From positions 1 through 64,000 of the forward strand of contig NZ_JAOYTH010000011.1 in the NCBI RefSeq assembly GCF_025847205.1: DNA of 64,000 nucleotides, given 5' to 3'. The notes below the pieces were generated by a model. It searched no databases. It saw only the letters and a list, made by a program, of their open reading frames with translations, and was not told where the DNA came from. The translations under genes and the position numbers were made by a program. This DNA is from Pararhizobium sp. YC-54. GTDB taxonomy: Bacteria; Pseudomonadota; Alphaproteobacteria; Rhizobiales; Rhizobiaceae. Every line of letters starts with the position of its first letter. Position 1 is the stretch's first letter. Below, piece after piece: positions 1-64,000 of this stretch.

Positions 1-1
1 C

Positions 2-97
2 AAACAATGGCGTCGCATCGCAACTCGCTACGACAAGCTCGCCCAAAACTTCCTTGGCTTCATCAAGCTCGCAAGCATCATGCTTTGGATCAAATGA
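2..97 (+). mobile_element. 3' end of an IS5-family-type transposase (partial)
   Basis: The frame starting at base 2 is open from the window edge to a TGA at 95-97. It encodes a C-terminal tail including RRIATRYDKLAQNF and ending LASIMLWIK. RIATRYDKLA-NF and a short hydrophobic-basic tail are typical of the C-terminus of IS5-group DDE transposases; this is recalled family knowledge, not a search. Only the last 31 or so residues are in the window. The right end of the IS probably lies just beyond the stop, around 98-120, but I could not define its terminal repeat. Confidence 0.6.
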
Positions 98-157
98 TTA
101 ATTCGTCACTACAGCCTAGTGCGTTGCTGCGAAGGGGGATGCCCCCTCTGCCGCCGC

Positions 158-1546
158 CTACAACACGAAATCGCCTGCCGTCAGCGCCAGCGCGTCGTCC
201 AGATGGATGGCAAAATCGATTGTCTTATCGCCATAGACATAGGTGTCCGACGCGTCCTTTACGATGCGCAATTCGCCCGCACTGCCATGAAAGCCCGCCG
301 TGCCGATGAAGGTGAAGGCCTGGTTTGCTGAGAGCTTGGTGTTCGCATCGATGCCGGAAAGATGGATGCGGTCGCCGCTGGAAAGCGAAAAATCGAAAAT
401 CGTATCTGCTGCTGCGACCGAGCTGTCCGCCGTTGCTTTATAGACAAAGGTGTCGGCACCCGCGCCGCCGTAAAGCCTGTCGCCACCGGAACCGCCGTAA
501 AGCGTGTCGTTGCCGGCATCGCCGTAAAGTTTGTCGTTGCCGCTTGCGCCCGTCAGTTTGTCGGTACCTGCCCCGCCATAGAGGACGTCGGACCCTGCGT
601 CGCCGTTTATCGTGTCGTTGCCACCCTGTCCGTCAAGCATGTTGGCAACAGCGCTGCCGGTCATCGCATCGGCCTGTTCCGTGCCGCGAATATCTTCGAC
701 ATTCTTGACGATGTCCTGGTCGCCGAAGCCATCGCGGATGGTACCGGCACGCAGGTTGACAACGATGCCTGCATTGCCGCCGTAGCGTGAATCGCGCTCA
801 TAGCGCAGCAGGTCCTTGCCGCCGCCGCCGTCAATGACATCAGCGCCCTCAAATCCCATGAACAGTTCGTCCTTGGCGGAACCCTTTATCGTGTCGGCGA
901 ATTGGGTGCCCCGATAGGCCTCGAAGTTCTTGAAGGTTTCGCTGTTGCCATACGGATCAATCACGGTACCGGCGACTGCATCGAGCTTGATGCCGTGCTT
1001 GGCATTCACGTTCCAATGGGCCTCGACAAAGGCCAAATAGTCTATGCCCGCGCCGCCGTCATAGGTATCCTTGCCTTCGCCACCATCGACATAGTCATTG
1101 CCGCCGCCACTGCTGATCGTGTCCCGGCCGGTGTGGCCATAGAGATCCTCGTCGCCATTTCCCCCCTTGATGGTATCGTTACCGGCGAGCCATTCGGCCT
1201 GCAAGGTATAGCCATCGTAGAAGGGATTATTGCCCTTGGGTTGCCATGTGATGCCCGTCAAAGACTTCAGCAGAGATGTTCCGTCATTCAGCAAGAGCTT
1301 CAGACTGGTCGCAGTACCGGCTGTAACGCTGCCCGCCCCGTCATGCTTGAAGCCGGATCCCATAAGCTCAATCTTGAGCCCGTTCGACAATTGCCAGAGC
1401 TGCTTGGTTGACGAGGACGAAAGAAGCTCCGCATCCTGCCCGGATATCAGGATATCCAGACTGGCAATGGAAACAACGCCGGGGATCGGAGGATCATAAT
1501 GATCCGGATAAATCGAACCTGGAAAATAGCTCTGCAAGGTCGCCAT
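158..1546 (-). CDS. RTX hemolysin-type calcium-binding protein (RTX1)
   Basis: The 462-residue acidic protein has an N-terminal non-repeat domain of about 120 residues. RTX nonapeptides (GGxGxDxux) follow in two blocks, near residues 122-165 and 295-360, for example GGNDTINGDAG and YGGAGTD. These bind Ca2+ and fold outside the cell. The C-terminus ends in AGDFVL, a short hydrophobic end after an acidic stretch, as in type I secretion substrates. There is no Sec signal peptide, and no ABC/MFP secretion genes are nearby. The start is supported by GAGGAG upstream of ATG. It is transcribed the same way as the larger RTX gene next to it, and the two share N-terminal architecture, so they are probably paralogues. 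The substrate or activity is unknown. Confidence 0.85.
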   Translation of the reverse strand: MATLQSYFPGSIYPDHYDPPIPGVVSIASLDILISGQDAELLSSSSTKQLWQLSNGLKIELMGSGFKHDGAGSVTAGTATSLKLLLNDGTSLLKSLTGITWQPKGNNPFYDGYTLQAEWLAGNDTIKGGNGDEDLYGHTGRDTISSGGGNDYVDGGEGKDTYDGGAGIDYLAFVEAHWNVNAKHGIKLDAVAGTVIDPYGNSETFKNFEAYRGTQFADTIKGSAKDELFMGFEGADVIDGGGGKDLLRYERDSRYGGNAGIVVNLRAGTIRDGFGDQDIVKNVEDIRGTEQADAMTGSAVANMLDGQGGNDTINGDAGSDVLYGGAGTDKLTGASGNDKLYGDAGNDTLYGGSGGDRLYGGAGADTFVYKATADSSVAAADTIFDFSLSSGDRIHLSGIDANTKLSANQAFTFIGTAGFHGSAGELRIVKDASDTYVYGDKTIDFAIHLDDALALTAGDFVL

Positions 1547-1763
1547 TCAAATCTCCTCAAACTGTGTGCAGCCAAACTTTTCATCGCAACTCGCGACCAC
1601 TACTCAGAAATGCAAGGTTCGGCTTCCCCCGTTTGGGGTATTCGCAACTATGGCGGCAGTGCCGATAACCGAATCCAAACCGGCCACTCCTTGCTCGGCC
1701 GGGCTTTGGTGCGCGGCATTCTGGGAAGCCTGAAGCGGTAACAGCCGCAGGGATTTGAAATAG

Positions 1764-1796
1764 AAAACGGCGGCCCGTGACGGAGCCGCCGTTTTT
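1764..1796. terminator. Bidirectional hairpin terminator
   Basis: An 11-bp stem (AAAACGGCGGC at 1764-1774 pairing with GCCGCCGTTTT) has a 10-base loop and T-runs on both strands. It lies downstream of the RTX2 gene on the minus strand and probably ends that transcript before the RTX1 promoter region. Confidence 0.7.
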
Positions 1797-1875
1797 GTGT
1801 TTCGCCCACCCGCCCCATGGATGACGCCCAAGGAAGCGGCCACGACGGTGCGTTCGATAAGAGTATCGCAGTCTC

Positions 1876-4167
1876 CTACACGATGAAGAAGTCTGCGTTG
1901 GTCAGCGCCAGGTTGGTCGAGAGCGTGGCGAAATGCACCGCGCCCCCGGCCGCGTTGCCGTTGGAATCGTAGAACAGCTTACCCGTGTCCGTCTCATAGA
2001 TCACACGGTCGTCGGCATCGTGGGCGACACCGCTGGCGCTCTTGAAAAAGGCGCCCGATGCCAGTACGCCGGTCTTCGCCAACGCGGTGAAGACGCCGTT
2101 CTCCAGCCGGATGGAATCCGTGTTGAACTCGTCCATCCTGTCGATGGTGAAATCGGTGATCTTGTCGACATTGGTCGTGGCGCTGAGCGCGGAATTGAAC
2201 TTGAAGATGTCTGCGCCGGAACCGCCCGTCAGGGTGTCGTTGCCCGCTGCGCCGTTCAGCATGTTGTCGTTGTCGTTGCCAATCAGCACGTTATTGCCCC
2301 TGTTGCCGGAGGCGGAGTACGCTCCCCAACCGGTCAATGTCAGGTTTTCGATACTACCGGCCGCCTGCGCCGCGTTGGAAAGGCTGAAGCTGACGGAGGA
2401 CTTCACCAAATCCGTGCCGGCCGAGCCGGAAACCGATTCATCGACGAAGTCCCCGGCACCAACGACATAGGTGTCGTTGCCCGCAAGGCCACTGAGCGTG
2501 TTGGCACCTTCGTTGCCGGTCAGCACGTTGTTCAGCGCATTACCGGTGGCGCTGATCGCTGCCCATCCGGTCAGCGTCAGGTTCTCGATATTGCCGAGCG
2601 CCTGCGCCGTGTTGGTGAGGCGGAAGGTGACGGAGGATTTCACCAGATCCGTCCCGGAAGAGCCGGTTTCATCGACCTTGTCTCCAGCTCCGACGACATA
2701 GGTGTCGTTGCCCGCTCCCCCACTCAACACGTTGGCGCCGCTGTTTCCTGTCAGCACATTGTTCTTTGCGTTGCCGGTGGCGGCGATCGCAGCCGAGCCC
2801 GTCAGCGTCAGGTTCTCGATATCGCCGGCCGCCTGCGCCGTATTGGCGAGGCTGAAGCTGACCGAAGATTTGACCAGATCCGTCCCGGACGAGCTAGCTT
2901 CATTGACCTTGTCACCGGCGCCGACGATGTAGGTGTCATTGCCCGCCCCGCCACTCAATACGTTTGCGCCGCTGTTTCCGGTCAACACGTTGTTGCCCGC
3001 ATTGCCCGTGGCATCGATGGCAGCATTGCCTGTGAGCGTGAGGTTCTCGATATTGCCGAGCACCTTAGCCGTATTGGCAAGGCTGAAGCTCACCGAGGAC
3101 CTCACCGAATCCGTGGCCCATTCATCGTTGTCATCTTGCAGTGTGTCGCCTGTGTTATCGACCACGTATGTGTCAGAGCCGCTGCCACCCGATAGGACGT
3201 CGGCCCCGGCGCCACCATCGATAAAGTCATCCCCCTCCAGTCCAATAAGCGTGTTGGCGTCACTATTGCCGATCAGCGTATCGTTGGAATCGGTACCGCG
3301 CACGCCTTCGATACCCGTCAGTGTGTCACGGTGTGCGAAACCATCGATAGCGTAGCCCGTCGCAAGGTTGACGGTGACGCCCCACGGGCCGTTACGGGCA
3401 GCATCGCTCTGGTATTCAACCCAGTCGAACCCGGCGCGGCCATCGATGATGTCGCGGCCACCAAGGCCTCTGAATGTCTCATCGGCACCCGATCCATACA
3501 GGGTGTCGGCGAACTGACTGCCGTGGAAGGTCGTCATTCCGACGAAGGTTTCCGCATTGGCCCATGGGTCGGTGGCCGTGCCGAGATCTGCGTCGACGGT
3601 CACACCCCGGCGCGCGGATGCATCACCGTATGCATCGCTAAAGCTCAGTGTGTTCTTTTCACCAGAATTGGTGACGTAGGTGTCGATGCCGGCTCCTCCC
3701 TGGAAGAAATCGCCGAGCTTAGAGCCGCCGCCAATCAGCGTGTCGCTACCGCCCCCACCAAGAAAATCATCATCGCCGATGGTTCCCGTAATCGTGTCGT
3801 CGCCGGAAAAAAGCCACTTGTAAACAGCCGACCAACTGTTGCTCGTCTCCATAACGACGGTGAAGTCGGCTAAATTGACGTTGCCGCCGGTCAGATCGAT
3901 CTTCTGATAGAGGGTACCGTTTTCATCGCGCAACTCGATGCCGGTCAGCGTGCCGCCGGTACCAATCAACCCATTACCCTGATATTCAAGGTTCTCCCCT
4001 AGAAATTTCAGGATTGCGCCGGTCCAAAGCGCGAACGTGACATCGCTTGGACCCATGGAAATGTCGGAATATCCCCATTGCTGGTCGAGGAGCTCCGCGA
4101 AATTCGGATTTTTCTCTTCGTTCGGAAGATATTTCCCATCCGGCCAATAGTAGGTATAGGTCGCCAT
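1876..4167 (-). CDS. Large RTX calcium-binding protein with tandem 77-residue modules (RTX2)
   Basis: The protein has about 763 residues from the chosen ATG at 4167, which is preceded by GAGGCGAG; an in-frame ATG at 4242 lacks a good ribosome site. Residues 1-125 form a non-repeat N-terminal domain like that of RTX1. Calcium-binding nonapeptides follow, then four near-identical modules of about 77 residues. Each contains SSVSFSLANTAQ, IENLTLTG, NNVLTGN and GGAGNDTY-VVGAGD. The C-terminal block ends NADFFIV, a type I-secretion-like end. Such modules occur in large secreted rhizobial Ca2+-binding proteins. The function is unknown; an exopolysaccharide- or surface-associated role is only an inference. 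Confidence 0.85.
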   Translation of the reverse strand: MATYTYYWPDGKYLPNEEKNPNFAELLDQQWGYSDISMGPSDVTFALWTGAILKFLGENLEYQGNGLIGTGGTLTGIELRDENGTLYQKIDLTGGNVNLADFTVVMETSNSWSAVYKWLFSGDDTITGTIGDDDFLGGGGSDTLIGGGSKLGDFFQGGAGIDTYVTNSGEKNTLSFSDAYGDASARRGVTVDADLGTATDPWANAETFVGMTTFHGSQFADTLYGSGADETFRGLGGRDIIDGRAGFDWVEYQSDAARNGPWGVTVNLATGYAIDGFAHRDTLTGIEGVRGTDSNDTLIGNSDANTLIGLEGDDFIDGGAGADVLSGGSGSDTYVVDNTGDTLQDDNDEWATDSVRSSVSFSLANTAKVLGNIENLTLTGNAAIDATGNAGNNVLTGNSGANVLSGGAGNDTYIVGAGDKVNEASSSGTDLVKSSVSFSLANTAQAAGDIENLTLTGSAAIAATGNAKNNVLTGNSGANVLSGGAGNDTYVVGAGDKVDETGSSGTDLVKSSVTFRLTNTAQALGNIENLTLTGWAAISATGNALNNVLTGNEGANTLSGLAGNDTYVVGAGDFVDESVSGSAGTDLVKSSVSFSLSNAAQAAGSIENLTLTGWGAYSASGNRGNNVLIGNDNDNMLNGAAGNDTLTGGSGADIFKFNSALSATTNVDKITDFTIDRMDEFNTDSIRLENGVFTALAKTGVLASGAFFKSASGVAHDADDRVIYETDTGKLFYDSNGNAAGGAVHFATLSTNLALTNADFFIV
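2233..3175 (-). repeat. 231-bp tandem coding repeats within RTX2
   Basis: The block opening GGTGTCGTTGCCCGC (plus strand) recurs at 2233 and 2470, then at 2701 and 2932 with an exact 231-bp step. The first interval is 237 bp because two extra codons are present. Each unit encodes one 77-79 residue RTX module. Such units can expand or contract by recombination. Confidence 0.8.
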
Positions 4168-4472
4168 TCTCTCGCCTCGCTCACACCAATACGCACACGC
4201 CGATTCCAACCCGACGTTGATAATGGTTGCAATTCTTATCAAACGGAATGGTTGAAGCCAAGCCCACCGGAAGCAAGTATTGAGATTTGGTTAAGAAGGC
4301 TGAGGCTACCCTTCCAGCGTCATGCGCTCATTCATGACGCGCCATAGATTGCGTATCCCATTGTATATTTTATTATAATTTATGCCTTTCGCGCGAACGG
4401 TGGCCGCACGACTGACGTTTGTTCCAAGCGTATGAATATCGAAGATTCCGACCCATCTGCGACCTTTCCACC

Positions 4473-4503
4473 AAAAAAAGCCCGGCAGATCGCTCCACCG
4501 GGC
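4473..4503 (-). terminator. Rho-independent terminator of ohr
   Basis: On the minus strand a GCCCGG/CCGGGC stem with a 12-base loop is followed by seven T residues. It lies just downstream of the ohr stop codon. Confidence 0.75.
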
Positions 4504-4530
4504 CTCCTTTCGTAAAGTCCCGCGGACAAC

Positions 4531-4953
4531 TCAGGCGAGCTTTGCCGGGATTTCCGTTGCGGTGCGCAGGGCGTGGCTGTAGGGGCAGACGATATGGGCT
4601 GCGGCGACGAGTTTTTCGCCGGTTTCGCGGTCGATGCCCGGCAGGCTGACGGAGATCGACGGGCTGATATAGAAGCCGGTGCCGTCATCGCGCGGGCCGA
4701 TGCCGACCGTCGTCGTGACGGTTGCGTCTTCCGGGATTTTTACCTTTTCCTTGCCGGCGACGAATTTCAGCGCGCCGAGGAAGCAGGCGGAATAGCCGGC
4801 GGCAAACAGCTGCTCGGGATTGGTGCCGGTCGCGCCATCGCCGCCGAGTTCCTTCGGAACAGTCAGTGTCACATCGAGAACACCGTTTTCACTCACGGCG
4901 TGGCCGGCGCGGCCACCGGTTGCGGATGCCTTGGTCGTGTAGAGAATGGGCAT
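4531..4953 (-). CDS. ohr: Organic hydroperoxide resistance protein Ohr
   Basis: The 140-residue OsmC/Ohr protein is a cytoplasmic thiol peroxidase that reduces organic and fatty-acid hydroperoxides using lipoyl-type dithiols. The two catalytic cysteines are present: C57 in AAGYSACFLGAL and C123 in HIVCPYSHALR. It also has the Ohr-type N-terminus MPILYTTKASATGG. Length and motifs match Ohr rather than OsmC. It is divergent from the MarR-type regulator gene at 5090, with a shared operator palindrome between them, the classic ohr/ohrR arrangement in rhizobia. Confidence 0.95.
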   Translation of the reverse strand: MPILYTTKASATGGRAGHAVSENGVLDVTLTVPKELGGDGATGTNPEQLFAAGYSACFLGALKFVAGKEKVKIPEDATVTTTVGIGPRDDGTGFYISPSISVSLPGIDRETGEKLVAAAHIVCPYSHALRTATEIPAKLA

Positions 4954-5028
4954 GTCTGTCTCCTTGGTTTCTCAAACGGTTGATTGCAGGGCAAATCGTT
5001 GCCTGGGTTTTCAATAGCGCATTATTTA

Positions 5029-5061
5029 ATTGTACGCAATATAATTTTGCAAATTGCAAAA
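5029..5061. promoter_or_regulatory. OhrR operator region between ohr and ohrR
   Basis: A perfect 17-bp palindrome (TTTTGCAA-A-TTGCAAAA, 5045-5061) lies next to a second dyad, ATTGTACGCAAT (5029-5040). OhrR boxes in related bacteria are AT-rich dyads of this kind. The site lies in the only intergenic space of the divergent pair, so it can repress both genes. Confidence 0.7.
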
Positions 5062-5089
5062 TCTTCCTTAAGCTGCAACAATACCCAGT

Positions 5090-5569
5090 ATGACCGGTGA
5101 TAACGACATGCGTAAGGACGATCTGAAAGAGGGCGATGCCCTGGCGCTTGGCCAGCAGCTCTGTTTTGCCGTCTATTCCGTGGCACATGCCTTCAACCGG
5201 ACCTACAAGCCCCTGCTCGACAAGTTCGGCCTCACCTATCCGCAATATCTGGTGCTTCTGGCGCTCTGGCAGCAGGACAGGATGACGGTGAAGGGGATAG
5301 GCGAGGCGCTCGGTCTGGATTCAGGCACGCTTTCGCCGCTGCTCAAGCGGCTGGAAACCGCCGGCTTCGTCAGCCGTATCCGCGATAAAAGCGACGAACG
5401 CCAGGTGATCGTCACGCTGACACAAAAGGGCGCGGGACTGAAGGCGGAGGCTTTCGGCATCCTGACTGAGATCGGCAAGGCGATGGGATGCAGCATGGCG
5501 GAAGCCGCAGCCCTGCGCTCGGCGCTTCACGACCTCAATCATCAGCTTGGTGAAAACCAGCAATCCTGA
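5090..5569 (+). CDS. ohrR: Organic hydroperoxide sensor/repressor OhrR (MarR family)
   Basis: This 159-residue MarR-family winged-helix repressor has its peroxide-sensing cysteine in the N-terminal helix (QQLCFAVYS, C25 from this start), the hallmark of OhrR. YPQYLVLLALW and the DNA-binding helix region LDSGTLSPLLKRLE also match OhrR. Oxidation of the cysteine releases the operator and induces ohr. The start could instead be the in-frame ATG at 5108; neither has a strong ribosome site. Confidence 0.93.
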   Translation: MTGDNDMRKDDLKEGDALALGQQLCFAVYSVAHAFNRTYKPLLDKFGLTYPQYLVLLALWQQDRMTVKGIGEALGLDSGTLSPLLKRLETAGFVSRIRDKSDERQVIVTLTQKGAGLKAEAFGILTEIGKAMGCSMAEAAALRSALHDLNHQLGENQQS

Positions 5570-5628
5570 GGTGGCGTCTAGAACGGCGCGCGTCATTGAT
5601 GACGCCAAAGGACATGAAGATAGGTTTT

Positions 5629-5743
5629 GCCCCTCATCCGCCCTGTCGGGCACCTTCTCCACGTCGAGACGGGGAGAAGGGACAAGCGGCAAATTCCGTC
5701 ATCCCCTTTCCCCGCAAGCGGGGAGAGGGCCAGGGTGAGGGGC
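5629..5743. repeat. RIME-like palindromic intergenic repeat
   Basis: This 115-bp element begins GCCCCTCATCC and ends with its inverse, GGTGAGGGGC. Internal pairs CTTCTCC/GGAGAAG and CCCGC/GCGGGG(AGAGGG) fall inside it. The layout matches the mosaic palindromic repeats common between rhizobial genes (RIME-like; name by resemblance). It sits between the convergent ohrR and L,D-transpeptidase genes. Confidence 0.65.
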
Positions 5744-5783
5744 AACCCTACACGCAGAAATACGTTGTTCAAATCGGCCGTTT

Positions 5784-6572
5784 TCAGATCACCAGAATGG
5801 GCGCGCCGTTGCGAACGCGGCCATAGAGATCGATGACGTCCTGGTTGATCAGGCGCACGCATCCCGACGAGACAGCCTTGCCGATCGATTGCCATTCCGG
5901 CGAACCGTGCAGACGGTAAAGCGTGTCCTCGCCATTCTGGAAGATGTACATCGCGCGCGCGCCAAGCGGGTTATCGAGGCCCGGCGGCATGCCGCCATTG
6001 GCAATCGAGTATTTTGCCAGATGCGGCTGACGCGCGACCATTTCGTTCGGCGGCTTCCAGCGCGGCCATTTCTGCTTCCATTGGATGACGCCCCTGCCCG
6101 ACCAGGCAAATCCTTCGCGGCCGATGCCGACGCCATAACGCATGGCCGAACCGTTGGAGAGAATGAGGTAGAGGAACCGTTCGCCGGTATCGACGATGAT
6201 GGTACCGGGACGTTCGCCGAACGTGTTGTCGACCTCCTGGCGGTAGAAGCGCGCATCGATCTGCTCGTAGGGCACTGCCGGGATGTTGAAACCCTCGTCG
6301 AATTTGGGGCCGTACATCTCGGCATAATAGGCCGATTGCGGCGGCAGGCCGCTCGGGGTCATGCCATCGCCGACCGGACCCTCCAGCTCGGCGCCATAGC
6401 GGGGATCGGCAAAGCGGCCCTCAAGCGCGGGGTTGCGAAAATAAGGCGCGGTCTCGGCGCGGAAACGGTCCGTGTTCATCGAGGACGCGCATCCGGCAAG
6501 GCCGGCTGAGGCGGCGGCAAGCCCGGACATAGTCAGGAACTGCCGGCGGGAAAGGGGTTTTGAGAGGGTCAT
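5784..6572 (-). CDS. L,D-transpeptidase (YkuD domain), exported
   Basis: The 262-residue protein has a Tat-like N-terminus (SRRQFLTMSGLAAASAGLAGC) that also ends in a lipobox-like LAGC. The C-terminal half is a YkuD domain with the catalytic signature H222-G...SSGCVRL, with C238 as nucleophile. Such enzymes make 3-3 or anchor cross-links in peptidoglycan in the periplasm. The length and the repeat-free N-terminus match the common rhizobial ErfK/YbiS/YnhG homologues. No operon partner is visible; it is convergent with ohrR across a repeat. Confidence 0.9.
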   Translation of the reverse strand: MTLSKPLSRRQFLTMSGLAAASAGLAGCASSMNTDRFRAETAPYFRNPALEGRFADPRYGAELEGPVGDGMTPSGLPPQSAYYAEMYGPKFDEGFNIPAVPYEQIDARFYRQEVDNTFGERPGTIIVDTGERFLYLILSNGSAMRYGVGIGREGFAWSGRGVIQWKQKWPRWKPPNEMVARQPHLAKYSIANGGMPPGLDNPLGARAMYIFQNGEDTLYRLHGSPEWQSIGKAVSSGCVRLINQDVIDLYGRVRNGAPILVI

Positions 6573-6774
6573 AGAACTCTATATATTCCGTTGACGCGGA
6601 TTGGCGAGCGCGCAGCCGCAAAAAGCCGCGCAGAATTTACATCCCGGCAGCTGCGCCGGTCCCTGCCACAAGTATGGCAATTGCGGCTGGAACGGGGCTT
6701 GCGCCGATCAACCGGCGTCAAGGCTCACCGAGACGGTCCGGGCGATGCAAAAACAGCACAGAAACCGGCCGGAC

Positions 6775-9105
6775 TTACCGCGACAGCAGCGAAACGAATG
6801 CCGCCGGCCCGACCGGCCGACTGAAGAAGTAGCCCTGGATATCGTCACAGCCGCTGGCCGCCAGGAAATCCACCTGCTCCTGCGTTTCCACGCCTTCGGC
6901 AATCACCTGCATCTGCAATTTCTGCGCCAGCGAGATGATCGCGCCGGTGATCGCCCGGTCGTCGGCGTCGCCTGGAATATCCTGGACGAAGGAGCGGTCG
7001 ATCTTCAGGCGGCGCACGGGAAAGCGCTTCAGCGCGCTCAAGCTGGAATAACCGGTGCCGAAATCGTCGATGGCAAGATGGACGCCGAGCGCCTGCAACT
7101 CATGCATGGTGGCGACCGCCGAGGCGACGTCCTGCATGATCAGGCTCTCGGTCAGCTCCAGCTCGAGATAACAGGCCTCCAATCCGCTTTCCTGAAGCGC
7201 TTCGGCGACCCGCGACACCCAGTTGCGTTCCTTGAACTGGCGGGCGGACACATTGACGCTGACGACAATCGGCGGCAGGCCGGCATCCTGCCAGGCCTTG
7301 TTCTGCCGGCAGGCCTCGTTCAGCACCCAATCGCCGATCGGTACGATCAGGCCGGTTTCCTCGGCCAGCGGAATGAATTCGCCCGGCGAAATCAGGCCGC
7401 GCTGCGGGTGCTGCCAGCGCAACAGCGATTCCGCGGCAAAAATCCTGCCCGTCTTCAGGTTCATCTGCGGCTGATAGTGCAGCACGAACTCGCCGCTGGC
7501 GACCGCATCGCGCAACTCTTCGTGACGCTGCAATTCCTCATGCGCCTTGGCCGCCATCTGGGCGTCGAACACCTGCAGATTGTTGCGGCCGGCCTCCTTG
7601 GCCCGGTACATGGCCGAATCGGCATTGGCCAGCAGTTCCGTCGCGCTCTCGCCGTGCTCGGGATAACAGACCACGCCCATCGAACAACTGACCTGGAGGC
7701 TGCGCCCGGCAAGCACGACGGGTGCACCGATCGCCGCGCGGATCGCCTCGAACCTTGCCAGCATGATGCTGCTTTCGGGGGGCAGGCTGTTGAGCAGAAT
7801 GATGAACTCATCGCCGCCGACCCGCACGATCATGTCCGACTTACGCACGCAGGCCAGCATCCGGCCGGCGACCACGCGCAGAAGCTCATCGCCGGCATGA
7901 TGTCCAAGCGTGTCATTGATCAGCTTGAAATTGTCGAGATCGAGGAAGGCCAGCGCTACCCACTGGCCGGTCACATGGGCGTGTTCCAGGGCGCTGGCGA
8001 CGCGCTCGTCAAACAGGGCCCGGTTCGGCAGGCCGGTCAGGGCGTCGTGATGCGCCATGAACTGAATACGTTCCTCCGATTGGCGCCGCTCGATGGCAAT
8101 GCCTGCAAGGTGTGCCGCCATCGAAATGAGGTCTGTCTGGTCGTCCGTGGGAGCGCCTGGCTCATGCGAGTAAAGGGCGAACGTGCCGAGCACCCGCCCC
8201 TGATAGGAGAGGATCGGCATCGACCAGCAGGACCGGTATCCGAGTGGCCGGACCATGTCCGCATAGTCCTCCCAGAGCGGATCGGACTGGATGTCGGTAA
8301 CGAAGACCGGCTCGCCGCGAAAGGCTGCCGTGCCGCAGGACCCGACCTTCGGTCCGATGGCGATGCCGTGGATCGCCGCGCGATAGGCGTCGTCGAGCCC
8401 CGGTGCGGCCCCCGTCAAAAGATGCCTCCGGTCGGGTGACAAAAGCAGGATCGAGCCGATGATCCCAGGCAGATGCGCCTCGATCATCAGGATCAGTTCG
8501 TTGAAGAAATCGGTCAGCGGCGTGCTCGTGGCAATCAGTTCCAGAAGGCGGGCCTGTCCAACGAGAAGGCGCTCGGCCCGCTTGCGATCGGTGATATCGC
8601 GCGAAATGCCGACAAGGCCGATGGTTGCCCCCTGCTTGTCGCGCAGCGGCACCTTCGACGTCATCAGCCAGCGCTCGTCCTTGCTGACCGCATTGCGCTC
8701 CTCGATACCGAACATCGGCTCGCCGGTTTCGATCACCCGGCGCTCGGCCTGCTCGAAATGACGCGCATTGTCGAGCGTATGGATATCGTAGTCGGTCTTG
8801 CCGACGATCTCATGGGCTTCGCGAAAACCGTTTTCCGTGGCCGTCGCCTGATTGGCGACAAGAAAGCGGCCGTCAAGATCCTTGGCGTAGATGTAGTCGG
8901 GAATATGATTGATCATCGTCTCCAGCCAGTAATGGCGATCGGCGATGTCGGGCTCGGGGGCGAACATGCGCGAGACCTCCGCCGCCAGCCGCTGGCTTGC
9001 CGCGATCAATCGCTGCGTGTCGTCGTTGCTGGCAATCCTGGCTGCGCTATCCCTTTGATAACGGCCTAAACTCTTCGTCAAGCAAGCCTCCAAGCACGGG
9101 CGCAC
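6775..9105 (-). CDS. PAS-GAF-GGDEF-EAL cyclic-di-GMP signalling protein
   Basis: The protein has up to 776 residues. Its domains in order are PAS (about 55-180), GAF (about 190-340), GGDEF (about 350-510) with an intact RVGGDEF and an upstream RKSD inhibitory site, and EAL (about 525-770). The EAL has ESLLRW, DDFGTGYSS, KIDRSFV and EGVET. Both catalytic cores look intact, so it could be bifunctional. No transmembrane segment is seen. The first possible start is GTG at 9105, but TTG at 9081 has a GGAGG five bases upstream and is at least as likely. What it senses is unknown. Confidence 0.88.
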   Translation of the reverse strand: MRPCLEACLTKSLGRYQRDSAARIASNDDTQRLIAASQRLAAEVSRMFAPEPDIADRHYWLETMINHIPDYIYAKDLDGRFLVANQATATENGFREAHEIVGKTDYDIHTLDNARHFEQAERRVIETGEPMFGIEERNAVSKDERWLMTSKVPLRDKQGATIGLVGISRDITDRKRAERLLVGQARLLELIATSTPLTDFFNELILMIEAHLPGIIGSILLLSPDRRHLLTGAAPGLDDAYRAAIHGIAIGPKVGSCGTAAFRGEPVFVTDIQSDPLWEDYADMVRPLGYRSCWSMPILSYQGRVLGTFALYSHEPGAPTDDQTDLISMAAHLAGIAIERRQSEERIQFMAHHDALTGLPNRALFDERVASALEHAHVTGQWVALAFLDLDNFKLINDTLGHHAGDELLRVVAGRMLACVRKSDMIVRVGGDEFIILLNSLPPESSIMLARFEAIRAAIGAPVVLAGRSLQVSCSMGVVCYPEHGESATELLANADSAMYRAKEAGRNNLQVFDAQMAAKAHEELQRHEELRDAVASGEFVLHYQPQMNLKTGRIFAAESLLRWQHPQRGLISPGEFIPLAEETGLIVPIGDWVLNEACRQNKAWQDAGLPPIVVSVNVSARQFKERNWVSRVAEALQESGLEACYLELELTESLIMQDVASAVATMHELQALGVHLAIDDFGTGYSSLSALKRFPVRRLKIDRSFVQDIPGDADDRAITGAIISLAQKLQMQVIAEGVETQEQVDFLAASGCDDIQGYFFSRPVGPAAFVSLLSR

Positions 9106-9442
9106 CGTTCAAGCCGTCTCTGCCTTGTTCCCCGCTCCGATGTCTAGCATCCATAAGTTATTCTTCCCTAAACGCAGCACCGCAAAACAAACGCATGCCG
9201 TACAACATCGGCACAATGATCAACCCTTGATGGCAACAGATCACCCCATAACGTACCGCTTTGGCACATCCCGCAATCCTGACAGACGGAAGCGAAGCCT
9301 TCGCGCATCTGACCCTCATGGCAACCGCGCCGCCTGAGAGCCGTCACATCAAAAGATTTCATGGCTGATATCACCGCCGTGCGCTTCAAGCCCCGGCTCG
9401 ATTGCCCTAGTTTGCGGCGAAAATTCAGTTGAGGGGACAGAC

Positions 9443-10108
9443 ATGCTGACGATCTACGGAGTTTACTGCTCGCGCGCCTCGCGCAACTACTGGATGGCGG
9501 AGGAACTTGGCATTCCCTTCCAGTCCGTGCCGGTGATCCAGGCGCGGCTGCTTGCCGACCCGCTGGCCGCCGGCGCGCGGATCAACACGAAATCGCCCGC
9601 CTTCCTTGCCGTCAATCCGATGGGTCTCATCCCGGCCATCGACGATGACGGGCTGGTGCTGGCTGAATCGCTGGCCAACAACCTCTATCTCGCCCGCAAA
9701 CATGGCGGTCCGCTTGCCGGCGCCGATGTGCGCGAAGAGGGCGAAATGACCGCCTGGACGCTCTGGGCTGCAACGGAGGTCGAGCCGTACACCGTGAAGA
9801 TCGTGCTGACCTACGACAATGCCCGGGAAAACACCCCGGATGGCAAGGCCTTGATCGAGGCTTGCGTCAAAGGGCTGGAACGGCCGCTGACGCGGCTGGA
9901 AGCGCATCTGCAGACGCAGGATTATGTCGTCGGTAACCGCTTCACCGTCGCCGACCTCAACCTGGCCGAAGTGCTGCGCTATGCCATGGACGTGCCCGGT
10001 GTTTTTGACACATATCCGCGCGTAAAGGGCTGGATTGCCCGCTGCCACGCCCGCCCCGCTTTCGAAAAAATGATGGCCGGCCGGAAAAAGGAAGCGCAAG
10101 CGGCCTGA
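9443..10108 (+). CDS. Glutathione S-transferase family protein
   Basis: This is a 221-residue GST. The thioredoxin-fold N-terminus starts [14 protein letters not shown]. The glutathione-binding strand-helix segment is [19 protein letters not shown]. An all-helical C-terminal domain contains [18 protein letters not shown] precedes the ATG. It is convergent with the LysR gene 10 bp downstream. The substrate is not predictable. Confidence 0.85.
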
Positions 10109-10118
10109 CGCCGGGCGT

Positions 10119-11021
10119 TCATTCGAAGCCGAGGCGCTGCATGCTTTCGACGATCTCCTCGCGCACCCATTGCTTGAAGGCTAGAACGGTCTTGGTTTCA
10201 CGGCGCGACGGCGGCGTGACGAAATAGTGTGCGAACCCCGTCTTCACCCGGACGGGGTACGGCGCCACCAGGCGGCCCTCGATAAGGGAATAACCGGCCA
10301 GCGTCTGCCAGGCGAGCATGACGCCCTGGCCGGCGATCGCGGCATCGAGGCAGAGCGAAGCATCGTTGAAGACATGCCGCGCCATCATCTGTTCACCCGA
10401 CAGCCCCACCGCGCGCAGCCATGTCTCCCAGCTGAACATCGAGCGGCCGTCGATGACAGCCGGGATATCCAGAATATCGCGCGGCACCTTCAGTTTTTCT
10501 GCAATGGCCGGCGAGCAGACCGGAAAGACCGCCTGCTCCAGCAACAATTCCGCCTTGACGCCCGGCCAGTTGCCGGAACCGACGCGGATGCCGACATCGA
10601 CGCCGGCACTTTCCAGATTGACCAGCGCCGTCGTCGCCTCGATGCGCAGACGGATATCGGGATGCTTCTCGGTAAAATGATCCAGCCGGTGCACCAGCCA
10701 TCGTGCCGCGAAGACCGGGGCGACGGAGATGGTCAGGATGGTCTCGTCCCGCCTTTTCGCCGAGGCCACAGCCTGATCGAGCGTTTCGAAACCGCTGGTC
10801 AGGCGGAGCAGAAAACTCTCACCGAACGGGGTTACCCGCAGACCGCGCGGACTGCGTTCAAACAGGATGCGGCCAAGCTGTTTCTCGGTCTTGATGATCT
10901 GCTGACTGACGGCGCCAATGGTGACCCCCAGTTCCGCGGCCGCTGCCTGCAGCGAGCCGAGGCGGCCGGCGGCTTCCGCTGCACGCAATCCATTGAGGTG
11001 GATGGCATTGAGGTCCTTCAT
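10119..11021 (-). CDS. LysR-type transcriptional regulator (GcvA-like)
   Basis: The 300-residue regulator has an N-terminal winged helix (residues 5-65; GSLQAAAAELGVTIGAVSQQI, LFERSPRGLRVT). A periplasmic-binding-like effector domain follows. The wording of the HTH is closest to the GcvA-like LysR subfamily. It is divergent from the small gene at 11084 and convergent with the GST gene, either of which may be its target. The effector is unknown. Confidence 0.87.
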   Translation of the reverse strand: MKDLNAIHLNGLRAAEAAGRLGSLQAAAAELGVTIGAVSQQIIKTEKQLGRILFERSPRGLRVTPFGESFLLRLTSGFETLDQAVASAKRRDETILTISVAPVFAARWLVHRLDHFTEKHPDIRLRIEATTALVNLESAGVDVGIRVGSGNWPGVKAELLLEQAVFPVCSPAIAEKLKVPRDILDIPAVIDGRSMFSWETWLRAVGLSGEQMMARHVFNDASLCLDAAIAGQGVMLAWQTLAGYSLIEGRLVAPYPVRVKTGFAHYFVTPPSRRETKTVLAFKQWVREEIVESMQRLGFE

Positions 11022-11083
11022 ATAGTTTTTCTATAGCATGCACGCAGCAATCTCAATTGAAATTACTGCCGACAAGGGGGATT

Positions 11084-11311
11084 ATGGTTTCATCGAAGAA
11101 GGATGGTGATGCCATGTTGAAGATTTTCTCGATACTGGACCTGTTGCTTCCCGCCCCCGTAGATGATGATACGGACGCAAGCTGGTCATGCGACCTGCTG
11201 CGCCATCCCGACATCGCCCGGATGGACACGCGCGAACTGGGCGACCTGCCCTTCCCCGGCAAGGCCGTTCGCCTGGCACCAAAGCAGTCTGGCGAGGCCT
11301 GCCCGGCCTGA
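11084..11311 (+). CDS. Small hypothetical protein
   Basis: The 75-residue protein starts at ATG 11084, which has AAGGGGGATT directly upstream; an in-frame ATG at 11057 is weaker. It carries a short hydrophobic stretch (IFSILDLLLPAP) and an acidic middle, then RHPDIARMDTRELGDLPF. That style is seen in small rhizobial proteins encoded next to LysR genes. No recognised domain is seen. It is divergent from the LysR gene, so co-regulation is possible. Confidence 0.55.
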   Translation: MVSSKKDGDAMLKIFSILDLLLPAPVDDDTDASWSCDLLRHPDIARMDTRELGDLPFPGKAVRLAPKQSGEACPA

Positions 11312-11395
11312 CACCTGCCTCACGGGCCGCTGAGCCACGGCCCTTGAACCGGGTTTCATTTCATCGGAAACTGCCCGCGAACGGCGGGCAAGACG

Positions 11396-11767
11396 ATGAC
11401 CGGCAATCATGAAACGGATTTCGAGCGGGTAACGCGGCTTGCCAAGGCGGCAGGCCTGCTCGAGGTTGCGCCCGCAACCTCCTACGGAACGCCGGCACTT
11501 CAGGTGCGGGGCAAGATGTTCGTGCGCCTCAAGGAGGCGGGCATTCTCGTCGTCATGTGCGCGCTCGAAGAGAAAGACATGCTGATCGAGCTGGCGCCTG
11601 AGCTTTATTTCGAAACCGCCCAATACAGCGGCTGGCCGGCCATGCTGGTCCGGCTGCCGGTGATCAGCGACGAGGACCTGACACAAAGGCTGATCGCCGC
11701 CTGGCGGCAGAAGGCCTCGAAGCGGCTTGCCGCCGGTCTCGCTGCATCCGGGGCGCTTCAAACTTAG
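11396..11767 (+). CDS. MmcQ/YjbR-family protein
   Basis: The 123-residue protein has the YjbR/MmcQ fold pattern: an N-terminal helix (FERVTRLAKAAG), ATSYGTPALQVRGKMFVRL, and a C-terminal helix with AWRQKASKRLA. These small proteins have a CyaY-like fold and are thought to bind DNA; the role is poorly known. The 3' end overlaps the stop of the convergent GST gene by 4 bases. Confidence 0.8.
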   Translation: MTGNHETDFERVTRLAKAAGLLEVAPATSYGTPALQVRGKMFVRLKEAGILVVMCALEEKDMLIELAPELYFETAQYSGWPAMLVRLPVISDEDLTQRLIAAWRQKASKRLAAGLAASGALQT

Positions 11768-12384
11768 CCGGCAGCGACGGACAGGACCTTTTTCACGGCC
11801 GCACGCTCGGCCATGCGCTGACTGTGCGCGTAGACTTTCGGAAAACGTCGGGGATCGACGCCGTCGCCTTCCAGCCAGCCGGTAAAGGTGAAGAGATAGG
11901 GATCGGCGATCGAATAGGTTTCACCCATGACCCACGGACCGGAAAACAGGGTGTTTTCGATCAGTTCGAAACAGTCGCCCATGTTGCTCGCGACCTTCAG
12001 CGTCATGGCCTCGATCACTGCCGGATCATCCGCCCAGCGGCTGCCGCGGCGCTTGTGCGCATGGGCGACGTGCACGGTTGAGCAGAGATAGGCGTTGAAC
12101 GACTGGATGCGCGCAAACGCGAACGGATCCTTCGGGGCGCCGATCGGCGTGTCTGGAAAACTCTGACTGACAAAGGCAAGGATGGCGGGAGATTCAGTGA
12201 TAACGCCATGATCCGTCACCAGCGCCGGAACGCGGCCTTTCGGGTTGATGCGCAGAAAATCGGGCGAACGCTGCTGTTGCTGGGCGAAATCGACCCTTTC
12301 AGCCTCATAGGCAGCGCCTGCCTCCTCAAGGGCGATATGAGATGCCAGCGAGCAACTTCCCGGCGAAAAATAGAGCTTCATCAT
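11764..12384 (-). CDS. Glutathione S-transferase (beta-class-like)
   Basis: This is a 206-residue GST starting MMKLYFSPGSCSLASHIALEE. The cysteine in the GSCSL segment is in the position used by beta-class bacterial GSTs. The glutathione-site segment INPKGRVPALVTDHGVITES follows. GGAG upstream of ATG 12384 supports this start, although the frame remains open further upstream. It probably conjugates or detoxifies electrophiles. It lies 95 bp downstream of the DUF4406 gene on the same strand. Confidence 0.85.
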   Translation of the reverse strand: MMKLYFSPGSCSLASHIALEEAGAAYEAERVDFAQQQQRSPDFLRINPKGRVPALVTDHGVITESPAILAFVSQSFPDTPIGAPKDPFAFARIQSFNAYLCSTVHVAHAHKRRGSRWADDPAVIEAMTLKVASNMGDCFELIENTLFSGPWVMGETYSIADPYLFTFTGWLEGDGVDPRRFPKVYAHSQRMAERAAVKKVLSVAAG

Positions 12385-12479
12385 CCCGTTCTCCATCCCG
12401 TTTGCCAGCGGCAGGCCGGCAGGTTCCGGCGCAATTGATACCAATCGCGCCGGATGTTTGCCAGCCGCTTCCGCTGCGA

Positions 12480-12851
12480 TCACGCCATCGTGGTCACGGC
12501 GCAGCCCGGCACGTCTTCCAATCGGAAATAGACCGGAATGCCGCGTTCGCGGGCAATCCGCACGTCATTGTCGGCGCCCTTGCTATCGCCCGGCAACCGC
12601 AGGACGGCCTCGCACAACTGCAGAAGCCGCCCGGCAACAGGATGGAATATCTGCTCGTAGAGGTCGTCGCCGACCGCGCGGCCACCCGCCGCATGCCAGA
12701 TCGGCAATGCAACCCATTCGCCGATCATCGGCACATGGCCCGCTTCAAACAAGGCATGGGACGGCGCTTCCAGCCGCTTGAGATTTGCCGCCATCTTCTC
12801 CGGGTCGTCACCCGTGCCGGACCGATAGGGCCCGGCAATCAAAATCAGCAT
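12480..12851 (-). CDS. DUF4406 protein (nucleoside 2-deoxyribosyltransferase-like fold)
   Basis: The 123-residue protein starts MLILIAGPYRSGTGDDP, with GGAG six bases before the ATG. IAGPYRSG and the C-terminal RLPGDSKGADNDVRIARERGIPVYF match the DUF4406 family, which resembles nucleoside 2-deoxyribosyltransferases. No proven activity is claimed. It is divergent from the DeoR-family gene at 12955, and a long palindrome lies 20 bp upstream of its start. Repression by that regulator is therefore likely. Confidence 0.75.
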   Translation of the reverse strand: MLILIAGPYRSGTGDDPEKMAANLKRLEAPSHALFEAGHVPMIGEWVALPIWHAAGGRAVGDDLYEQIFHPVAGRLLQLCEAVLRLPGDSKGADNDVRIARERGIPVYFRLEDVPGCAVTTMA

Positions 12852-12870
12852 GATTTTCTCCACATTTTTG

Positions 12871-12904
12871 CACGAAACATCCAGATAATTCTGGATATTT
12901 CGTG
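12871..12904. promoter_or_regulatory. 34-bp palindromic operator between DUF4406 gene and deoR-type gene
   Basis: Two 15-base arms (CACGAAACATCCAGA at 12871-12885 and TCTGGATATTTCGTG at 12890-12904) flank TAAT. They match inversely at 14 of 15 positions. The dyad lies in the 103-bp space between two divergent genes, one of them a DeoR-family regulator, so it is the natural operator for both. Confidence 0.75.
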
Positions 12905-12954
12905 ATAAATCATGCAGTATCGTGTAAGAGTCAAGAAAGATTTTGGGGGCGGAT

Positions 12955-13707
12955 ATGCTGACTTCACAACGGCGGGCGCTGATTTCATCGCGACTTTCCA
13001 GCGACGGGCAGATCGTCGCCGGCGAACTGGCGCAGGAACTGAACCTGTCGGAAGACACGATCCGGCGGGATTTGCGCGACATGGCGGCGGCGGGGCTGTT
13101 GAAACGGGTCCATGGCGGCGCGCTATCGGTGACGCCGCCGCTTCCGGATCTGGAGACACGCCAGACGATCTCCACTGACATCAAGAAACGGTTGGGACGC
13201 AAGGCAGCCGAACGGGTGCGCGCCGGACAACTGATCTTCATCGACGGCGGCACAACCAATGCCGAGATCGTCCGCGCCCTGCCGCGCGAGATGACGCTGA
13301 CCGTCGCGACACACAGCCCGGCGATTGCCGGATTGCTGGAAAAGCACCGGGCCGAGGTGATCCTGATCGGCGGCAGGCTTTACAAGCACTCGATGGTGAC
13401 GACCGGGGCTGCCGCCCTTGCAGTAATCGGCACGCTGCGCCCCGACATCTTCTTTCTCGGCGCCACAGCCATCCATCCAGCCCACGGGCTGTCGACCGGC
13501 GACTACGAGGAGGCCGCCATCAAGCGCGCCATCGCTGCACGTTCGGCAGAAACGGTGACACTTCTGACGGAAGAAAAGTTCGGTGCCGTCTCGCCGCACC
13601 ACATCGCCGGCATCGGGGACATGGCCGGCCTGATCATTCCCGCCGGCATGGATCCGGGCGTGCTTGCGCCCTACAAAGGCAAAGACGTGCAACTTATCGA
13701 GGCGTGA
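12955..13707 (+). CDS. DeoR/GlpR-family transcriptional regulator
   Basis: The 250-residue regulator starts at ATG 12955 behind GGGGGCGG. Residues 1-60 form the DeoR HTH (MLTSQRRALI, LNLSEDTIRRDLRDMAAAGLLKRVHGGA). The rest is the sugar-phosphate-sensing DeoRC domain (FIDGGTTNAEIV, TLTVATHSPAIA, FLGATAI). DeoR proteins usually sense phosphorylated sugars or nucleosides. The divergent DUF4406 gene suggests a nucleoside- or sugar-nucleotide-related signal, which is inference. Confidence 0.9.
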   Translation: MLTSQRRALISSRLSSDGQIVAGELAQELNLSEDTIRRDLRDMAAAGLLKRVHGGALSVTPPLPDLETRQTISTDIKKRLGRKAAERVRAGQLIFIDGGTTNAEIVRALPREMTLTVATHSPAIAGLLEKHRAEVILIGGRLYKHSMVTTGAAALAVIGTLRPDIFFLGATAIHPAHGLSTGDYEEAAIKRAIAARSAETVTLLTEEKFGAVSPHHIAGIGDMAGLIIPAGMDPGVLAPYKGKDVQLIEA

Positions 13708-13710
13708 GGG

Positions 13711-14028
13711 TCAGGCGGCTCTTGGCGTGATGCGATCAAGCTCGCCGCCCAGTTCCCGCCGCGTCTCCATGAGGTCATGGTCCGTCTGCAGCCGAAGAAA
13801 GAACCCCTCGGAAAGTCCAAAATAGCGGGCAAGCCGCAAGTCGGTATCTGCCGTCACGATCCTCTTTCCCAGAACGATTTCATTGATCCGGCGCGGCGGC
13901 ACATGAATGGCGCGGGCAAGGCCATTCTGGCTCAAAGCCATCGGCAGCAGAAAATCGTGAAGGAGGATTTCGCCGGGATGCGGATTGGGCAGCAGATCAC
14001 TGTTAATGATAGTCTGTGATTTCGACAT
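13711..14028 (-). CDS. higA: HigA-family antitoxin (XRE HTH)
   Basis: The 105-residue HTH protein contains PHPGEILLHDFLLPMALSQNGLARAIHVPPRRINEIV, written here as the HigA signature region at about residues 16-50. It begins at ATG 14028 with GAGG upstream. The gene overlaps the end of the toxin gene by 26 bp, toxin first, as in higBA operons. It should neutralise HigB and repress the operon through the palindrome at 14291-14311. Confidence 0.88.
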   Translation of the reverse strand: MSKSQTIINSDLLPNPHPGEILLHDFLLPMALSQNGLARAIHVPPRRINEIVLGKRIVTADTDLRLARYFGLSEGFFLRLQTDHDLMETRRELGGELDRITPRAA

Positions 14029-14284
14029 CGTTTGCCTCACCTTCCTGCCATGTAAAACAGATGCGCCACTGATCATTGATCCGGATTGAGTGCAGCCCCG
14101 AGCGGTTGCCCTTCAGCATTTCGAGCCGATTGCCCGGTGGAATGCGCAGGTCGTTCAGGCTAGCGGCGGCATTGATCAATCGTAGCTTTCTCAGCGCAAT
14201 CGCTTGGATTTCGCCGGGCAATCTGCGACTGCGCCGACCCGTCCAGATACTTTCAGTTTCACGGTCGGCAAAACTCTTGATCAT
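14003..14284 (-). CDS. higB: HigB-family toxin (RelE superfamily mRNA interferase)
   Basis: The 93-residue protein starts MIKSFADRETESIWTG. It has LRKLRLINAA, RIPPGNRLEMLKGNR and INDQWRICFTW, all typical of HigB toxins that cut mRNA on the ribosome. It is the first gene of the operon and overlaps higA by 26 bp. A perfect palindrome stands 6 bp upstream of the start. Confidence 0.9.
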   Translation of the reverse strand: MIKSFADRETESIWTGRRSRRLPGEIQAIALRKLRLINAAASLNDLRIPPGNRLEMLKGNRSGLHSIRINDQWRICFTWQEGEANDVEITDYH

Positions 14285-14290
14285 GAGAAA

Positions 14291-14311
14291 CTATAACGCA
14301 TTGCGTTATAG
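14291..14311. promoter_or_regulatory. higBA operator, perfect 21-bp palindrome
   Basis: CTATAACGCA-T-TGCGTTATAG is a perfect dyad directly upstream of the higB start. Its position and AT-rich ends fit HigA autorepression. Confidence 0.75.
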
Positions 14312-14325
14312 CCTTCAAGCCACGC

Positions 14326-15333
14326 TCAGGCGGCGAAAGCGCCGGTCACCCTGACATCGCCGACATGGATGCCGTTCCAGTTTTTCATCGCGTGGTTGGC
14401 CTGTGCCATCAGGTTTTGCTGCAAGTCCGGCTCACTGGAGAAGAAACGGGCAAGCGTCGCGGCGATCATGGCTTCGGCGGCGCGGGTGGTGCCGTCCTCG
14501 CATTTGAGCGCAATGGCGATGCCCTTTTCCGGGATGGCGGCGCAGAACACGCCTTCGGCACCGGTCTTGGCAAAGATGCGGCCGGGTGCCGTCTGCATCA
14601 GCCTTGTGCAGGCGCGCTTGCTGCCGGCGACATAGAAGGGTTCGGCCATGCAGGCTTCGACCAGGCGTTTCGATGCCTTGGCGCGCTGCGGTTCCAGCCC
14701 GTTGCCGGTCGCCATCTTGGCAAAGCCGTGGGCAAGGCCCTTCAGCGGCACCGCATAGGTCGGGATCGAGCAGCCATCGGTGCCGCAATTGTCGTGGGCA
14801 AGCACAGCCCCCGTCAAATTTTCCATGACGCCGCGGATTTCGCGCTGCAAGGGATGATCGTAGCCGACGTAGCCTGCGGGCTCCTCGCCGCTGTGGCAGC
14901 AGGCGCAGATGAAGCCGGCATGTTTGCCGGAGCAATTGTTGTGCAGCGCCGAGGGATGCTCCAGCACGCGGGCCTGATGGATAATCGTGTCCTGATTGAT
15001 CGACCAGTGGGCGCCGCATTCGAGCGCCGAGACATCCCTGCCCGCTGCCGCCAGCATTTCGGCGGCAAGCGCCACATGTTCCGGCTCGCCATTGTGCGAG
15101 GAGCAGGCGAGCGCCAGCGCCCGCTTGTCGAACCCGTAGGCATCGGCAGCACCGGTTTCCATCAGCGGCAGCGCCTGCATGGCCTTGCAGGCCGAGCGCG
15201 GAAAGACGCCAACATCGGTATCGCCGAGCGAAAACACGGTTTTCCCGTCGCCATCGACGGCGATCACCATGCCGCGATGGCGGCTTTCGACCAGATTGCC
15301 GCGGGTGACTTCAACAAGAACCGGGTTCGACAT
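14326..15333 (-). CDS. L-asparaginase, Rhizobium etli ReAV type (Asparaginase_II family)
   Basis: The 335-residue enzyme hydrolyses L-asparagine to aspartate and ammonia. The residues known from ReAV are all present at a shift of one: S47 and K50 (PRSACK), S79 (SSHNGE), C134 and K137 (NNCSGKHAG, metal and catalytic site), D186 and C188 (GTDGCS). It is unrelated to the E. coli AnsA/AnsB fold. In rhizobia such enzymes allow growth on asparagine. It is a single gene between higBA and the DUF3750 gene. Confidence 0.9.
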   Translation of the reverse strand: MSNPVLVEVTRGNLVESRHRGMVIAVDGDGKTVFSLGDTDVGVFPRSACKAMQALPLMETGAADAYGFDKRALALACSSHNGEPEHVALAAEMLAAAGRDVSALECGAHWSINQDTIIHQARVLEHPSALHNNCSGKHAGFICACCHSGEEPAGYVGYDHPLQREIRGVMENLTGAVLAHDNCGTDGCSIPTYAVPLKGLAHGFAKMATGNGLEPQRAKASKRLVEACMAEPFYVAGSKRACTRLMQTAPGRIFAKTGAEGVFCAAIPEKGIAIALKCEDGTTRAAEAMIAATLARFFSSEPDLQQNLMAQANHAMKNWNGIHVGDVRVTGAFAA

Positions 15334-15408
15334 GGTTGTGCCCTCAAAAATCCAATTTCTCCCCTGTCTTTAGACCAAGATAAAGCAACGCAAAACCCGG
15401 ACCCGTCC

Positions 15409-16146
15409 ATGAAATTTGTTCGAAGGCTGTTTCTTGCCATTCTGTTCGTCTACCTGCTGCCGGCGCTCGCGTCTGCCGGTTTATGGTACATCAAGGAAAG
15501 GCCGGGAAACTGGCGCGAGGCGGACTGGACGTCCGCCCATATCCTGCCCAAGCCCAAGGACGATCAGGATGCGGCGATTTATATCTTTTCAGCCACGACC
15601 GGCGGCATGAAGGGGGCGGTCGCCAGCCATTCCTGGATCGTCACCAAGGAACGGGGCGGCACGGCCTATAATCGCTACGACAAGGTCGGCTGGGGTTCAC
15701 CCATCCGCCGCAACGGCTATCCGGCCGACGCGCGCTGGTATTCGAACAGGCCGCAGCTCGTGGTGAGCGTCAAGGGCGAGGACGCCACGCGCCTGATTTC
15801 CAAGGTCGAACAGGCGATCCAGTCCTATCCCTACACGAGCCCCGGCGCCTACCGGATCTGGCCCGGGCCAAACTCCAACACCTTCGTCGCCCATGTGCTG
15901 CGCTCCGTGCCCGAACTGGGCGCAGTTCTGCCGCCGGATGCGGTCGGACGCGATTACCTGCCGGAGGGCCGGCTGTTTTCGGTCGACGCCGACGGGCTGG
16001 ACCTGCATGCCACGCTCTACGGTCTGCTGGGCATTTCGGCAGGTGTGCGCAGCGGTCTGGAGGTGCATTTCATGGGGCTGGTGGCCGGTTTTGACGTGAT
16101 GCGCCCGGCGGTGAAGATACCGGCTCTGGGGCGGTTCGGGGTGTAA
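15409..16146 (+). CDS. DUF3750 domain protein, membrane-anchored
   Basis: The 245-residue protein starts MKFVRRLFLAILFVYLLPALASAG, a signal anchor or signal peptide. The body contains SHSWIVTKE, GWGSPIRRNGYPADARWYSNRP and WPGPNSNTFVAHVLR, the DUF3750 pattern. The conserved H, W and N residues hint at an enzymatic fold, but no function is established. The ATG at 15409 is the first methionine followed by a proper signal sequence. Confidence 0.82.
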   Translation: MKFVRRLFLAILFVYLLPALASAGLWYIKERPGNWREADWTSAHILPKPKDDQDAAIYIFSATTGGMKGAVASHSWIVTKERGGTAYNRYDKVGWGSPIRRNGYPADARWYSNRPQLVVSVKGEDATRLISKVEQAIQSYPYTSPGAYRIWPGPNSNTFVAHVLRSVPELGAVLPPDAVGRDYLPEGRLFSVDADGLDLHATLYGLLGISAGVRSGLEVHFMGLVAGFDVMRPAVKIPALGRFGV

Positions 16147-16219
16147 CGCCGGGGCGCTTTCGGATGCGGAGGGAAAAAACTATGTTAGGATCAGGCTTGG
16201 AATTCGCGTGGAGACAAAG

Positions 16220-16498
16220 ATGTCGCAACCGCTCAAAACACCTCCGGTAGAGCTCCCGGAAAGTTTGGAAGTACAAATCGCATCGTTGGCCGAGAAGACG
16301 GGACGATCCCGCTCATTGATCGTCAACGACGCCATCGACACCTATGTCAAAGATCAGCTTCGCTGGCTGACCGAGATGGACTCCGCCATCGCAGATGCAA
16401 AGGAGGGCCAGTCCTATGAGGGCTCGGAAGTGCTGGAATGGTTGGGAAGCTGGGATAGCGAGACGGAGAAGGCCAGACCCAAGCCCTCAAAGGCTTAA
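16220..16498 (+). CDS. Ribbon-helix-helix antitoxin (ParD/CopG-like)
   Basis: The 92-residue protein has the RHH pattern VELPESLEVQIASLAEKTGRS (shown for residues 10-30), then SLIVNDAIDTYV. An acidic C-terminal tail should wrap the toxin. GGAG six bases before ATG 16220 sets the start. The ParE-like toxin follows 8 bp downstream. It most likely represses its own operon. Confidence 0.85.
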   Translation: MSQPLKTPPVELPESLEVQIASLAEKTGRSRSLIVNDAIDTYVKDQLRWLTEMDSAIADAKEGQSYEGSEVLEWLGSWDSETEKARPKPSKA

Positions 16499-16506
16499 AC
16501 CTGCCG

Positions 16507-16818
16507 ATGCGGATCCGCTTTACGTCTCAGGCCATGCGGGATCTCGATGATCTCAAAGAATGGCTCCGCTTCAAAAATCCCGCCGGTTTCAGATCGGTCG
16601 CAAGCCAGATATCCAAAACAATCCGGCCTCTTGCCACCCATCACGCTATGGGACGCAAAACGTTGCGGGAGGATGTCCGCGATCTTGTCGAACCTCGCTA
16701 TGGCTTCGTCATTCCCTATACAGTCCTCGACGATACAATATTTATTTTGCGCATTTACAGCGCGAAACGGTATCCGCTAGCGCCCGCCGACCTGCCTGAT
16801 GTCAGCGATCCAAAATAG
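16507..16818 (+). CDS. ParE/RelE-family toxin
   Basis: The 103-residue protein has the ParE/RelE superfamily pattern: MRIRFTSQAMRDLDDLKEWL, MGRKTLREDVRDLVEPRYGFVIPY (middle part) and FILRIYSAKRYPL. It is paired with the RHH antitoxin just upstream. ParE toxins poison gyrase and RelE toxins cut mRNA; sequence alone does not decide between them. Confidence 0.85.
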   Translation: MRIRFTSQAMRDLDDLKEWLRFKNPAGFRSVASQISKTIRPLATHHAMGRKTLREDVRDLVEPRYGFVIPYTVLDDTIFILRIYSAKRYPLAPADLPDVSDPK

Positions 16819-16870
16819 TTTTACGGTTCCGATGCGGATTCAATGTCCAGACAGACTAAAAGGGTCCAGA

Positions 16871-16900
16871 CAAACAAAAAGGGCCGCACGCGGCGGCCCT
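16871..16900 (-). terminator. Rho-independent terminator on the minus strand
   Basis: In minus-strand RNA an 8-bp perfect stem (AGGGCCGC/GCGGCCCT) with a 5-base loop is followed by TTTTTGTTTG. It closes the structured region 16901-17100. It may also catch the convergent parDE transcript poorly, since the plus strand has no T-run here. Confidence 0.8.
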
Positions 16901-16965
16901 CCATGAGTTTTGGCCAGGTAACAGGCCCGGACCGCATCCACGATGCGATCCGCAGGAAGGCTGGT

Positions 16966-17040
16966 TCAGATCGAGGGCTGCCTCGTTCCTACCATCACAA
17001 CTCCCATGCCCGTTACGAGGTTCGAAATCTCATTAGACAC
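16966..17040 (-). CDS. Candidate 24-residue small ORF inside the structured RNA
   Basis: A GTG start at 17040 is preceded by AAGGAAGGTGG and followed by 24 codons to TGA, beginning MSNEISNLVTGMGVV and ending RQPSI. The ribosome-binding site lies in the 3' arm of stem H1, so translation would require that stem to open. There is no run of one regulatory amino acid of the kind found in classical attenuator peptides. It could be a real microprotein or a control ORF; comparative data are needed to tell. Confidence 0.4.
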   Translation of the reverse strand: MSNEISNLVTGMGVVMVGTRQPSI

Positions 17041-17124
17041 TGGACCACCTTCCTTTCGTTCAATTGAAGATGACCTGAAGGTAGTCCGATTCTCGCCGAT
17101 TACAAGGGCAGCACATCTTAGACT

Positions 17125-18123
17125 TTAGAACGTCAGGACGATCTTGCCGATGTGATCGCCTGCCTCCATCAGCCGGTGCGCCTCGGCGACCTCAGAAAAC
17201 GGCACGACCGCGTGCATCACCGGCGCCACGTCGCCGTCCTCCAGCAGCGGCCAGACATTGTCCTCCAGGTCGTCGCGGATCGATTCCTTTTCGACCGCCG
17301 TGCGCGGCCGCATGGCCGAGCCCATGATGTGCAGCCGCTTGCCGAGAATGGCCGATATATTGGCGTTTTCGACCGTGGCGCCACCAAGAAAGGCGATGAT
17401 CGACAGGCGGCCATCCTTGGCGAGTGAGCCGATATTGCGGTCGAAATAGGGGCCCCCGACCATGTCGAGGATGACATCGACGCCGCGTCCCCCGGTTTCC
17501 TCGAGGATGACCGATTTGAAATCCTCCTCCCGGTAGTTGATCGCCCGCTTGGCGCCGAGCGCAACACAGGCGTCGCATTTATCCTTGGATCCGGCGGTGA
17601 CGAAAACCTCGGCGCCGAAGGCCCGGGCGAGCTGGATGGCGGTGGTGCCGATGCCGCTGGAGCCGCCATGGATGAGGATCTTTTCGCCTTCGACCAGGTC
17701 GGCCATCTGGAAGACATTGGCCCAGACGGTGAAGAAGGTTTCCGGAAGTGCTGCCGCCCGTGCCGCGTCATAGCCTTTCGGCCAAGGCATCGCCTGCGTC
17801 GCCGGCAGCGCGCAGAATTCGGCGTAGCCGCCGCCATTGGCAAGACCGCAGACCTTGTCGCCGACGATGAACCCCTCGGCGCCCTCGCCCATGGCCACCA
17901 CCTCGCCGGCCACCTCCAGCCCAAGGACCGGGCTTGCGCCGGGCGGCGGCGGATACATGCCGAGCCGCTGCAAAACATCGGGACGGTTGACGCCTGCCGC
18001 TTCGACACGGATCAGGACGTCGCCGGGCTTGATATCCGGCAGCGGCCCGCGGGCCAGAACCATCTTTTCCGGGCCGCCGGGGGACGGAAGATCGACATAG
18101 GTCATTTCGCTCGGCAGGGTCAC
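17125..18123 (-). CDS. NAD(P)H-quinone oxidoreductase (zinc-free MDR family)
   Basis: The 332-residue protein starts at GTG 18123, which has AAGGAG upstream; ATG 18105 is an alternative. It shows the MDR/quinone-reductase signatures [32 protein letters not shown] (about residues 45-75, excerpted) and the nucleotide-binding [14 protein letters not shown]. The C-terminal part has [11 protein letters not shown]. It lacks the zinc ligands of alcohol dehydrogenases. It probably reduces quinones with NADPH in the cytoplasm. The candidate RNA lies just downstream on the same strand. Confidence 0.88.
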
Positions 18124-18290
18124 GGTCTTCTCCTTGATCGGTGTTGACAAGGTATCTAACGCGCCAGGTGAAAACGGCAAAGCGATGTTTGCGCCACCGC
18201 CGATGGACGCTTTGGATCACGCGGAAACCGGCTGGATCCCATGACGGGTTTCAGCCAGTTTTCGCTTGGAATTGCCGGTGAAATACCGGT

Positions 18291-20099
18291 TCAGATCCCG
18301 CCGGTGCCAAACGTCTCGAAGACCAGCCCGTCATCGCTGTCCTTGGCCAACTTCTTGATCTCGGCGATGCGGGCGCTGACCGCCTGGGCGTCGGAAAAGA
18401 CAAAGCCTTCCGGCAGGATAAGAACGGCGATCGAGCAGCGCATCAGCGGAAAGATGGTGGTCTCGCCGCTGCGGCCATGGCCGGTCATGTAGCCGGCCTC
18501 ACGGTGTTCTGCCGAATAGAGTTGGTGCACGTCATTGCGGAATTCCGACAGAACACGGGAGAGAACGGCGCCCACATCTTCGCGCGTCCAGCCGCTGACG
18601 CCGATGAAGAAATCATCGCCGCCGACATGACCCAGGAACTTCTCCTCGCCGATGAAATACCGGCGTATCAAGGCGGCAAACAGCGAGATCGCCAGATCGC
18701 CCTTCTGGAAGCCATAGTGATCGTTGAAGGGCTTGAAACTGTCGAAATCGCAATAGCAGAAATAGCGCGCCTCGTCGGCATCGAGCACTGCACCCTGCAC
18801 ATAGTCGCGAATGGCGCGGTTTCCCGGCAGGCCCGTCAGCGGGTTCTGCTCCTGCGCTGTCTTCAGCTGCTTTTCGCCGATGATCTTCAGGAGCGACGAT
18901 GCCGAAAGGATGCCGGCATAACGCATGTTTTCCGTCAGGATCACGCAGTCGCTGCCGTCCATGCCGGCAAAAATCTTCAGCATCTCGTCGGCCGGCGTCT
19001 CCAGATCGGCGATCGGCGTCGGGCTGACAAAATGCGAGATGTGGCGCTGGTACATATGGTTCTTGAGCAGATCGCGGCCGAAGGGATGATAGATCATCTC
19101 CTTGACGTGATATTCATGCAGCACGCCGCGCGGCTCGCCATTGGCGTTGAGGACGGGAAAGAAACTGCGCTGCGGCGAGCGGCGGAACAGCTCGAACACC
19201 GAATCCAGATCATCGTTTTCGCGCAGCGCAGGCACCTGTTCGATCTGTTTGCGGATGAGAATGCTGTCGAGCGAGGTCGACTGGCGGCGGGCGCTGGACG
19301 ATTGCTCCAGATGCGGATAGGCCGGCTGCAGATCGGCGAAATGCACGGTCGGGCGGGCGACGAAGTAACCCTGGACAAGATCGCAGCCGAGATCGCGGCA
19401 GGTGGCAAATTCGGCTTCGGTCTCCACCCCTTCGGCAATCACCCGCGTGCCGAGAACATGGGCGGTGTTGACCGTGTGGCGCACCATGTGGCGCTTGCGG
19501 GGGCTGGATTCGATACCGGAGATGAAATGGCGGTCGATCTTCAGATAGTCCACCGGCTGGTCGCAGAGCAGCTTCAACCCATTGAAACCGACGCCGAAAT
19601 CGTCGATCGCCAACTTGAAACCAGCAAGCCGCAGGCGTTTCACCAGGCCGGAGAAATCCGGCATCTTGCCGCTGTCGAAACGTTCCGACAGTTCGAAGCA
19701 GATCGACGACGGCGGGATGCCTGCGCGCTTCAGGTGATTGCCAAGCCGCTCGACGAGATCGCCTTCAAGCCCGATCAAGCGGCTGTCGAAATTGACGAAC
19801 AGGGTGCGCGCGGCAAAATCCGGCAGGCTGGCAAAGCCGGCAAACGCGCGGGTGTTGATCATGTGCTCCAGCGCCAAAAGCTGGCCCGCCTCCTCGGCCT
19901 TGTCGAGCAGCTCGATCGGCGATTTGAAGCCCAGCCGCTCGAAGCCCCGCATCAGCGTTTCGTAACCGAACACCGCACCCGTGGCGATCTCGGCGATCGG
20001 CTGGAAGGCGCTTTCGAGCGCAAGCTTGGCAAGCGTGACGATCTGATCATCGCCAAAACGGCGCAGCGACAGCATTTCGGCGGGGACGGCGGACATCAA
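18291..20099 (-). CDS. EAL-CBS pair-GGDEF cyclic-di-GMP protein
   Basis: The 602-residue protein has an N-terminal EAL domain (about 20-265), with GYETLMRG at the catalytic Glu, AIDDFGVGFNGL, LKIDRHFI and EGVET. A CBS-domain pair follows (about 280-435), then a C-terminal GGDEF domain with DFDSFKPFNDHYG and HVGGDDFF. The EAL motifs needed for phosphodiesterase activity look present. The GGDEF has GGDDF, which may or may not be active. CBS pairs usually bind adenine nucleotides, so energy-state control is plausible. No membrane segment is seen. Confidence 0.87.
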   Translation of the reverse strand: MMSAVPAEMLSLRRFGDDQIVTLAKLALESAFQPIAEIATGAVFGYETLMRGFERLGFKSPIELLDKAEEAGQLLALEHMINTRAFAGFASLPDFAARTLFVNFDSRLIGLEGDLVERLGNHLKRAGIPPSSICFELSERFDSGKMPDFSGLVKRLRLAGFKLAIDDFGVGFNGLKLLCDQPVDYLKIDRHFISGIESSPRKRHMVRHTVNTAHVLGTRVIAEGVETEAEFATCRDLGCDLVQGYFVARPTVHFADLQPAYPHLEQSSSARRQSTSLDSILIRKQIEQVPALRENDDLDSVFELFRRSPQRSFFPVLNANGEPRGVLHEYHVKEMIYHPFGRDLLKNHMYQRHISHFVSPTPIADLETPADEMLKIFAGMDGSDCVILTENMRYAGILSASSLLKIIGEKQLKTAQEQNPLTGLPGNRAIRDYVQGAVLDADEARYFCYCDFDSFKPFNDHYGFQKGDLAISLFAALIRRYFIGEEKFLGHVGGDDFFIGVSGWTREDVGAVLSRVLSEFRNDVHQLYSAEHREAGYMTGHGRSGETTIFPLMRCSIAVLILPEGFVFSDAQAVSARIAEIKKLAKDSDDGLVFETFGTGGI

Positions 20100-20265
20100 G
20101 GGAACTCCGGGGCGGATGTAAGATCGCGCGGAGGATCGTCCCCGAGGACTGAATTTTCCGTTTCCCCAGTATGACAGTTTGATGAAAGTTCAATGGCTGC
20201 TTGGAGTTAGCGGTAGGGGGCGCCTTCCTTGCAAACAGCAAACGGGCCAAACAGCAAACGGGACT

Positions 20266-20829
20266 CTATCCCTTGGCAAGAACACCGAAGGCAATAAGCG
20301 CGAGCCCCTGCATGACCAGATCGATCGCCAGGAACAGGCCGAGGATCCACAGGCTGTTGACCGGCCAGCCGGCAGCGATGACAAGGCCTGCCACGAGCGT
20401 GACGAGGCCACCGAGCGCGATCCATCCCCAGCCGGCAAGCGGCCGCATGTTGAAGGCCGTCCAGATCCGGAATGTTCCGGCGATGATCAGCGCAACGGCC
20501 ATCATCATTGTGAGGACCGCGGAAGCCAGCATCGGATTGAGGAAGGCGAAAACGCCAGCGACGGTGTAGCAGGAACCGCTCAGCATCCAGTAGAACACGC
20601 TCTCCCATTTTTTGACGCGGAAAGCCTGTGCAAGGTGCAGCACGCCGCCGATCAGCATGATCATGCCGACGTAATAGACCGAGGCGACAGTCGCGGCCAG
20701 GACATTGCCGAAGGCAATGCCGCCGCCCATGATCAGGGCAACACCAAGGGCGACGAACCATCCCCATTTCTCGCTAAGCGATGGCCGATGAGCGATGTCG
20801 GAATTCTGAACCATGGTGCAACTCCTCAA
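20266..20829 (-). CDS. HdeD-family inner-membrane protein (DUF308)
   Basis: The 187-residue protein has about six hydrophobic segments, each 18-22 residues long. The HdeD/DUF308 pattern is seen in GVLHLAQAFRVKKW, AVALIIAGTFRIWTAF and GWIALGGLVTLVAGL. HdeD is linked to acid resistance in E. coli, while its function in rhizobia is unclear. It is a monocistronic gene beside an EamA transporter gene on the same strand. Confidence 0.85.
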   Translation of the reverse strand: MRSCTMVQNSDIAHRPSLSEKWGWFVALGVALIMGGGIAFGNVLAATVASVYYVGMIMLIGGVLHLAQAFRVKKWESVFYWMLSGSCYTVAGVFAFLNPMLASAVLTMMMAVALIIAGTFRIWTAFNMRPLAGWGWIALGGLVTLVAGLVIAAGWPVNSLWILGLFLAIDLVMQGLALIAFGVLAKG

Positions 20830-20901
20830 TCAAACGACTAGGTATTATGTAATCCTGGATAGAATAATAACCTTTTAAAATGCTAGGACTGGTTGAAAAA
20901 T

Positions 20902-21339
20902 TTAGATTTTCATCGCCAGAAGCACCGCGCCGCAGGCAACCATGACGACGCCAGCCCAATGGGCCAGCGTCAGCCTCTCGCCAAGGAAGAACACGGCGAA
21001 AACGGCGACGAGCACGACGCTCAGCTTGTCGACCGGCGCGACCTGGGCCGCATTGCCGAGCTTCAGGGCGCGGAAATAGCAGAGCCAGGACGCACCGGTC
21101 GCAAGCCCCGACAGAACCAGAAACAGCCAGCTTTTGCCCGATACGGTCGCCGGCGCCTGCCAGTTCCCCGTCAGGAACAGCATCAGGCCGATGGCAAGCA
21201 GGATGACGATCGTGCGGACAAATGTCGCGAAATCGGAGTTGACGTTCTCGATGCCGATCTTGGCGAAGATGGCGGTGAGGGCAGCAAAGGCGGCGGACAG
21301 AAGCGCCCAGGCCTGCCAGGACGAAAACAGCGACTTCAT
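20902..21339 (-). CDS. Half-size EamA/DMT transporter
   Basis: The 145-residue protein starts MKSLFSSWQAWALLSAAFAALTA behind AAGGGG. It contains one EamA repeat with four or five membrane helices (TAIFAKIGIENVNSDFATFVRT, excerpted, and GERLTLAHWAGVVMVACGAVLL). Most DMT exporters have two repeats and about 300 residues; single-domain members act as dimers. The start shares the 154-bp space with divergent betI, but the BetI operator lies nearer betI. The substrate is unknown. Confidence 0.82.
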   Translation of the reverse strand: MKSLFSSWQAWALLSAAFAALTAIFAKIGIENVNSDFATFVRTIVILLAIGLMLFLTGNWQAPATVSGKSWLFLVLSGLATGASWLCYFRALKLGNAAQVAPVDKLSVVLVAVFAVFFLGERLTLAHWAGVVMVACGAVLLAMKI

Positions 21340-21442
21340 GGCGTATGTCCCCTTGTTCGGCGCCTTGCGCGACCGTTGCCAGTTGAAACCGGGACCCGTT
21401 CCAACGGCAAGAAAAATCCTTGGCCACAGCGGTGGTTTTTTA

Positions 21443-21462
21443 TTGATTGATGGATCAATCAA
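21443..21462. promoter_or_regulatory. BetI operator upstream of betICBA
   Basis: The perfect dyad TTGATTGA-TGGA-TCAATCAA (20 bp) lies 31 bp before the betI start. Bet operators in other bacteria are A/T-rich palindromes built on a similar ATTGAT/ATCAAT core. Choline would relieve BetI binding. Confidence 0.75.
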
Positions 21463-21493
21463 AAATACACTGCCGGCAACAAAGGGAACAAAG

Positions 21494-22096
21494 ATGCCGA
21501 AAGTCGGAATGGAACCGGTGCGCCGCAAGGCGCTTGTGGATGCGGCGCTGCACGTCATCGGCGACCAGGGCACGTTGTCGGTCACCATGTCCGACATTGC
21601 CCGCAAGGCCGGCGTTTCGGCAGCGCTGGCGCATCACTATTTCGGCAGCAAGGAGCAGCTGCTGGTCGAGACGGTCCGCTCTCTTCTGAAGCAGTTGCGC
21701 GACGATACGGTGACGGCGCTCAGGGCAGTAAAGACGCCGCGGGAACGCCTGTCGGCGATCGTGCGCGTCAGCTTCCAGGCCGACCAGTTCGCGCCGGAAA
21801 CGATCGCCGCGTGGCTGGCTTTTTATTCAGAAGCGCAGCGCTCGGAAGAAACGCGCCGATTCCTGGTCATCTATGCGCGCCGGCTGCATTCCAATCTCGT
21901 CGCCAGTCTCAAGAGCCTGTGTGTCGCAGATGATGCGCAGCGCATCGCAGAAGGCACTGCCGCGATGATCGACGGGCTTTATATTCGCCGTTCGCTCGGT
22001 TCTTCGCCGGTGACGGCGCAAGCATCGATCGCGCTCACCGACGACTATATCACGCTCAACCTCAATGCCCGCCAGCAACAGGAAGATGCCGCATGA
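21494..22096 (+). CDS. betI: Choline-responsive repressor BetI (TetR family)
   Basis: The 200-residue TetR-family repressor starts at ATG 21494 with AAGGGA upstream. Its HTH reads MSDIARKAGVSAALAHHYFGSKEQLL (residues about 36-60, in part), and the BetI-typical GMEPVRRKALVDAA and SEAQRSEETRRFL follow. It is the first gene of betICBA and overlaps betC by 4 bases. It controls conversion of choline and choline-O-sulfate to glycine betaine. Confidence 0.95.
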   Translation: MPKVGMEPVRRKALVDAALHVIGDQGTLSVTMSDIARKAGVSAALAHHYFGSKEQLLVETVRSLLKQLRDDTVTALRAVKTPRERLSAIVRVSFQADQFAPETIAAWLAFYSEAQRSEETRRFLVIYARRLHSNLVASLKSLCVADDAQRIAEGTAAMIDGLYIRRSLGSSPVTAQASIALTDDYITLNLNARQQQEDAA

Positions 22097-23622
22097 CCAA
22101 GGGACGGCCGAACATTCTGATCATCATGGTCGACCAGCTGAACGGAAAGTTCTTTCCGGACGGCCCGGCAGAGTTTTTGGCAGCGCCGCACATGAAGGCG
22201 CTGGCCAAGCGCTCGGCGCGCTTTCGCAACAACTATACGTCCTCGCCGCTCTGCGCCCCTGCCCGCGCCTCGCTGATGGCCGGGCAATTGCCGAGCCGCA
22301 CGCAAGTCTATGACAATGCCGCCGAATATGCCTCGTCGATCCCGACCTATGCGCATCACCTGCGCCGCGCCGGCTATTACACGGCACTGTCGGGCAAGAT
22401 GCACTTCGTCGGACCCGACCAGCTGCACGGCTTCGAGGAACGGCTGACGACCGATATCTACCCGGCCGATTTCGGCTGGACGCCGGACTACCGCAAGCCC
22501 GGCGAACGGATCGACTGGTGGTATCACAATCTCGGCTCGGTGACCGGCGCCGGTGTCGCCGAGATCACCAACCAGATGGAATATGACGACGAGGTCGCCT
22601 TTCTCGCCAACCAGAAGCTCTACCAGCTGTCGCGCGAACAGGGCAATGAGGCCCGCCGCCCATGGGCCGTCACCGTCTCGTTCACCCATCCGCACGACCC
22701 CTATGTGGCGCGCCGCAAGTTCTGGGACCTCTACAACGACTGCGACCAGCTTCTGCCCGAAGTCGGCGACATCCCGCTTTCCGAACAGGACCCGCATTCG
22801 CAGCGGCTGATCCATGCCTGCGACTACCAGAATTTTTCGGTGACCGAAGACAACGTCCGCCGCTCGCGCCAGGCCTATTTTGCCAACATCTCCTATCTCG
22901 ATGAAAAAGTCGGCGAGCTCGTCGATACGCTCACCCGCACCCGGATGCTCGACGATACGCTGATCCTGTTCTGCTCGGATCATGGCGACATGCTTGGCGA
23001 GCGCGGCCTGTGGTTCAAGATGAACTTCTTCGAGGGCTCTGCCCGCGTGCCTCTGATGGTCGCCGGTCCCGGCATCACGCCCGGCCTGCATCTGGCGCCG
23101 ACATCCAACCTCGACCTGACCCCGACCCTTTGCGATCTCGCCGGCATTTCGATGGACGAGATCATGCCCTGGACCGATGGCGAGAGCCTTGTGCCGGTCA
23201 TCAACGGCGAGGAACGCGTCGCACCCGTGCTGATGGAGTATGCCGCCGAAGGCTCCTATGCGCCGCTGGTCGGCATCCGCGAAGGCAAGTGGAAATATGT
23301 CCATTGCGCGCTCGATCCGGACCAGCTTTTCGATTTGGACGCCGATCCGCTGGAACTCACCAACCTTGCCGGCGTTGCCGCCCACGCGCCGACGCTGCGC
23401 GCCTTCCAGGCGATGCGCGACAGCCGCTGGGACATGGCAGCCTTCGATGCCGCCGTGCGCGAAAGCCAGGCACGGCGCTGGGTGGTCTACGAGGCGCTGA
23501 GGAACGGCGCCTACTATCCATGGGATCACCAGCCGCTGCAAAAAGCATCCGAGCGCTACATGCGCAACCACATGAATCTCGACAATCTCGAAGAATCCAA
23601 ACGCTTTCCGCGAGGGGAATAA
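22093..23622 (+). CDS. betC: Choline-sulfatase
   Basis: The 509-residue sulfatase hydrolyses choline-O-sulfate to choline and sulfate in the cytoplasm. The type I sulfatase signature [14 protein letters not shown] places the formylglycine cysteine at C54. Metal-site segments IMVDQ and [10 protein letters not shown] are intact. Its length and position between betI and betB match the Sinorhizobium meliloti betICBA operon. No signal peptide is seen. Confidence 0.95.
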
Positions 23623-23623
23623 G

Positions 23624-25087
23624 ATGAAAGCCCAGCCACCAGCCTCCCATTTCATCGACGGCGAATATGTCGAGGATACCAACGGCGCCGCCTTCGACAG
23701 CATCTATCCGGCAACCGGCGAAGTGATTGCCCGGCTGCATGCCGCAACACCCGCCATCGTCGAGAAGGCGATCGCGGCGGCCAAGCGTGCGCAAGGCGAA
23801 TGGGCGGCAATGAGCCCGACAGCGCGCGGCCGCATCCTCAAGCGCGCGGCCGATATCATGCGTGAGCGCAACCGCGAGCTTTCCGAACTTGAAACGCTCG
23901 ATACCGGCAAGCCGATCCAGGAAACCATCGTCGCCGATCCGACCTCGGGCGCGGATGCGTTCGAATTCTTCGGTGGCGTCGCGGCAGCGGCCCTGAACGG
24001 CGACTATATTCCGCTCGGCGGCGATTTCGCCTTCACCAAGCGCGTGCCGCTCGGCGTCTGCGTCGGCATCGGCGCCTGGAACTATCCGCAGCAGATTGCC
24101 TGCTGGAAAGGTGCACCGGCGCTGATATCAGGCAATGCCATGGTGTTCAAGCCGTCGGAAAACACCCCGCTCGGCGCGCTGAAGATCGCCGAAATCCTGT
24201 TTGAGGCCGGCCTGCCGAAGGGTCTTTACAATGTCATCCAGGGCGACCGGACGACCGGCCCGCTGCTGGTCAACCACAGGGACGTCGCCAAGGTGTCACT
24301 GACCGGCTCGGTCGAAACCGGCCGCAAGGTGGCGGGGGCTGCGGCCTCGAGCCTCAAGCACGTGACGATGGAACTTGGCGGCAAGTCGCCGCTGATCGTC
24401 TTTGACGACGCCGACCTCGAAAGCGCCATCGGCGGCGCCATGCTCGGCAATTTCTACTCGACCGGACAGGTCTGCTCGAACGGCACCCGCGTCTTCGTCC
24501 AGAAGGGCATCAAGGACAGGTTCCTGTCGCGGCTGAAGGAGCGCACCGAAAAGATCATCATCGGCGACCCGATGGCCGAGGAAACCCAGCTCGGGCCGAT
24601 GGTCTCGCGCGCCCAGCTCGACAAGGTGTTTGCCTATATCGAAAAGGGCAAGGCCGAGGGCGCGACGCTGCTGACCGGCGGCGGCATTCCGAACGATGTG
24701 TCGGCCGAAGGCACCTATATCCAGCCGACCGTGTTTGCCGATGTCACCGACGGCATGACCATTGCCCGTGAGGAAATCTTCGGGCCGGTGATGTGCGTGC
24801 TCGATTTCGACGACGAGGACGAGGTGATCGCGCGCGCCAACGGCACCGAGTTCGGCCTGTCGGCCGGTGTCTTCACCGCCGACCTCACCCGGGCCCATCG
24901 CGTGGTGGACCGTCTGGAAGCCGGAACGCTCTGGATCAACACCTATAACCTGGCGCCCGTCGAAGTACCGTTCGGCGGCTCGAAGCAGTCGGGTTTCGGG
25001 CGGGAGAATTCGCTCGCCGCGCTCAACCACTACACCGAGCTAAAGAGCGTCTATGTGGCGATGGGGCCGGTGCAGTCGCCGTATTGA
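23624..25087 (+). CDS. betB: Betaine-aldehyde dehydrogenase
   Basis: The 487-residue ALDH oxidises betaine aldehyde to glycine betaine with NAD+. Visible signatures are the general-base [16 protein letters not shown], the catalytic cysteine in [14 protein letters not shown], and [13 protein letters not shown]. The start is 1 base after the betC stop. The C-terminus contains [13 protein letters not shown], typical of BADH. Confidence 0.95.
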
Positions 25088-25104
25088 GGCTTGGGTTGCG
25101 GCCA

Positions 25105-25127
25105 ATCTCCCCCCTTGAGGGGGAGAT
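25105..25127. repeat. Partial copy of the inverted-repeat element inside the bet operon
   Basis: ATCTCCCCCCTTGAGGGGGAGAT is the inner dyad (23 bases; ends given as ATCTCCCC and GGGGAGAT) of the element seen twice at 47.5 and 48.1 kb. It lies in the 84-bp gap between betB and betA. Confidence 0.7.
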
Positions 25128-25171
25128 CAGCCGACCCGCCGCGCATTCGTCCGAGAAGAAAGAACATCACC

Positions 25172-26824
25172 ATGCAAAGCGCAGATTTCGTCATCATCGG
25201 TTCGGGCTCCGCAGGTTCAGCCCTTGCCTACCGCCTGTCCGAGGACGGCAGGAATAAAGTGCTAGTGCTGGAATTCGGCGGCAGCGATTTCGGGCCGTTC
25301 ATCCAGATGCCGGCGGCACTCGCCTGGCCGATGAGCATGAGCCGCTACAACTGGGGTTATCTCTCCGAGCCCGAGCCGAACCTCAACAACCGGCGCATCA
25401 CCGCGCCGCGCGGCAAGGTGATCGGCGGCTCGTCGTCGATCAACGGCATGGTCTATGTGCGCGGCTCGATGGAAGACTATAACGAATGGGAAGAGCTTGG
25501 CGCCCGCGGCTGGGGTTATGCCGATGTGCTGCCTTACTTCAAGCGCATGGAAAACGCCCATGGCGGTGAGGACGGCTGGCGCGGCACCGACGGGCCGCTG
25601 CATGTCAAGCGCGGCTCCTACAGGAACCCGCTGTTCAAGGCCTTCGTCGATGCCGGGCAGCAGGCCGGTTTCGAACTGACGGACGACTATAACGGCTCCA
25701 AGCAGGAAGGTTTCGGCCTGATGGAGCAGACGGTCCACAATGGCAAGCGCTGGTCGGCGGCATCGGCCTATCTGAAGCCGGCGCTGAAACGGCCGAATGT
25801 CGAACTCATCCGTTGCTACGCCCGCAAAATCGTTATCGAGAACGGCCGCGCTATCGGTGTCGAGATCGAGCGTGGCGGCAAAATCGAGGTGGTGAAGACC
25901 AACCGCGAGGTGATCGTCTCGGCCTCCTCGTTCAACTCGCCGAAACTGCTGATGCTGTCGGGCATCGGACCGGCGGCGCACCTGAAGGAGATGGGCATCG
26001 AGGTGAAGGTGGACCGGCCGGGCGTCGGCGCCAACCTGCAGGACCATATGGAGTTCTACTTCCAGCAGGTCTCGTTGAAGCCTGTCTCGCTCTATTCCTG
26101 GCTGCCGTGGTTCTGGCAGGGGGTTGCCGGCGCCCAGTGGATGTTCACCAAATCGGGGCTCGGCATTTCCAACCAGTTCGAGGCCTGCGCCTTCCTGCGC
26201 TCGGCGCCGGGCGTCCGGCAGCCGGATATCCAGTACCACTTCCTGCCGGTGGCGATTTCCTATGACGGCAAGGCGGCGGCGAAGAGCCATGGGTTCCAGG
26301 TGCATGTCGGCTACAACCACTCGAAATCACGCGGCCGCGTGACCTTGCGCTCGCCGGACGTGAAGGCCGATCCGGTCATCCAGTTCAACTATATGAGCCA
26401 TCCGGAAGACTGGGAAAAATTCCGCCACTGCGTGCGGCTGACCCGCGAAATCTTTGGCCAGCAAGCATTCGACCAGTATCGCGGCCCGGAAATCCAGCCG
26501 GGCGAGAATGTCCAGACCGACGACCAGATCGACGCGTTCCTGCGCGAACACCTGGAAAGCGCCTATCATCCCTGCGGCACCTGCAAGATGGGCGCCAAGG
26601 ACGATCCGATGGCGGTCGTCGATCCGCAAACCCGGGTCATCGGGGTCGAGGCCTTGCGCGTCGCCGACAGTTCGATCTTCCCGCATGTGACCTACGGCAA
26701 CCTCAACGGCCCCTCGATCATGACCGGTGAAAAGGCCGCCGACCATATTCTCGGCAAGCAGCCCCTGCCCCGCTCCAATCAGGAACCGTGGATCAATCCG
26801 CGCTGGGCGGTCAGCGACCGGTAG
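25172..26824 (+). CDS. betA: Choline dehydrogenase
   Basis: The 550-residue GMC-family flavoprotein oxidises choline to betaine aldehyde, and can carry on to betaine. The N-terminus is the FAD dinucleotide fold ([20 protein letters not shown]). GMC signatures follow ([18 protein letters not shown]), as do the C-terminal active-site segment [10 protein letters not shown] and the [14 protein letters not shown] end. Starting at ATG 25172 gives the usual BetA length; the frame is open further upstream through a repeat sequence. The gene ends 3 bp before the convergent TA pair. Confidence 0.95.
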
Positions 26825-26827
26825 GGC

Positions 26828-27127
26828 TCAGTGGTAGTCGTCCTCGCGCTGATGGCGGACGGCCGCGACAGTGACGGTCTCGTTGCCGTCTATCCGAAAG
26901 AGAACGACATAGCCGGTAGCTCCGAAAGGAACGATAAGTTCGCGCAACAAGGGATTTTCCGCAGAGGCCTTCCTGCAACTGAAAGGGAAGGTCTCCAATA
27001 GCGTGATTGCTTGCTGAATGGCCTCGTATGCGCGCTCCGCCAATGAGACGTCAATGGCAACCAGATAGTTGGACAGGCGGTCGAAGTCCCCCAGCGCCTC
27101 TGCTGTGTACCGTATCTTATAGGTCAC
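26828..27127 (-). CDS. RelE/ParE-family toxin
   Basis: The 99-residue protein has the RelE/ParE pattern MTYKIRYTAEALGDFDRLSNYL, then ALLETFPFSCRK-like text (ITLLETFPF) and VVLFRIDGNETVTVAAVRHQRED. It overlaps the upstream antitoxin gene by 4 bases (ATGA), so translation is coupled. The molecular target cannot be assigned. Confidence 0.85.
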   Translation of the reverse strand: MTYKIRYTAEALGDFDRLSNYLVAIDVSLAERAYEAIQQAITLLETFPFSCRKASAENPLLRELIVPFGATGYVVLFRIDGNETVTVAAVRHQREDDYH

Positions 27128-27396
27128 GCTTGTTTCGAAGCCTTCGCAGCAGCGAGCTTGGCCTTCAGCATATCAAGGACATCGTCCGAGCTATAGTAAA
27201 TACCCGTCCGCTCGGCCTCCGCCAACGAGGTCATTCCACGAGCAATGAATTCAGCCTGTGTTTTTCTATAATTCACCTGCGCCTTGACGGCATTTTCCAC
27301 AAAGGCCGACAGCGTTTCGCCCTTTTTCAGCACGCCTTCAGCGGCGGCTCTCAACTCCGGATCAACCCTCAGCGAAGGAAGTGTAGCGGTTTTCAT
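27124..27396 (-). CDS. YlcI/YnfO-like antitoxin
   Basis: The 90-residue protein starts MKTATLPSLRVDPELRAAAE, then LKKGETLSAFVENAVKAQV. This is an RHH-style DNA-binding N-terminus like YlcI/YnfO proteins that pair with ParE/RelE toxins. The basic, alanine-rich C-terminus should bind the toxin. A 22-bp imperfect dyad lies 11 bp upstream of the start (27408-27429) and may be the operator. Confidence 0.78.
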   Translation of the reverse strand: MKTATLPSLRVDPELRAAAEGVLKKGETLSAFVENAVKAQVNYRKTQAEFIARGMTSLAEAERTGIYYSSDDVLDMLKAKLAAAKASKQA

Positions 27397-27407
27397 GATC
27401 GCGCCTC

Positions 27408-27429
27408 GTGCGTTGCAATTGCGATGCAC
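27408..27429. promoter_or_regulatory. Possible operator of the YlcI-like/RelE pair
   Basis: GTGCGTTGCAA-TTGCGATGCAC is an imperfect 22-bp dyad (8 of 11 positions) directly upstream of the antitoxin start. The position fits autorepression, but the match is modest. Confidence 0.35.
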
Positions 27430-27710
27430 CGTACCAAATACAGGAACCGAATTCAACGCGCCAGCACGAGCGACCTGCGCATGCGGATTACCGATGGAGC
27501 GCAGCGCGATGCAAAACGGGATCAAGACGAAAATAACCTATAAAAACGATAGATTAAAGCAATAAATAATGCCCTTTCATCCACTATTCTGCGTTATTTG
27601 CCCATCGGAGAGATATTTGCTCTGATCCGGCAACATTAGAAATCCGTTTTTCTGTCTTTTGTCACACACGGCTGCGATATTCCGGGACAACAAAATCAGG
27701 ATTTCCTCCC

Positions 27711-28496
27711 ATGACATCCGCATCGCTTGAAAATCGCGCTCGTGCGCTCAATAGCCAGCTGGAAAGCCTCGACCTTTCGGGTCGGCTGGCGCTGATCGCT
27801 TCGCTCGACGGAAAATCGGTTTTCACCACCAGCCTCGGCATCGAAGACCAGGTCATCACCGCCGCCATCGGCACAGGCAAATTCGGCATCGAAGTCTCGA
27901 CGCTCGAAACCGGCCGGCTGTTCAACGAGACAGTTGCGCTGATCGACAGGACCGAAGAAACCTACGGCATCCTAATCAAGCGCTTCCATCCCGAACAGGA
28001 CGATATCGACGCCTACGTCGCCAAATATGGCGCCAACGGCTTCTACGACAGCGTCGAAGCCAGGCATGCCTGTTGCGGCGCGCGCAAGGTCAAGCCGCTT
28101 GCGCGCGCACTCGAAGGGGCATCCTTCTGGATCACCGGCCTGCGCCGCGGCCAATCCGGCAACCGTGCCGACACGCCGTTTGCCGAAGCCGACCTCGACC
28201 GCGGCCTGATCAAGATCAATCCGCTGGCGGACTGGGACATCGAAACGATCCGTGCCCATGTCGCGGCTGAAGCGATCCCGGTCAATGCGTTGCATGGCCG
28301 TGGTTACCCGTCGATCGGTTGCGAGCCCTGCACCCGCGCCATCAAGCCGGGCGAGCCCGAACGGGCCGGCCGCTGGTGGTGGGAAAACGACGAGAAACGC
28401 GAATGCGGCCTGCACGTCGCAGAAACCGCGGCCTCGGCCATCCCGCAAGCCACGTCGATTTCGAGCAATCCCCTTTCAAGCAGCATTGCGCGATAA
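27711..28496 (+). CDS. cysH: Assimilatory adenylyl-sulfate (APS) reductase
   Basis: The 261-residue enzyme reduces APS to sulfite. The four [4Fe-4S]-ligating cysteines of the APS-reductase type are present: C121-C122 (RHACCGARK) and C204/C207 (GCEPCTRA). The catalytic ECGLH is at 231-235. The Fe-S cysteines mark it as an APS rather than a PAPS reductase, as in other rhizobia. It heads cysH-cysD-cysN. Upstream, 27397-27710 holds the TA promoter and a possible dyad at 27598-27633. Confidence 0.93.
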
Positions 28497-28537
28497 TCCG
28501 CGCAGGCTCGCACCACAGACACTCCCGGAGACTTGCA

Positions 28538-29491
28538 ATGCCCAGTACTCTTCCGGAAACGGAACTGCACAATCCGCAGACGACAAAAACACCGCTCGAT
28601 CCGCATCTGAAGGCGCTCGAGAACGAGGCGATCCATATCTTTCGTGAAGTGGCCGCCGAGTTCGACAAGCCGGTGATGCTCTATTCGGTCGGCAAGGATT
28701 CCTCGGTCCTCCTGCACCTGGCGCGAAAAGCCTTCTATCCCGGCCGCGTGCCCTTTCCGCTGCTGCACGTGAACACCGGCTGGAAATTTTCCGAGATGAT
28801 CGCGTTTCGCGACGAGACCGTGAAGAAGTACGATCTCGACTTCATCGAGCACATCAATCCGCGCGGTACCGCCGAAAACGTCACCCCGTTCAGCCATGGC
28901 TCGGCGCTGTTCACCGACATCATGAAGACCGAAGGCCTGCGCCAGGCGCTCGACGCCGGCGGCTTCGATGCCGCATTCGGCGGCGCGCGCCGCGACGAAG
29001 AGGCAAGCCGCGCCAAGGAACGCATCTACTCGTTCCGCACGCCCGAGCATCGCTGGGATCCGCGCGCCCAGCGGCCGGAACTCTGGAACATCTATAACGG
29101 CATGATCCGCAAGGGCGAAAGCGTGCGCGCCTTCCCGCTGTCGAACTGGACCGAGGTCGATATCTGGCGCTACATCCAGGTGGAAGACATCCCGCTGGTG
29201 CCGCTCTACTACGCCAAGGAGCGCCCCTACGTCGAACGCGACGGCATGATGATCCTGGCCGAAGACCCGCGGCTGGAACTGCTGCCCGGCGAGAAAGTCC
29301 AGCACGGCTCGATCCGTTTCCGCACGCTCGGCGACTTTCCGCTGACGGGCGCCATCCCATCTCAGGCCACAAACCTTGAAGAGGTCATTGCCGAACTGGA
29401 AATCGCCACGGTTTCCGAACGGCAGGGCCGCGCCATCGACCGCGATCAGTCCGGTTCGATGGAAAAGAAGAAGCGCGAAGGATATTTCTGA
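28538..29491 (+). CDS. cysD: Sulfate adenylyltransferase subunit 2
   Basis: The 317-residue catalytic subunit of ATP sulfurylase makes APS from ATP and sulfate. The PP-loop motif [13 protein letters not shown] binds [20 protein letters not shown] and the C-terminal [17 protein letters not shown] are typical CysD segments. The start at 28538 is preceded by GGAG. The stop overlaps the cysN start by one base, giving tight coupling. Confidence 0.95.
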
Positions 29492-30996
29492 TGACCGTTT
29501 CCGCAATCGCCCAAGCCGCAGCTGAAGCATCCACCGGCAGCGTCACCGCCTTTCCGGCGAATGAGACCGCGCGCGTACCGCGCGACACGCGCCCGCTGCG
29601 CCTTATCACCTGCGGCAGCGTCGATGACGGCAAGTCCACGCTGATCGGCCGTCTGCTCTGGGACACCAAGGCGGTCAAGGAAGACCAGGCCGCAACGCTG
29701 CGCCGTGACAGTGGCAAGCAGAACGATCTCGGCCTGCCCGATTTCGCGCTTCTGCTCGACGGTCTGCAGGCGGAGCGCGAACAGGGCATCACCATCGATG
29801 TCGCCTATCGCTATTTCGCCACCGACAAGCGCTCGTTCATCGTCGCCGACACCCCCGGCCATGAACAATATACCCGCAACATGGCAACCGGCGCCTCGAC
29901 CGCCGATCTCGCCGTGCTGCTCGTCGATGCCCGCACCGGCCTTCTGGAACAGACCCGCCGCCACGCCACCATCGCCTCGCTGATGGGCATCAAGCAGTTC
30001 GTGCTGGCGGTCAACAAGTTCGACCTGGTCGGCTATGACCGCGCCCGTTTCGACCAGATCAGCCACGAGTTCCGTGAGCTCGCTCTGTCGCTTGGCGTGC
30101 GCCAGATCACCGCCATCCCGATGTCGGCGCTGAAGGGCGAGAATGTCGTCTATGACGGCAAGGCCTCGATGCCCTGGTATGACGGCCAGACGCTGGTCGA
30201 GGTGCTGGAACTGGCAACGGTCCGCTCCGCCCAGACCGTCGGTTTCCGCCTGCCGGTGCAGCGCGTCTCGCGGCCGGGCGAAAGCTTTCGCGGCTATCAG
30301 GGCACGGTTGCCGGCGGTTCGGTGAAGCCCGGCGATTCGGTTGTCATCCTGCCGTCCGGCATGGTTGCCAATGTCACCAAGATCGTCACCTTCGATCTGG
30401 TGCGCAATGCAGCCGTTGCCGGTGATGCGATCACGCTGGTGCTCGACCGCCAGGTCGATGTGTCGCGCGGCGACATGATCGTTTCGCTCGAAAGCAAGCC
30501 GCAGACCGGGCTTGCCTTCGATGCGCAGTTGGTGGCCCTGCAATCGGACGGCATCCAGCCCGGCAAGCGCTACTGGCTGAAGAGCGGCTCGCGCCGCCAG
30601 CGTGTCACCGTCGAGCCGTCGAGCCAGCTGGATCTCAAGAGCGGCAAGTGGAGCCACCACACCGAAACGCTGGCCATGAACGCCATCGGCAAGGTTCACC
30701 TCGCCTTCGACGAACAGGCCGTGTTCGACGCTTACGAGCAGAACCGCACCACCGGCGCCTTCATCCTGATCGATCCGGACACCAACAACACGGTGGCTGG
30801 TGGCATGATCACCGCCAAGCGCTCGTCGCTTTCCGGCATCCATACCGAGGACAGCCGCGTGCTCCTGTCGCTGCCGGCCGATCTCGCCGACCAGCTGATG
30901 GCAACCGAACTGTTTTCCGCCCGCCGCGAGGAAGCCGACATCCGCCGCATCTCCGCCGGCAAGGCCGCCGAAGTGCTCGACGGTATTGATGGCTGA
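29491..30996 (+). CDS. cysN: Sulfate adenylyltransferase subunit 1 (GTPase)
   Basis: The 501-residue GTPase subunit drives APS synthesis with CysD. GTP-binding motifs are G1 CGSVDDGKSTLIGRLL, G3 DTPGHEQYTRN and G4 NKFD. EF-Tu-like beta-barrel domains follow. The protein ends after these and has no fused APS kinase, so it is CysN rather than NodQ/CysNC. A strong terminator follows at 31017-31040. Confidence 0.95.
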   Translation: MTVSAIAQAAAEASTGSVTAFPANETARVPRDTRPLRLITCGSVDDGKSTLIGRLLWDTKAVKEDQAATLRRDSGKQNDLGLPDFALLLDGLQAEREQGITIDVAYRYFATDKRSFIVADTPGHEQYTRNMATGASTADLAVLLVDARTGLLEQTRRHATIASLMGIKQFVLAVNKFDLVGYDRARFDQISHEFRELALSLGVRQITAIPMSALKGENVVYDGKASMPWYDGQTLVEVLELATVRSAQTVGFRLPVQRVSRPGESFRGYQGTVAGGSVKPGDSVVILPSGMVANVTKIVTFDLVRNAAVAGDAITLVLDRQVDVSRGDMIVSLESKPQTGLAFDAQLVALQSDGIQPGKRYWLKSGSRRQRVTVEPSSQLDLKSGKWSHHTETLAMNAIGKVHLAFDEQAVFDAYEQNRTTGAFILIDPDTNNTVAGGMITAKRSSLSGIHTEDSRVLLSLPADLADQLMATELFSARREEADIRRISAGKAAEVLDGIDG

Positions 30997-31016
30997 AACA
31001 CCTATAGATAGATTGA

Positions 31017-31040
31017 AAAAGGGGCCGCGAGGCCCCTTTT
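31017..31040 (+). terminator. Rho-independent terminator of cysHDN
   Basis: A perfect 10-bp stem, AAAAGGGGCC-GCGA-GGCCCCTTTT, sits 20 bp after the cysN stop. Confidence 0.85.
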
Positions 31041-31130
31041 ACGTTTTCGGCGGATGTTGAAACCGATTGTTTGACAAAGCGAACATCCCACTCTCAGCCG
31101 AACCACGTGAGCCGCGACCAGGCAGACAGA

Positions 31131-31520
31131 CTATGCGGGCGGCAATTCGAGGCCGTTGGGTAGCGAAATCCAGATGACAGTCTGAGCCTCTCGGGAATGA
31201 CGGGACAGATGGCCCTTGCCGTGTGTATCCTCTACCAACACGAAGCTACCCGCCTGAACGTGGCGCACCTCTCCGTCGCTCGTCTCGTATTCAACCGAGC
31301 CATCCAGCCTGACCGTAAGCACCGGCTCGGGGACCCTATGCCAAGCAACCTCTCGCATGCCTGCAGGGATGTGGGTGAGGCGGACGCGGGACGCCGGATA
31401 ACTGGCTGTAACGTCGAACGGCTCGGCATCCGGATGTACAGACCTCTTCGTTGTCGGCAACTCAACTTCGTCGAAATGCGACTCACCATCCGGGGTGGCA
31501 TAGATGCGAAGGCACTTCAC
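31131..31520 (-). CDS. Cupin-fold small protein
   Basis: The 129-residue protein probably starts at GTG 31520, which has GGAAGGAG upstream. It has a small-molecule-binding beta-barrel pattern (ASRVRLTHIPAGM, LTVRLDGSVEYETSDGEVRHVQAGSFVLVED in part, GKGHLSRHS). Metal-ligand histidines of classical cupins are incomplete. No reaction is assigned. It stands alone on the minus strand. Confidence 0.6.
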   Translation of the reverse strand: MKCLRIYATPDGESHFDEVELPTTKRSVHPDAEPFDVTASYPASRVRLTHIPAGMREVAWHRVPEPVLTVRLDGSVEYETSDGEVRHVQAGSFVLVEDTHGKGHLSRHSREAQTVIWISLPNGLELPPA

Positions 31521-31735
31521 TACGGCTATCTCCTTCCGGTTCACCGAAACAAAGCAGGCCTACCATGACGAAGCGTGGTAACGCTACCGGCCTCGTGCGA
31601 CGTTCCGGTGTGGACAGGCCGACGGTGGTCGTTGTTCAAAAATGCGTGAAGCGTAAAATTTGAATGATTCCGCATTTGGGTTAGTGGCTGGTGCCACCCG
31701 GCGCCCTTTTCAGCGCCTGCAAATCTGCCAGCCCC

Positions 31736-32017
31736 TTACCGCAACCGGCTAATCGCCAGACCGGCCGGAGTAGCATTGGTTGCCGCATCGGCAATCGCCT
31801 TCAGTTTCTCCAGATCGGCAGCCTTCAATACATCTGTCTCCAGATCCCGAATCGGCTTGAACCATGCGGCGGCTTCGCTGAGCGGTTCGGCATAGGGTGT
31901 GGGATATCCGCCAAGGCCAAGCACCCATTCGCGCACGGTTTCGCGCTCCATGCGGCCGGCCTTGTAGCGGTCGTGGATGCTGGTCACGGAGGCGATCAGA
32001 TCGTCAATCTTTTTCAA
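31736..32017 (-). CDS. Small hypothetical protein
   Basis: The 93-residue protein is helical and charged, with MKKIDDLIASVTSIHDRYKAG and WVLGLGGYPTPYAEPLSEA. No known domain was recognised. Codon use and its snug place before the DUF2938 gene suggest it is real. Confidence 0.55.
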   Translation of the reverse strand: MKKIDDLIASVTSIHDRYKAGRMERETVREWVLGLGGYPTPYAEPLSEAAAWFKPIRDLETDVLKAADLEKLKAIADAATNATPAGLAISRLR

Positions 32018-32082
32018 AACATGTCCTCAAGCGGCGTTGGCCGACAGCCATAGCACGGTAATCATCCCGGCAAGAACCGGCT

Positions 32083-32562
32083 TCAGCGAATCAGCAATGC
32101 CGTGCCGTACATGCCCGTGGCAAAAACCGTGTGCGAGACGACGTTGAGGAAGCGCACCTTGTTGGCATTCGGCAGCTTGGAAGCCGCCCAGCCGATCCCG
32201 AGCCCCGGCTGCAGCAGGAACCAGCCGGCGCCGATGGTAACGATGCCGACGATAAAGGCCGGCAGAAATGTCGGAGCTGCAAGCCATGCAGGCCCGGTGA
32301 TGGCGACCAGCAGGACGCCGTAGGCAATACCGACGGCATAGTGGCTGATCCAGCCGAGCGCCTGCTCATGCTCGTAGGGCTTGGACTTGCCGATATCGTC
32401 GTGAAAGACCTTGCCGGTGCGTAGGTGCCAGAACCAGCGGCCGACGGGCGCCCAGTTCGGCTTGTTCTGGCCAGCCAAAAGAAAGAGCAGGAAAGCCCAG
32501 ATATCCATCAGCACGGTGCCGCCTGCGCCGATGACCACGCTACGCCAGAGAATGTCGAACAT
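32083..32562 (-). CDS. DUF2938 membrane protein
   Basis: The 159-residue protein has four hydrophobic segments. The DUF2938 pattern includes GTVLMDIWAFLL, GRWFWHLRTGKVFHDDI, EQALGWISHYAVGIAYG and VVSHTVFATGMYG. It is an inner-membrane protein of unknown function. Confidence 0.8.
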   Translation of the reverse strand: MFDILWRSVVIGAGGTVLMDIWAFLLFLLAGQNKPNWAPVGRWFWHLRTGKVFHDDIGKSKPYEHEQALGWISHYAVGIAYGVLLVAITGPAWLAAPTFLPAFIVGIVTIGAGWFLLQPGLGIGWAASKLPNANKVRFLNVVSHTVFATGMYGTALLIR

Positions 32563-32795
32563 GGGTCGGGGATTCCTGCTGATGGCCGGGTAACCGCCTG
32601 GAACCGGCGGGCACGGGAAATGACGGGGATCTGCGACACGGCAGATGCCAGCAGTTGTAGGTCAACTTGCGTTTTTCGGTCAAGGAAGACAGCCGCGCGT
32701 GCCCAGCTTTTGTGCGCCTCAAACGCGGCTGAGAAGCATTTCGAAATTATGCGGGGAAAAATTGAAAAACAAGGCATTGAAAGCCCTGAACAAGC

Positions 32796-32872
32796 TGGTC
32801 GGAGTGAGAGGATTCGAACCTCCGACCCCGTCGTCCCGAACGACGTGCGCTACCAGGCTGCGCTACACTCCG
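32796..32872 (-). tRNA. tRNA-Pro (anticodon CGG)
   Basis: The 77-base cloverleaf reads CGGAGTG at the 5' end and CACTCCG-A-CCA at the 3' end, with CCA encoded. The anticodon loop is TTCGGGA between CGTCG/CGACG stems, and the T-arm has GGTTCGAATCC. Confidence 0.95.
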
Positions 32873-33216
32873 TGACCAGCGGCGCCTCTATAGAACAGCA
32901 TTTTCCTTTCCACAAGCGTCAAATTGGAAAAATCGCCAAGCTGACTGAAAACAACGGGATAAGTCGCGCGACACAGCTCGTGCAGGCGGGGCTTGGCTCG
33001 CGAATGGGCCTGTCCAAGGCTGCCGGCAACCCTCTCATTGGGGCCTTTCGGCAACGCTTGCGAATTTATGCGCATGGCCGCGCCTATAAGCCGTTCGGCC
33101 GATTTTCTTTCAATCGGTTTAGCGCTAGAGGCAGGATCGACAAGCCTTGGCCACCAGCATATTGCGCCGCCTTGGCAGACGAATGTTTCAGAACGAAGCC
33201 AAAGGGGCGTGACCAG
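32873..33216. other. Intergenic stretch, no gene seen
   Basis: These 344 bases lie between tRNA-Pro and the small lipoprotein gene. I see no convincing ORF, terminator or repeat apart from the ribosome site of the lipoprotein gene at its end. Confidence 0.6.
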
Positions 33217-33627
33217 ATGAATTTCCGCTTGATGACCGTGGCCGGCCTTGCGCTGGCGCTTGCCGGCTGCACCACCGTGGGCCCTGCCCGAAATGCCGTC
33301 GAAGCCCGCTGGAAGGGACAGCCCGCCGGCGTCTTCTTCGCAGCCTTCGGCCCGCCGCAGTCGGACGTTTCAAGCGGCGACATGACGGTCTATTCCTGGA
33401 AGGGCGGCTACAAGAAGCGGACGATCCCGGCGCAATATGCCGAAGGCGAAAACGGCAAGAAGGGCAAGAAGATCGCCTCTGCCCGCACCGAATTCTTGAG
33501 CTGCTCCGTCCAGCTGAACGTCTCCTCCGACTACGTCATCCGCTCGGTCCAGGTACTGGGCGACCGCAAATCCTCGAGCGGCCCGAGCTGGTGCGACGAG
33601 TTCCTGGCTGGCGAGAAGGCGAAGTAA
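33217..33627 (+). CDS. Small lipoprotein, unknown function
   Basis: The 136-residue protein starts MNFRLMTVAGLALALAGCTT, a signal peptide with lipobox ALAGC. The mature part carries AFGPPQSDVSSGDMTVYSWKGG and two further cysteines (LSCSVQL and SWCDEF), which could form a disulfide in the periplasm. AAGGGG precedes the start. A terminator follows at 33655-33685. Confidence 0.8.
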   Translation: MNFRLMTVAGLALALAGCTTVGPARNAVEARWKGQPAGVFFAAFGPPQSDVSSGDMTVYSWKGGYKKRTIPAQYAEGENGKKGKKIASARTEFLSCSVQLNVSSDYVIRSVQVLGDRKSSSGPSWCDEFLAGEKAK

Positions 33628-33654
33628 GGTTTTTTGGCGCTGATTGTGCTGGGG

Positions 33655-33685
33655 ACCCGCCGGTGAAAGCTGGCGGGTTTTGTTT
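33655..33685 (+). terminator. Rho-independent terminator
   Basis: An ACCCGCC/GGCGGGT stem with a 10-base loop is followed by TTTGTTTG. It lies 28 bp after the lipoprotein gene. Confidence 0.8.
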
Positions 33686-33789
33686 GTACGCCGCGGCAAC
33701 ATCCTGTCGTGAATGCACGTGCGCGACTCTGATTACAAAGCCGGCGTTTTTCAATGCCGCGTAAGCAAATGACTTTATTGAGAGAAAAA

Positions 33790-33863
33790 TGGCTGGGGCG
33801 CCTGGATTCGAACCAGGGGTGCCGGTACCAAAAACCAGTGCCTTACCGCTTGGCTACGCCCCA
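33790..33863 (-). tRNA. tRNA-Gln (anticodon TTG)
   Basis: The 74-base cloverleaf has acceptor TGGGGCG/CGCCCCA-G-CCA. The anticodon loop is TTTTGGT, and the T-arm has GGTTCGAATCC. Confidence 0.95.
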
Positions 33864-34175
33864 ACGCTTGGCGCGAACACAGTGTCCGGCCAAATCGTGA
33901 GCCGGTTTAGCAAAGCCGCGCGCCTGCGACAACGCTTAAGTTTGGGTTTTGCGCGGATTTTTCAAGGGGTGTCCACCTTGCCTTTCCATCATCCCTGTCT
34001 TGCGCCGGGATCCAGCCGCCGCGCGTCGGCGCGGCGAGAGAACGAGGACGGTGCGATCGGGCAAGCAGTTCTTTGGCGCGAAGGACTTCGCGCCGCTGGA
34101 TCGTCGACATTGCGCGGATACGGCTTGGCATCGCCCTCCCCGCCCTCTAGTCTCTTTCCAAACCCGGAGACCTTC
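33864..34175. other. Intergenic stretch with degenerate repeat sequence
   Basis: These 312 bases contain GC-rich dyads such as GGCGCGAAGGACTTCGCGCC (about 34074-34093) and CGCGCGTCGGCGCG. They resemble decayed rhizobial intergenic repeats. No gene is seen. Confidence 0.5.
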
Positions 34176-34472
34176 ATGAGCATTTTTCGTGCCCGCCCGC
34201 CTGCCAAGCCGACTGTTCTTCTCGATGACGACGTGGTGCGGATCACCCGCTGGGATTTCGAGCCGGGGGCCGATACCGGGCATCATGTGCATGGCATGGG
34301 CTATGTCGTCGTCCCGATGACCGATTGCCGGTTCCTGCTCGAGGAGCCCGGCGGCGAGCGGCGGGTGGATATTGCCAAGGGTCAGGCCTACCGGCGCGAG
34401 GCCGGCGTCGAGCACAATGTCGTCAATGCCGGCAAGGACTTCATGTCGTTCATCGAAGTCGAGTACAAGTGA
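34176..34472 (+). CDS. Cupin-domain protein
   Basis: The 98-residue protein starts MSIFRARPPAKP behind GGAG. It shows the cupin pattern ITRWDFEPGADTGHHVHGMGYVVVP (part) with HHVH-like metal ligands, then GQAYRREAGVEHNVVN. It is a single-domain beta-barrel with an unknown ligand. It lies 11 bp before the MBL-fold gene, so they are probably co-transcribed. Confidence 0.8.
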   Translation: MSIFRARPPAKPTVLLDDDVVRITRWDFEPGADTGHHVHGMGYVVVPMTDCRFLLEEPGGERRVDIAKGQAYRREAGVEHNVVNAGKDFMSFIEVEYK

Positions 34473-34483
34473 AGAGACGGCGC

Positions 34484-35422
34484 ATGGACGGTCCGGATTT
34501 CGATCTCGACTTCAAGCCCGCTTATGGCGAGGCGGTGACGGTGGCGGACGGCGTTCAGCGCATCACCGTCAACAATCCCGGCCCCTTCACCTTCCATGGC
34601 ACCAACAGCTATATCGTCGGCGGAAAATCGGTCGCTGTGATCGATCCGGGGCCGGAGGACGAGGCACATTTCAAGGCGCTGATGGCGGCGTTGAAAGGCC
34701 GCGAGGTCACCCATATCGCCGTCAGCCACACGCATCGCGACCACTCGCCGCTGGCCCGGCGACTGCAGGCGGAGACCGGCGCGCTGATCGTTGCCGAGGG
34801 ACCGCACCGGGCGGCACGGCTGCTGCATGCGGGCGAAATCAATCCGTTCGCCGAAAGCTCGGACATGGATTTCGTTCCGGATATCGCCCTTGCCGATGGC
34901 GACACGATTGCGGGCGACGGCTGGTCGCTGACAGCGCTTCTGACACCCGGCCACACCGCCAACCATGCGGCTTTCGCGCTGGGGGGCAAAAGCCCGGATG
35001 ACACAGGAATCGTCTTTTCCGCCGATCATGTCATGGCCTGGGCGACCTCGATCGTTGCACCGCCGGATGGATCGATGACCGATTACATGGCGTCGCTGGA
35101 AAAGCTGCTTGGCCGCGACGACCGGCTCTACCTGCCCGGCCATGGCGGCCCGGTAAAGGAGCCTGCCGCGTTTTTGCGCGGTCTTCGCGCCCACCGGCGG
35201 ATGCGCGAGCGCGCCGTTCTGGAGCGGGTACGGGCCGGTGACCGGTTTATCCCCGAGATGGTCAAGGTGATCTACGCAACCACCGATCCGCGGCTGCATG
35301 GCGCCGCCGCGCTGTCGGTTTTTGCGCATCTGGAGGACTTGCTTGAGCGTCGCGAGATCGAGACCGACGGCCCGCCATCGCTGACCGGCGTCTACCGCCT
35401 GGCGCCCGGCGGGGCAAGCTGA
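34484..35422 (+). CDS. MBL-fold metallo-hydrolase (LACTB2/RNase Z-like)
   Basis: The 312-residue protein starts at ATG 34484. The metallo-beta-lactamase motif VSHTHRDHSPLARRL (HxHxDH variant HTHRDH) and GHTANHAAF, SADHVMAW and LPGHGGPV supply the metal ligands. FTFHGTNSYIVG and a C-terminal winged-helix-like tail resemble the LACTB2 group. The substrate is unknown. It overlaps the next gene by one base. Confidence 0.87.
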   Translation: MDGPDFDLDFKPAYGEAVTVADGVQRITVNNPGPFTFHGTNSYIVGGKSVAVIDPGPEDEAHFKALMAALKGREVTHIAVSHTHRDHSPLARRLQAETGALIVAEGPHRAARLLHAGEINPFAESSDMDFVPDIALADGDTIAGDGWSLTALLTPGHTANHAAFALGGKSPDDTGIVFSADHVMAWATSIVAPPDGSMTDYMASLEKLLGRDDRLYLPGHGGPVKEPAAFLRGLRAHRRMRERAVLERVRAGDRFIPEMVKVIYATTDPRLHGAAALSVFAHLEDLLERREIETDGPPSLTGVYRLAPGGAS

Positions 35423-35877
35423 TGCAGCACCGGCCGGCCTACAGCTATCGCGGCGATCCGGCAGTTCCGGCCTTTGCCGACGATCATCCGGTCATCGTCT
35501 TCGATGGCGAATGCATCTTCTGCTCCGGCTGGGTGAACTTCGTTTTGCGCCATGACCGGCAAGGCCGATACCGCTTCATGACGGCGCAATCGCCGCTCGG
35601 CGCTGCGCTCTACCAGCACTATGGCCTCGACAGCCGCAACTACGAGACCAACATCCTGATTGAGGACGGCGTCGCCTATCTGAAATCCGAAGGCTCCTTG
35701 CGCATGGCGGCCGGGCTCGGCTTTCCGTGGATACTTGCGAGCGTGTTGCGGGTGATCCCAAGGGCTCTGCGCGATCCGCTCTACGAGCTGGTGGCGCGCA
35801 ACCGCTACCGGATCGCCGGCCGGCACAAGACCTGCTTCGTGCCAACACCGGAGCATCGCGCCCGGTTCCTGGCATGA
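35422..35877 (+). CDS. DCC-family thiol-disulfide oxidoreductase-like protein (DUF393)
   Basis: The 151-residue protein has the DUF393 signature VFDGECIFCSGWVNFVLRHD, where DGxCxxC is the namesake motif, and SEGSLRMAAGLGFPW. Family members are predicted redox proteins with a thioredoxin-like fold. It overlaps the MBL-fold gene stop (TGATG), so the two are translated together. Confidence 0.88.
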   Translation: MQHRPAYSYRGDPAVPAFADDHPVIVFDGECIFCSGWVNFVLRHDRQGRYRFMTAQSPLGAALYQHYGLDSRNYETNILIEDGVAYLKSEGSLRMAAGLGFPWILASVLRVIPRALRDPLYELVARNRYRIAGRHKTCFVPTPEHRARFLA

Positions 35878-36058
35878 TCGCCCGGAACAACATCGTGTTG
35901 CAGGGTCAAAAGCAGGATGACATCCATCCAGAGTCTCAGGATCGCGTTGATCGCCGTCTCTGGTGGCACGAGACTTCGATCATCTACCGCCCGAAGCCGC
36001 CGCCTTTGCCGCCTGGATCACCGCCTGTTTTTCCAGCTCCTTGGCTGACGGAACCGGA

Positions 36059-36967
36059 TCAATCCCCCGCGATCCCCAACAGTTCGGCATCGAGCGCATG
36101 CAGGAACTGGTCGGCGAAGGCGGCGCCCAGACCGAGATCATGGCCACCGTAACGCGAGGCGACGCGCATGTCGACGAAGGTGGTTTCGGCCTCTTCGCGC
36201 AGCCTGATCAGCACATCGAAACGCAGGCCGACAATCAGCGTGCGCCACTCGCCCTGGAGAAGGATATCGGTGGAACGCCGGCCCGGCGGCATGTCGTCCG
36301 TGACGATCTCGGGGCGCGACAAGGGGATCGGCACGTCATCCGGATCGCTGTCGGCAGGCGCAGCGTCCGCGGGCTTGACGGCCATGTCCTCAAGGTCGGG
36401 CTCGGCATTCTTGACGCCTTCCTGCGCAACCATGCTGATGCCGGTGTTTTCCGCAACGATCTTCACGCCCTGAAACACGCGGTCGAGCGCACCGTCGTAA
36501 CGGCGGCCGGTCAACCCCGGATAGGCGGCGATCTGCGCTTCCCGGTCCGCCGGTGTCACTTCGGCTGATCGTTTGAGCCAACCCTGCTGCGCATCCGGTG
36601 GCTTGATCCAGGGCGGCGGCGTGACCGTGTCGGTGCTGACATCGTAGATCGCCGGCTTGGAGAAATATTCGCTGAGTGCAAAGCCCGCGGCAGCGATCGG
36701 CACGGCCGCATAGACAAGGGCCACGAAGGAGGCGATGCCACCGACGGCTGCGACCTGCCAGAACCGGACGAAACCGGCAATCGCAAGCACCACCGCCAGA
36801 ACCGCCAGACCTGCCGAAAGGACAACCAGCGCCACGAAATGCGGCGTCAGCAGCGGGCCGAACCGGTGCGCCAGCAAGGCCGCGATAAAGAGACCGAAGG
36901 CAAGGCGGGCGATCCGGCGCGCCCAGCGGGCGGCAACAGATATGGGGCGCTCGTACTTGATCATCAT
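36059..36967 (-). CDS. DUF1499 membrane protein
   Basis: The 302-residue protein starts MMIKYERPISVAARWARR (the second methionine at 36964 is equally possible). Three hydrophobic segments span about residues 20-100. A soluble DUF1499 domain follows, with YDVSTDTVTPPPW, RRYDGALDRVFQGVK and FDVLIRLREEAETTFVDMRVASR (part). The function is unknown; it is common in alphaproteobacteria. Confidence 0.82.
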   Translation of the reverse strand: MMIKYERPISVAARWARRIARLAFGLFIAALLAHRFGPLLTPHFVALVVLSAGLAVLAVVLAIAGFVRFWQVAAVGGIASFVALVYAAVPIAAAGFALSEYFSKPAIYDVSTDTVTPPPWIKPPDAQQGWLKRSAEVTPADREAQIAAYPGLTGRRYDGALDRVFQGVKIVAENTGISMVAQEGVKNAEPDLEDMAVKPADAAPADSDPDDVPIPLSRPEIVTDDMPPGRRSTDILLQGEWRTLIVGLRFDVLIRLREEAETTFVDMRVASRYGGHDLGLGAAFADQFLHALDAELLGIAGD

Positions 36968-37265
36968 CTGGCAGAATCAATCCCTTGGCCCGGACACGGC
37001 ACCCCCCTGTTTAGAGCATGATGACGAAAGCTGTGAAGTGGTTTTCGCCGGGATTACGATGGGGCCATGGACACGGACCGGCAAGACGGCAGACATCTGC
37101 CATTCCTGACATGCCGCAAATTCGCCATTCTCCTTGATCATGTCTTAATGACGGGGATCAGCCGTGTTTCCCGGTTCATGCGGCCCTGGACCGGTTTGCA
37201 CACATCGGAATTTCCAGATGCGTAGAAAAGACGTGTCTTTTCTGTGGCTTGAAAGGAGAGTGAGC
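36968..37265. other. Intergenic stretch with a partial rhizobial repeat
   Basis: The segment 37011-37060 begins TTAGAGCATGATGACGAAAG and runs into GTGGTTTTCGCCGG. It matches one half of a palindrome (TTAGAGCATGATG...CATCATGCTCTAA) that recurs in Rhizobiales genomes; the second half is missing. Otherwise no gene is seen. Confidence 0.5.
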
Positions 37266-37652
37266 ATGCTATCTTCCGAAATGACCACGCCAGCGGCGGC
37301 CACCCAAACGGCGGTGGCGCCCGGCGCCAGCCTGACCATGGAACTGCTTGAGCTCGAACTGTCGCTCGACGGCTTCACAACCGGCCCGGACGGCTTTGCC
37401 GCCCATGTCCGTGCAGCCGCCGCCGCCATCGACGGCGCCCTCCTGTTCGAACTGCCGGCCTCCGGTCTGGTCGCCGATTGCGACAGGATCGCAGTGCTGC
37501 GCATACCCAAGGACGGCAGTGCGGCAATGGCAACGATCTTTGCCTGCCTGGAAACCGGCGGCAACACGATCCGCATCGAGATGCCCGACGAGGCGACGGC
37601 CGACCTGAAGAATTTCGCCGAAGCCTTTGTGGATGTGTTGCAGCGCATCTGA
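37266..37652 (+). CDS. Hypothetical protein
   Basis: The 128-residue acidic protein starts MLSSEMTTPAAATQTAVAPG behind AAAGGAG. Later segments are ELLELELSLDGFTTGPDGF and IRIEMPDEATADLKNFAEAFVDVL. It has no signal peptide, membrane segment or recognised domain. Confidence 0.6.
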   Translation: MLSSEMTTPAAATQTAVAPGASLTMELLELELSLDGFTTGPDGFAAHVRAAAAAIDGALLFELPASGLVADCDRIAVLRIPKDGSAAMATIFACLETGGNTIRIEMPDEATADLKNFAEAFVDVLQRI

Positions 37653-37691
37653 TAGACAGGTTGAAATCTGCAATCGTTTCAAGGTCTCAGC

Positions 37692-37943
37692 ATGCCTGTC
37701 CGGAAGATCCTGTCGTTTGTCGCCCTTGGCGTAGTCCTTGGCGGTTGCACAACATTGACGCCGCAAGAACGCCGTGCCGCGGACGAAAAAACCTGCCTGT
37801 CCTACGGTTTTCGCCGCAACACCGATGCTCTCGCCACCTGCCTGCAGCGCATCGATCTCGACCGCCGTGCCGAGTCGCGCTCGCTGCGATATGGCAACGA
37901 CCCGATGCTGTGGGGCTGGAACCGGCCCGTCATCGTCCGGTGA
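37692..37943 (+). CDS. Small lipoprotein
   Basis: The 83-residue protein starts MPVRKILSFVALGVVLGGCTT, with lipobox LGGC. The short mature part is basic and contains two cysteines (KTCLSYGF and ATCLQRI) that may pair, and it ends PMLWGWNRPVIVR. The function is unknown. Confidence 0.72.
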   Translation: MPVRKILSFVALGVVLGGCTTLTPQERRAADEKTCLSYGFRRNTDALATCLQRIDLDRRAESRSLRYGNDPMLWGWNRPVIVR

Positions 37944-38065
37944 TGGCATAATTCCTTTTCTTTCTCGCAAGAAATTTCCGATTCGGCGCGAAATGGCGCC
38001 GGCTTTTGCTTTGGCAACGGCGGTTGTCGCCTATGATGGGCGCGACAACCATTGGGAGAACTCTC

Positions 38066-38907
38066 ATGAAAGCCGTGCTGAAGATACTCTGCGTCCTCGT
38101 GCTGTTTTCCGCAGCACCCGCACTTGCCGCCGAACGGTGGTGGCGCTGCCGGACCCGGCGCCACTGCCGAAGGGCGACAAAACCGGCACGGCACCGGTCA
38201 ATGGCATTAACATGTACTACGCCGTCTACGGCTCCGGCCCGCCGGTTCTTTTGATCCACGGCGGACTTGGTTATGCCGAGGTCTGGGGGGCACAGGTGGC
38301 CGATCTTTCCAGGGATCACACGGTCATCGTTGCCGAAAGCCGTGGCCATGGACGCACGACCCGCAATGCCGAGCCCTATAGCTACGACCTGATGTCGTCG
38401 GACTATCTGGCGCTGCTCGATTATTTGAAGATCGACAGGACGGCGATCGTCGGCTGGAGCGACGGCGGCATTATCGGCCTCGACATCGCCATCCATCACC
38501 CGGAGCGGCTGACCAAACTGTTTGCCCATGCGGCCAATTCCAGGATCGATGGGCTCATCCCGACCGTGATGGAAAACAAGACCTTCGCCACCTACATCGA
38601 AAAGGCCGGCGAGGTTTACAAGAAGATTTCGCCGACACCGACAGAATACGACGCCTTCGTTACCCAGATCAGCCGCATGTGGGCAAGCCAGCCCAACTGG
38701 AGCGACGACGACCTGAAAAAGATTACCACGCCCACCGCCATCGTTGTCGGCGACCACGATGAGGCGATCAGCCGCGAACATACCGATTATCTGGCAAAGA
38801 CCATCCCCGGCGCCGAACTGATCATCCTCAAGGACGCCAGCCATTTCGCCATGCTGCAGGACCCGGATGGGTACAACAAGGCGGTGCGGGATTTCATCGA
38901 CAGGTAG
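38066..38907 (+). pseudogene. Exported alpha/beta hydrolase, frameshifted after the signal peptide
   Basis: ATG 38066 (GGGAG upstream) opens MKAVLKILCVLVLFSAAPALAAE, a clean signal peptide. After about 38131-38140 that frame is lost. The hydrolase continues in the frame one base back as VVALPDPAPLPKGDKTGT and runs to 38907. The body has the oxyanion HGGLG, nucleophile elbow GWSDGG, acid GDHDEA and base DASHF, all intact. One missing base near 38135 explains it. It is either a true loss of export or function or a sequence error. A cytoplasmic product from an internal start is possible. Confidence 0.7.
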
Positions 38908-38949
38908 ACTATGTCACAGCGATCCCAGCCAATATCGTTTGCCAGGAAC

Positions 38950-39139
38950 TTAGAATGCCTTCGGCAAACCGGCTTGTTTCAAAGTCTCGTTGGCGGTGTG
39001 GCGCGATTTCACACCGTGATCGACGGTGAAATGCCGCTGCGAGACCGGGCTGAACCAAATTTCGTGATCGCCCTTGCCCGGCCTCACATAGTGACAGCCG
39101 CGTCAACAGATCCTTGAGGTCGCGCAGATAGCTGGACAT
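38950..39139 (-). pseudogene. hicA-like toxin gene with a 1-base frameshift
   Basis: From ATG 39139 the frame gives MSSYLRDLKDLLTR. After about 39095-39100 the HicA sequence continues in another frame as CHYVRPGKGDHEIWFSP, then SQRHFTVDHGVKSRHTANETL, ending QAGLPKAF at the stop at 38950. The catalytic histidine region (GDHEIW) is intact. The span is 190 bases, one more than a whole number of codons. It follows the DUF1902 antitoxin-like gene by 6 bp. Confidence 0.75.
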
Positions 39140-39145
39140 CGACGA

Positions 39146-39388
39146 TCAGAAATGCGGATTCGCAACCCTGGTCAAATGCTCGGACATGATGTGAACGGGG
39201 ATTTCACGCAGGTCCGAGGATATATCATTCAGCTCCAGCAGGTCGGAAATCGCCGCCAAAATCTTTGGCTCCAGAAGCTCCATCGTATCAGCTTCAACGG
39301 CGAGACCGCCAATATCCGTGCTGGTCGCCACCCATACCCTAGCCTCGTCATCCCATGTGGCACGAACGATGATTGAGACATGCTTCAC
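39146..39388 (-). CDS. DUF1902 protein, HicB-like antitoxin partner
   Basis: The 80-residue protein starts MKHVSIIVRATWDDEARVWVATSTDIGGLAVEADT (first 35 residues, quoted in parts elsewhere as IVRATWDDEARVWVATS). This is the DUF1902 pattern, related to the partial RNase H fold of HicB. It lies 6 bp upstream of the hicA remnant, in antitoxin-first order. With the toxin frameshifted, it may be an orphan antitoxin. Confidence 0.82.
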   Translation of the reverse strand: MKHVSIIVRATWDDEARVWVATSTDIGGLAVEADTMELLEPKILAAISDLLELNDISSDLREIPVHIMSEHLTRVANPHF

Positions 39389-39470
39389 GGAAGTCTCCCT
39401 GGATAGTCGAAGGCCGACACTGGCATCGACAGGTAAGATATAGCGTTTCCTGAGTCAATTTTCAGTCCCC

Positions 39471-42143
<2,673 letters not shown>

Positions 42144-42270
42144 TCTCCACCCATTCGGCTCCCACCTGAGGCTACAGTATCCTTTTCAGGTTTAAAATGC
42201 ATCGGCGGCGGAATTTTGCTGCAATGCAGCAAAATGACGCAAAAATCTGTCACAAAACAGGAAACGACGC

Positions 42271-43893
42271 TCAGGCTGCGGTGCGGCTGCGGCGCCAGGT
42301 GCTCTTGCCGGAGGCCTTTGCCTGGTAGAGAGCGCTGTCTGCGGCGCTCATCAGTTCGTCCGGGTCAAAGCCGTTCTCGGGCGCCACAGCGATGCCGATA
42401 CTGACGCTGATGCCGATCTCGCGATTTGCGATACCGAAGGGTTTTCCAAGCGCCAGAATACAACGCTCGGCGATGTCGGCCACCTTGGCGGCGGATGCAT
42501 GCTGGAGAATGGCAAACTCATCCCCGCCGAGCCTGGCGACCAGATCGCCCTTGCGCAGCACGGATTTCAGCCGTTCGGCAACCTGCTTCAATAGTATGTC
42601 GCCGGTGGCGTGGCCAAAGGTATCGTTCACCGGCTTGAAGCCGTCGAGGTCAAGGTAGTGCACGGCCAGCTCCTGCCCGTCATGTGCAGCCTTTTCCAGC
42701 GCCGATTCCAGCTTCTGGCGAAACTGCATGCGGTTCGGCAGGCCCGTCAGCGGATCGTGATGGGCAAGGTGGGTGGCGTGCGCCTCGGCGCGGATACGAT
42801 CGCTGACATCGGCAATCGTCAGAAGCAGCCGCCGTGACGGCTCCTCGTGGATGATACGCACGTAGATCAGGACATGGTGTTCCGCGCCATCTGCGGTCTT
42901 CTGATGCCAGACCGTGCGCGCCTCGCAATCTCCCTCAAGCGCACGCAGCATCGTGCCAAGCCGTTCACCTTCGTTGCCGGCATGAAAATCAGTGACCCGC
43001 TTTTGCTGCATCGCGCCGGCCGGAAAGCCATAGAGCCTGACTGCCGCATTGTTGACCGCGAGGATATCCAGGGTCACGGCATCGCAGACCATCATCGGCA
43101 TCGGATTGGCATCGAACAGAAGCCGGAACGATTCTTCGCGGCGCTTGAGATCGGTGATGTCGATGCGCATGCCGATGGCGCCGCCGTCCGGCGTGCGGCG
43201 ATCGTCATGCCGCAACCAGCGCCCATCCCGCAGCATCTGCTCTTCCTGCGACACCGCAAGCCGATGCCGCTTCATTCGCTCTTCGATCCAGTGGTCCGGA
43301 TCCGCGATAATTTCGGGCATATCGCCACTGGCGAGGCTGATCTCCAGGATCTCCCGGAACGGAATGCCGGGGCGCAGGTGACCGGCGATTTCCGGATAGA
43401 GCGCTGCATACTTCTCGTTCCAGAGAATATAGCGGTCCTCCGCATCGAAGATGCAGGCCGCCTGCGGCAGCATATCGATGAAGAAGCCGAGGCGCCGGTG
43501 GGCAGCTGTGGCCTCCAGCAATGCCTCCTCGTTCTGCTGCTCAAGCTCAAGGCGCATCGCCTCCAGCGACCGTTCATCGATGAGATCTCGGATAACAACA
43601 CCGGTCATAGCCTCGCCAAACCGCACGATCGAGAGTTCGACGGGAATGACGCTGCCATCGCCGCGCAAAAGCAGCGTTTCCCGGCGGAAGGATTTGGCAG
43701 AAGCGTTCGAGACGGTGTGCCATTCCGGCAGAAGGCGAGACACCGGCGTTCTCGCAAGAGCCAAGCCGGCGCCGGACATCGCGCTCACCGCCTCATTGGC
43801 GAAGACGATGATGCCGCCCGCATTCACGCACAGGGACGCCACGGGAACGGCCCCCAAGAGCATCAACGCGTCTGCACCCGTGAAATCCGTCAA
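42271..43893 (-). CDS. PAS-containing diguanylate cyclase (GGDEF)
   Basis: The 540-residue protein has three PAS-like segments (about 5-110, 130-255 and 260-370), then a GGDEF domain at about 375-535. LGGDEF is intact with RKGD five residues upstream, the product-inhibition site. DLDGFKPVNDTFGHATGD and DPLTGLPNR are canonical. No EAL is present, so it should synthesise c-di-GMP. No membrane helices are evident. It lies between ppdK and smc. Confidence 0.9.
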   Translation of the reverse strand: MTDFTGADALMLLGAVPVASLCVNAGGIIVFANEAVSAMSGAGLALARTPVSRLLPEWHTVSNASAKSFRRETLLLRGDGSVIPVELSIVRFGEAMTGVVIRDLIDERSLEAMRLELEQQNEEALLEATAAHRRLGFFIDMLPQAACIFDAEDRYILWNEKYAALYPEIAGHLRPGIPFREILEISLASGDMPEIIADPDHWIEERMKRHRLAVSQEEQMLRDGRWLRHDDRRTPDGGAIGMRIDITDLKRREESFRLLFDANPMPMMVCDAVTLDILAVNNAAVRLYGFPAGAMQQKRVTDFHAGNEGERLGTMLRALEGDCEARTVWHQKTADGAEHHVLIYVRIIHEEPSRRLLLTIADVSDRIRAEAHATHLAHHDPLTGLPNRMQFRQKLESALEKAAHDGQELAVHYLDLDGFKPVNDTFGHATGDILLKQVAERLKSVLRKGDLVARLGGDEFAILQHASAAKVADIAERCILALGKPFGIANREIGISVSIGIAVAPENGFDPDELMSAADSALYQAKASGKSTWRRSRTAA

Positions 43894-44007
43894 GTTTCAT
43901 ACCCTCCGGCGACCCGGCACCACCTTTAAACAAGGGCCCGCCGGCGAAAAGTGTGCGCCCAGATATGAAAGATTCCCTTACCGGAAACCCTTATACCAAG
44001 TCTGGTA

Positions 44008-47000
44008 TTAGACCGCTTCTCTTAACTGCTCGGCGGTCTGCAGGTCGACGGAGACGAGCTGGGAGACGCCCTGCTCGGCCATGGTGACGCCGAACAGGCG
44101 GTTCATGCGGGCCATGGTGATCGGATTGTGGGTGATGATGACGAAGCGCGTCTCGGTCGAGGCGGCCATCTCGTCCATCAGGTTGCAATAACGCTCGACA
44201 TTGTGGTCGTCGAGCGGCGCATCGACTTCGTCGAGCACGCAGATCGGCGCGGGATTGGTCAGGAACACGGCAAAGATCAGCGCCATCGCCGTCAACGCCT
44301 GCTCGCCGCCCGACAGCAGCGTCATCGTCTGCGGCTTCTTGCCCGGCGGGCGGGCGAGGATTTCCAGACCGGCATCGAGCGGATCGTCGCTCTCGATCAG
44401 CTGCAGCTCGGCCGTGCCGCCGCCGAACAGGTGGGTGAACAGCCGCTGGAACTGGACGTTGACGATGTCGAATGCGGCCAGCAGCCGCTCGCGGCCTTCG
44501 CGGTTGAGGTTCTGGATCGCCGAGCGCAGCTTGCGGATCGCGTCGATGACGTCCTCGCGTTCCTTCAGCATGGCGTCGAGCTTGTCCGACAGTTCCTTCT
44601 GCTCTTCCTCGGCGCGCAGGTTGACGGCGCCAAGCCGTTCGCGCTCGATCTTCAGGCGATCGAGTTCGCGCTCGATCTGGCGGATATCCGGCAGTTCCGC
44701 ATCGGCGGCAAGGCCGGTCAGCCGCATGACCTCGTGCGGCGCGCAATTCAGCGCCTCGCGGATCCGGGCTTCGACCTCGATCCGTTTTTCCCGCGCAGAA
44801 ACAAGCCGTTCCTCGGCGCGGCCGCGTTTTTCGCGCGTCTCGGCCAGTTCAGACAGTGCAGTGACCGCGATCCGGTCGGCATCGCGCTGGCGTGTTTCGG
44901 CGACCGCCAGCACGTCGGCCGCCTGACGGCGCGCCTCTTCGGCCTTCGACAGCTCGTTCATCAGCGCCCGGCGCTTCTCGTCGAATTCGTCGGGGGCTTC
45001 GAGCAGCTCCTCGACCTCTTCGCGCGCCTCGCTTTCGCGCTCGCGCAGGGTCTCGATATGCTCCCTGGCGCTTGCTGCCCTTGAATTCCACGTCTGCCGT
45101 TCGGCCGCGATCGCCCGGATACGGCGTTCGCGCGCTTCGTTTTCACGGGCAAGACCATCGTTGATGGCGCGGGCCTCGGCCACCAGCGCCCGGTCCGTCG
45201 CAACCGTGGTCATCTGGCTGTTGAGCTTCTGTTCCAGTCCGGCAACGTCGGGGGCATCCTCCAGCGCCTCGCGGGCGCCTTCCATCTGTTCGCCGATGTC
45301 CTCGACCTGCAGCGCAAGCTGGCTTGAGGTTTCGGCAAGGACTGCCCGGCGCCGCACGAGATCGCCGGACGCACGCTCGGCGGCGGCCAGCGCCTCGCGG
45401 GCAACGGCCAGCTTGCGCACCACCATGCGCTGGGTCTCGCGCGATTGGTGCAGACGCTCGTCCTCGGCACGGATGCGCGCGGCGGCCGCGGCAAGCTCGG
45501 CTTCGCGTTCTGCCAGCTGATCGCGGGCATCGGTAAGTTCGCCTTCGAGTTCGGCAAGCCGGTTCTTCTGCGCCAGCCGGAGTGCTGCGGCGCTCGGCGC
45601 ATCGGCGCCGGTGACATGGCCGTCCCAGCGCCAGACGGCGCCGTTTCGCGTCACCAGCCGCTGACCCGCCTTCAGCAACGGCAGCAACCGTTCTGCCGTG
45701 GCATCGTTCTCGACAATGCCGATCTGGCGAAGGCCCCGGTCAAGCGCTTCCGGCGCACGCACGTGCTGGGTCAGGGGAACCGCGTCACCCGGCAATTGCG
45801 GATCGCCGGACGCATCGCCGGGCGCGCGCCAATGGGCGGGCGCACCGGGGTCCAGCGGTGATTCCAGATCGTCCCCGAGTGCTGCGCCGAGCGCCGTCTC
45901 GAAACCGCGATCGACCTTCATCTCATCGACCACCGGCGGGGCAGCCCCCTGCACGGCCGATGCATCCAGCATGCGCCGGATGGTGCGGGCCTCGGTCTCG
46001 ATACCGTTTGCCCGCGCACGGGCGGCATCGACCGGAGGACGGGCTGCGACCTCTGCCTGACGGGCCGCGTTCAAGGCCTCCTCGATATCCGCAACGGCGT
46101 TTTCCGCCTGTTCAAGCGCAGATTCGGCGGCTTCGACCTCTTCCTGCTTTTCCGCCGGATCCGGCAGCGTCGCAATCTGCCGGTCGAGTTCGTCGAGGTC
46201 GCGGTTCTGATCCGACAGCTGGCGGGCAAGGCGCGCCTGCCGCTCGGCGAGATCGCGGATGGTCTTTTCAAGCTGGTTGCGCGATGCCTGCGCCTCGGCC
46301 TTCTCGGCCGTCAACAGGCCGAGCTGGCGTTCGCTTTGCGCCAGCCTTTCGCTCGTCTCCGCCAGCCGCTCGCGCGCTTCCTCGGCCCGCTCGCCGGCTT
46401 CGGCAAGCAGCTCGGCAAGCTCGCTCTCCTCTTCGTCCAGCCGCGCCAGAATACCGGCATTGTCGGCGACCATGCGCTCTTCGCGAACGATATCCTCTCC
46501 GAGCTGCACCAGGCGCCGCTGCAGCTCGTCGCGGCGGCGCAGGATGCGGCCGGCGTCCTCCTCCAGCTGCGACTTGGCAATCTGCAGGCGCTGCAGGGCA
46601 GCGGCCGCCCGGGCCTCGGCTTCGCGCAGTTCCGGCAGTTTCAGGCTGGCGACGGCCTGTGCTTTCGCCGCTTCCATCTGGGCCTGCGCCTTTTCGGCGA
46701 CCAGCGATGTCGCCTGATTCAGATGGCTGTCGGCTTCGCCCTCGGCTTGCTTGGCCTGCACCCAGCGGATATGCAGCAGCATCGCCTCGTGGCGGCGAAT
46801 GTCGGCCGACAGCATCTTGAAGCGATTGGCCTGGCGCGACTGGCGCTTCAGGCTTTCGATCTGGCTTTCGAGCTGCGAGGTCACGTCCTCCAGCCGCTCG
46901 AGATTGGTCTCGGCACCCTTCAGCCGCAGCTCCGCCTCGTGGCGGCGCGAATGCAGCCCGGAAATGCCGGCCGCCTCTTCGAGCAGCTGGCGTCTGGCCT

Positions 47001-47472
47001 GGGGCTTGGCGGCAATCAGCTCGCCGATCCGCCCCTGCCCGACCATCGACGGCGAGCGCGCGCCGGTCGAGGCATCGGCAAACAACAGCTGCACATCCTT
47101 GGCGCGGGCTTCCTTGCCGTTGATGCGGTAGACCGAGCCGTTCTCCCGCTCGATCCGGCGGGTGACCTGGATTTCGTCGCTGTCGTTGAAGGCCGCAGGT
47201 GCCGTGCGATCGGTATTGTCGAGATAAAGGCCGACCTCGGCGGTGTTGCGGGCGGGCCGGTTGCCGGACCCGGAAAAGATCACGTCGTCCATGCCGGAGG
47301 CGCGCATGTTCTTGTAGGAATTCTCCCCCATCACCCAGCGCAGCGCCTCGACCAGATTGGACTTGCCGCACCCGTTCGGCCCGACGACGCCGGTCAGCCC
47401 ACGCTCGATGACAAATTCGGAGGGCTCGACGAAGGACTTGAAGCCGAGTAGGCGCAGCTTGGTGAATTTCAT
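44008..47472 (-). CDS. smc: Chromosome segregation ATPase SMC
   Basis: The 1154-residue protein has Walker A GPNGCGKSNL at about residues 32-41. Two long coiled coils (roughly 170-500 and 660-1000) flank a hinge. The C-terminal head has the signature LSGGEQALTAMAL and Walker B ICVLDEVDAPLDD. MKFTKLRLLGFKSFVEP is the canonical SMC start. It loads with ScpA/ScpB to condense and separate sister chromosomes. The start lies 28 bp from the first inverted-repeat element. Confidence 0.97.
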   Translation of the reverse strand: MKFTKLRLLGFKSFVEPSEFVIERGLTGVVGPNGCGKSNLVEALRWVMGENSYKNMRASGMDDVIFSGSGNRPARNTAEVGLYLDNTDRTAPAAFNDSDEIQVTRRIERENGSVYRINGKEARAKDVQLLFADASTGARSPSMVGQGRIGELIAAKPQARRQLLEEAAGISGLHSRRHEAELRLKGAETNLERLEDVTSQLESQIESLKRQSRQANRFKMLSADIRRHEAMLLHIRWVQAKQAEGEADSHLNQATSLVAEKAQAQMEAAKAQAVASLKLPELREAEARAAAALQRLQIAKSQLEEDAGRILRRRDELQRRLVQLGEDIVREERMVADNAGILARLDEEESELAELLAEAGERAEEARERLAETSERLAQSERQLGLLTAEKAEAQASRNQLEKTIRDLAERQARLARQLSDQNRDLDELDRQIATLPDPAEKQEEVEAAESALEQAENAVADIEEALNAARQAEVAARPPVDAARARANGIETEARTIRRMLDASAVQGAAPPVVDEMKVDRGFETALGAALGDDLESPLDPGAPAHWRAPGDASGDPQLPGDAVPLTQHVRAPEALDRGLRQIGIVENDATAERLLPLLKAGQRLVTRNGAVWRWDGHVTGADAPSAAALRLAQKNRLAELEGELTDARDQLAEREAELAAAAARIRAEDERLHQSRETQRMVVRKLAVAREALAAAERASGDLVRRRAVLAETSSQLALQVEDIGEQMEGAREALEDAPDVAGLEQKLNSQMTTVATDRALVAEARAINDGLARENEARERRIRAIAAERQTWNSRAASAREHIETLRERESEAREEVEELLEAPDEFDEKRRALMNELSKAEEARRQAADVLAVAETRQRDADRIAVTALSELAETREKRGRAEERLVSAREKRIEVEARIREALNCAPHEVMRLTGLAADAELPDIRQIERELDRLKIERERLGAVNLRAEEEQKELSDKLDAMLKEREDVIDAIRKLRSAIQNLNREGRERLLAAFDIVNVQFQRLFTHLFGGGTAELQLIESDDPLDAGLEILARPPGKKPQTMTLLSGGEQALTAMALIFAVFLTNPAPICVLDEVDAPLDDHNVERYCNLMDEMAASTETRFVIITHNPITMARMNRLFGVTMAEQGVSQLVSVDLQTAEQLREAV

Positions 47473-47499
47473 GAGGTTTGCCTCGCGTTCGAGGCAAGA

Positions 47500-47646
47500 T
47501 ACCCCCCTCTGTCACTCCGTGACATCTCCCCCTCAAGGGGGGAGATCGGCCGCCGGCCCTGTGCTCGTCTTGCCAAAAAAGCGGTGAGGGAAATGAATGA
47601 TCTCCCCCCTTGAGGGGGAGATGTCACGAAGTGACAGAGGGGGGTA
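47500..47646. repeat. Inverted-repeat element, copy 1
   Basis: Two 48-bp arms (47500-47547 and 47599-47646) are inverse copies with one mismatch, separated by 51 bp. Each arm runs TACCCCCCTCTGTCAC ... GTGACATCTCCCCCTC ... GGGGAGATC and holds the smaller dyads GTCAC/GTGAC and CTCCCCC/GGGGGAG. A second copy lies at 48036-48180. Confidence 0.85.
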
Positions 47647-47658
47647 TGGCACGGCACA

Positions 47659-48033
47659 TCAGTCATGAAACGCCCCATCCCCAATTATTCTGACGATGTG
47701 CTGGCAGACATTGTCGATATCCTTCAGGACATCATCATTCCAGAAACGGAGAATCGTCCAACCCAGCGACGACAACACATCATCCCGATGCTTGTCGTGA
47801 TACTGCTGGTCGTCGTGTCCGTGGCCCGATCCATCGACCTCGACAATGATTTTGTGCTCGGGGCATGCGAAATCGGCGATAAAGCCGCCGATGGGCAGCT
47901 GGCGCCGGAAACCCAGTCCCATGAGGCGATGGGCGCGAATCTCATTCCAAAGCTTCAATTCGGCGTCGGTCATAGACTTGCGCATTGTCCGCGCATTTTT
48001 TCGCAGCACAGGTTTGACTTCAAAATGGGGCAA
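47659..48033 (-). CDS. DUF559 protein (Vsr/PD-(D/E)XK-like endonuclease fold)
   Basis: The protein has 124 residues from TTG 48033 (GAGGGGG four bases upstream), or 108 from ATG 47985. The DUF559 core shows as RKNARTMRKSMTDAELKLW, RRQLPIGGFIADFACPEHK, IIVEVDGSGH and LGWTILRFWNDDVL. The D..E/D..D pattern (IADFAC, VEVDG) resembles very-short-patch-repair endonucleases. Upstream residues match the family, which favours TTG. It is framed on both sides by copies of an inverted-repeat element; its ribosome site comes from copy 2. Confidence 0.82.
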   Translation of the reverse strand: MPHFEVKPVLRKNARTMRKSMTDAELKLWNEIRAHRLMGLGFRRQLPIGGFIADFACPEHKIIVEVDGSGHGHDDQQYHDKHRDDVLSSLGWTILRFWNDDVLKDIDNVCQHIVRIIGDGAFHD

Positions 48034-48035
48034 GA

Positions 48036-48180
48036 TACCCCCTCTGTCACTTCGTGACATCTCCCCCTCAAGGGGGAAGATCATTCTTTTCCCGCGATGG
48101 TTCAACGATGGGGACACACCGCGTTCGGTTACAATCTCCCCCCTTGAGGGGGAGATGTCACGGAGTGACAGAGGGGGGTA
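48036..48180. repeat. Inverted-repeat element, copy 2
   Basis: Arms 48036-48081 and 48134-48180 repeat the sequence of copy 1, from TACCCCCTCTGTCACTTCGTG (left part) to its inverse ending GGGGGGTA. The spacer of about 52 bp differs from that of copy 1. Confidence 0.85.
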
Positions 48181-48202
48181 AACCTCTCGCCGCAACCCGA
48201 AC

Positions 48203-48229
48203 AAAAAAACGGGCGCACTCAGGCGCCCG
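48203..48229 (-). terminator. Rho-independent terminator of the DsbA-like gene
   Basis: On the minus strand CGGGCGC-CTGAGT-GCGCCCG is followed by seven T residues. It lies 27 bp past the stop of the DsbA-like gene. Confidence 0.85.
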
Positions 48230-48256
48230 CCGGTCGTTTTGTCAAAACGCGAGGGA

Positions 48257-49141
48257 TCAGAGCATCGAGTCGATAAGGGCCGACATGGTGTCAACCGACA
48301 TTTCTCCGGAATACTTCTTGCCATTGAAGAAGAAGGTTGGGGTGGCCTTGACGCCGAGCTCCTTGTCGCCCTTCTGCATCGTAGCCTGCACATCATCCAG
48401 AAGTTTCTGGTTCGTCAAGCAGGCCTCGAAGCTCTCCTGTGTAAAACCGGCCAGTTTCGACATCTGCAGCAGCGCATCGCGGCCATTGGGTGCTGCAGCC
48501 CAGGTTTCCTGCTGCTTGAACAGCATCGAAACCATCGGGAAATACTGGCCTTCCGGGGCGCAGCGCGCCAGCATGAAGGCGGCTGCCGCACGCGGATCGA
48601 ACGGGAACTCGCGCACCACGAAACGGACCTGGCCGCTATCGACATACTTGGTCTTGATGGCGTCGAAGGTTTCGTTGTGGAAACGGGCGCAATGCGGGCA
48701 GGTCATCGACATGTATTCGACGATCGTCACCTTGGCGTCGGCCTTGCCGAGCGACATTTCCGGCAGCGGACCCGGCGCCATCAGCTTGGCAACATCGACT
48801 TCGCCTTCCGACTGGGGAAGTTCAACCTTGGCAGCAGGCGCTGCGGCCTGCGCCACCTGCGTCTGGCCGGCCTCAGTCGTTGCCGGTGTGGCGGCAGAAG
48901 ACATGGTGGAGGATGTCGCCGTGCCATCGACCGGCTTCATCGCCGTGGTGGACGACATCATCGAACCGCCGTCGGCAGGCTTGACTTCGGTCTTGGTCGC
49001 GGTGTCCGTCGCCTGGGTCGCAGGCGTGTTTGCGGCCGCATCCTTCTTCTCGTCGCTGCATGCGGCGAGCGTCACAGCAATGGCGGCCACGGCGACACCG
49101 CTTAGGAGGCGCTTGGAGGGGCTCAGTTCAGAAAGAGACAT
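48257..49141 (-). CDS. DsbA-family thioredoxin-like lipoprotein
   Basis: The 294-residue protein starts at ATG 49141 (AGGTGA upstream) with MSLSELSPSKRLLSGVAVAA and lipobox LAAC. A linker of about 90 residues rich in Ala, Thr and Ser follows. The DsbA-type domain (about 125-290) has the active-site MTCPHC and cis-proline KATPTFFFNG. It should act on disulfides in the periplasm. It is the usual rhizobial neighbour of smc and DUF721. Confidence 0.9.
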   Translation of the reverse strand: MSLSELSPSKRLLSGVAVAAIAVTLAACSDEKKDAAANTPATQATDTATKTEVKPADGGSMMSSTTAMKPVDGTATSSTMSSAATPATTEAGQTQVAQAAAPAAKVELPQSEGEVDVAKLMAPGPLPEMSLGKADAKVTIVEYMSMTCPHCARFHNETFDAIKTKYVDSGQVRFVVREFPFDPRAAAAFMLARCAPEGQYFPMVSMLFKQQETWAAAPNGRDALLQMSKLAGFTQESFEACLTNQKLLDDVQATMQKGDKELGVKATPTFFFNGKKYSGEMSVDTMSALIDSML

Positions 49142-49264
49142 GGTTTCACCTGTGTAAGGGGATAAACGAAATAGGTCGAAAATTCGATAACTTGCCTTGT
49201 CCGGGGCGACAAGGGGCTGTCGCTCACCACCGTTCAAACAATTGTGACCGGCTGATGGTGGCAG

Positions 49265-49825
49265 TCACTTTTTTCGCTGCGCCAGCACCGCCGTGCCAAG
49301 CCGGGTCAGCGCAGCCTTCAGGGCATCGTTCTCGATGCCGTCGACCAGCGTCTCCAAATGCCGGGCCCGCTCGCCGGTCAACGGTTTCGGCTTGCGATAG
49401 GGTTTCGGCGGGGCCGAAACCGGTTTCTGCACGATGCGCATCTGGCTGATCGCCGGAAAACCGAAAAAACCGTTGATCCGCTGGATCAGTTCGCCCTGCG
49501 CGTGGGTGAGGAACAGGGCGCGCGCGCCTTCGCAGGCAATCGTCAGCACACCCGGCTGATAGCCCCCCTCGCCGGTCATTTCCGAGGCGCGGCGCGGCCA
49601 GGCGATCTTTTCCGGCCGGGTGCAATCGGCGAAATCCTCGCCGGCGATCTCATCCCAGGAACCAAGCAACAGCGTGTTGATCCCGGCCCGCTTGGCAAGC
49701 ACCGGATCGATCATGCCATTGGCGATCTCGCTGATCTGGCGGCCGCCCTTGCGGATATAAGGTTGTTTCAACAGATGTCTTTCGATTTCCGATTCCGCCT
49801 TGAAGGATGGCGAACACTCCGCCAA
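49265..49825 (-). CDS. DUF721 (DciA-like) protein
   Basis: The protein has about 186 residues from TTG 49825. The start is unsure, because the frame is open to 50014 without a convincing ATG. The core has IANGMIDPVLAKRAGINTLLLGSWDEIAGEDFADCTRP (quoted in part) and GVLTIACEGARALFLTHAQG, the DUF721/DciA pattern. DciA-type proteins help load the replicative helicase. A proline-rich linker and a helical tail follow. It is divergent from mutY. Confidence 0.78.
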   Translation of the reverse strand: MAECSPSFKAESEIERHLLKQPYIRKGGRQISEIANGMIDPVLAKRAGINTLLLGSWDEIAGEDFADCTRPEKIAWPRRASEMTGEGGYQPGVLTIACEGARALFLTHAQGELIQRINGFFGFPAISQMRIVQKPVSAPPKPYRKPKPLTGERARHLETLVDGIENDALKAALTRLGTAVLAQRKK

Positions 49826-49998
49826 GTATTTATACCAAGGATCGACGATCAAAACCAATAGGATCGGCTCGATCTTCGTTTCCCGCCAGGAGAGGTTCGC
49901 AGCCGCGATGTTTTCGCATCGTGCAAGAGCCTCGACGCCGCCGGAAATGAAGAGAAGCCGACCGATCCCTGGTATGAACCCAACCAACCTTCCGGCAG

Positions 49999-51105
49999 AT
50001 GATGCAGCAGACAATGAAAACGGCCGGCGCGGCCAAACGGCTTCTTACCTGGTACGACCGGCATCATCGCGACCTGCCCTGGCGCGTCTCGCCGCCGATG
50101 GCACGCGATGGCGTGGTCGCAGACCCCTATCACGTCTGGCTGTCGGAAGTGATGCTGCAACAGACCACCGTGCAGGCGGTCAAACCCTATTTCCACAAGT
50201 TCCTGGCGCTCTGGCCGAAGGTGAGCGACCTCGCATCGGCCGATACCGAGGAGGTGATGAAGGCCTGGGCCGGTCTTGGCTACTACGCCCGCGCCCGCAA
50301 CCTGAAGAAATGCGCAGAGGCCGTGGCGCGCGACCATTCCGGCGTGTTTCCCGATACCGAGGCCGGATTGAAGGCTTTGCCGGGGATCGGCGACTATACC
50401 GCGGCGGCCGTCTCGGCCATTGCCTTCAACCGGCAGAGCGCCGTGCTCGACGGCAATGTCGAGCGGGTGGTTTCGCGGCTCTACGCGATTGAAACGCCGC
50501 TGCCTGCAGCCAAGCCGCAGATGCGGGCGCTGGTGGCAGAGATGACGCCGCAGGACCGGCCGGGCGATTTTGCGCAAGGGATGATGGATCTCGGTGCGAC
50601 GATCTGCACGCCGAAACGGCCGGCCTGCGCGCTCTGTCCGCTGAATGGCGGCTGTCTGGCCTTGAAGACGGCCGATCCGGAGACCTTTCCGCGCAAGGCG
50701 CCGAAAAAGGACAAGCCGCTGCGTGTCGGCGCCGCCTTCGTCGCCAGCGCCGCCGACGGCGCCGTCTATCTGCAGAAACGCGGCGAAACCGGCCTGCTCG
50801 GCGGCATGACGGAAGTGCCGGGCACGCCATGGACCTCGCGCATCGACGGCGACAACACGATTTCAGCCCAGCCTTTTGCCGCACCGTGGGAGCCCTGCGG
50901 AACAATCACGCATGTTTTTACGCATTTTGAGTTGCGCTTGTCGGTCTATCGGGCCAAGGTCGCCACCCAGAACAAAACAGGAAACGGCTGGTGGGAACCG
51001 CTTGCCTCTCTCAAGGCTCAGGCCCTGCCGACCGTCATGAAAAAAGCAATCGCCCAGGCTATACCGCACGCTTTCAAAGATGGCGAAGACAGCCTGGGGA
51101 ACTGA
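49999..51105 (+). CDS. mutY: A/G-specific adenine glycosylase MutY
   Basis: The enzyme has 368 residues (starts at 49999, 50002 and 50014 are all possible). It removes adenine opposite 8-oxoguanine. Present are the catalytic Glu in SEVMLQQTTV, the helix-hairpin-helix LPGIGDYTAAAV with VLDGNVERV, and the [4Fe-4S] motif CTPKRPACALCPLNGGC (C-x6-C-x2-C-x5-C). A C-terminal NUDIX-like 8-oxoG-sensing domain starts near residue 240. Confidence 0.95.
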   Translation: MMQQTMKTAGAAKRLLTWYDRHHRDLPWRVSPPMARDGVVADPYHVWLSEVMLQQTTVQAVKPYFHKFLALWPKVSDLASADTEEVMKAWAGLGYYARARNLKKCAEAVARDHSGVFPDTEAGLKALPGIGDYTAAAVSAIAFNRQSAVLDGNVERVVSRLYAIETPLPAAKPQMRALVAEMTPQDRPGDFAQGMMDLGATICTPKRPACALCPLNGGCLALKTADPETFPRKAPKKDKPLRVGAAFVASAADGAVYLQKRGETGLLGGMTEVPGTPWTSRIDGDNTISAQPFAAPWEPCGTITHVFTHFELRLSVYRAKVATQNKTGNGWWEPLASLKAQALPTVMKKAIAQAIPHAFKDGEDSLGN

Positions 51106-51116
51106 GGAAATACCCG

Positions 51117-51734
51117 ATGAGCAGCGTCGAAATCCGTCACATCGTCTTCGACATCGGCAAGGTGCTGATTCACTACGATCCGCATATTCCGTTCTCGCGA
51201 ATCATTCCCGACGAAGCCGAGCGCAAATGGTTCTTCGCCAATGTCTGCACCCATGACTGGAACATCGAGCAGGACCGCGGCCGCGGCTGGCGCGAGGCCG
51301 AAGAGCTGTTGATTGCCGAGCATCCGGCCCATGCGGACAGTATCCGCGCTTTCCGCAAATGCTGGCACGAGATGGTGCCGCATGCCTATGTCGAGTGCGT
51401 TTCGATCATGGAAAGCCTGATCGCCAAGGGCTATGACGTCACCCTGCTGACCAATTTCGCCTCCGACACATTCAAGGAAGCACAAAAGTTGTATCCCTTC
51501 CTGACCCTGCCGCGCGGCGTGACGGTTTCAGGCGACGCCCGGCTGATCAAGCCGGATGTGGCGATCTATGAGACCCATGCCAAATCCTTCGGGCTCGATC
51601 CGGCCGCGACACTGTTCATCGACGACAGCATGCCCAATGTCGAGGGTGCGCGTGCCGCCGGATGGCATGCCGTGCATTACACCGATCCGCAGACGCTGCA
51701 ATCCGATCTTCTGGCCTATGGGCTGGCGGTATGA
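51117..51734 (+). CDS. HAD-superfamily hydrolase
   Basis: The 205-residue protein starts MSSVEIRHIVFDIGKVLIHYD behind GAGGAAA. Motif I reads FDIGKVL, with Gly where the second Asp of DxD is usual. Motif II is TLLTNFA. Motif III lies near GDARLIKPD. Motif IV is FIDDSMPNVEGA. The DIGKVL form is common in this subgroup (epoxide-hydrolase/YihX-like). The substrate is unknown. It overlaps the next gene by 4 bases. Confidence 0.87.
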   Translation: MSSVEIRHIVFDIGKVLIHYDPHIPFSRIIPDEAERKWFFANVCTHDWNIEQDRGRGWREAEELLIAEHPAHADSIRAFRKCWHEMVPHAYVECVSIMESLIAKGYDVTLLTNFASDTFKEAQKLYPFLTLPRGVTVSGDARLIKPDVAIYETHAKSFGLDPAATLFIDDSMPNVEGARAAGWHAVHYTDPQTLQSDLLAYGLAV

Positions 51735-52105
51735 CGACGGGGATGAGCATGCCCTTCGACCCCGCCGCTGCGACCGAGCGTTTTCATGCCATGATCGGCG
51801 ATCTTGATTTTGCTGCCATCGAAGATTTCTTCGCCGATGACGCAACCTATTCTTCCGGCAAGGTCGGCGGGCTGAAGGGACGCGCCGATATCATGGCGGC
51901 GTTCCGGCGCTATTTTGCCGAGTATCCCGACCAGGTTGCCGAAGACAGCCTGATCGAATCCGTATCCCCGCTCGCGGCGCGGGCCGTCTGGCGCCTCAGC
52001 GCCACCAGCGCCTCAACCGGCAAGCCTCTTGTCCGCCGGGGCGAGGAAACCATCACCTTCAACGATCAGGGCAAAATCGTCCGTGTCGATGTCACCGATT
52101 TCTGA
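51731..52105 (+). CDS. NTF2-like/SnoaL-type protein
   Basis: The 124-residue protein starts MTTGMSMPFDPAAATERFHAM, overlapping the HAD gene by ATGA. The SnoaL/NTF2 cone pattern includes FAAIEDFFADDATYSSGKV, GRADIMAAFRRYF and ETITFNDQGKIVRVDV. It may bind or isomerise a small molecule. It is translated with the HAD gene. Confidence 0.8.
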   Translation: MTTGMSMPFDPAAATERFHAMIGDLDFAAIEDFFADDATYSSGKVGGLKGRADIMAAFRRYFAEYPDQVAEDSLIESVSPLAARAVWRLSATSASTGKPLVRRGEETITFNDQGKIVRVDVTDF

Positions 52106-52226
52106 CATCAAAAGCCCTTTTTGAAACCACCAAAGCGCCGCAATTGGTTCAGCTGTCATTCACCTTATCGGCTGCATGATCAGCCTCGAAATTCAGAATT
52201 GCAACTCACCGAAAGGTCGCGTTTCC

Positions 52227-53327
52227 ATGGCAAGAATTATTATTGATGGCACCAATAGCAACAATTACATTGTCCAGAGCGACTACAGCACACGTCCCGT
52301 GGACATCTATGGCTATGGTGGCAACGACACCATCTACCTGAACGTCACCAGCAGCTATGGCGGCGATAACTATGTCAGCGCCGGCACCGGCGACGACAAG
52401 GTCGTCAATTATTTCGAAGGTGGCAACGACATCTACCTCGGTGACGGCAACGATCTCTACATTGCGGACATCAGCGCAGGCGACAGCAACGACTATGACA
52501 TCGTCCGCGGAGGCTATGGCAACGACCGCTTCGAAGTCGATAGCGAGCGCAGCGACTATTACGGCGATGCCGGCAACGATACCTTCCTGTCTGTCGGCGT
52601 GGACAACTATTTCAACGGCGGCTCCGGTACCGACACGATCAGCTACCGGTTGCAGGACGATTATGCGTCGCAGCGCGGCAAGGGCGTCACCATCGACCTT
52701 GGCAGGCAGTGGGCTTCCACCACGAGCGGTCACAAGGAAACCCTGATCAGCATCGAGAATGCCATTGGCACCAACGCAGGCCACGATGACATCACCGGCA
52801 GCTCGGGCCGCAATATCTTGCAGGGTCTTGGCGGAAACGACATTCTTGACGGCCTCGGCGGCAATGACGACCTTTATGGCGGCGCCGGCAATGACGATCT
52901 CTACGGCGGTACCGGCGACGACGATCTGGTGGGCGGTTCGGGCGATGACGACCTGGTGGGCGATTCCGGCGTTGATTATCTCGCCGGCGGTTCGGGCTTC
53001 GACTTCCTCAGCGGCGGCACCGGTGCCGATATCTTCGACTTCAACTCTGCCGGTGAATCGGTCGTCGGCAGCAGGCGCGATATCATCAGTGATTTCCACC
53101 GCTCGGAACTGGACGTCGTGGATCTGCGGTCGATCGATGCCAATGAAAACAGCCTTGGCAACCAGAACTTCAAGTTCATCGGCGGCCAGTCGTTCCATGG
53201 TACCCCAGGCGAGCTGCGGTTCAGCGGCGGCGTCGTCTCCGGCGATACCGACGGCGACGGCTATTCCGACTTCCAGATCAAGATGAACGGCGTCACCAGG
53301 ATGTATGCCGACGATTTCGTTCTGTAA
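52227..53327 (+). CDS. RTX calcium-binding protein (RTX3)
   Basis: The 366-residue acidic protein starts MARIIIDGTNSNNYIV; ATG 52227 has AAAGG upstream and ATG 52176 is less likely. Degenerate repeats at about 35-150 precede a dense RTX block at about 205-275 (LGGNDILDGLGGNDDLYGGAG in part). The C-terminal part, with GQSFHGTPGELRFSGG and ending YADDFVL, resembles that of RTX1. It has no Sec signal; type I secretion is likely. A terminator follows. Confidence 0.87.
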   Translation: MARIIIDGTNSNNYIVQSDYSTRPVDIYGYGGNDTIYLNVTSSYGGDNYVSAGTGDDKVVNYFEGGNDIYLGDGNDLYIADISAGDSNDYDIVRGGYGNDRFEVDSERSDYYGDAGNDTFLSVGVDNYFNGGSGTDTISYRLQDDYASQRGKGVTIDLGRQWASTTSGHKETLISIENAIGTNAGHDDITGSSGRNILQGLGGNDILDGLGGNDDLYGGAGNDDLYGGTGDDDLVGGSGDDDLVGDSGVDYLAGGSGFDFLSGGTGADIFDFNSAGESVVGSRRDIISDFHRSELDVVDLRSIDANENSLGNQNFKFIGGQSFHGTPGELRFSGGVVSGDTDGDGYSDFQIKMNGVTRMYADDFVL

Positions 53328-53354
53328 GCCGAAGACATTTGACAGCCATCAGAG

Positions 53355-53388
53355 AGGAGTTCCGCCCCGGCGGGGCTCCTTTCTTTTT
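53355..53388 (+). terminator. Rho-independent terminator of RTX3
   Basis: A GGAG..CCGCC/GGCGG..CTCC stem is followed by TTTCTTTTT, 28 bp after the stop. Confidence 0.75.
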
Positions 53389-53403
53389 GATCGGCACAAA
53401 CAG

Positions 53404-53437
53404 AAACGCCCAGGATCATCGCTGATCCTGGGCGTTT
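53404..53437. terminator. Strong symmetric hairpin (bidirectional terminator-like)
   Basis: A perfect 15-bp stem, AAACGCCCAGGATCA/TGATCCTGGGCGTTT, has the 4-base loop TCGC. It lies between the convergent RTX3 and ccrM genes and could stop transcripts from either side. Confidence 0.6.
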
Positions 53438-53724
53438 AAGTCTTCGTCCGGGACTGAAGGTACGAAACCGGACGAAAACTATCTCTGAACCGGGCGGCTT
53501 TCGCCGCGCCGTTCGGCAATCTACGGGCCTGCCCGCGCGCCTCGCGTGGTTGATCACACGGTCGTCCTGCCTGGCGGCCAGACTACGGCGGGATGGTTAA
53601 ATTGTTCTAAAGAAGCGCGCATGCCGCAATCCGGCACAGAAATACGTCGGGTCGTGTGCTATGGCGTCATGAATAACGCGCGGGCGCTGTAAGGCGGCGC
53701 CAAATCTGACGGGCCTTGACATGC

Positions 53725-53757
53725 AAACGCCGCGCATCCCATCGGGAGCGCGGCGTT
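53725..53757 (-). terminator. Probable terminator of ccrM
   Basis: AACGCCGCGC and GCGCGGCGTT form a 10-bp stem with an internal CCC/GGG extension, 25 bp after the ccrM stop. The T-run is short (TTTGC). Confidence 0.5.
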
Positions 53758-53781
53758 CCGGCATTTATCGGCTGCGGTTGA

Positions 53782-54924
<1,143 letters not shown>

Positions 54925-54957
54925 CTACGCTTACTCGGAACTGATTTCAGCCCTTAT

Positions 54958-54977
54958 GGTTACCGAACTTGGTTACC
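54958..54977. promoter_or_regulatory. Direct repeat in the ccrM promoter region
   Basis: GGTTACC-GAACTT-GGTTACC (plus strand) is a 7-bp direct repeat at 13-bp spacing, 46-65 bp before the ccrM start. On the ccrM strand it reads GGTAACC twice. It could bind a tandem-site regulator; it is not a clean CtrA box (TTAA-N7-TTAA). Confidence 0.35.
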
Positions 54978-55056
54978 AAATGCTGAAGGGCGCGGAAAAT
55001 TTGCGAAATGATACAGCAGGATGGAAACCGCGGCATTGATGCGATATCCTGCTTTC

Positions 55057-55353
55057 ATGGACCGAAGCGACGCCATAACAAGACTACGGGAGCGAGCCGA
55101 CACCGTCCGTGGGATGGGTGCCACCGCGCTCTATCTTTTCGGCTCGACAGTTCGAGACACGGCGTCTCCCATCAGCGACCTCGACCTATTCATCGACTAT
55201 GATCAAAAAAGCCGATTTAACGCCTTTGACCTGATCGGCATTAAACTTTTTTTGGAAACGGAGTTAGCCATGCCGGTTGACATCACAACCCGGGACGGGC
55301 TGCATCCGATTCTGAAATCTGAGATCGAACAATCCGCCGTGCGGGTTTTTTGA
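55057..55353 (+). CDS. MntA-like minimal nucleotidyltransferase (antitoxin)
   Basis: The 98-residue protein starts MDRSDAITRLRERADTV. The MNT signature GSx10DxD is present (GS-TVRDTASPIS-DLD), followed by a third acidic residue in PVDITT. MntA proteins AMPylate and neutralise HEPN toxins. The stop overlaps the HEPN gene start (TGATG), the standard MntA/HepT arrangement. Confidence 0.87.
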   Translation: MDRSDAITRLRERADTVRGMGATALYLFGSTVRDTASPISDLDLFIDYDQKSRFNAFDLIGIKLFLETELAMPVDITTRDGLHPILKSEIEQSAVRVF

Positions 55354-55700
55354 TGGCGCGGGAGTTCCGCCATGCGCTTGGCGATATGCTTGATGCCATT
55401 ACCGGCATCGAGCGGGCGATCGCCGGCAAAACATTCGAGGACTATCAAGCCGATTGGCTTCTGAAACACGCCGTGCAACGGGCGATAGAAATCATATCAG
55501 AGGCAAGCCGGGCCCTCCCCGACGAAGTCAAGGACATCCGACGGGAAATTCCCTGGCCGCAGGTCCGGACGATTGGCAACGTGCTGCGGCACGAATATCA
55601 CGGGCTGTCTGATAGGATCATTTGGGGCGTTGTGATCGACGAACTGCCCGCCCTGAAAGCTGCAATCGTGGCGCTGAACAAAAAATTCAGCGCGCCGTAG
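55353..55700 (+). CDS. HepT-like HEPN (DUF86) toxin
   Basis: The 115-residue protein starts MAREFRHALGDMLDAITGIE. The HEPN catalytic RX4-6H motif is RTIGNVLRHEY, with the downstream Tyr that MntA AMPylates. It acts as an RNase when free. Translation is coupled to the MNT gene by a one-base overlap. Confidence 0.87.
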   Translation: MAREFRHALGDMLDAITGIERAIAGKTFEDYQADWLLKHAVQRAIEIISEASRALPDEVKDIRREIPWPQVRTIGNVLRHEYHGLSDRIIWGVVIDELPALKAAIVALNKKFSAP

Positions 55701-55788
55701 TTTTCGCTATCGAGCCAGCAATGCACTGTCACCCAGAGAGGGCAAAGTTGAAAGCTGGCCCTGATCGGATAGTTCCCCATTGTCATGC

Positions 55789-56154
55789 CTATCGTTCCTG
55801 TCCTTTCCTCATGGCATGAAACTCCCGGCTATCCTCCGGCGCCTCGTCCCGTTCCCTCATGCCGTAATCACGGATGACGCCGGCGATGCGCAGGCGGTAA
55901 TCGGCGAAGGTGCCGTTGCGGCCGGCTTGCTGGGCTGCCCGATGTTCCGGGCCGTTGCGCCAGGTGGCGATCGCCGCCTCGTCGCGCCAGAATGACAGGG
56001 ACAGGATCTTGCCCGGCATCTTCAGGCTTTCGAACCGCTCGATCGACAGGAAGCCGTCGATCTTGTCGAGTTTGGCGTGAAGCTGGGCAGCGAGATCCAG
56101 ATAGGTGCTACGCCGGCCATAGACCGGCGTCACCTCGAAGATGACGGCGATCAC
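55789..56154 (-). CDS. Antibiotic biosynthesis monooxygenase (ABM) domain protein
   Basis: The 121-residue protein starts with GTG at 56154. It has the ABM ferredoxin-like pattern MIAVIFEVTPVYGRRSTYLDLAAQL (part), IDGFLSIERFES and SLSFWRDEAAIATWRNGPEHRAAQQAG (part). Such proteins bind or oxidise small aromatic or haem-like ligands. It overlaps the NIPSNAP-family gene by 4 bases. Confidence 0.85.
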   Translation of the reverse strand: MIAVIFEVTPVYGRRSTYLDLAAQLHAKLDKIDGFLSIERFESLKMPGKILSLSFWRDEAAIATWRNGPEHRAAQQAGRNGTFADYRLRIAGVIRDYGMRERDEAPEDSREFHAMRKGQER

Positions 56155-56495
56155 GACGCGATCCCGCCGACAGGCTGACCCTTTGCATGCGGCGCAGAAA
56201 TGTTCTTCAGGAAAATCCGGTCCTCCTTGAGGATGAAGCGCTCCTTCCTGGCGAATTCGTAGTTTTCGATGCCGAGCGGATCGGCGGCAAGATTTGCGCG
56301 GTAGACCTCGTAGGCGGCGAGGTTTTCGATGTTGTAGGCGGCATAGGCTGTCGTGGCCGAGCCTTCATGCGGGCCGAAATAACCGATCAGATCGGCGCCG
56401 TTGCGCGGGATCACTTGCCCCCAGTTGCGGGCATAGATGGCGAATTCCTCGCGCTTGAACGGGTCGATCTCGTAGCGGATGAAGCAGGTGATCAT
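56151..56495 (-). CDS. NIPSNAP-family protein
   Basis: The 114-residue protein starts MITCFIRYEIDPFKREEFAIYA behind AAGGAAAAG. The dimeric alpha/beta-barrel NIPSNAP pattern continues with WGQVIPRNGADLIGYFGPHEG and AYAAYNIENLAAYEVYR. It is the first gene of a two-gene operon with the ABM gene, divergent from an ArsR regulator. Confidence 0.85.
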   Translation of the reverse strand: MITCFIRYEIDPFKREEFAIYARNWGQVIPRNGADLIGYFGPHEGSATTAYAAYNIENLAAYEVYRANLAADPLGIENYEFARKERFILKEDRIFLKNISAPHAKGQPVGGIAS

Positions 56496-56569
56496 CGTCT
56501 TTTCCTTGTCAGTCGAGCCGGGCCGTCGTGGCCTGGCGATGATCTTTTTTGCCATCTTGAATGGGCGCG

Positions 56570-56593
56570 ATGCTTCGGTTACGGTCGAAGTAT
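56570..56593. promoter_or_regulatory. Dyad in the NIPSNAP/ArsR divergent promoter
   Basis: ATGCTTCG-GTTACGGT-CGAAGTAT has 8-base arms matching at 7 positions. It overlaps the start of the ArsR gene and faces the NIPSNAP-ABM operon, so it may be its operator. Confidence 0.4.
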
Positions 56594-57320
56594 GAAAGAA
56601 GGACCGGACATTGCCCAGATCGGATCGCTGATTGGCGACCCCGCCCGCGCCAACATGCTGACTGCGCTCACAGGCGGCAAGGCGTTGACGGCGACGGAGC
56701 TTGCCGGGACGGCGGGGATCACGCTGCAGACGGCCAGTTCTCATCTGTCCAAGCTCGAGGCTGGCGGCCTGATCGCCCAGCGCAAGCAGGGGCGGCACCG
56801 CTATTTCACCCTTGCCGATGACGATGTCGGGCTGATGATCGAGGGCCTGATGGGTTTTGCGGCCTATCGCGGCTTCACCCGCCATCGCACCGGCCCCAAG
56901 GACCCGGCGCTGCGCAAGGCCCGCGTCTGCTACAATCACCTGGCGGGCGATTATGGCGTGCGCATGCTTGATAGTCTGGTTGCCGAGGAAGTCATCGCCG
57001 GTGTCGGCGACAAGCTGCAACTGACGCCGTCAGGCGAAGGCAAGATGACGGCGCTCGGCATCGACCTTCCGGCGCTGGTGAGATCCAGACGCCCGGTCTG
57101 CCGCGCCTGCCTCGACTGGAGCGAACGCCGCTCCCATCTGTCCGGATCGCTCGGCCAGGCGCTTTTGACCCTCTTCCTCGACAAGGGCTGGGCCAGGCGC
57201 GAACCCGACAGCCGCGCCGTGCGCTTTACCGGCACCGGCGAAAAGGAATTCGCCAGGCTGTTCCCCCTGCCCGCACCGTCAGCCGTCGAGCGGCACGACC
57301 AGCACACCGTCGAAGCCTGA
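56592..57320 (+). CDS. ArsR-family winged-helix regulator
   Basis: The 242-residue protein starts MKEGPDIAQIGSLIGDPARANML. The ArsR HTH has ELAGTAGITLQTASSHLSKLEAGGLI (part) and KQGRHRYFTLADDDV. The long C-terminal part carries CRACLDWSERRSHLSG, a two-Cys segment also seen in related rhizobial regulators. It may control the divergent NIPSNAP-ABM pair. Its 3' end overlaps the convergent DUF1284 gene by 42 bp. Confidence 0.87.
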   Translation: MKEGPDIAQIGSLIGDPARANMLTALTGGKALTATELAGTAGITLQTASSHLSKLEAGGLIAQRKQGRHRYFTLADDDVGLMIEGLMGFAAYRGFTRHRTGPKDPALRKARVCYNHLAGDYGVRMLDSLVAEEVIAGVGDKLQLTPSGEGKMTALGIDLPALVRSRRPVCRACLDWSERRSHLSGSLGQALLTLFLDKGWARREPDSRAVRFTGTGEKEFARLFPLPAPSAVERHDQHTVEA

Positions 57321-57710
57321 AGCGGCAATGCCGGTGCACAGCGGCGACCATTCGCAGCGCGCGCAGCCCTCGCGGATTGAGCCTGCAGAAAAAGCCTCAC
57401 GCATGCGCTTCAGAAAATCCGTGTCCGGACGGATCGAGGCGCCGGGGCCGGCGGGCACCTTGAGCAAAGCCTCCACCGCTTGCCACGCCTTCAAATCCCG
57501 CTCCGTCACGCTGTCGCACAGACAGTGATGGTCAGCCTCACCCAGCATCGGCGCGCAGACATCGTCCGGCCCTTCGACCACAAGAATATCCTCGCCCGCG
57601 GACAGGCGGGCGGCGATGCGGATGTAGTTTTCGGTAAACGCCTGCGTGTATCCCCGGCCGACGAAGGTCAGCATGCAGAGGAGGTGATGCGGGCGCAGGC
57701 GAATGGTCAT
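57279..57710 (-). CDS. DUF1284 protein
   Basis: The 143-residue protein starts MTIRLRPHHLLCMLTFVGRGYTQ. The DUF1284 set includes the N-terminal RPHHLLC and cysteines in DDVCAPM, HHCLCDSV and GCARCEWSPLC. These may form a metal or Fe-S site. The function is not known. Confidence 0.85.
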   Translation of the reverse strand: MTIRLRPHHLLCMLTFVGRGYTQAFTENYIRIAARLSAGEDILVVEGPDDVCAPMLGEADHHCLCDSVTERDLKAWQAVEALLKVPAGPGASIRPDTDFLKRMREAFSAGSIREGCARCEWSPLCTGIAASGFDGVLVVPLDG

Positions 57711-57934
57711 GGGAACCTTACAGGAATAACACAAATGCGACGCGATACGACAATGCTAACTGCGGCAACCTATGCCCCTTGCGGACATGAGGCTCGCCTA
57801 ATTCGGTGACTTCGTGCAACAGAAGGTGGTGCATACTAACCGTTTTACGTCATTTTCGGGCTCTCTGTCACGTCATCGTCGTACACGATGCCTACCGACC
57901 ACGCGACCACTTCCGCTCACTTTGAGGCCGTTCC

Positions 57935-59005
57935 ATGAGATTGCACCAACCACGCATCGCTGTCATCGGTGCAGGCATAATCGGTTCGGCCATCACCTAT
58001 AACCTTGCCATCCGCGGCGCGAACGTCTTGCTGCTGGATGAAAGTCCGAAACCGGGTTCCGGCGTCACAGGTCGCGCCTTTGGTTGGATCAACGTCATTA
58101 ATGGCACACCCGGCCATGCCAGCTACGCGCTTTGGCGCGAGGCCGTTGCCGAGTATCAGCTTCTGAAATCTGCCTTGCCGGAAGCTTTGTCCGATGCCCG
58201 CGCGGGTTCGCTGACATGGAGAGCGACACCACAAGAGACCGAGCAACTTGCCGATCTCCATAAGCGCGCCGGTGAGGACGTCGAGTTGTTGAAACGGAGT
58301 GTCGTTGCCGAATGGGAACCGCGCCTGCGCCGGGTGCCGGAATGCGCGGTCTTCTCACGCAATGATCTCGCTCTCGACCCGAAACGACTGGCTGGAACCT
58401 ATGTCGCCGCCGCCCTTGCCGCGGGCGCCTCGGCCCGCTTTGATGAAAAGGTCGCCGCCATCGAAACCGCAAACGGTCGGGTGACCGGCATCCGGGTTTC
58501 AGATGGCACCCTCAAGGCCGACGTCATTGTGATGGCAGCTGGAAGCGCCACCAATGTGCTTGTGGGCGAGCTCGGTATCGATACTGGCATTGAGACTTCT
58601 CCAGCGTTGCTCCTCCGGTATACCTGCAGCATGCCTGTCGTTGGCCGCATCCTGCGTGGACCGCGTCTGGAAGTTCGCCAAGCCGGCGACAACACGCTTC
58701 TCGTCGCAAAATCCTATGTCGAAAACGGTGCAGAGAATGGCCCGCAGGCGATTGGAGAGCGGACATTGGCAGTGATGAAGGACGAGTTGGATTTGCCTGA
58801 CAACGTCATGCTGGCAAGCGCTGAGGTCGGCGACCGTCCGATCTTCGCTGACGGCTTGCCGCGCCTTGGTTTTTTGCCACAGGTGCACGGTCTTTATGTC
58901 GCGGCGGGCCACCCCGGCGTCATTCTAGCGCCGCTAGTCGGTCGCCTCACCGCAGAGGAAATAGTCGACGGACGGAGGAACGCACTTATACCCGGTCCCA
59001 AATGA
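57935..59005 (+). CDS. FAD-dependent oxidoreductase (DAO/glycine oxidase family)
   Basis: The 356-residue flavoprotein has the N-terminal dinucleotide fold IAVIGAGIIGSAITYNLAIRG. SGVTGRAFGWIN and the C-terminal LYVAAGHPGVILAPLVGRLTAEEI follow, the DAO-family pattern. It probably oxidises an amine or amino acid; the substrate is not evident. GAGGCC precedes the ATG. Confidence 0.83.
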   Translation: MRLHQPRIAVIGAGIIGSAITYNLAIRGANVLLLDESPKPGSGVTGRAFGWINVINGTPGHASYALWREAVAEYQLLKSALPEALSDARAGSLTWRATPQETEQLADLHKRAGEDVELLKRSVVAEWEPRLRRVPECAVFSRNDLALDPKRLAGTYVAAALAAGASARFDEKVAAIETANGRVTGIRVSDGTLKADVIVMAAGSATNVLVGELGIDTGIETSPALLLRYTCSMPVVGRILRGPRLEVRQAGDNTLLVAKSYVENGAENGPQAIGERTLAVMKDELDLPDNVMLASAEVGDRPIFADGLPRLGFLPQVHGLYVAAGHPGVILAPLVGRLTAEEIVDGRRNALIPGPK

Positions 59006-59210
59006 GCTGCTTTGGGAGGAGGTGCCGTACCTGTTTACGCTTCTAGCGAAAACCACCCCTCGCCTTCACTCCAGCCAAATAGCCGGAATCGCGGCCTGGC
59101 CATTCAGGCTACGCCGCCCCTTCCCGCATACCAGCTTCCCGCTTCGTGTGGTTGAGCTTTGGGGCCGCATCGTGTACATGGCCACCATCTCCCCCAAGGA
59201 CACTCCCGGC

Positions 59211-59906
59211 ATGACCAGCATTGATCTCATCATCTTCGACTGCGACGGCGTTCTCGTCGATTCGGAAATCATCGCCAGCGAGGTCGAAGCCGGGCTTCTG
59301 ACCGAGGCCGGTTATCCGATCAGCACCGAGGAAATGGCCGAGCGCTTCGCCGGCATGACCTGGCACAACACCCTGCTTGCCATCGAGAAAGAATCCGACA
59401 TTCCGCTTTCGGCAACCCTGATCACCAGGAACGAGGCCATCCTCGACAAGCGGCTGGCCAGTGACGTTGAGATCGTCGACGGAGTCAAGCCGATGCTTGC
59501 GCAACTCAAGCTGCCGCATTGCATCTGCTCGAACTCGACCTCGGCGCGCCTTGCCATGATGCTCGCCAAGGTCGGCATCAAGGATCATTTCGGCAAGCAT
59601 ATCTATTCGGCCCGCGATCTCGGCGAAGACCGGGTCAAGCCGAAGCCGGACATCTTCCTGCACGGCGCCAAGCAGTTCGGCGTCGATCCCTCGCGCGTCC
59701 TGGTGATCGAGGATTCCGTCCACGGCATCCATGGCGCCATCGCGGCCGGCATGCGCGTCGTCGGCTTCACCGGCGCCTCGCACAGCTATCCCTCGCATGC
59801 CGACAAGCTGACCGAAGCGGGCGCGGAAACTGTCATTTCGCGCATGAGTGCGCTGCCGGGCGTCATTGCGGCACTGTCTGAATGGTCGGAAGCGCTGACG
59901 GCGTGA
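59211..59906 (+). CDS. HAD-superfamily phosphatase (beta-PGM/GPH-like)
   Basis: The 231-residue protein starts MTSIDLIIFDCDGVLVDSE, motif I DCDGVLVDS. ICSNSTSARL is motif II, VKPKPDIFLHGAK motif III and VIEDSVHGIHGAIAAGM motif IV. The alpha-helical cap after motif I marks the phosphoglucomutase/phosphatase subgroup. A further upstream ATG at 59178 is possible but lacks a ribosome site. Its 3' end was copied into the tandem duplication downstream. Confidence 0.88.
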   Translation: MTSIDLIIFDCDGVLVDSEIIASEVEAGLLTEAGYPISTEEMAERFAGMTWHNTLLAIEKESDIPLSATLITRNEAILDKRLASDVEIVDGVKPMLAQLKLPHCICSNSTSARLAMMLAKVGIKDHFGKHIYSARDLGEDRVKPKPDIFLHGAKQFGVDPSRVLVIEDSVHGIHGAIAAGMRVVGFTGASHSYPSHADKLTEAGAETVISRMSALPGVIAALSEWSEALTA

Positions 59907-60433
59907 GGGTTGGGCTGGTGTCTTTGGTCTGAGAGGCGGCCCCGCCCGTCATCCTCGGGCTTGACCCGAGGATCCACTCCCGAGCATCATCTGGCCATGG
60001 CGGGCCATGTCTACATCGTCACCAGCCACAAGCGAGGATCGACATCCGGACTGGCGGGATTTCTATCCTGTGCATCGCCGGGCGATCATGAAACTGAAGA
60101 AGCGAGCTGATCGCGGAAACGCGGATGCTGCTCTCGCCATCCTTGATCGGGCTCCGAATGTGAAACCCAATCCTGGTGATGAGTCCACCGAAGACTGAGA
60201 GCCGAAGCGGGCGCGGAACCTGTCATCTCGCGCATGAGTGCGCTTCCGGGCGGCGCTGTCGGAAGGGGCGGAAGCGGTGGGCGGCTTTAGCCTGAGAGGC
60301 GGCCCTGCCCATCATCCTCGGGCTTGACCCGAGGATCCACGCCCGAGCATCATCTGGCCATGGCGGGCTATGTCTATATCGTCACCAGCCACAAGCGAGG
60401 ATCGACATCCGGACTGGCGGGATTTCTATTCTG
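59812..60433. repeat. Imperfect tandem duplication spanning the HAD 3' end and a GIY-YIG remnant
   Basis: Copy 1 (59812-60070) and copy 2 (60202-60433) share the order: HAD gene tail (CCGAAGCGGGCGCGGAA..., ATGAGTGCGC), CTGAGAGGCGGCC, the dyad ATCCTCGGGCTTGACCCGAGGAT, then CATCATCTGGCCATGGCGGG and ACCAGCCACAAGCGAGG. The copies are offset by about 390 bp. Copy 2 has small deletions and is diverging. A third inverse copy of the dyad is at 60455-60482. Confidence 0.8.
60007..60198 (+). CDS. Possible 63-residue ORF over a truncated GIY-YIG sequence
   Basis: In one frame ATG 59998 gives MAGHVYIVTSHKRG, like the start of GIY-YIG nucleases, then degenerates. In another frame 60007-60198 gives 63 residues including EDRHPDWRDFYPVHRRAIMKL and AALAILDRAPNVKP, with plausible codon use. 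The GIY-YIG reading is probably a remnant with an internal deletion. Whether the 63-residue frame is a gene is unsure. Confidence 0.3.
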   Translation: MSTSSPATSEDRHPDWRDFYPVHRRAIMKLKKRADRGNADAALAILDRAPNVKPNPGDESTED

Positions 60434-60505
60434 AGCTTCGGTAGGCTTGCGTGTGGATCCTCGGGTCAAGCCCGAGGATGACGGAATACGGGGGCGAAAA
60501 CCCGC

Positions 60506-61048
60506 CTATTTCTTCTTCTTGACCGGACCTTCGTCGAAGCCGACATAGATCTTGGCGAAATCGCCGGCGCCGCCGGGCAGCGCGATGTCGGTCTTGGTGA
60601 AGATGAACTGGGCGGAACCGGTCTGGACGTCGACCGGATACTGTGTCAATTCCGAATAGAGCGTGTTCTTGCCGTCGGTCGCTGCGACACGGATCGGCAG
60701 GTTGACCGTTCCAGCACCTCCGGCCGGGCCTGAAACGACACGGCCTTGGACGACCACCGTCATCACCAGCTGGCTTTCGTTCTGGACGCACTGGCGGGTC
60801 GTGTCGGCGAGCGACGCCTGGTAGACGATCTTGGTCGGATCGTCCTTGGCGCCCTTGGCATAGGTGCGATAATTGGCGGTCCCATCGAGCAGGTAGACCT
60901 GTGGGCAGGTTCCCTGGATGACGGCGGGCGTCGGCGCTGTCGCACTTCCGCCGGCATCGATCGCGCCGCCGGTATCGGTTTTGTTGCAGCCCGCGATGAG
61001 CACGAGAAGTGAAATTCCGAGAAGACGGCTGGAGATTTTACCAAACAC
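60506..61048 (-). CDS. Lipoprotein, unknown function
   Basis: The 180-residue protein probably starts at GTG 61048 (AGAGGG upstream): FGKISSRLLGISLLVLIAGC, lipobox IAGC. The mature part has CPQVYLLDGTANYRTYAKGA and ADTTRQCVQNESQLVMTVVVQGR (part), an all-beta periplasmic style. It ends in a lysine-rich tail, PVKKKK. The function is not known. Confidence 0.78.
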   Translation of the reverse strand: MFGKISSRLLGISLLVLIAGCNKTDTGGAIDAGGSATAPTPAVIQGTCPQVYLLDGTANYRTYAKGAKDDPTKIVYQASLADTTRQCVQNESQLVMTVVVQGRVVSGPAGGAGTVNLPIRVAATDGKNTLYSELTQYPVDVQTGSAQFIFTKTDIALPGGAGDFAKIYVGFDEGPVKKKK

Positions 61049-61379
61049 CTGAATTGACCCTCTGCCTTGCACAAATTGATGCCGCAGGCGTGACTGACCG
61101 CAAAATAAGGTATTTTTCGGTTTTCCGCCCCTGCAACTTGAGCCTTTCAAGACCCTTGGCGATGGTCTATAGCAGCGACGCATTGAAAAATCGATTGGAA
61201 CCTGAAGCCGGAACGCCAATTTTTCAGGACGCGCTGGAATGGCCGGTTGCAGACGAAAAGCCGATATTTCCGTCAGCTTTGCCAAGGGTTGACGCAAAAA
61301 GAACCGCGGTTGCCACCCGGTTCGAATAGGGTGCTGTTCAATTTCCGCGGCAGCAAACAGACGACGAAGGATGGTCACG

Positions 61380-62777
61380 GTGAAGTATATCTCGACGCGG
61401 GGCGAAGCCCCTTCGCTGGGTTTTTGCGATGCGCTTCTGGCGGGCCTTGGCCGCGACGGCGGGCTCTATGTTCCCAACAAGTGGCCAAGCTTTTCCAAGA
61501 AGGAAATCCGGGCGATGCGCGGAAAATCCTATCAGGAGATCGCCTTTACGGTTCTCACCCCCTTCATCGACGGTGAAATTCCCGACGGCAAGTTCCGCGC
61601 GATGATCGATGAGGCCTATGGCACGTTCCGCCATCCGGCCATCGCCCCGATCGTCCAGACCGGCCCGAACGCCTTCATCATGGAGCTGTTCCACGGCTCG
61701 ACGCTGGCCTTCAAGGATGTGGCGATGCAGCTGCTCGGCCGGCTGATGGACTATGTGCTCACCGAGCGCAACGAGCGCGCAACAATCGTCGGCGCCACAT
61801 CGGGCGATACCGGCGGTGCGGCGATCGACGCCTTTGCCGGGCGTGACCGCACCGACATCTTCATCCTGTTTCCGCATGGCAAGGTTTCCCCGGTGCAGCA
61901 GCGCCAGATGACCACGTCCAAGGCAGGCAATGTCCATGCGCTGGCAATCAACGGCAATTTCGACGATTGCCAGAGCCTCGTCAAAGAGATGTTCAACGAC
62001 GTTGCCTTCCGCGACGGCGTGGCGCTGTCCGGCGTCAACTCGATCAATTGGGCCCGCATCATGGCCCAGATCGTCTACTATTTCACCACGGCGCTGGCGC
62101 TCGGCGGCCCGGACCGGAAAATCTCCTTCACGGTCCCGACCGGCAATTTCGGCGATATCTTCGCCGGCTATGTGGCAAGGCAGATGGGCCTGCCGATCGA
62201 CAAGCTGGTCGTTGCCACCAACGAAAACGACATTCTCGCCCGCACGCTGCAGACCGGCCGCTACGAGATGCGCGACGTCAAGGCGACCACCTCCCCGTCG
62301 ATGGACATCCAGATTTCTTCCAACTTCGAACGGCTGCTGTTTGAGGCCTATGACCGCGACGCCTCCAAGGTGCGCGGCGCCATGGCCAACCTGAAACAGT
62401 CCGGCTCCTTCGAGATCGAGGAGGATGCGCTGAAATCCATCCGCAAGGTGTTCCGGGCGGGCCGCGCCACCGAAAAGGATGTGGCAAAGACAATCGCCAG
62501 GACGCTGGAGACCACCGGCTACCTGCTCGATCCGCATACGGCGATCGGCGTCTTCGTTGCCAACAAGCATGAAACCTCAAGCGTGCCCATGGTGACGCTT
62601 TCCACCGCGCACCCGGCGAAATTCCCGGCCGCAGTAAAATCGGCCAGTGGTATTGACCCGGCGCTTCCAACGTGGCTTGCTGATCTGATGGTCAGGGAGG
62701 AGCGTTTCGACATTCTTGACGCCGAGCTTAAAGCTGTCGAAACCTTTATCGACGCTCGTGCCCGCATCCGGAAATAA
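61380..62777 (+). CDS. thrC: Threonine synthase
   Basis: The enzyme has 465 residues from GTG 61380 (AAGGA eight bases upstream); ATG 61371 would add three. This PLP enzyme converts O-phosphohomoserine to threonine. The PLP lysine lies in STLAFKDVAMQLLG. ATSGDTGGAAIDAF and PTGNFGDIFAGYVA bind phosphate or PLP. It is intact and followed at 16 bp by the M16 peptidase gene, a conserved rhizobial pair. Confidence 0.95.
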   Translation: MKYISTRGEAPSLGFCDALLAGLGRDGGLYVPNKWPSFSKKEIRAMRGKSYQEIAFTVLTPFIDGEIPDGKFRAMIDEAYGTFRHPAIAPIVQTGPNAFIMELFHGSTLAFKDVAMQLLGRLMDYVLTERNERATIVGATSGDTGGAAIDAFAGRDRTDIFILFPHGKVSPVQQRQMTTSKAGNVHALAINGNFDDCQSLVKEMFNDVAFRDGVALSGVNSINWARIMAQIVYYFTTALALGGPDRKISFTVPTGNFGDIFAGYVARQMGLPIDKLVVATNENDILARTLQTGRYEMRDVKATTSPSMDIQISSNFERLLFEAYDRDASKVRGAMANLKQSGSFEIEEDALKSIRKVFRAGRATEKDVAKTIARTLETTGYLLDPHTAIGVFVANKHETSSVPMVTLSTAHPAKFPAAVKSASGIDPALPTWLADLMVREERFDILDAELKAVETFIDARARIRK

Positions 62778-62793
62778 GGACGCAGAAAGACGT

Positions 62794-64000
62794 ATGATGA
62801 AAGTTGAGTGCACCCGGCTCCAATCCGGGTTGACGGTCGTCACCGAGAATATGCCGCACCTTGAAAGCGTGGCGCTCGGGGTCTGGATCAAATCCGGTTC
62901 ACGCGATGAAACCACGGACGAGCACGGTATTGCCCATCTGCTGGAGCACATGGCGTTCAAGGGCACCGCACGGCGAACAGCCCGCGAGATCGCCGAACAG
63001 ATCGAAAATGTCGGCGGCGAAGTCAACGCCGCGACATCAACGGAAACCACCTCCTATTACGCCCGTATTCTAGAGGACGATGTTCCGCTCGCTGTCGATA
63101 TCCTCGCCGACATCCTGACGGAATCCTCCTTCGACGAGGACGAACTGCAGCGCGAAAAGCAGGTCATCCTGCAGGAAATCGGCGCCGCCAACGACACACC
63201 TGACGACGTCGTCTTCGACAAGTTCGCCGAAACCGCCTTTGCCAACCAGACAATCGGCCGCCCGATCCTCGGCACGCCGGACACGGTTTTATCCTTCACG
63301 CCCGATCAGATCCGCACCTATCTCGGCCGCAACTACACCACCGACCGCATGTTCGTCGTCGGTGCCGGCGCTCTCGATCATGATAGCTTTGTGCGACAGG
63401 TTGAAGACCGTTTCTCCAGCCTGCCGCAAAAACCGGCGGCGTCCCCCGTCGCCGACGCCGCCCATTATACCGGTGGCGACGTGCGCGAGGATCGCGACCT
63501 GATGGACGCGCAGGTGCTGCTCGGCTTTGAAGGCAAGGCCTATCACGCCCGCGATTTTTACTGTTCGCAGATCCTTGCCAATATCCTCGGCGGCGGCATG
63601 TCGTCCCGGCTGTTCCAGGAAGTGCGCGAGCATCGCGGACTGTGCTATTCGGTTTATGCTTTCCATTGGGGCTTTTCCGATACCGGCATCTTCGGGGTTC
63701 ACGCGGCAACCGGTGGCGAGAACCTGCCGGAACTGATGCCCGTCATCATCGATGAGCTGCGCAAGTCGTCGATGAACATCGAACAGCAGGAAATCGACCG
63801 CGCCCGCGCCCAGATCCGTGCCCAGCTTCTGATGGGACAGGAAAGCCCGGCTGCCCGCGCCGGCCAGATTGCCCGCCAGATGATGCTCTACGGCCGACCG
63901 ATCCCCAACGAGGAGCTGATGGAACGCCTGTCAGGCATCACCATCGAACGCCTCACGGATCTTGCCGGCCGGCTGTTCTTTGATACCGCCCCGACGCTGT
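62794..64000 (+). CDS. M16-family zinc peptidase (mitochondrial processing peptidase-like), partial
   Basis: The frame starts at ATG 62794 (or 62797) and is open to the window end, giving about 402 residues without the C-terminus. The inverted zinc motif HLLEHMAFKG and the downstream glutamate in EIGAANDTPDD mark it as an M16 peptidase. IGRPILGTPDTV and LGGGMSSRLFQEVREHRGLCYSV are shared with MPP-beta-like bacterial proteins. It lies in a thrC operon. Confidence 0.93.
   Translation, partial: MMKVECTRLQSGLTVVTENMPHLESVALGVWIKSGSRDETTDEHGIAHLLEHMAFKGTARRTAREIAEQIENVGGEVNAATSTETTSYYARILEDDVPLAVDILADILTESSFDEDELQREKQVILQEIGAANDTPDDVVFDKFAETAFANQTIGRPILGTPDTVLSFTPDQIRTYLGRNYTTDRMFVVGAGALDHDSFVRQVEDRFSSLPQKPAASPVADAAHYTGGDVREDRDLMDAQVLLGFEGKAYHARDFYCSQILANILGGGMSSRLFQEVREHRGLCYSVYAFHWGFSDTGIFGVHAATGGENLPELMPVIIDELRKSSMNIEQQEIDRARAQIRAQLLMGQESPAARAGQIARQMMLYGRPIPNEELMERLSGITIERLTDLAGRLFFDTAPTL

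Follow-up and report, generated by a model that had tools for sequence, protein, structure and literature searches.

A predicted Rhizobiaceae branch of the CC2171 RNA family pairs a 16S-tail-length Shine-Dalgarno sequence with a short, conserved open frame

Introduction

The CC2171 RNA of Caulobacter is listed by Rfam as an sRNA (RF01867), and Mesorhizobium huakuii MH_s33 has been assigned to the same family. In the portion of the literature naming the family that was accessible, no ORF on CC2171 is mentioned, and the partly covered literature on CC2171, RF01867, and SEP1 likewise yielded no link between this sRNA family and an ORF. SEP1 is a 23 amino acid protein of S. meliloti with a pI of 4.18, described as "conserved in Rhizobiaceae" (Hadjeras et al. 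2023, PMC10117765). It had the top translation efficiency among 54 Ribo-seq candidates and gave a Western blot signal together with one peptide spectrum that fell below the authors' threshold, and the accessible text of that report contains no link of SEP1 to RF01867 or to an RNA structure. For Caulobacter, the accessible parts of Schrader et al. (2014, PMC4117421) describe a genome in which 75.4% of genes have no Shine-Dalgarno (SD) sequence, report that two earlier-predicted ncRNAs are translated, and state that intergenic ncRNAs are not.

Three other systems are comparable in part, as far as the excerpts of their literature available to us describe them. The S. meliloti dual-function attenuator rnTrpL/peTrpL also has a short ORF on a small alphaproteobacterial RNA, but trpL is leaderless and lies within the 5'-UTR of trpE, whereas the RNA considered here has a very strong SD and is not directly followed by a gene. 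The sRNAs SmelA075 and SmelA099 and Caulobacter SisA-D share with it an anti-SD motif, which in our case is lineage-specific, lies beside the stop codon of a conserved ORF, and is found on an RNA that also carries an SD. Extended SD pairing is known from Staphylococcus aureus, where small ORFs are among the mapped sites (PMC13009471); there it is a general trait of the species, whereas the type described here occurs almost always at one place per genome.

The window analyzed is a 64,000-nucleotide stretch of Pararhizobium sp. YC-54. Its RNA has the same order of parts as CC2171, namely a CAAC-rich 5' end, an SD directed at the 16S tail, a GUGUC start, a closing helix that ends in AUGGA, and then a GC-rich terminator, and it differs in an extra A in the SD, in the inner letters of the closing helix P1, and in a CUUCC segment after the stop codon that is confined to one Rhizobiaceae clade. 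Our preferred reading, to which we assign a probability of about 0.5, is that the locus is an independent unit of ~190 nt with its own promoter and terminator that acts as a ribosome-gated RNA switch.

Results

Layout of the locus and its neighbors

A first-pass annotation of the window had proposed three stems (H1, H2, and H3), a GTG-started 24-codon ORF, and a terminator on the minus strand. All of these are found in the minus-strand letters, and with a promoter and a leader they give positions 17106-16871 the appearance of a complete small gene (Table 1).

Table 1. Elements of the minus-strand RNA locus, in window coordinates.
Element	Position	Strand	Basis or remark
-35 element (likely), CTTGTA	17101..17106	-	comparison with homologous loci
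-10 element (likely), TACCTT	17078..17083	-	TA..TT invariant in 40/40 aligned Rhizobiaceae; within H1 5' arm
H1 of the first-pass annotation	17087-17077 with 17052-17042, 11 pairs, one U.G	-	in sequence; rejected as primary-transcript helix
Extended SD, GAAAGGAAGGTGGTCC	17042..17057	-	complement of 16S rRNA 3' tail with one extra A and one G.U
24-codon ORF, VSNEISNLVTGMGVVMVGTRQPSI, GTG start, TGA stop	16966..17040	-	probable counterpart of S. meliloti SEP1
Closing helix P1	17037-17025 (codons 2-6) with 16910-16900, just before terminator	-	pairing and class-wide covariation
Candidate SD-masking helix S	AGGAAGG 17054-17048 with CCTTCCT 16960-16954	-	6-12 nt after stop; minimum free energy (MFE) fold
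Hairpin H2, CGAGG-CAGC-CCTCG	16985-16981/16976-16972	-	inside last ORF codons
Hairpin H3	16951-16942/16938-16929, one U.G	-	double changes at all 10 pairs
Small hairpin GGCC...GGCC	16912..16927	-	between H3 and P1
Intrinsic terminator	16871..16899; stem 16899-16881, U tract behind	-	sequence scan and alignment

The upstream neighbor on the same strand is qor (17125-18108), a zinc-type dehydrogenase/quinone oxidoreductase gene. Between the terminator and a plus-strand gene of the DUF3750 type, a name taken from an S. meliloti record, lies a parDE-like pair (16208-16818, plus strand) that points toward the RNA, with ParE recognized by a Pfam match (E 9.9e-12) and the antitoxin by a weak RHH match below the cut-off. 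The annotation was thus right that no gene lies directly past the terminator on the minus strand, where the next long ORF is at 14326-15333, and its comparison to a translation-controlled leader does not hold for want of a regulated gene in that position; a leader or attenuator of a downstream gene was rejected on the same ground. At Rfam cut-offs the window yields two tRNAs only. A plus-strand ORF of 74 codons at 16843-17067, without an NCBIfam match, was treated as spurious. Two overlapping minus-strand ORFs (93 and 121 aa) at 13711-14284 look by eye like a higBA-type toxin-antitoxin pair, which would be a second such module within about 3 kb of the parDE-like pair.

Because the loci hold limited flanks, the following counts of conserved neighbors are lower bounds: qor precedes the RNA on the same strand in 26 of 28 genus-set, 5 of 30 family, and 0 of 60 class loci, and in 46 of 120 named Rhizobiaceae loci among the matches listed, with two class loci having a qor-like gene in opposite orientation; the DUF3750 gene is downstream on the other strand in 22 of 28 genus-set loci and, among the matches listed, in 43 of 120 named loci; and the qor/DUF3750 arrangement surrounds the RNA in 0 of 60 class loci. 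The parDE pair adjoins the RNA in 6 of the 28 genus-set loci and is a recent insertion or loss. The RNA appears to travel as its own unit.

Homology to RF01867

A BLASTN search of 61 genomes matched 33, of which five were dropped since only the 3' part around the terminator aligned (L029, L030, and three without a locus), and additional short matches in G017, G023, and G036 were excluded as well. The real homologues are 28 loci (E<=7.1e-17), covering 26 of 26 genomes of the genus (its own included) and two other genera, and all 28 keep the SD, an RTG start, and exactly 24 codons. A permissive Rfam search placed the window RNA in RF01867 with E 9.5e-5 and 30 bits, and the whole-genome search gave the same 30 bits (E 4.0e-4), below the family cut-off of 75 bits. 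At E up to 0.01, RF01867 was found in 69 of 289 Alphaproteobacteria genomes, nine of them above the cut-off, and among 14 controls in Caulobacter vibrioides and in Deinobacterium chartae, the latter taken as a chance match.

All nine loci above the cut-off have the SD and an RTG-started short ORF 22-26 codons long, the SD being a perfect GAAAGGAGGTGATCCA in seven and carrying one change in L035 and two in L036. A reciprocal covariance model built from the 28 Rhizobiaceae sequences and run on 35 hand-picked loci recovered eight of these nine at the same place (E 2.7e-10 to 1.7e-6; the ninth at 0.021), and among 190 whole class genomes it matched 27 at E up to 0.01 (its own included, with a few short or marginal matches). 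Since the reciprocal matches fall at the same places, we take the window RNA to be a diverged homologue of the known family that lies below the Rfam cut-off, and hence, judging from these comparisons, a Rhizobiaceae branch of an alphaproteobacterial RNA family.

Searched as a pattern, the SD plus start codon is present in 80 of the 385 class and in 73 of the 121 family genomes, and its reversed form gave zero matches in the same two sets. It is found at a single place in 78 of the 80 and in all 73, with two places in G072 and G235. With a slightly longer SD pattern, 29 of 200 phylum genomes matched, all within the 51 Alphaproteobacteria and none among the 149 others. A looser pattern has the RNA locus as its sole match in the window's genome, where its reversed control also matches once. 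Directly past the terminator of L084, about 60-130 nt after the ORF stop, there are tandem repeats of ACGAAGTCTTTTTTTT.

Secondary structure

The minus-strand stretch folds better than its shuffles (z -3.54, 0/200), and so does the plus strand (z -3.83), so that folding as a whole is no guide to the strand. For the likely primary transcript, 17067-16875 with a guessed start, the MFE is -83.1 kcal/mol (z -4.32). Evidence on individual helices came from two alignments of hand-picked loci, A1 with 40 sequences and A2 with 28. For P1, H2, H3, and the terminator together, 95.6% of cells are paired in A1 compared with 92.2 in shuffles (0/500), with 12 pairs changed on both sides compared with 4.7, and slid controls reach 34-56%; for the whole structure in A2 the values are 93.0% compared with 89.5 (0/500). 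The annotation had looked to compensatory changes in H3 as support for an RNA structure, and they are present, with double changes at 10 of 10 pairs and 90.2% (A1) or 78.4% (A2) of cells paired. H2 is paired in 100% of cells in A1, and four of its five pairs show one-sided changes to G.U or U.G; the small GGCC...GGCC hairpin is 90.2% paired with double changes at two of four pairs (A2). RNAalifold run on A1 gave, apart from H2, other pairings, none of which has a double change.

P1 is paired in 97.5% of cells in the 40 Rhizobiaceae with zero double changes, and its covariation is seen at the level of the class. The terminator was found by rule in 257 of 278 loci, and 67 of 77 class loci entered the P1 tests. 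Across these 67, the cognate duplex averages -9.66 kcal/mol compared with -6.28 (sd 0.32) for permuted partners (0/10000 permutations); taken one locus at a time, only 17 of 67 have a cognate partner that falls within the top 5% of the non-cognate ranking. By eye, the arms at the same two places read CATTGTC/GACAATG, CATTGCC/GGCAATG, CATGAAT/ATTCATG, CGAGATC/GATCTCG, and AATGAG/CTCAT. In many single-sequence folds few P1 pairs are expected (median 1.08, n=257; class 4.77, n=68), and P1 is absent from the MFE fold of the likely window transcript. The comparison thus argues for P1 as a closing helix across the class, as in RF01867, and for H3. The ORF, SD, H3, P1, and terminator are more than chance, and H1 is not. 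The annotation was right in its broader picture, in which the minus strand encodes an RNA that has structure, contains a real ORF, and resembles dual-function RNAs.

The ORF is kept open and its peptide seems to drift

ORFs were surveyed at loci with 70 nt of sequence before the start and 300 nt after it, the 316 rows reducing to 278 distinct cores, which are related by descent so that counts are not independent events and which include a few genes that share the SD alone (e.g. ORFs of 54-57 codons in L069, L089, and L090). The window's core is kept under a duplicate locus, and the genus set counts 27 in the frame and promoter tests. In L069, L089, and L090, from other Alphaproteobacteria, the 16S-tail-length SD precedes the ORF at about position 1516 of the oriented locus, and the predicted products resemble small secreted proteins.

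An ORF of 18-35 codons is present in 270 of 278 loci (class subset 69 of 77). The corresponding counts for frames +1 and +2, 29 and 24 of 278 (class 14 and 19 of 77), overstate the case because P1 itself holds off-frame stops, and we therefore relied on codons 7-18, which lie outside P1 and H2. A stop falls within these codons in one of 278 loci compared with a mean of 89.6 (minimum 74) in dinucleotide shuffles, and in one of 77 class loci compared with 18.4 (minimum 10). Off-frame stops in the same codons number 186 of 278 in frame +1 and 38 of 278 in frame +2 (class 38 and 9 of 77), frame +2 being also stop-poor, with 0 of 27 in the genus loci; a control stretch mostly after the stop has 67, 79, and 91 stops in the three frames. 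The Rhizobiaceae pattern occurs in at least 120 stretches, and of 80 ORFs among the matches listed 79 have 23 or 24 codons, L148 ending at the locus edge.

The S. meliloti 4H41 and Ak57 homologues both encode MSNEISDLVMDMGEVKESRQPSA, with 23 aa and pI 4.18, and among the 118 Rhizobiaceae peptides listed this is the only one of 23 aa with a pI within 0.03 of 4.18; the window's own peptide has 24 aa. The shared length and pI, found in this peptide alone, together with the published conservation in Rhizobiaceae make the identification of the window ORF as a counterpart of SEP1 probable, on strong but indirect grounds. As regards a translated ORF on a dual-function sRNA, the open frame is conserved, and translation is published for the presumed S. 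meliloti counterpart only, as far as the accessible text of PMC10117765 goes. The annotation's "undescribed" RNA is therefore better viewed as a homologue of RF01867/CC2171 whose S. meliloti counterpart fits the published SEP1 in length and pI.

One explanation of these data is an ordinary small-protein gene, with the 23-24 aa peptide as the product, the strong SD giving high output, and the helices protecting the mRNA. It would account for the conserved start, frame, and length, for the translation and Western detection of SEP1 in the accessible report (PMC10117765), and for the recurring MS[NSH] and QPS ends, the C-terminal motif being in one frame in 190 of the 206 loci that have it. Set against this, pN/pS is about 1 in the middle codons: for codons 7-17 it is 1.07 (0.74-1.71, n=82), 0.75 (0.51-1.55, n=40), and 0.96 (0.64-1.49, n=16) in three peptide groups, intervals wide enough that weak peptide constraint is possible, and an earlier count of 96 sequences gave 1.01 for codons 7-18. 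Because the peptides were grouped by length, a lack of stops inside a group carries no independent weight; the stop test on codons 7-18 is unaffected. In each of the three groups variation peaks at the second codon position, the predicted pI ranges from 4.05 to 12.0, and the recurring letters fall in P1 (N-terminal) and H2 (C-terminal QPS). Eight loci read the nucleotides of the C-terminal motif in another frame, with the stop still right after. No peptide family was found in NCBIfam or Pfam, tests that are weak at 24 aa. We regard this explanation as unlikely; the data suggest that translation looks to be under selection and the peptide sequence not, and that being translated, rather than the protein, may be the job of the RNA. 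The eight frame-changed loci (L095, L104, L119, L121, L312, L313, L318, and L325), whose peptides end in RSSL or WSSL, represent a natural frame change of the peptide.

A post-stop anti-SD segment in one clade

In the MFE fold of the transcript the SD pairs with the CCTTCCT just past the stop (helix S). In 114 of 125 AAGG-type loci such SD-to-downstream pairing exceeds that of 95% of shuffles; it is weaker in AGG-type loci, where 12 of 45 family and 15 of 67 class loci exceed that level. Of 145 AAGG-type Rhizobiaceae loci, 141 have a CTTCC no more than 22 nt past the stop, in most cases at a distance of 7-8 nt; the corresponding counts are one of 53 AGG-type Rhizobiaceae and none of 77 AGG-type class loci (one AAGG row being counted under class in this survey). 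The extra A of the SD and CTTCC co-occur in one clade and may go back to a single ancestral event, which cannot count as repeated covariation. In the clade with the SD GGAAGG, masking of the SD by CUUCC is plausible. Helix S and P1 cannot nest, so they would be alternatives or form a pseudoknot. From the size of a ribosome footprint, a ribosome at the stop codon would cover CUUCC.

The same segment could instead serve a trans-acting antisense sRNA, in which CUUCC or another single-stranded stretch masks the SDs of other mRNAs while the ORF and its unusually strong SD stabilize or time the RNA. The invariance of CTTCC in all 40 aligned sequences and its fixed position in most AAGG-type loci would fit, and anti-SD motifs are a known device of alphaproteobacterial sRNAs in the accessible accounts of SmelA075/SmelA099 and SisA-D. 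Yet the motif is missing from the 22 nt past the stop in 52 of the 53 AGG-type Rhizobiaceae and all 77 AGG-type class loci, and the AGG-type loci that lack it still carry SD and ORF, which leads us to consider an antisense function rather improbable.

Strength of the Shine-Dalgarno sequence

Despite its bulged A and G.U, GAAAGGAAGGTGGTCC pairs at -25.5 kcal/mol with what we take to be the 16S 3' tail, the last part of a 34-nt query. The best of the 43 long ORFs in the window reaches -12.8 kcal/mol, even with the best of all starts within the first 60 codons taken for each, and the class consensus SD as we typed it reaches -30.4 kcal/mol. The query has at least 99% identity in 209 of 217 matching plasmid or chromid records, Ensifer, Rhizobium, and Neorhizobium included; in six genomes the tail had no match, their rRNA being probably absent or masked. 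By this calculation the SD is complementary to the whole 16S 3' tail, and the hallmark of the RNA family is an extremely strong start site, which the genomes having it nearly always carry once.

Such whole-tail complementarity, almost always confined to one place per genome, could also suit a decoy whose anti-16S segment holds 30S subunits and lowers initiation in general, the ORF freeing those that become trapped. This would require the RNA to be abundant, it gives no need for P1 or a fixed stop, and the AAGG clade has weakened its 16S match by the bulged A, so that we find a decoy quite improbable.

The 5' arm of H1 coincides with a promoter box

The annotation had assigned to H1 the burial of the SD, so that H1 would act as a switch. 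In the 40 aligned Rhizobiaceae the invariant letters of the H1 5' arm are TA..TT, and 214 of 278 distinct loci have a CTTG-N18-20-NANNNT pattern ahead of the SD, which shuffled sequences show in 5.1 loci on average and in 12 at most. This strict pattern occurs in 26 of 27 genus loci and 26 of 77 class loci (shuffled mean 1.2, max 4), and a looser one in 42 of 77 class loci (shuffled mean 8.3). A simple E. coli-type sigma-70 consensus scan of 16100-18400 found four terminator-like sites and no promoter, so the promoter call rests on comparison with relatives. H1 itself has 80.5% of cells paired compared with 80.3% in shuffles and one pair changed on both sides compared with 0.9 (40 sequences). 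Pairing is absent in 14 to 24 of 40 sequences at each of the four pairs that precede the -10 box, and in 2 to 7 of 40 at the three other varying pairs. Slid versions are 35-56% paired, an excess for H1 that would already follow from the invariant letters of promoter and SD. In S. meliloti, where the arm has the sequence TACGTT, and in other relatives the stem is broken, and for H1 the outcome is the one that the annotation had named as a refutation.

The 5' arm is thus most simply read as a promoter box, with transcription predicted to start at about 17073-17063, downstream of the arm, which would leave H1 absent from the transcript. The compensatory changes anticipated for H1 do not exceed shuffles, and the proposed switch fails with them; the idea of a sequestered ribosome site is plausible in the window's clade through another helix, that with the post-stop CCTTCCT. 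That H1, in a leader transcribed from upstream, nevertheless controls translation of the ORF is very hard to credit: H1 is present in the window, beats its slid versions, and would be included in qor read-through, but its covariation is not above shuffles, the promoter pattern explains its conserved letters, and relatives break it.

Discussion

We favor the ribosome-gated switch. With no ribosome bound, P1, which joins codons 2-6 to the segment before the terminator, would close the RNA, and in the window's clade the pairing of SD with CUUCC would close it additionally. The over-strong SD would let a 30S subunit open the structure, and every ribosome traversing the short ORF would finish with CUUCC covered just past the stop. 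Ribosome passage would hold the RNA open and thereby expose or hide its 3' half, and translation of the ORF would be what counts, with the peptide sequence largely free to drift. Sequence comparison shows the homology, the promoter-like pattern, the complementarity of the SD, the conservation of the open frame, and the covariation of P1 and H3; that the RNA is transcribed and translated in this organism, that it switches, in which direction, and on what target are points that we infer. A bolder version, which we put forward tentatively as a possibility, extends this to a class-wide family in which the ORF is kept as a translatable stretch and not for its peptide. The RNA would then be a ribosome sensor in which an SD matching the entire 16S tail and the passage of ribosomes along some 24 codons of almost arbitrary sequence determine the fold and hence the activity, and the post-stop anti-SD added in one Rhizobiaceae clade would make a self-sustaining on/off switch.

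The RNA family was known already, at a distance, and the ORF probably so as the published SEP1. What appears to be new is the probable link between RF01867, SEP1, and an SD of 16S-tail length, the likely reinterpretation of H1 as a promoter, and the difference between an open frame that is conserved and a peptide that seems to be under no constraint.

CC2171, an Rfam sRNA family for which we found no stated function, would through S. meliloti SEP1 be tied to a translated small ORF. This carries the caution that a small ORF detected by ribosome profiling is not necessarily the gene of a functional protein, and an ORF that is kept open without clear peptide conservation may offer a simple test of whether translation itself is the conserved function of a bacterial RNA.
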